A stretch of DNA of 12,366 nucleotides from DAOVGU01 sp030637775 [NCBI: bacterium]. GTDB taxonomy: Bacteria > Ratteibacteria > UBA8468. A program made the position numbers and the translations under genes. How positions within the stretch are numbered: the stretch's first letter is position 1; every line of letters starts with the position of its first letter. The notes under the pieces were generated by a model. The model made no database searches. It was not told where the DNA came from and saw only the letters and a list, made by a program, of their open reading frames with translations. The stretch lies in contig DAOWFY010000070.1 in NCBI GenBank assembly GCA_030637775.1, positions 1-12,366 on the forward strand. The letters run 5' to 3'. This document shows, in pieces, positions 1 through 12,366 of the stretch.

Positions 1-254
1 CTGACACAGGCAACTTTGCCGCTGAGATCAGGTATGAGGCGCTAAAGAAGATTGCTCCCTATATGTTCGTTGCCCATATCAAGACCTATGAATTTGACAG
101 TCAAGGGTTGGAGACAACGGTCGATGTGAAAAGATGTGTGAATATTTTTAAAGAGGCCGGATTCGACGGTTTCCTGGACATCGAATTTGAAGGAGCCGGA
201 GACCAATACGTAGGGGTAAAGAAAACAATAGATTTATTAAGAGGATATATCTAA
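1..254 (+). CDS. Sugar phosphate isomerase/epimerase family protein (TIM barrel), C-terminal fragment
   Basis: The gene is cut by the left edge. The frame is open from base 3 to a TAA at 252-254, giving about 83 residues. A methionine at base 63 is internal, because coding similarity continues upstream of it. The visible part carries the last metal-site elements of the xylose isomerase-like TIM-barrel (AP endonuclease family 2) fold: DTGNF near the start, an AHIK motif (His ligand, as in the HxK signature), and DIEFEG near the end (the Glu ligand on the last strand). Members are divalent-metal-dependent sugar (phosphate) isomerases or epimerases; some relatives act on 3-keto-glycosides. The stop overlaps the next start by one base (TAATG), so the two are co-transcribed and probably translationally coupled. 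The substrate is unknown. The family call is secure despite the truncation. Confidence 0.85.
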   Translation, partial: DTGNFAAEIRYEALKKIAPYMFVAHIKTYEFDSQGLETTVDVKRCVNIFKEAGFDGFLDIEFEGAGDQYVGVKKTIDLLRGYI

Positions 255-1879
255 TGATAAAGAAAACTTTGGTTATGTTAGGCGGGAAATTTCATCCCTT
301 TGATTCCTGCGGGAAAATCTTAGAAGATTTTCTAAAGAAAACAGAGGTATGTGAGCCTGTTTTGACAGATGATAGAGACGCCTTTAAGGATTTAAAAAAT
401 TATGATTTAGTAATTCTTTATACCCAGGGTGGAGAACTCACCTCAGCGCAAGAAGAGGGTCTCTGCGAATTCGTCAAGAAGGGAGGCGGATTCATTGGCA
501 TCCATTGCGCTTCGGATTCCTGGGTAAAAAATAAAGCATATCTGGAGATGCTTGGCAGTCACTTTGTTGGTCACGGCCCGGTGACTGAATTTTCGGTAAA
601 GATTTCTCATCCCGAGCATGAGATTACCCGCCGAATCTCCGATTTTAAGATAACCGACGAGTTCTATATCCTGGAGAAGAAAACAGGGAGATTTGAGGTG
701 CTGGCAGAAGGTATTTGGCAGTTTAAGACTCATCCTTTAGCCTATATTCGCACCTATGGAAAGGGAAGGGTTTTCTATACCGCTTTGGGTCATGATGAAA
801 GAGTCTTTAAAAATCCCTTCTTTCAGAAGCTTATCTTTCGCGCTACCCGCTGGGTAACAAATCAAAGGGAAGAAAAAGAGGTGCGTTGTGGAGTTATCGG
901 TTATGGCGGCGCTTACAATATGGGCAAATACCATGCCGATTCAGTCTCCAAAACTCCCGGACTTAAGCTCACCGCCATCTGTGATGTAGATGAAAAGAGA
1001 TTGGAGATTGCGCAAAAAGATTATCCGGAGATTAAAATCTATAAGGAAATTAAAAAGATGCTCTCGGCTGACATTATTGATTTAGGGATAGCGGTAGTGC
1101 CGCATAATCTCCATAGCAAGATAGTTTTATCCCTGGTTGAAGCGGGAAAAAATGTAATCTGCGAGAAGCCATTTGCCATTACCATAAAAGAATGCACCGC
1201 GATGATTAGGGCCGCAAAAAAGAAAGGGGCAATGCTTTCTGTCTTCCATAACCGGCGCTGGGATGGGAATTTCTTAGCCATCAAAAAGATTATTAATGAT
1301 GGTCTTATTGGTGAAATTTTCCATATCGAGGCCTATGCGGGAGGTTATGCTCATCCTCAATACTGGTGGCGCTCGGAAAAGTCCATCTCGGGAGGGATAA
1401 TCTATGACATGGGAGCGCACTTTGTTGACTGGATTCTCAATCTAATGCCCGGGAAGATGGAGACCGTTTATGGCATCTTCCATAAAAGGCTCTGGTATGA
1501 TGTCACCAATGAGGACCAGGGAGAAGCGATTATCCGTTTTGAAGGAGACCGTTATGCCGAATTTCAGACCTCTGTTATTGCGGCTATTGGCAAGCCAAAG
1601 TGGCGAATCTTGGGGACAAAAGGTGCCTTAAATATTAATCAGGGTGAGAAAGAGAATATCGACGTGGTTACCTTTGTCAATGGTCACCGGGAAGAGTTAA
1701 AAATTCCTTTTATGCAAAGTTGCTGGGAGAATTATTACATCAATATTGCCGACCATCTTCTGACCGGAGAGCCATTAGCAGTGACCGCCGAGTCTGCCCG
1801 CAGGGTAATTGCCGTATTCGAGTTAGCAGAGAAGTCAGCAAAAACCAGCAAGGTCCAGCCAGTTCCATATGAAAAATAA
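254..1879 (+). CDS. ThuA-like domain fused to Gfo/Idh/MocA family oxidoreductase
   Basis: A 541-residue two-domain protein. Residues 3-205 resemble ThuA (class I glutamine-amidotransferase-like fold): a GGGFIGIHCASDSW strand-turn at 77-90, GSHFVGHG at 101-108 and GHDERVF from 179. Residues 211-541 form a Gfo/Idh/MocA dehydrogenase: glycine-rich NAD(P) motif GYGGAYNMG at 216-224, CEKPF at 303-307 (the Lys of the EKP motif is the usual catalytic residue), and YDMGAHFVDW at 384-393, whose Asp and His are typical active-site residues. In rhizobia thuA and thuB (ThuB is a Gfo/Idh/MocA protein) are adjacent and serve disaccharide catabolism; here both are in one chain. An AGAGG ribosome site lies 8-10 bases upstream. 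The likely role is NAD-dependent oxidation of a sugar or glycoside, perhaps to a 3-keto form that the neighbouring TIM-barrel proteins process; this is inference. No signal peptide is seen, so it is cytosolic. Confidence 0.9.
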   Translation: MIKKTLVMLGGKFHPFDSCGKILEDFLKKTEVCEPVLTDDRDAFKDLKNYDLVILYTQGGELTSAQEEGLCEFVKKGGGFIGIHCASDSWVKNKAYLEMLGSHFVGHGPVTEFSVKISHPEHEITRRISDFKITDEFYILEKKTGRFEVLAEGIWQFKTHPLAYIRTYGKGRVFYTALGHDERVFKNPFFQKLIFRATRWVTNQREEKEVRCGVIGYGGAYNMGKYHADSVSKTPGLKLTAICDVDEKRLEIAQKDYPEIKIYKEIKKMLSADIIDLGIAVVPHNLHSKIVLSLVEAGKNVICEKPFAITIKECTAMIRAAKKKGAMLSVFHNRRWDGNFLAIKKIINDGLIGEIFHIEAYAGGYAHPQYWWRSEKSISGGIIYDMGAHFVDWILNLMPGKMETVYGIFHKRLWYDVTNEDQGEAIIRFEGDRYAEFQTSVIAAIGKPKWRILGTKGALNINQGEKENIDVVTFVNGHREELKIPFMQSCWENYYINIADHLLTGEPLAVTAESARRVIAVFELAEKSAKTSKVQPVPYEK

Positions 1880-1883
1880 ATAA

Positions 1884-1966
1884 TGTGGGAAACATCTCCT
1901 GATGTTGATTCAATGTAGTGGTCGAGTTTACTCGCCATAAATCAAGGTCTGGAGACCTTTTCCACA
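1884..1966 (+). repeat. Modular three-hairpin palindromic repeat (copy 1)
   Basis: It lies in the 134-base gap between the fusion gene and the next operon. Hairpin A: AACATC (1891-1896), loop TCCT, GATGTT (1901-1906). Hairpin B: TGG, bulged T, CGAGT (1919-1927), loop TT, ACTCGCCA (1930-1937). Hairpin C: AAGGTC (1944-1949), loop TGGA, GACCTT (1954-1959). The ends TGTGG (1884-1888) and CCACA (1962-1966) pair, so the whole can fold as a cloverleaf-like multibranch structure. A second copy lacking hairpin B is at 9454-9510 on the other strand. Both read in the sense of the gene downstream. It is not a convincing terminator, because no long T tract follows. Confidence 0.8.
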
Positions 1967-2013
1967 AAATAAGGGGGGTTATGTTATGAGAGTATTGCCG
2001 AAAAGGGGGGATT

Positions 2014-2979
2014 ATGAAATTAGGGGTATTTAGTGTTTTGTTTGGAGAAAAGTCTCTGGAGGAGGCGCTGGATTATATCAAAAAATCCGGTTTGGAGGCG
2101 GTGGAGATTGGCACCGGGAATTACCCGGGAAATAGCCATTGTAATCCGGCCGAGCTTCTTAAGGATGAAAATAAAATCAAGAGATTAAAAGCGGCGGTAG
2201 AAAAGAGGGGGTTGGAGATTTCTGGGCTCAGTTGCCATGGTAATCCCCTTCATCCGGATAAAACGATTGCGACAACCCACCAAGAGGTTCAGCACCAGAC
2301 AATTCTTCTTGCCGAGAAATTGGGTGTGCCCCGCATCATTACATTTTCTGGCTGCCCCGGGGATTGCGAAAATAGTAAATATCCTAACTGGGTGACCTGC
2401 CCCTGGCCGGATGACTACAGCAAGGTACTATCCTGGCAATGGGAAGAAAAGGTTATCCCTTACTGGAAGAAAGAGGCAGAGTTTGCCCGAAAGCATCGGG
2501 TCCGCCAGATTGCTTTAGAGATGCATCCGGGATTTGTTGTTTACAACACCGAGACATTGTTAAAACTGAGAGAGACAGCCGGCGAGGAGATTGGAGCTAA
2601 CTTTGACCCCAGCCATCTCTTCTGGCAGGGGATCAACCCCATCGCTGCCGTAAGGAAATTGGGTAAAGCGATCTTTCATGTCCATGCCAAGGATACCAGG
2701 ATTGACTCAATCAATACCTCTATCAATGGGGTGCTGGATACTAAAGCCTATAGTGATGAGATTAACCGTTCCTGGATCTTCCGGGCGGTTGGCTATGGTC
2801 ACACCTCTTCATTCTGGAAGGATTTTGTCAGCACTCTCAGGCTGGTGGGCTATGATGGTGTCCTTTCTATTGAGCATGAGGACAGTCTAATGTCTACCAA
2901 TGAAGGTTTTCAGAAGGCGGTGAAGTTCTTAAAGGAAATTATCCTTTCGGAAGAAAAAGGGAAGATTTATTGGGCATGA
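2014..2979 (+). CDS. Sugar phosphate isomerase/epimerase family protein (TIM barrel)
   Basis: A full-length protein of 321 residues with the xylose isomerase-like TIM-barrel fold. The metal-site signatures are all present: LEMHPGF (E169), NFDPSHLFWQG (D198), FHVHAKD (H222/H224) and LSIEHED (E287). Other recognisable stretches are LSCHGNPLHPDK (72-83) and FSGCPGDC (111-118). It is a distinct, well-conserved subgroup usually annotated only as sugar phosphate isomerase/epimerase and often found beside Gfo/Idh/MocA genes. The start is supported by AAAAGGGGGG at 2001-2010, though the G run is very close to the ATG. It is the first gene of a six-gene overlapping run; its TGA overlaps the next ATG (ATGA, 2976-2979). 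It probably isomerises, epimerises or eliminates on a keto-sugar produced by the neighbouring dehydrogenases. The exact reaction is not predictable. Confidence 0.9.
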   Translation: MKLGVFSVLFGEKSLEEALDYIKKSGLEAVEIGTGNYPGNSHCNPAELLKDENKIKRLKAAVEKRGLEISGLSCHGNPLHPDKTIATTHQEVQHQTILLAEKLGVPRIITFSGCPGDCENSKYPNWVTCPWPDDYSKVLSWQWEEKVIPYWKKEAEFARKHRVRQIALEMHPGFVVYNTETLLKLRETAGEEIGANFDPSHLFWQGINPIAAVRKLGKAIFHVHAKDTRIDSINTSINGVLDTKAYSDEINRSWIFRAVGYGHTSSFWKDFVSTLRLVGYDGVLSIEHEDSLMSTNEGFQKAVKFLKEIILSEEKGKIYWA

Positions 2980-3887
2980 AGATAAGATTGGGAATGAATG
3001 CCTCCTTTGCCGTGGGACGTTATCCTGAACCGGAGGTCTGGCTAAAGATTGTGGGAGAAAAACTGGATTTAAGATATGCCCAGTTCTTCTCGGACCTCAT
3101 CGATCCTAAGGTTGAGAAGGAAACAAGGAAACGGCTTTGTCTTCATACTAAAAGGGCCGCCAGGAGATATAATGTTACCATTCACAGCCTATTTTCTGGA
3201 ACCGCTCCTCATTGGAGCCATTTTCTCCTCCATCCCGATAAAGAAATGAGAAAGGATGCTAAGGGCTGGTGGGAAAACTATATCCGCATGGCACCCTTTT
3301 TGGGAGCTAAAGCGGTGGGAAGTTTCTTTGGTGCATTTTCTTTTCGTGATTTACAAAATTCAAAGAGAAAAAAACAGTTAACAGAAGAACTGATTAAAAC
3401 CTGGCATCACTTCTCCCGTCTCGCCAAAAATGAAGGTTTAGAGTATCTGATGTTCGAACCGATGTCCGTTCCCAGGGAGATGCCCTGTACGATTGAGGAG
3501 ACCGAGGAACTTTATGAGAGGTTAAATGAGAAAGCCGCCCTTCCGATCAAACTCTGTATCGATATCGGGCATGGAGCGGCTATCTCCGGAACAAAGAAGG
3601 ATAAAGACCCTTATGCCTGGATTGAGCATTTTGGTTCTCGAACCGCAGTTATTCACATCCAGCAGACCGACAGAAAATCAAGCAAGCACTGGCCATTTAC
3701 AAAAAAATATAATAGAATTGGCATCATCGATGGCCAAAGAGTTATTGAGGCAATAAAGGCCTCAGGAGCAAAGGAGATTCTTCTGGTTATTGAGGTCTTT
3801 CATTCATTTTTCGAGCCAATGGAAGATGAGGTTTTAGATGATTTGAAGGAAAGTGTTGACTACTGGAAAAAATGGGTAAAAGGTTAA
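2976..3887 (+). CDS. TIM-barrel sugar isomerase/epimerase, possibly tetrulose/ketose-phosphate type
   Basis: A 303-residue protein. The start chosen is the ATG at 2976, which forms an ATGA overlap with the upstream stop; a TTG two codons earlier is possible but less likely. The metal-site residues of the family are E161 in MFEPMSVPRE, D196 in CIDIGHG, H227 in VIHIQQTD and E273 in VIEVFH. The FEPMS-x-PREMP-x-TIEE pattern and a class II aldolase gene directly downstream recall the erythrulose-phosphate isomerase/epimerase branch, where such a barrel works with polyol or tetrulose-phosphate enzymes. That specific assignment is tentative. It differs strongly from the preceding barrel protein, so the two are not a recent tandem duplication. 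The 3' end overlaps the aldolase gene by 16 bases. Confidence 0.85.
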   Translation: MKIRLGMNASFAVGRYPEPEVWLKIVGEKLDLRYAQFFSDLIDPKVEKETRKRLCLHTKRAARRYNVTIHSLFSGTAPHWSHFLLHPDKEMRKDAKGWWENYIRMAPFLGAKAVGSFFGAFSFRDLQNSKRKKQLTEELIKTWHHFSRLAKNEGLEYLMFEPMSVPREMPCTIEETEELYERLNEKAALPIKLCIDIGHGAAISGTKKDKDPYAWIEHFGSRTAVIHIQQTDRKSSKHWPFTKKYNRIGIIDGQRVIEAIKASGAKEILLVIEVFHSFFEPMEDEVLDDLKESVDYWKKWVKG

Positions 3888-4525
3888 AGCAGGAGTTGGT
3901 TAGATACGGTAAAAAAATTATCGAAAAGGGCCTGGCGGTGGGGCCGGGAGGGAATATCAGTGCCCGCAAAGGAAACACCGTCTATCTTTCTCCCAGTGGC
4001 TACTCCTTTGATGAATTAAATGAAGATGATTATGTCGGCGTGGACCTTAAAACGGGCAAACTCACCGAGGGCACTCTCAAACCAACCTGCGAAGTCTCAA
4101 TGCATTTGGGCTGTTACCTGACAAGAGAAGATATTTCGGCCGTTATCCATACCCATCCTCCTTTAGTGATTGGCTTGATAAATGCCGGTACCAAAATAAG
4201 AGCAATGTTCCCTGACTTTGTCGCTTTAGTAGGAGAGGTTCCGGTGATAGATTATGTAATCCCGGCGGGAGAAAAGATAAGAAAAGCGGTGACAAAGGTT
4301 ATCAAAAGATACGATGCGGTTCTGCTTAAAAATCATGGTCTGGTGACGGTGGGAAACAATTTAAAGGAGGCCTTTTATCGGACTGAAATTATTGAGGAGG
4401 CGGCCCGTATCTTAATCGTTTCCCGAATCTTTGGTAAACCAAGATTCTTGAAAAAGAAGGAGATCGAGGGGATTAAAAATTTAAAGGCCGAGGACTATCG
4501 GAGAATGCTGCTTAAAAAAGGATAG
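3872..4525 (+). CDS. Class II aldolase/adducin family protein, FucA-like
   Basis: A 217-residue protein, the usual size for L-fuculose-1-phosphate-type aldolases. It has GPGGNISAR at 24-32 (phosphate-binding loop), SPSGY at 40-44, E74 in KPTCEVSMH, H93 and H95 in IHTHPP, and H155 in LKNHG. These match the zinc ligands and catalytic Glu of FucA almost residue for residue. The expected reaction is reversible retro-aldol cleavage of a ketose 1-phosphate to DHAP and an aldehyde, though relatives include epimerases and decarboxylating enzymes. The start overlaps the preceding gene by 16 bases and the stop directly abuts the next ATG. It is the likely carbon-carbon cleaving step of this cluster. 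The C-terminal tail of about 30 residues is lysine-rich and unassigned. Confidence 0.9.
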   Translation: MGKRLKQELVRYGKKIIEKGLAVGPGGNISARKGNTVYLSPSGYSFDELNEDDYVGVDLKTGKLTEGTLKPTCEVSMHLGCYLTREDISAVIHTHPPLVIGLINAGTKIRAMFPDFVALVGEVPVIDYVIPAGEKIRKAVTKVIKRYDAVLLKNHGLVTVGNNLKEAFYRTEIIEEAARILIVSRIFGKPRFLKKKEIEGIKNLKAEDYRRMLLKKG

Positions 4526-5086
4526 ATGAAAAGTATTACCTATAGAATCATTATCGGAGGCTTTGGAGGACAGGGCATTCTTACCCTGGGCAAGGTCTTG
4601 GCCTATGCCGGGATGGAGGAGAAAAAGTATGTTTCCTGTCTCCCTTTCTATGGAGCGGAGATGCGTGGTGGCTATGCCTTCTGCACCCTGGTTATCTCCA
4701 CCGAGGAAATTTCCTCCCCGGTCGTCTCTAAAGCGGATATTGGCATCTTTATGGATAAACTCTCCTTAGAGAATTATAAGGAAAGAATAGAGAAGAATGG
4801 GACGATTCTCATTAACAGTTCCCTGATCAAAAATAAATTTCCCCATAGGAATCTAAAGGTGGTGAGAATTCCCGCCACAGAGCTTGCAGAAAAAATAGGG
4901 GACGCCAAAGTTGCCAATATGGTTGCTGCCGGCGCCTTGGTCAAAATCATTCAGAGCGAGAAAAAAAACTTCCTTTCTATCGTTAGCCTGCAGCAGAGCT
5001 TAAAAAGGGTGCTTCCCCAAAAGCCAGAACTCCTCGATTTGAATAAAAGAGCGATTGAGGAAGGCGAGAAAATTGTTGAAGGATGA
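4526..5086 (+). CDS. 2-oxoacid:ferredoxin oxidoreductase gamma-type subunit (KorC/PorC-like), orphan
   Basis: A 186-residue protein of the pyruvate/ketoisovalerate oxidoreductase catalytic gamma domain family. GGFGGQG at 11-17 and PFYGAEMRGG at 40-49 are the family hallmarks, together with the VSKADIGIFMD segment and the conserved ANMVAAGAL region near 129-137. In complete enzymes this subunit works with alpha, beta (TPP-binding) and delta (ferredoxin-like) subunits to turn a 2-oxoacid plus CoA into acyl-CoA with reduced ferredoxin. None of the partners is in the window. The ATG follows the upstream TAG directly and the end overlaps the next gene by 4 bases, so it is firmly in the sugar operon. 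It may partner alpha/beta subunits encoded elsewhere; the local role is unknown. Confidence 0.9.
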   Translation: MKSITYRIIIGGFGGQGILTLGKVLAYAGMEEKKYVSCLPFYGAEMRGGYAFCTLVISTEEISSPVVSKADIGIFMDKLSLENYKERIEKNGTILINSSLIKNKFPHRNLKVVRIPATELAEKIGDAKVANMVAAGALVKIIQSEKKNFLSIVSLQQSLKRVLPQKPELLDLNKRAIEEGEKIVEG

Positions 5087-6150
5087 AAGCGGCCGTTTAT
5101 TCCGGACCAGAGAAGATCCAAATCAAGGAAGTGGCAAGACCAGGATGTAGACCCGGAGAAATCCTAATTAAGGTATATTTCTGCGCAATCTGTGGAACGG
5201 ATGTGAGAATCTATCTTCACGGTCACAAAAAGGTCACCCCGCCCCACATTATCGGACATGAAATTGCCGGGGAAATCGCCGAGCTCGGAGAAGGGGTTAA
5301 AGGTTACCAGGGAGGTGAGCATGTTACGGTTGTCACCTCCGTCGGCTGCGGAAGGTGTAAATTATGTAAGCAGGGTTACTATAACCTCTGTCCAGATTCT
5401 CAGGCCATCGGGTACAAATATCCCGGAGGGTTTGCGGAATACCTTTTGGTACCCAAGGAGGCGGTAGCCCAGAAAGCGGTTCTGAAAATTCCCGAAAATG
5501 TGAGCTTGCTGGAAGCCTCTATCATTGAACCTCTTTCCTGTTGCATTAATGGACAAAATTACCTGAATATCAAAAATGATGACAGCGTGGCTATCTTTGG
5601 GGCAGGACCAATTGGAATAATGCACTTGGAATTGGCAAGGGCTAAGAAAGCGGCAAAAACCTTTCTTATTGACATTTCTGAAGAGAAACTCAAGTTTGCA
5701 CAAGAACACTTTTCTGCTGACTACTTTATCAACGGTCAAAAAGAGGGTCTGATTAAGAAAATATTGTCTCTGACCAACAATAGCGGGGTAGATGTGGCGA
5801 TTGTGGCCACCTCGGCCAAGACCGCTCAGGAACAGGCGCTAAAAATCATTGGCAGAAAGGGAAGAGTCAGCTTCTTTGCCGGACTGCCTAAGGATGATTC
5901 AATAATCAACTTTGATAGCAATCTGCTTCATTATCAAGAGATTTCCCTTTTTGGCTCCTTTGCTTCCTATCGAGAGGAATATGAGGAGGCACTTGAGCTT
6001 ATTGGTTCCCGGAGAATAGTGGCAAAAAAAATCATTACCCACCTGCTTCCTCTGGAAAAATTAGAAGAAGGAATAAAAATAATTAAAGAGGGAAGAGCGT
6101 TAAAGGTCGTTATAAAATGTAGTGAGGAGGAAAATGAGATTAAAGGATAA
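5083..6150 (+). CDS. Zinc-dependent medium-chain dehydrogenase (sorbitol/threonine dehydrogenase-like)
   Basis: A 355-residue MDR-superfamily alcohol dehydrogenase. Catalytic zinc ligands are C37 (CAICGTD), H59-E60 (GHEIAGE) and probably E149 (IIEPLSCC). Structural zinc cysteines are C89, C92, C95 and C103 in a CGRCKLCKQGYYNLC arrangement. A Rossmann motif GAGPIG is at 173-178, followed by an acidic residue at the end of the second strand (LID), suggesting NAD. Family members oxidise polyols, sugars or threonine at a secondary alcohol. It overlaps the upstream gene by 4 bases (ATGA) and the next gene by 17 bases. In context it probably converts a polyol or sugar to a keto-sugar, or the reverse. 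Threonine dehydrogenase activity cannot be excluded, but the neighbours favour a sugar substrate. Confidence 0.92.
   Translation: MKAAVYSGPEKIQIKEVARPGCRPGEILIKVYFCAICGTDVRIYLHGHKKVTPPHIIGHEIAGEIAELGEGVKGYQGGEHVTVVTSVGCGRCKLCKQGYYNLCPDSQAIGYKYPGGFAEYLLVPKEAVAQKAVLKIPENVSLLEASIIEPLSCCINGQNYLNIKNDDSVAIFGAGPIGIMHLELARAKKAAKTFLIDISEEKLKFAQEHFSADYFINGQKEGLIKKILSLTNNSGVDVAIVATSAKTAQEQALKIIGRKGRVSFFAGLPKDDSIINFDSNLLHYQEISLFGSFASYREEYEEALELIGSRRIVAKKIITHLLPLEKLEEGIKIIKEGRALKVVIKCSEEENEIKG
6124..6130 (+). promoter_or_regulatory. Ribosome binding site deciding the SDR start
   Basis: GAGGAGG lies three bases before the ATG at 6134, inside the 3' end of the upstream dehydrogenase gene. It favours ATG 6134 over the in-frame GTG at 6122, which would add MRRK ahead of the canonical SDR N-terminus and has no comparable site. 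Confidence 0.7.
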
Positions 6151-6910
6151 GGTAGCTATCATAACCGGTGCGGGTAGGGGAATCGGAAGGGGGATTGCGC
6201 TTCGTTTCGCCCGGGAGGGTTGCAATATAATAGTTGCTGATCTAAATTTCAGAAATGCTTTCAATGTGGCTAAAGAGGTGAAAGCTTCAGGAAGAGAGGC
6301 TCTGGCAATAAAGGTCAATGTGGCTGTAGCCGCCCAGGTAAAGAAGGTGGTCGATAAAACCATTGAGAAATTTCATCGGATTGATATCTTAGTGAATAAT
6401 GCGGGCATTACCATTCCTGCCCCAATAGAGAAACTTAGCGAGGAAATCTGGGATAGAACAATCGATATAAATTTAAAGGGGACCTATCTCTGCTCTCGGG
6501 AAGTGGCAAAATATATGATTAAAAAGAAAAGCGGTAAAATCATTAATCTCAGTTCCAAATCCGGTAAAGTCGGAGGACTTTGGCTCTCGGCATACTGTGC
6601 TTCTAAGTTTGGGGTAATTGGTTTTACCCAGAGTTTAGCGCTTGATCTTGCTTCCTACAAAATCAATGTAAATGCTGTATGTCCTGGAATAATCTTTACT
6701 CCCCAGTGGGAAAAATTAGACCTTGCCTATGCCAAGAAACTGAAAATTCCGGCAGGAAGGGTGAGGGACTACTATGTGAAGAAAATTCCTCTTGGCCGGG
6801 AGGCTACGGTTGAGGATGTGGCCAATATTGTTCTATTTTTAGCCAGCAAGGAATCGGATTATATGACCGGCCAGGCAATCAATGTCACCGGCGGCCAGGA
6901 GATGAGGTAA
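6134..6910 (+). CDS. Short-chain dehydrogenase/reductase, sorbitol-6-phosphate 2-dehydrogenase-like
   Basis: A 258-residue classical SDR. The cofactor motif TGAGRGIG is at 11-18, D36 ends the second strand (NAD preference), and NNAG is at 88-91. The catalytic tetrad is N113, S141, Y154 and K158. Beyond the general family, SSKSGKVG before the active Tyr, FTQSLALDLASY after it, and the end YMTGQAINVTGGQ closely match what is known of sorbitol-6-phosphate dehydrogenase (SrlD/GutD). The likely reaction is NAD-dependent interconversion of a polyol phosphate and a ketose phosphate, or of a related polyol. It is the last gene of the operon; its TAA is built into the following hairpin terminator. The exact substrate is uncertain because no PTS or sugar kinase gene is in view. 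Confidence 0.9.
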   Translation: MRLKDKVAIITGAGRGIGRGIALRFAREGCNIIVADLNFRNAFNVAKEVKASGREALAIKVNVAVAAQVKKVVDKTIEKFHRIDILVNNAGITIPAPIEKLSEEIWDRTIDINLKGTYLCSREVAKYMIKKKSGKIINLSSKSGKVGGLWLSAYCASKFGVIGFTQSLALDLASYKINVNAVCPGIIFTPQWEKLDLAYAKKLKIPAGRVRDYYVKKIPLGREATVEDVANIVLFLASKESDYMTGQAINVTGGQEMR

Positions 6911-6933
6911 CCACAGATGACATCTGCGGTTTT
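6909..6933 (+). terminator. Hairpin terminator between convergent operons
   Basis: AACCACAGATG (6909-6919), loop A, CATCTGCGGTT (6921-6931): an 11-base stem with one A/C mismatch, ending in TTTT. The stem extends through GGTAA/TTACC with a small bulge and includes the SDR stop codon. It ends just before the hxlB stop at 6936. The T run favours + strand termination; on the - strand the hairpin lacks a good T tail. AACCACAGATG also opens a phrase often seen in dispersed bacterial repeats, so it may be a repeat recruited as a terminator. Confidence 0.6.
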
Positions 6934-6935
6934 AC

Positions 6936-7493
6936 CTACTCCAGATTGGCATGGTATTTACCGAGACTTGCATTCGAGAGTTTCTTCTTTTTCTGCACAA
7001 GCATTGCTACTGTATCGCAAAAGAGCAAAAGACTCTGTTCAAAGAGATTTCCCAGTGGCTGGAAGGATTTTGCCTCTTTAGAAGAACCCAATTTTGTCGG
7101 GGCGGGAATATAGATTATAATATCGGCAATTCTTGCTATTCTTGAGCCCTTGCGCGCGGTAATCAAAGCAACAGAGGTGCCGATTCTCTTAGCGACTTTT
7201 GCCAATCCAAAAGGAAAAATACTCTCTCCAGAACCAGAGGCAACAATGAGGAGGTCCTTCTTTGTCGCCGGTGGCTCAATTATCTCTCCTACCACATGCA
7301 CATCGATATTCAAATGGTTTAATCTTTTGGCAAAGGCCTGTATCATCAGCATACTTCTGCCCGCCCCTGCTACAAAGACCTTCTCGGCGGAAAGAAGCAC
7401 CTCTGCCAACCTTTTTACCTCCTCCTTTTTTACCCTGGAAAGAGTATTTTCAATCTCTCCGATAACCTTATCCTTAATCTCAAAGAAATCCAT
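6936..7493 (-). CDS. hxlB: 6-phospho-3-hexuloisomerase (SIS domain)
   Basis: A 185-residue single SIS-domain protein of the size typical for PHI. GAGRS at 43-47 and SGSGES at 86-91 form the phosphosugar-binding loops; QPLGNLFEQ (145-153) and the C-terminal HANLE (181-185) are characteristic of hexuloisomerases. PHI converts D-arabino-3-hexulose 6-phosphate to fructose 6-phosphate, the second step of the ribulose monophosphate route for formaldehyde fixation, or in reverse for pentose phosphate supply. Its usual partner, hexulose-6-phosphate synthase, is not seen here. The ATG directly follows the dnaK stop (TAG then ATG) and uses a purine-rich ribosome site inside the dnaK end, so it depends on dnaK transcription. 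A different phosphosugar substrate is possible but less likely. Confidence 0.85.
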   Translation of the reverse strand: MDFFEIKDKVIGEIENTLSRVKKEEVKRLAEVLLSAEKVFVAGAGRSMLMIQAFAKRLNHLNIDVHVVGEIIEPPATKKDLLIVASGSGESIFPFGLAKVAKRIGTSVALITARKGSRIARIADIIIYIPAPTKLGSSKEAKSFQPLGNLFEQSLLLFCDTVAMLVQKKKKLSNASLGKYHANLE

Positions 7494-9404
7494 CTATTTC
7501 TCTTCTTCCTTCTTGTCCTCATCTACCTCTTTGTACTCGGCGTCGACCACATCCTCCTTCTTGCCAGTTCCCTTTGGCTTCTCTTTTTCTTCTTTCTTCT
7601 TTCCTTGTGCCTGAGCCTGCTGTTGGGCCTGTTGTTTCTTTTGTGCCTCTTGATAAAGGACCTCGGCCAACTTATGGGAGGCGGTAGAGAGCTCATCCAT
7701 ACTCTTTTTAATCTTTTCCTTATCCTTGCTCTCTAAATCCTTCTTCAGTTGAGAAATCTTCTCCTGGATATTCTTTTTATCGGTATCGGAGATTTTATTA
7801 CCATAATCTTTCAGGCTCTTTTCTGTGGTATAAATCAGAGTATCGGCCTGGTTGCGGAGTTCCACCTCCTCTTTCCTCTTCTTGTCCTCCTCACTGAATT
7901 TCTCGGCCTCCTTAACCATCTTATCAATTTCCTCCTTGGGGAGTTTTGTCGAGGCGGTAATCTTGATCGATTGCTCCTTTCCCGTGCCTAAATCCTTGGC
8001 CGAGACATTAAGAATGCCATTGGCATCAATATCAAAGCTTACCTCAATCTGGGGGATACCACGGGGGGCGGGAGGAATTCCGGTAAGTTGGAATCTGCCT
8101 AAAGTTGTATTGTCTGCCGCCATTGGGCGCTCTCCCTGGAGGACATTGATATCAACCGATGGTTGATTATCGGCGGCGGTAGTGAAGATCTGGCTTTTTT
8201 TGGTAGGAATGGTGGTATTACGTTCAATCAAGGGGGTTCTCACAGCACCGAGTGTTTCAATGCCTAAGGTTAGAGGAGTGACATCCAGGAGAAGGATTTC
8301 CTTTCCCTTTAGTTCTCCGGATAGAATTGCAGCCTGGATGGCCGCACCCATTGCCACGCATTCCATCGGGTCAACTCCCCTTTCCACCTTTTTACCCACA
8401 TAATTTTCCATAAAACTCTGGACAGAGGGCATTCTCGTGGGACCACCAACCAAAATAATCTTATCAATATCCTTTGGTTCCAACTTGGCATCAGAGACCA
8501 CCTGATCGATGGGAACTCTGCATCTTTCTATTACCGGCTCAACCAGTTCCTCCAATTTTGCCCTTCTTAAGGTCAGCGTAAGATGTTTTGGTCCGGTCTT
8601 ATCGGCGGTGATAAAAGGTAAATTAATATCGGTTGTAAGGGTGGAGGAGAGCTCAATCTTTGCCTTTTCTGCGGCTTCTCTGACCCTCTGCATCGCCATC
8701 TTGTCATTTTTAAGTTTGATCCCGGTTTCCTTTTCAAATTCAGCGCAGATATAGTCGATGAGGTTGTTATCCATATCTGTGCCACCTAATTGGGTGTCGC
8801 CCGAGGTTGACTTTACCTCAAAAACACCTCCACCAAGCATCTCCATCACCGTAACATCCAGTGTTCCTCCCCCGAAGTCAAAGACAAGAATCTTTAGTTC
8901 CTTATCCAGTTTATCCAGACCATAGGCAAAGGAAGCGGCGGTTGGCTCATTAATCAACCGCAGTACTTCTAACCCCGCAATTGCTCCGGCGTCCTTGGTT
9001 GCCTGCCGCTGATTGTCATTAAAGTAAGCGGGAACGGTGATAACCGCCTTCTTTATTGAGGTGCCTAAAAAGGATCCACTGTCCACTTTTATCTTTTGCA
9101 GGATATAGGCCGAGATCTGCTGGGGAGTATATTCCTTTCCAAAGGCCTTATACTTATGCTCGGTGCCCATCTTGCGCTTGGCGGCCATAATTGTGCCTTC
9201 CGGGTTAGCCACCGCCTGCCTTCTGGCCGGCTCCCCCACCAACCTTTGACCATCCTCAGTAAAGGCAACATAGGAAGGAAATGCTTTCCCTCCAAGGCTG
9301 GTTCCTTCGGCACTGGGAATGATCGTCGGTTTTCCTGCCTCCATTATGGCGGCAGCGGAATTACTTGTCCCTAAATCAATTCCAATAACTTTCTCTAACG
9401 TCAT
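7494..9404 (-). CDS. dnaK: Molecular chaperone DnaK (Hsp70)
   Basis: A 636-residue Hsp70. The ATPase domain (about 1-368) has [10 protein letters not shown] at 7-16, INEPTAAS at 151-158, [11 protein letters not shown] at 175-185 and [10 protein letters not shown] at 317-326. The interdomain linker [15 protein letters not shown] is at 369-383. A beta-sandwich peptide-binding domain and a helical lid follow, then a Q/K/E-rich tail from about 588 with the conserved [11 protein letters not shown] near the end. It folds and disaggregates proteins in the cytosol with DnaJ and GrpE, neither of which is encoded nearby. The loop between KRKMG and QQISA is short, so the insertion of E. coli-type DnaK is absent. 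It has a strong AGGAGG site, a consensus promoter and a long structured leader, and is followed without a gap by hxlB. Confidence 0.98.
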
Positions 9405-9408
9405 ACTG

Positions 9409-9418
9409 TCTCCTCCTC
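9409..9418 (-). promoter_or_regulatory. Strong ribosome binding site of dnaK
   Basis: On the - strand this reads GAGGAGGAGA, with the AGGAGG core (9412-9417) seven bases before the ATG. It lies just downstream of the inverted-repeat element at 9423-9544, so it is outside the predicted outer stem. UCUCCU in the leader hairpin is complementary to its AGGAGA part. Confidence 0.85.
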
Positions 9419-9422
9419 TTTT

Positions 9423-9544
9423 TAACCACGAATTAACACGAATAAAAGGAATATGCGGGAAAGGTCTCCTGACCTTGATATTATATCGACATCAGGAGAT
9501 GTCTCCTACAAGAGGGTTTACAATATTTGGTTAATTTGTGGTTA
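9423..9544. repeat. 122-bp inverted-repeat-bounded (MITE-like) element in the dnaK leader
   Basis: The ends TAACCACGAATTAAC (9423-9437) and GTTAATTTGTGGTTA (9530-9544) are inverted repeats matching at 14 of 15 positions. The left end continues as a 10-bp tandem unit (CACGAAT at 9427-9433 and 9437-9443), resembling the widespread AACCACGAAT dispersed repeat. The element encloses the two-hairpin repeat at 9454-9510. TA occurs at both outer edges, compatible with a TA target duplication but not proof. In the dnaK transcript it would fold as a stem of about 15 bp capped by two hairpins, ending a few bases before the ribosome site. No transposase is encoded. Confidence 0.7.
9454..9510 (-). repeat. 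Two-hairpin palindromic repeat (copy 2)
   Basis: Read on the - strand it has the same order as the copy at 1884-1966. Hairpin A is GACATC, loop TCCT, GATGTC (9503 to 9488). Hairpin C is AAGGTC, loop AGGA, GACCTT (9476 to 9461). Terminal TGTAGGA and TCCCGCA pair imperfectly. The middle hairpin B of copy 1 is missing; both spacers begin GAT and end ATC. The outer pair of hairpin A is A-T in copy 1 and G-C here, a compensatory change. Confidence 0.8.
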
Positions 9545-9578
9545 CAATTAATTGGTTTTTTCTACTCTGTGACTGAAT

Positions 9579-9606
9579 ATTATACCCGAAATTTATTTTT
9601 TGTCAA
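9579..9606 (-). promoter_or_regulatory. Consensus sigma-70/sigma-A promoter for dnaK-hxlB
   Basis: On the - strand TTGACA (9606-9601), a 16-base spacer and TATAAT (9584-9579) match both hexamer consensuses perfectly. The -35 box overlaps the TGA stop (9605-9603) of the upstream membrane protein gene. Transcription would start near 9572, giving a leader of about 168 nt before the dnaK ATG. No CIRCE operator and no sigma-32-type boxes were found near it. Confidence 0.85.
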
Positions 9607-12014
9607 CCTTTTTCAGGCGAGGTAATAAGGATTAGAAGGCTGCTTGCTTTAAGCGTAACCACGACCATGCAGGTCCCGAACAGCCCCAGAACGGACAAAA
9701 GCACCACACCCCCCAGAATTCCCCCGATCCAGCCGCCGAGGAGATCAGAGGCATAGAGAGTTCCGGCGGTGCCACTAAGGGTGGACCTACCCTCCCCTCT
9801 CCTATAATCCGGGGGATGCACTCCCTCAAGGGGGGAGGAAGAAAAAGGCTTAGACCCTCCCCCTTGATGGGGGAGTGAGGGGTGGGGGTGTAGCTGTAGC
9901 TTATTGGCTAAAGGAAACTCCGCCCCCACCAAGAGCCCGGAAATAAAGGAAAGAATGAGAAAAACTATTAAGTAGGGGCTGAATTTAAGGAAAATGAGAG
10001 GAAGGATACCGGAGAAAAGAATTATGGCGAGTTCCAACCGGATAAAGGAGATAAAATCCCTTTCAATCCGTTCTAAAAAAGAGGTCATCCGCAAACTTCC
10101 GACGGCTACCCCAACCATAAAGGCGGTGATTAAAAGTCCTATCCAATGGTAAACGTACCCATAGAGTATCTGGAAAGCAAAGATTAGACCCAGATCAAAA
10201 ATCATTCCCGCAAAACCGGTGGTGGCAATACATAAGGGAATGCTCATTCTAACCAATTTTTTGAACCTGATGCGCAGCAATAAAAATAGCAAGGTAGATA
10301 GAGAAAGTAGGTAAATAAATAGAGAGAGGTTTACCCTTTCCAACCGTCTAAACAGCCCCCGGAGATAGGGGGAAAAGAGCGCATTCCAATAGGAGATGCT
10401 GTAGAATACTCCCAGAGGCTGAAAATCCCGATTGAGTCTTTCTGAACTACCTTTAAGAGACTTTAAAAACCAATCCCGCCACCGCGGATGCAACCGATAC
10501 TCGATATGGCCTGAGGTCAGGAGGCTCAACTTAAGAGCCCTCTTCTTTAACCTTAAGTTCAGAAGGGCGGGGTTGATTAAGGAAACTCCCGGGAAGGTAG
10601 ATGCCAAATAGAGATTGGTAGAGTCTCCCGGAATTACCCGGACATAGGGGTAGGTACTTTTGAGGGTACTGAGAATACAGCCGTTAAGGTTCTTTAACTC
10701 TTCACTTAAATAGGCAAGGGAACCGGGCAAACCGATTACCAGGATACCTTTCTTCTTTAACCTCTCTTTAACCAGGGAGAAGAACTCCTGGGTAAAGAAC
10801 CGGTTTACCTGTAAGTCGGAAGGCTCCGAGAGACCAACTAAGAGCAAATCATATTTATGAGAGGTCTTTTTGACAAAGAGCCGGCCATCGATATATTTAA
10901 TCTTTACCTTAGGGTTACTTAATTCGGCCTGGGTAAGGGGAGTAGGAAACCCCTCAACTACCTTCAGCAATAAGGGATCCAACTCCACATAGTCAACTCT
11001 ATCCACCGGATGTTTCAATATTTCGTTAATTACTCCTCCCGCCCCACCACCGATGACAAGGACCTCTTTTGGCTGAGGATGGGAAAGCAGGGGTAGATGG
11101 ACAAACTCCTCGGCAAAGGTTATATCAGGGACCGGTGTGGTAATGATGGGAATCCCATCGGAGAAGAAGGTGTATTGTTCCGCCCTCCTGGTAACGGCCA
11201 CATTGCCGTAGATGGAGTTCTGGTAATGAAGTAATTCTTGTCCCCTCCACTGCCGCCTTAATGAAAGCCGGTGAATGGTCTCGGCGGCGGGGCTAAAGAG
11301 AAGAGAGGCAGAAAGAAGCAATAAGAGGATGCTCAAGACACTCAAGAGATTAGTGGCTACCTGTCTTTTTCGCCAGAGAGGGATGAGCAGGAACAGACAG
11401 GGAATAAGACTCAAAAGAGCTACCGCCAATGCTATCTGGAGAGAATGAAAATAGGGGATAAGAAGGTAGGTAAAGGCAACTCCGCCGGCAATCGTACCCA
11501 AGGTTTCGTAGATATAGACCTTACCAATAGAAGAGGCATCCTCACCGGAGCCACCTGCCTGCCGGACAGACAGGGATTTCCCTCTGGCGGAAGAAAGGGA
11601 GGAATAGAGCTTGCAGGCAAAGGTAAACAATGCCCCATGGGGAAGACTTACCGGCAGAAGCACAAGAAAGGAGCCATAGAGAATAGGCCATAGCCCTAAA
11701 CCTTCGCCCAGCGTAACCCCCATTAACTCTTTTAAGATCCGGGTTAAATAAATGGCGATGGGTAGGGAGAGGGAAAAGATGAGCTGGAGAGTTACAAATG
11801 CCTCAACCTTCTTTTTGAGACGTTCAATCCTTTTCCCTAAGAAGAAACAGCCGAAAGCCTCCAAGATAAGCCAGTTGGCTAAGATAATTCCTATGGACAA
11901 TTCGTTACCGTAAAAGGTTACTAACAATTCTCTTAAAAGAAGTATCTGGGCAACGATACCGCCAAAGCCGGTCACCCCAATAGCAACAATAAGAGGTTTT
12001 CTCAAAACATTCAT
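9603..12014 (-). CDS. Membrane protein with spermidine-synthase-like domain between two helix bundles
   Basis: An 803-residue protein. About seven hydrophobic helices (8-241) precede a soluble SpeE-like domain (about 260-475), and about seven more follow (562-798). The two membrane halves are related: VTGFGGI...LERL-type segments at 14-66 and 598-650, and GA-F-x-x-A-x-KL plus G-x-x-Y-x-x-(E/D) motifs at 127/164 and 697/751. The soluble domain keeps the SAM-type site: VLVIGGGAGG at 318-327, VDYVELDP at 340-347 and DGRLF at 376-380. The Asp of GGGDGG is Ala, and the catalytic VDS-x-DP motif reads VGLSEP (393-398), so aminopropyl transfer is doubtful. Two repeat-derived peptides are inserted in frame, at about 143-160 and 707-746. 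The start ATG at 12014 has a weak ribosome site. The function is unknown; it resembles fused transporter/spermidine synthase-like proteins of bacteria. Confidence 0.85.
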   Translation of the reverse strand: MNVLRKPLIVAIGVTGFGGIVAQILLLRELLVTFYGNELSIGIILANWLILEAFGCFFLGKRIERLKKKVEAFVTLQLIFSLSLPIAIYLTRILKELMGVTLGEGLGLWPILYGSFLVLLPVSLPHGALFTFACKLYSSLSSARGKSLSVRQAGGSGEDASSIGKVYIYETLGTIAGGVAFTYLLIPYFHSLQIALAVALLSLIPCLFLLIPLWRKRQVATNLLSVLSILLLLLSASLLFSPAAETIHRLSLRRQWRGQELLHYQNSIYGNVAVTRRAEQYTFFSDGIPIITTPVPDITFAEEFVHLPLLSHPQPKEVLVIGGGAGGVINEILKHPVDRVDYVELDPLLLKVVEGFPTPLTQAELSNPKVKIKYIDGRLFVKKTSHKYDLLLVGLSEPSDLQVNRFFTQEFFSLVKERLKKKGILVIGLPGSLAYLSEELKNLNGCILSTLKSTYPYVRVIPGDSTNLYLASTFPGVSLINPALLNLRLKKRALKLSLLTSGHIEYRLHPRWRDWFLKSLKGSSERLNRDFQPLGVFYSISYWNALFSPYLRGLFRRLERVNLSLFIYLLSLSTLLFLLLRIRFKKLVRMSIPLCIATTGFAGMIFDLGLIFAFQILYGYVYHWIGLLITAFMVGVAVGSLRMTSFLERIERDFISFIRLELAIILFSGILPLIFLKFSPYLIVFLILSFISGLLVGAEFPLANKLQLHPHPSLPHQGGGSKPFSSSPLEGVHPPDYRRGEGRSTLSGTAGTLYASDLLGGWIGGILGGVVLLSVLGLFGTCMVVVTLKASSLLILITSPEKG
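9777..9896 (-). repeat. In-frame GC-rich palindromic repeat insertion (PHPSLPHQGGG type)
   Basis: It encodes about residues 707-746 of the membrane protein (HPHPSLPHQGGG at 709-720, then SSSPLEGVHPPDYRRGEGR). The DNA has a stem CTCCCCC (9857-9863), loop TTGAT, GGGGGAG (9869-9875), and a second, weaker stem CTCCC (9821-9825)/GGGAG (9833-9837). The composition is low-complexity and unlike the flanking membrane helices. The same CACCCCCACC-plus-hairpin phrase occurs in the intergenic region at 12046-12086. The frame is kept open across the insert. Confidence 0.75.
11535..11588 (-). repeat. In-frame palindromic repeat insertion (SLSVRQAGG type)
   Basis: It encodes about residues 143-160 (RGKSLSVRQAGGSGED). 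The core at 11554-11574 is an imperfect palindrome, CCTGCCTGCC then GGACAGACAGG. In the sense RNA its mismatches become G-U wobbles, giving a hairpin of about 10 pairs. Beside it, AGGGATTTCCCT is also near-palindromic. The phrase resembles palindromes dispersed in many uncultured bacterial genomes. It sits in the loop between the ACKL and GKVYIYE motifs. The exact edges are uncertain. Confidence 0.6.
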
Positions 12015-12045
12015 TGCTAATAATTTAGATTTTCTCTATAAATTA

Positions 12046-12122
12046 CACCCCCACCTATCTCATCTCCTCCCCCCTTGAGGGGGAGACCCCACCCAAATCC
12101 CTCCCCCACGAGTGGGGAGGGA
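12046..12122. repeat. GC-rich palindromic repeat region between genes
   Basis: The 156-base gap 12015-12170 holds CACCCCCACC (12046-12055), a hairpin CTCCCCC (12067-12073)/GGGGGAG (12079-12085) with loop CTTGA, and a second hairpin TCCCTCCCC (12098-12106)/GGGGAGGGA (12114-12122). The first two parts match the phrase inserted in the membrane protein gene at 9855-9890. On the - strand the second hairpin is followed by only TTT, so it is a weak candidate terminator for the gene at 12171. No clear promoter for the membrane protein gene was recognised in the AT-rich stretch 12015-12045. Confidence 0.75.
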
Positions 12123-12170
12123 AAAAGGGAGGGGGCAGTTTATTGAAATTCCATACAATAAATTATGAAA

Positions 12171-12366
12171 CTATGTATCGTTTCTCAGCAAATTCTGGGT
12201 GTGGCTGCAGAGGTCAGGATCCTTCATCGCAGCAGTCCCAATTGCTACAGCGTCAGCCCCAGCTTCCAGAACCCTCCGTGCTCCATTGATCTCTTTAACA
12301 CCGCCACCTCCTATTAAAAACCGACATCTACCAGCCAGTTCCTTTAGCATTTGAAGTCCTTTGGAC
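12171..12366 (-). CDS. C-terminal fragment of a TIM-barrel, phosphate- or flavin-binding enzyme
   Basis: The gene is cut by the right edge; 64 residues are visible, ending at a TAG at 12171-12173. The glycine-rich FLIGGGGVKEI and the following AGADAVAIGTAAMKDPDL are the strand-7 and strand-8 phosphate-binding loops of (beta/alpha)8 enzymes. The GTA ending with an acidic/proline turn recalls dihydroorotate dehydrogenase-like flavoproteins, but HisA/HisF-like or other phosphate-binding barrels fit as well. The visible part is too short to choose. It lies upstream of the membrane protein gene in the same direction, separated by 156 bases of palindromic repeats, so co-transcription is uncertain. 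Confidence 0.75.
   Translation of the reverse strand, partial: SKGLQMLKELAGRCRFLIGGGGVKEINGARRVLEAGADAVAIGTAAMKDPDLCSHTQNLLRNDT

Follow-up and report, generated by a model that had tools for sequence, protein, structure and literature searches.

What kind of element is the repeat that occurs twice, at 1884-1966 and 9454-9510, in a 12,366-nt stretch of DNA from a Ratteibacteria genome? The whole of this stretch, hereafter the window, is contig C115 of a 1.40-Mb assembly (177 contigs, 83.5% complete). The original prediction, made from the letters alone, described a cloverleaf-like, structure-conserved repeat built from exchangeable hairpin modules, either a non-autonomous mobile element or a repeat kept as RNA, and it is partly supported by the analysis reported here. 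The repeat is, with high probability, a REPIN, a small non-coding mobile repeat of the type mobilised by RAYT transposases.

Elements in the window

Each terminal hairpin is a separate REP, and the two window copies are inverted pairs of an A-type and a C-type REP, i.e. REPINs, laid out as follows:

1884-1909, plus strand: A-type REP, TGTGGGA-AACATC-TCCT-GATGTT-GAT, left half of REPIN 1
1915-1936, plus strand: hairpin B, GTAGTGGTCGAGTTTACTCG... (GTAGTGGTCGAGTTTACTCG = 1915-1934), remnant of a GTAG-headed REP of a second family, nested in the A/C spacer
1941-1966, minus strand: C-type REP, TGTGGAAA-AGGTC-TCCA-GACCT-TGAT, right half of REPIN 1, inverted relative to A
9454-9479, plus strand: C-type REP, left half of REPIN 2, upstream of dnaK
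9485-9510, minus strand: A-type REP, TGTAGGA-GACATC-TCCT-GATGTC-GAT, right half of REPIN 2

The general layout of a unit is a TGT(G/A)GGA head, a 6-bp stem, a four-base TCCN loop, the matching stem and GAT, with the GT(G/A)G foot placed 2 nt from the perfect 6-bp stem-loop. A stems read (A/G)(A/G)CATC (core ACATC/GATGT) and C stems (A/G)AGGTC (core AGGTC/GACCT). Element 1 (1884-1966) runs from an A unit through a spacer to an inverted C unit, and element 2 (9454-9510) is this pair reversed; the sequence and coordinates of both copies are as first described. Element 1 starts four bases after a gene ending at 1879 (stop codon included) and is followed by a gene at 2014, and element 2 lies upstream of a minus-strand gene (7494-9404) identified as dnaK by reading of its protein.

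The compensatory change first noticed in hairpin A is confirmed, with AACATC-TCCT-GATGTT at 1891-1906 and GACATC-TCCT-GATGTC on the minus strand of the second copy. A TGTGG/CCACA closing stem, also part of the original prediction, is present in copy 1 but not in copy 2, where TGTAGG faces CCCGCA with A.C and T.G oppositions; this "closing stem" is two conserved REP heads facing one another. Folding z-scores of the window elements range from -3.7 to -5.1, and in the minimum-energy fold of the whole element the A and C units pair with each other to give a single extended, imperfect hairpin rather than a cloverleaf of three hairpins. Nor are the hairpins exchangeable modules: A and C belong to one family as its two REP types, and B is what remains of a REP from another family.

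Two further repeats were observed around element 2. REPIN 2 is framed by inverted arms, AACCACGAATTAACACGAATAA and TTAATTTGTGGTTA (window 9424-9445 and 9531-9544), and a similar CACGAATT...AATTCGTGG frame surrounds one A/C REPIN in genome G003 (L105 and L123, one locus); REPs within other palindromes are on record (PMC3733652). A large minus-strand ORF at 9603-12014, which by eye resembles a spermidine synthase, runs through a CCCTCCCCC/GGGGGAG repeat (PHPSLPHQGGGSKPFSSSPLEGVHPPDYRRGEGR; window 9780-9880) that also occurs in the stretch upstream of this ORF (window 12065-12122) and was probably inserted in frame.

Repeat family, stem covariation and pairing

Across the whole window genome, the A unit gave 16 matches with up to 3 mismatches, on 14 contigs, and a reversed control pattern gave 0; the C unit gave 14 matches vs 1 control match, one of the 14 (C116) seeming spurious, and an additional truncated C copy lies at C89. 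Together, A and C amount to about 30 units in this 1.4-Mb, 83.5%-complete genome. Heads are TGTGGGA or TGTAGGA, with a few degenerate forms such as TGCGGGA among the 16 A and about 14 C units. A GT(A/G)G foot on a short palindrome is the mark of REPs of the GTAG superfamily; the roughly 30 units fall short of the more than 100 per genome that REPs usually reach, a number given as usual and not as obligatory (PMC2817692).

Beside 14 of the 16 A units lies a C unit in inverted orientation, the two facing inward in 8 cases and outward in 6, and such a pair of inverted REPs is the basic unit of a REPIN. Heads in the outward pairs are 10-21 nt apart, two A units stand single, and truncated C units are also present in the genome. 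The elements adjoin genes. GTAG-superfamily REPs are by definition dispersed and lie mostly outside genes. Eight of the 16 A loci have no overlapping ORF of at least 80 aa and the other 8 overlap one, these ORFs being uncurated mechanical calls from the first possible start codon.

Stem pairs and neighbouring units were counted in the window genome and seven others (8 genomes), leaving out G001, G002, G003, G147, G153, G154 and G155. The resulting 177 rows, 146 of them from the seven, hold 81 distinct units, which were compared as gapless 25-mers; four weak 3-mismatch matches of the 35 in the window genome (C67, C104, C116 and C176) were excluded from these counts. Among the 81 distinct units, 88% of stem cells are Watson-Crick vs at most 62% in 1,000 shuffles, and the three stem pairs left free by the search pattern are 86% Watson-Crick vs at most 56% in the shuffles. 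Removal of five non-family 25-mers left 76 units for a slide control, in which 415 of 456 stem cells (91%) are Watson-Crick in register and 11-27% with one arm slid by 1-3 bases; relatedness among the units is preserved in the slid controls and not in the shuffles.

The compensatory change is general, all six stem positions showing two Watson-Crick pair types with at least four sequences each (76 units, 8 genomes). The original prediction had named its own test, namely whether more than two copies exist and whether their stems are kept by paired changes, and with many further copies (16 A and about 14 C units in all) and covarying stems it passes that test; the repeat is structure-conserved and resembles a non-autonomous mobile element.

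In the 8 genomes, 64 neighbouring pairs no more than 150 nt apart comprise 50 inverted (43 inward, 7 outward) and 14 tandem pairs. All 50 inverted pairs join a C-type unit to a non-C unit (A, a CACC variant or a GAGACC variant); the 14 tandem neighbours are mixed (A/A, C/C and one A/C among them) and include overlapping matches to partly duplicated units. In these counts, C includes the GAGGTT/AACCTC variant and A includes the C131 unit, whose arms are CACC/GATG; the outward pair at C61 belongs to the 14 of 16 given above and is absent from the 8-genome pair set.

The A unit (up to 2 mismatches) occurs in 5 of 146 genomes searched (the window genome, 34 others of the same class and 111 sharing only the domain), namely the window genome and four others, all of the same class. 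An exact-pattern scan of genome contigs returned 40 stretches in 14 other assemblies: Ratteibacteria CG_4_9_14_3_um_filter_41_21 (G003, from the same taxonomic family as the window genome), Omnitrophota Zod_Metabat.338, Stahlbacteria CG08 and CSMAG_552, Zixibacteria 4484_93, SM23_81 and CSMAG_1030, and seven labelled just "bacterium". One exact-pattern scan of viral contigs gave 0 matches. No account of the A/C family was recognised among openly licensed REPIN/RAYT papers on these lineages or candidate phyla.

Transposase genes flanked by A/C units

Genes matching PF01797 (Y1 transposase) are found in 11 of the 14 other genomes carrying the repeat (34 matches, 30 with loci), and the remaining 3 gave no PF01797 match. 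A RAYT gene with A/C-type units on both sides, the arrangement of a REPtron (a RAYT flanked by the same REPs), is present at 4 of the 30 loci scanned, in 3 of the 14 genomes: L156 and L162 (Zixibacteria SM23_81), L157 (CSMAG_1299) and L167 (AUK196), some flanking units of L162 and L167 overlapping the mechanical ORF start (from TTG), outside the PF01797 match, and the L162 unit at 1959 being a divergent C-like unit with 5 mismatches to the A pattern. None lies among the 35 genomes of the class, and the other 11 repeat-carrying genomes have no A/C-flanked RAYT among the fetched loci.

At L156, a 160-aa gene sits inside an inward pair (plus-strand C unit, minus-strand A unit), and at L157 the gene sits between arrays of A and C units. 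These two genes are intact, and the other two flanked copies (L162 and L167) seem truncated or frameshifted, L167 being truncated. Scores against the NCBIfam model NF047646 (REP_Tyr_transpos, cut-off 80 bits) are 121.7, 120.6, 80.1 and 61.5 bits for L157, L156, L162 and L167, respectively. The best PDB match of L156 is 4er8, TnpArep (E 1e-6), the E. coli protein. L156 and L157 share the motif WQxQFxDHLIR, which holds the guide/foot-reading residues W, Q, D, H and R as listed by Quentin et al. (PMC6006769), and both have D at the E100 position, a feature of subclasses 2.5 and 2.7 (PMC6006769). A short perfect REP with its foot 1-2 nt off the stem, together with these guide residues, is the combination that marks subclass 2.5 / group 3.

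At L151 an A/C-type pair lies some 280 nt away and on a single side, and this locus was not counted as a flanked RAYT. Beside the RAYT gene of L157, four identical variants of the A type (TGTGGGAAACACCTCCTGGTGTTGA) lie head-to-tail with a 28-nt period (1248-1356, equal to L109 6140-6248). At L163 (G146, Stahlbacteria CG08; 1347-2231), units with a similar REP layout but different stems (GTAGGAGCAACGTCCTCGTTGCGA and related ones) lie around and partly inside another RAYT gene, a system that is possibly a sister to A/C.

Possible traces of movement and apparently orphaned copies

G003 lacks element 1 at the orthologous gene junction, where flanks 86-87% identical to those in the window align as blocks 6 nt apart vs 125 nt in the window, with no REP in the alignment there. 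The junction is not a clean excision, as about 35 nt of additional spacer in the window also has no counterpart. Upstream of dnaK, no A/C unit was found in the available flank of G001 (dnaK start region 93% identical) or in a short stretch of G003. Target-site duplication, the mark of DDE-type MITEs, was sought at 25 inward elements fitting a strict pattern, which element 1 does not fit, and none has an adjoining direct repeat of at least 3 nt; 22 have no repeat and 3 have one of 2 nt (22.7 and 2.0 in shuffled flanks), two of the 25 rows (L137 and L199) having near-identical flanks.

The window genome has three RAYT-like genes (L031, L032 and L211), and none of the three is flanked by A/C units in this 83.5%-complete assembly. 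L031 and L032 were rejected as the cognate enzyme, since their flanks have terminal repeats of the GGGGTCAG type but neither A/C nor B units, and L211 is flanked by a different REP family, GTAGGGG. A profile of the A/C RAYTs matched in 16 of the 35 genomes of the class, distantly in every case; the best match (75.8 bits) is a G013 RAYT flanked by units of yet another REP family (GTAGCCGCAGG; L161 and L200). Twelve class loci were fetched, of 32 profile matches, and scanned, and none has an A/C unit with a perfect stem. Since no cognate RAYT was found in the window genome and no close relative in the 35 class genomes, the A/C REPINs are apparently orphaned in the window lineage, an absence that is suggestive for draft genomes. 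Genomes with and without a cognate RAYT offer a natural comparison.

L031 (G000:C119) and L032 (G000:C86) encode proteins of 312 and 314 aa with a DnaA-type HTH C-terminus, lie within GGGGTCAG...CTGACCCC terminal inverted repeats, and are TIRYT-like. They resemble the TIR-flanked RAYT subclass 2.1 (PMC6006769).

The chances seem evenly balanced that the REPINs are now immobile in the window lineage, as relics acquired or amplified before loss of the RAYT and inherited vertically, a reading that is a sub-case of the REPIN explanation. It accords with the missing cognate RAYT in the genome and class and with the singlets and truncated C units, and is opposed by the absence of element 1 from the G003 junction and of an A/C unit from the available G001 flank upstream of dnaK, although both absences are compatible with older movement too.

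Hairpin B and nested composites

Hairpin B (GTAGTGGTCGAGTTTACTCG) belongs to a second REP family with 26 matches (up to 3 mismatches) in the window genome and 0 for the control. In G003, which is of the same taxonomic family, locus L155 holds a RAYT gene (1456-1914) with B-related units GTAGTTGCAGAGCTTGCTCTGC and GTAGTGGCAAAGCTTGCTTTGC at 1434, 1596 and 1779, i.e. at one end of the gene and twice inside it, where the frame is unbroken and the units encode VVAELAL-type residues; subclass 2.4 is on record as having REPs inside its tnpA-REP genes (PMC6006769). From these units at the end of and inside its gene, the L155 RAYT is likely the partner of the B family.

In C131 and C30 the A/C spacer contains, at one shared internal position, a more complete inverted B pair, followed by the same AGAGGAAAA stretch, and the window copy has only the left half of this nested pair. 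A REP insert of GTAGGGG type, the type that flanks the RAYT L211, lies in the A/C spacer at C89 (L012 576-676). The outer flanks differ between the nested-composite loci, and the nested composite therefore most likely spread as one unit.

Proposed mechanism and alternatives

As a REPIN, the element would most likely be mobilised by a RAYT (TnpA-REP, a HuH/Y1 single-strand nuclease) that reads the foot and stem of a REP folded as single-stranded DNA, cuts it, and transfers the inverted pair as one piece, by moving or copying, to intergenic sites, leaving no target-site duplication. Stem sequences would drift with compensation because, we propose, the hairpin is what the RAYT recognises. The flanked RAYTs would be the enzymes acting on A/C units, and the RAYT of the window lineage may have been lost, may lie in unassembled sequence, or may have acted before transfer of the elements. 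Hairpin B would stem from the second REP family, whose RAYT is likely that of the same-family genome; B may have landed in the spacer of an A/C REPIN, with the nested composite then spreading to three sites.

It is very improbable that the repeat is instead a structured RNA or a cis-regulatory element (a terminator or mRNA-stabilising hairpin) kept for its fold in transcripts. The folds are stable, the elements adjoin genes, and Di Nocera et al. point to frequent G.T stem pairs in arguing for transcription of many REPs (PMC3733652), but the window has 0 Rfam matches at gathering score, a given unit is found in either orientation and may face inward, face outward or stand in tandem, and unit pairs surround transposase genes in some genomes. 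The non-Watson-Crick stem cells comprise 13 G.T, 10 A.C and 18 others, and so near-equal a division between G.T and A.C, in small numbers, shows no trace of selection acting on a single transcript strand and is as expected for a DNA hairpin used regardless of transcript strand. That the repeat is kept as RNA, one of the two original options, is thus backed neither by an Rfam match nor by a clear G.T preference; some copies may have been co-opted secondarily.

Least probable of all is that A and C form the imperfect terminal inverted repeats of a classical MITE derived from a DDE-transposase IS. The ends are inverted and similar, but the 25 inward elements lack a target duplication, each end is palindromic and covaries within itself, outward pairs and tandem units occur too, and the flanked gene is a Y1 transposase.

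The REPIN explanation can be carried further, at the price of becoming improbable in its whole: a single REPIN family with an obligatory A+C design would have spread across several uncultured phyla and would persist as an orphan, perhaps still moving, in Ratteibacteria, where the RAYTs of other REP families might serve it; its spacer would be a landing site for other REPINs, giving nested composites that spread as single units.

Comparison with known systems

The closest likeness is to REPs and REPINs of group 3 / subclass 2.5 in Pseudomonas and Stenotrophomonas. Group 3 REPs are short and generally perfectly palindromic according to Corneloup et al. (PMC8266576), and some subclass 2.5 REPs have the foot 2 nt off a short perfect stem (PMC6006769). 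These REPs are of GTAG-1 type, and the GI 16-mer GTGGGAGGGGGCTTGC of P. fluorescens SBW25 (PMC3116915) is one of them. The A/C family shares with them the GT(A/G)G foot followed by two unpaired bases, the short perfect stem and short loop, inverted doublets as the basic unit, and a RAYT that has the residues for reading the foot, including D where E100 stands, a likeness drawn from residues. It differs in stem, loop and low copy number, in inverted pairs that are always of two stem types in the set examined, and in the lack of a cognate RAYT found in the window's class. Its hosts are uncultured phyla, whereas subclass 2.5 is described mostly from Pseudomonads and Xanthomonads (PMC6006769). With the BIMEs of E. 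coli (palindromic units Y, Z1 and Z2) it shares REP subtypes that alternate in opposite orientation and are associated with one RAYT, but BIME REPs are long and bulged (group 2; PMC8266576) and A/C units are short and perfect.

Di Nocera et al. (2013; PMC3733652) surveyed more than 80 species of 8 phyla and describe GTAG-REP heterodimers that, like A/C, are head-head or tail-tail dimers of different stems; REPs inside other palindromes, REP genomes without a REPtron, and a GTGG foot in one family are further likenesses. None of the words Zixibacteria, Omnitrophota and Stahlbacteria appears in the available text of that survey, a comparison by wording that leaves room for an identical family among those it lists. 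Heterodimers are known in many REP families and their preference "has no obvious explanation"; the same source proposes that imperfect palindromes escape SbcCD-type removal (PMC3733652), which fits the heterodimers seen here. The general mechanism is not new, and A/C is an ordinary kind of element in unusual hosts. It extends the REPIN-RAYT system, best known in gamma-proteobacteria, to uncultured lineages that have one family in common, and it provides a clean case of strict heterodimers.
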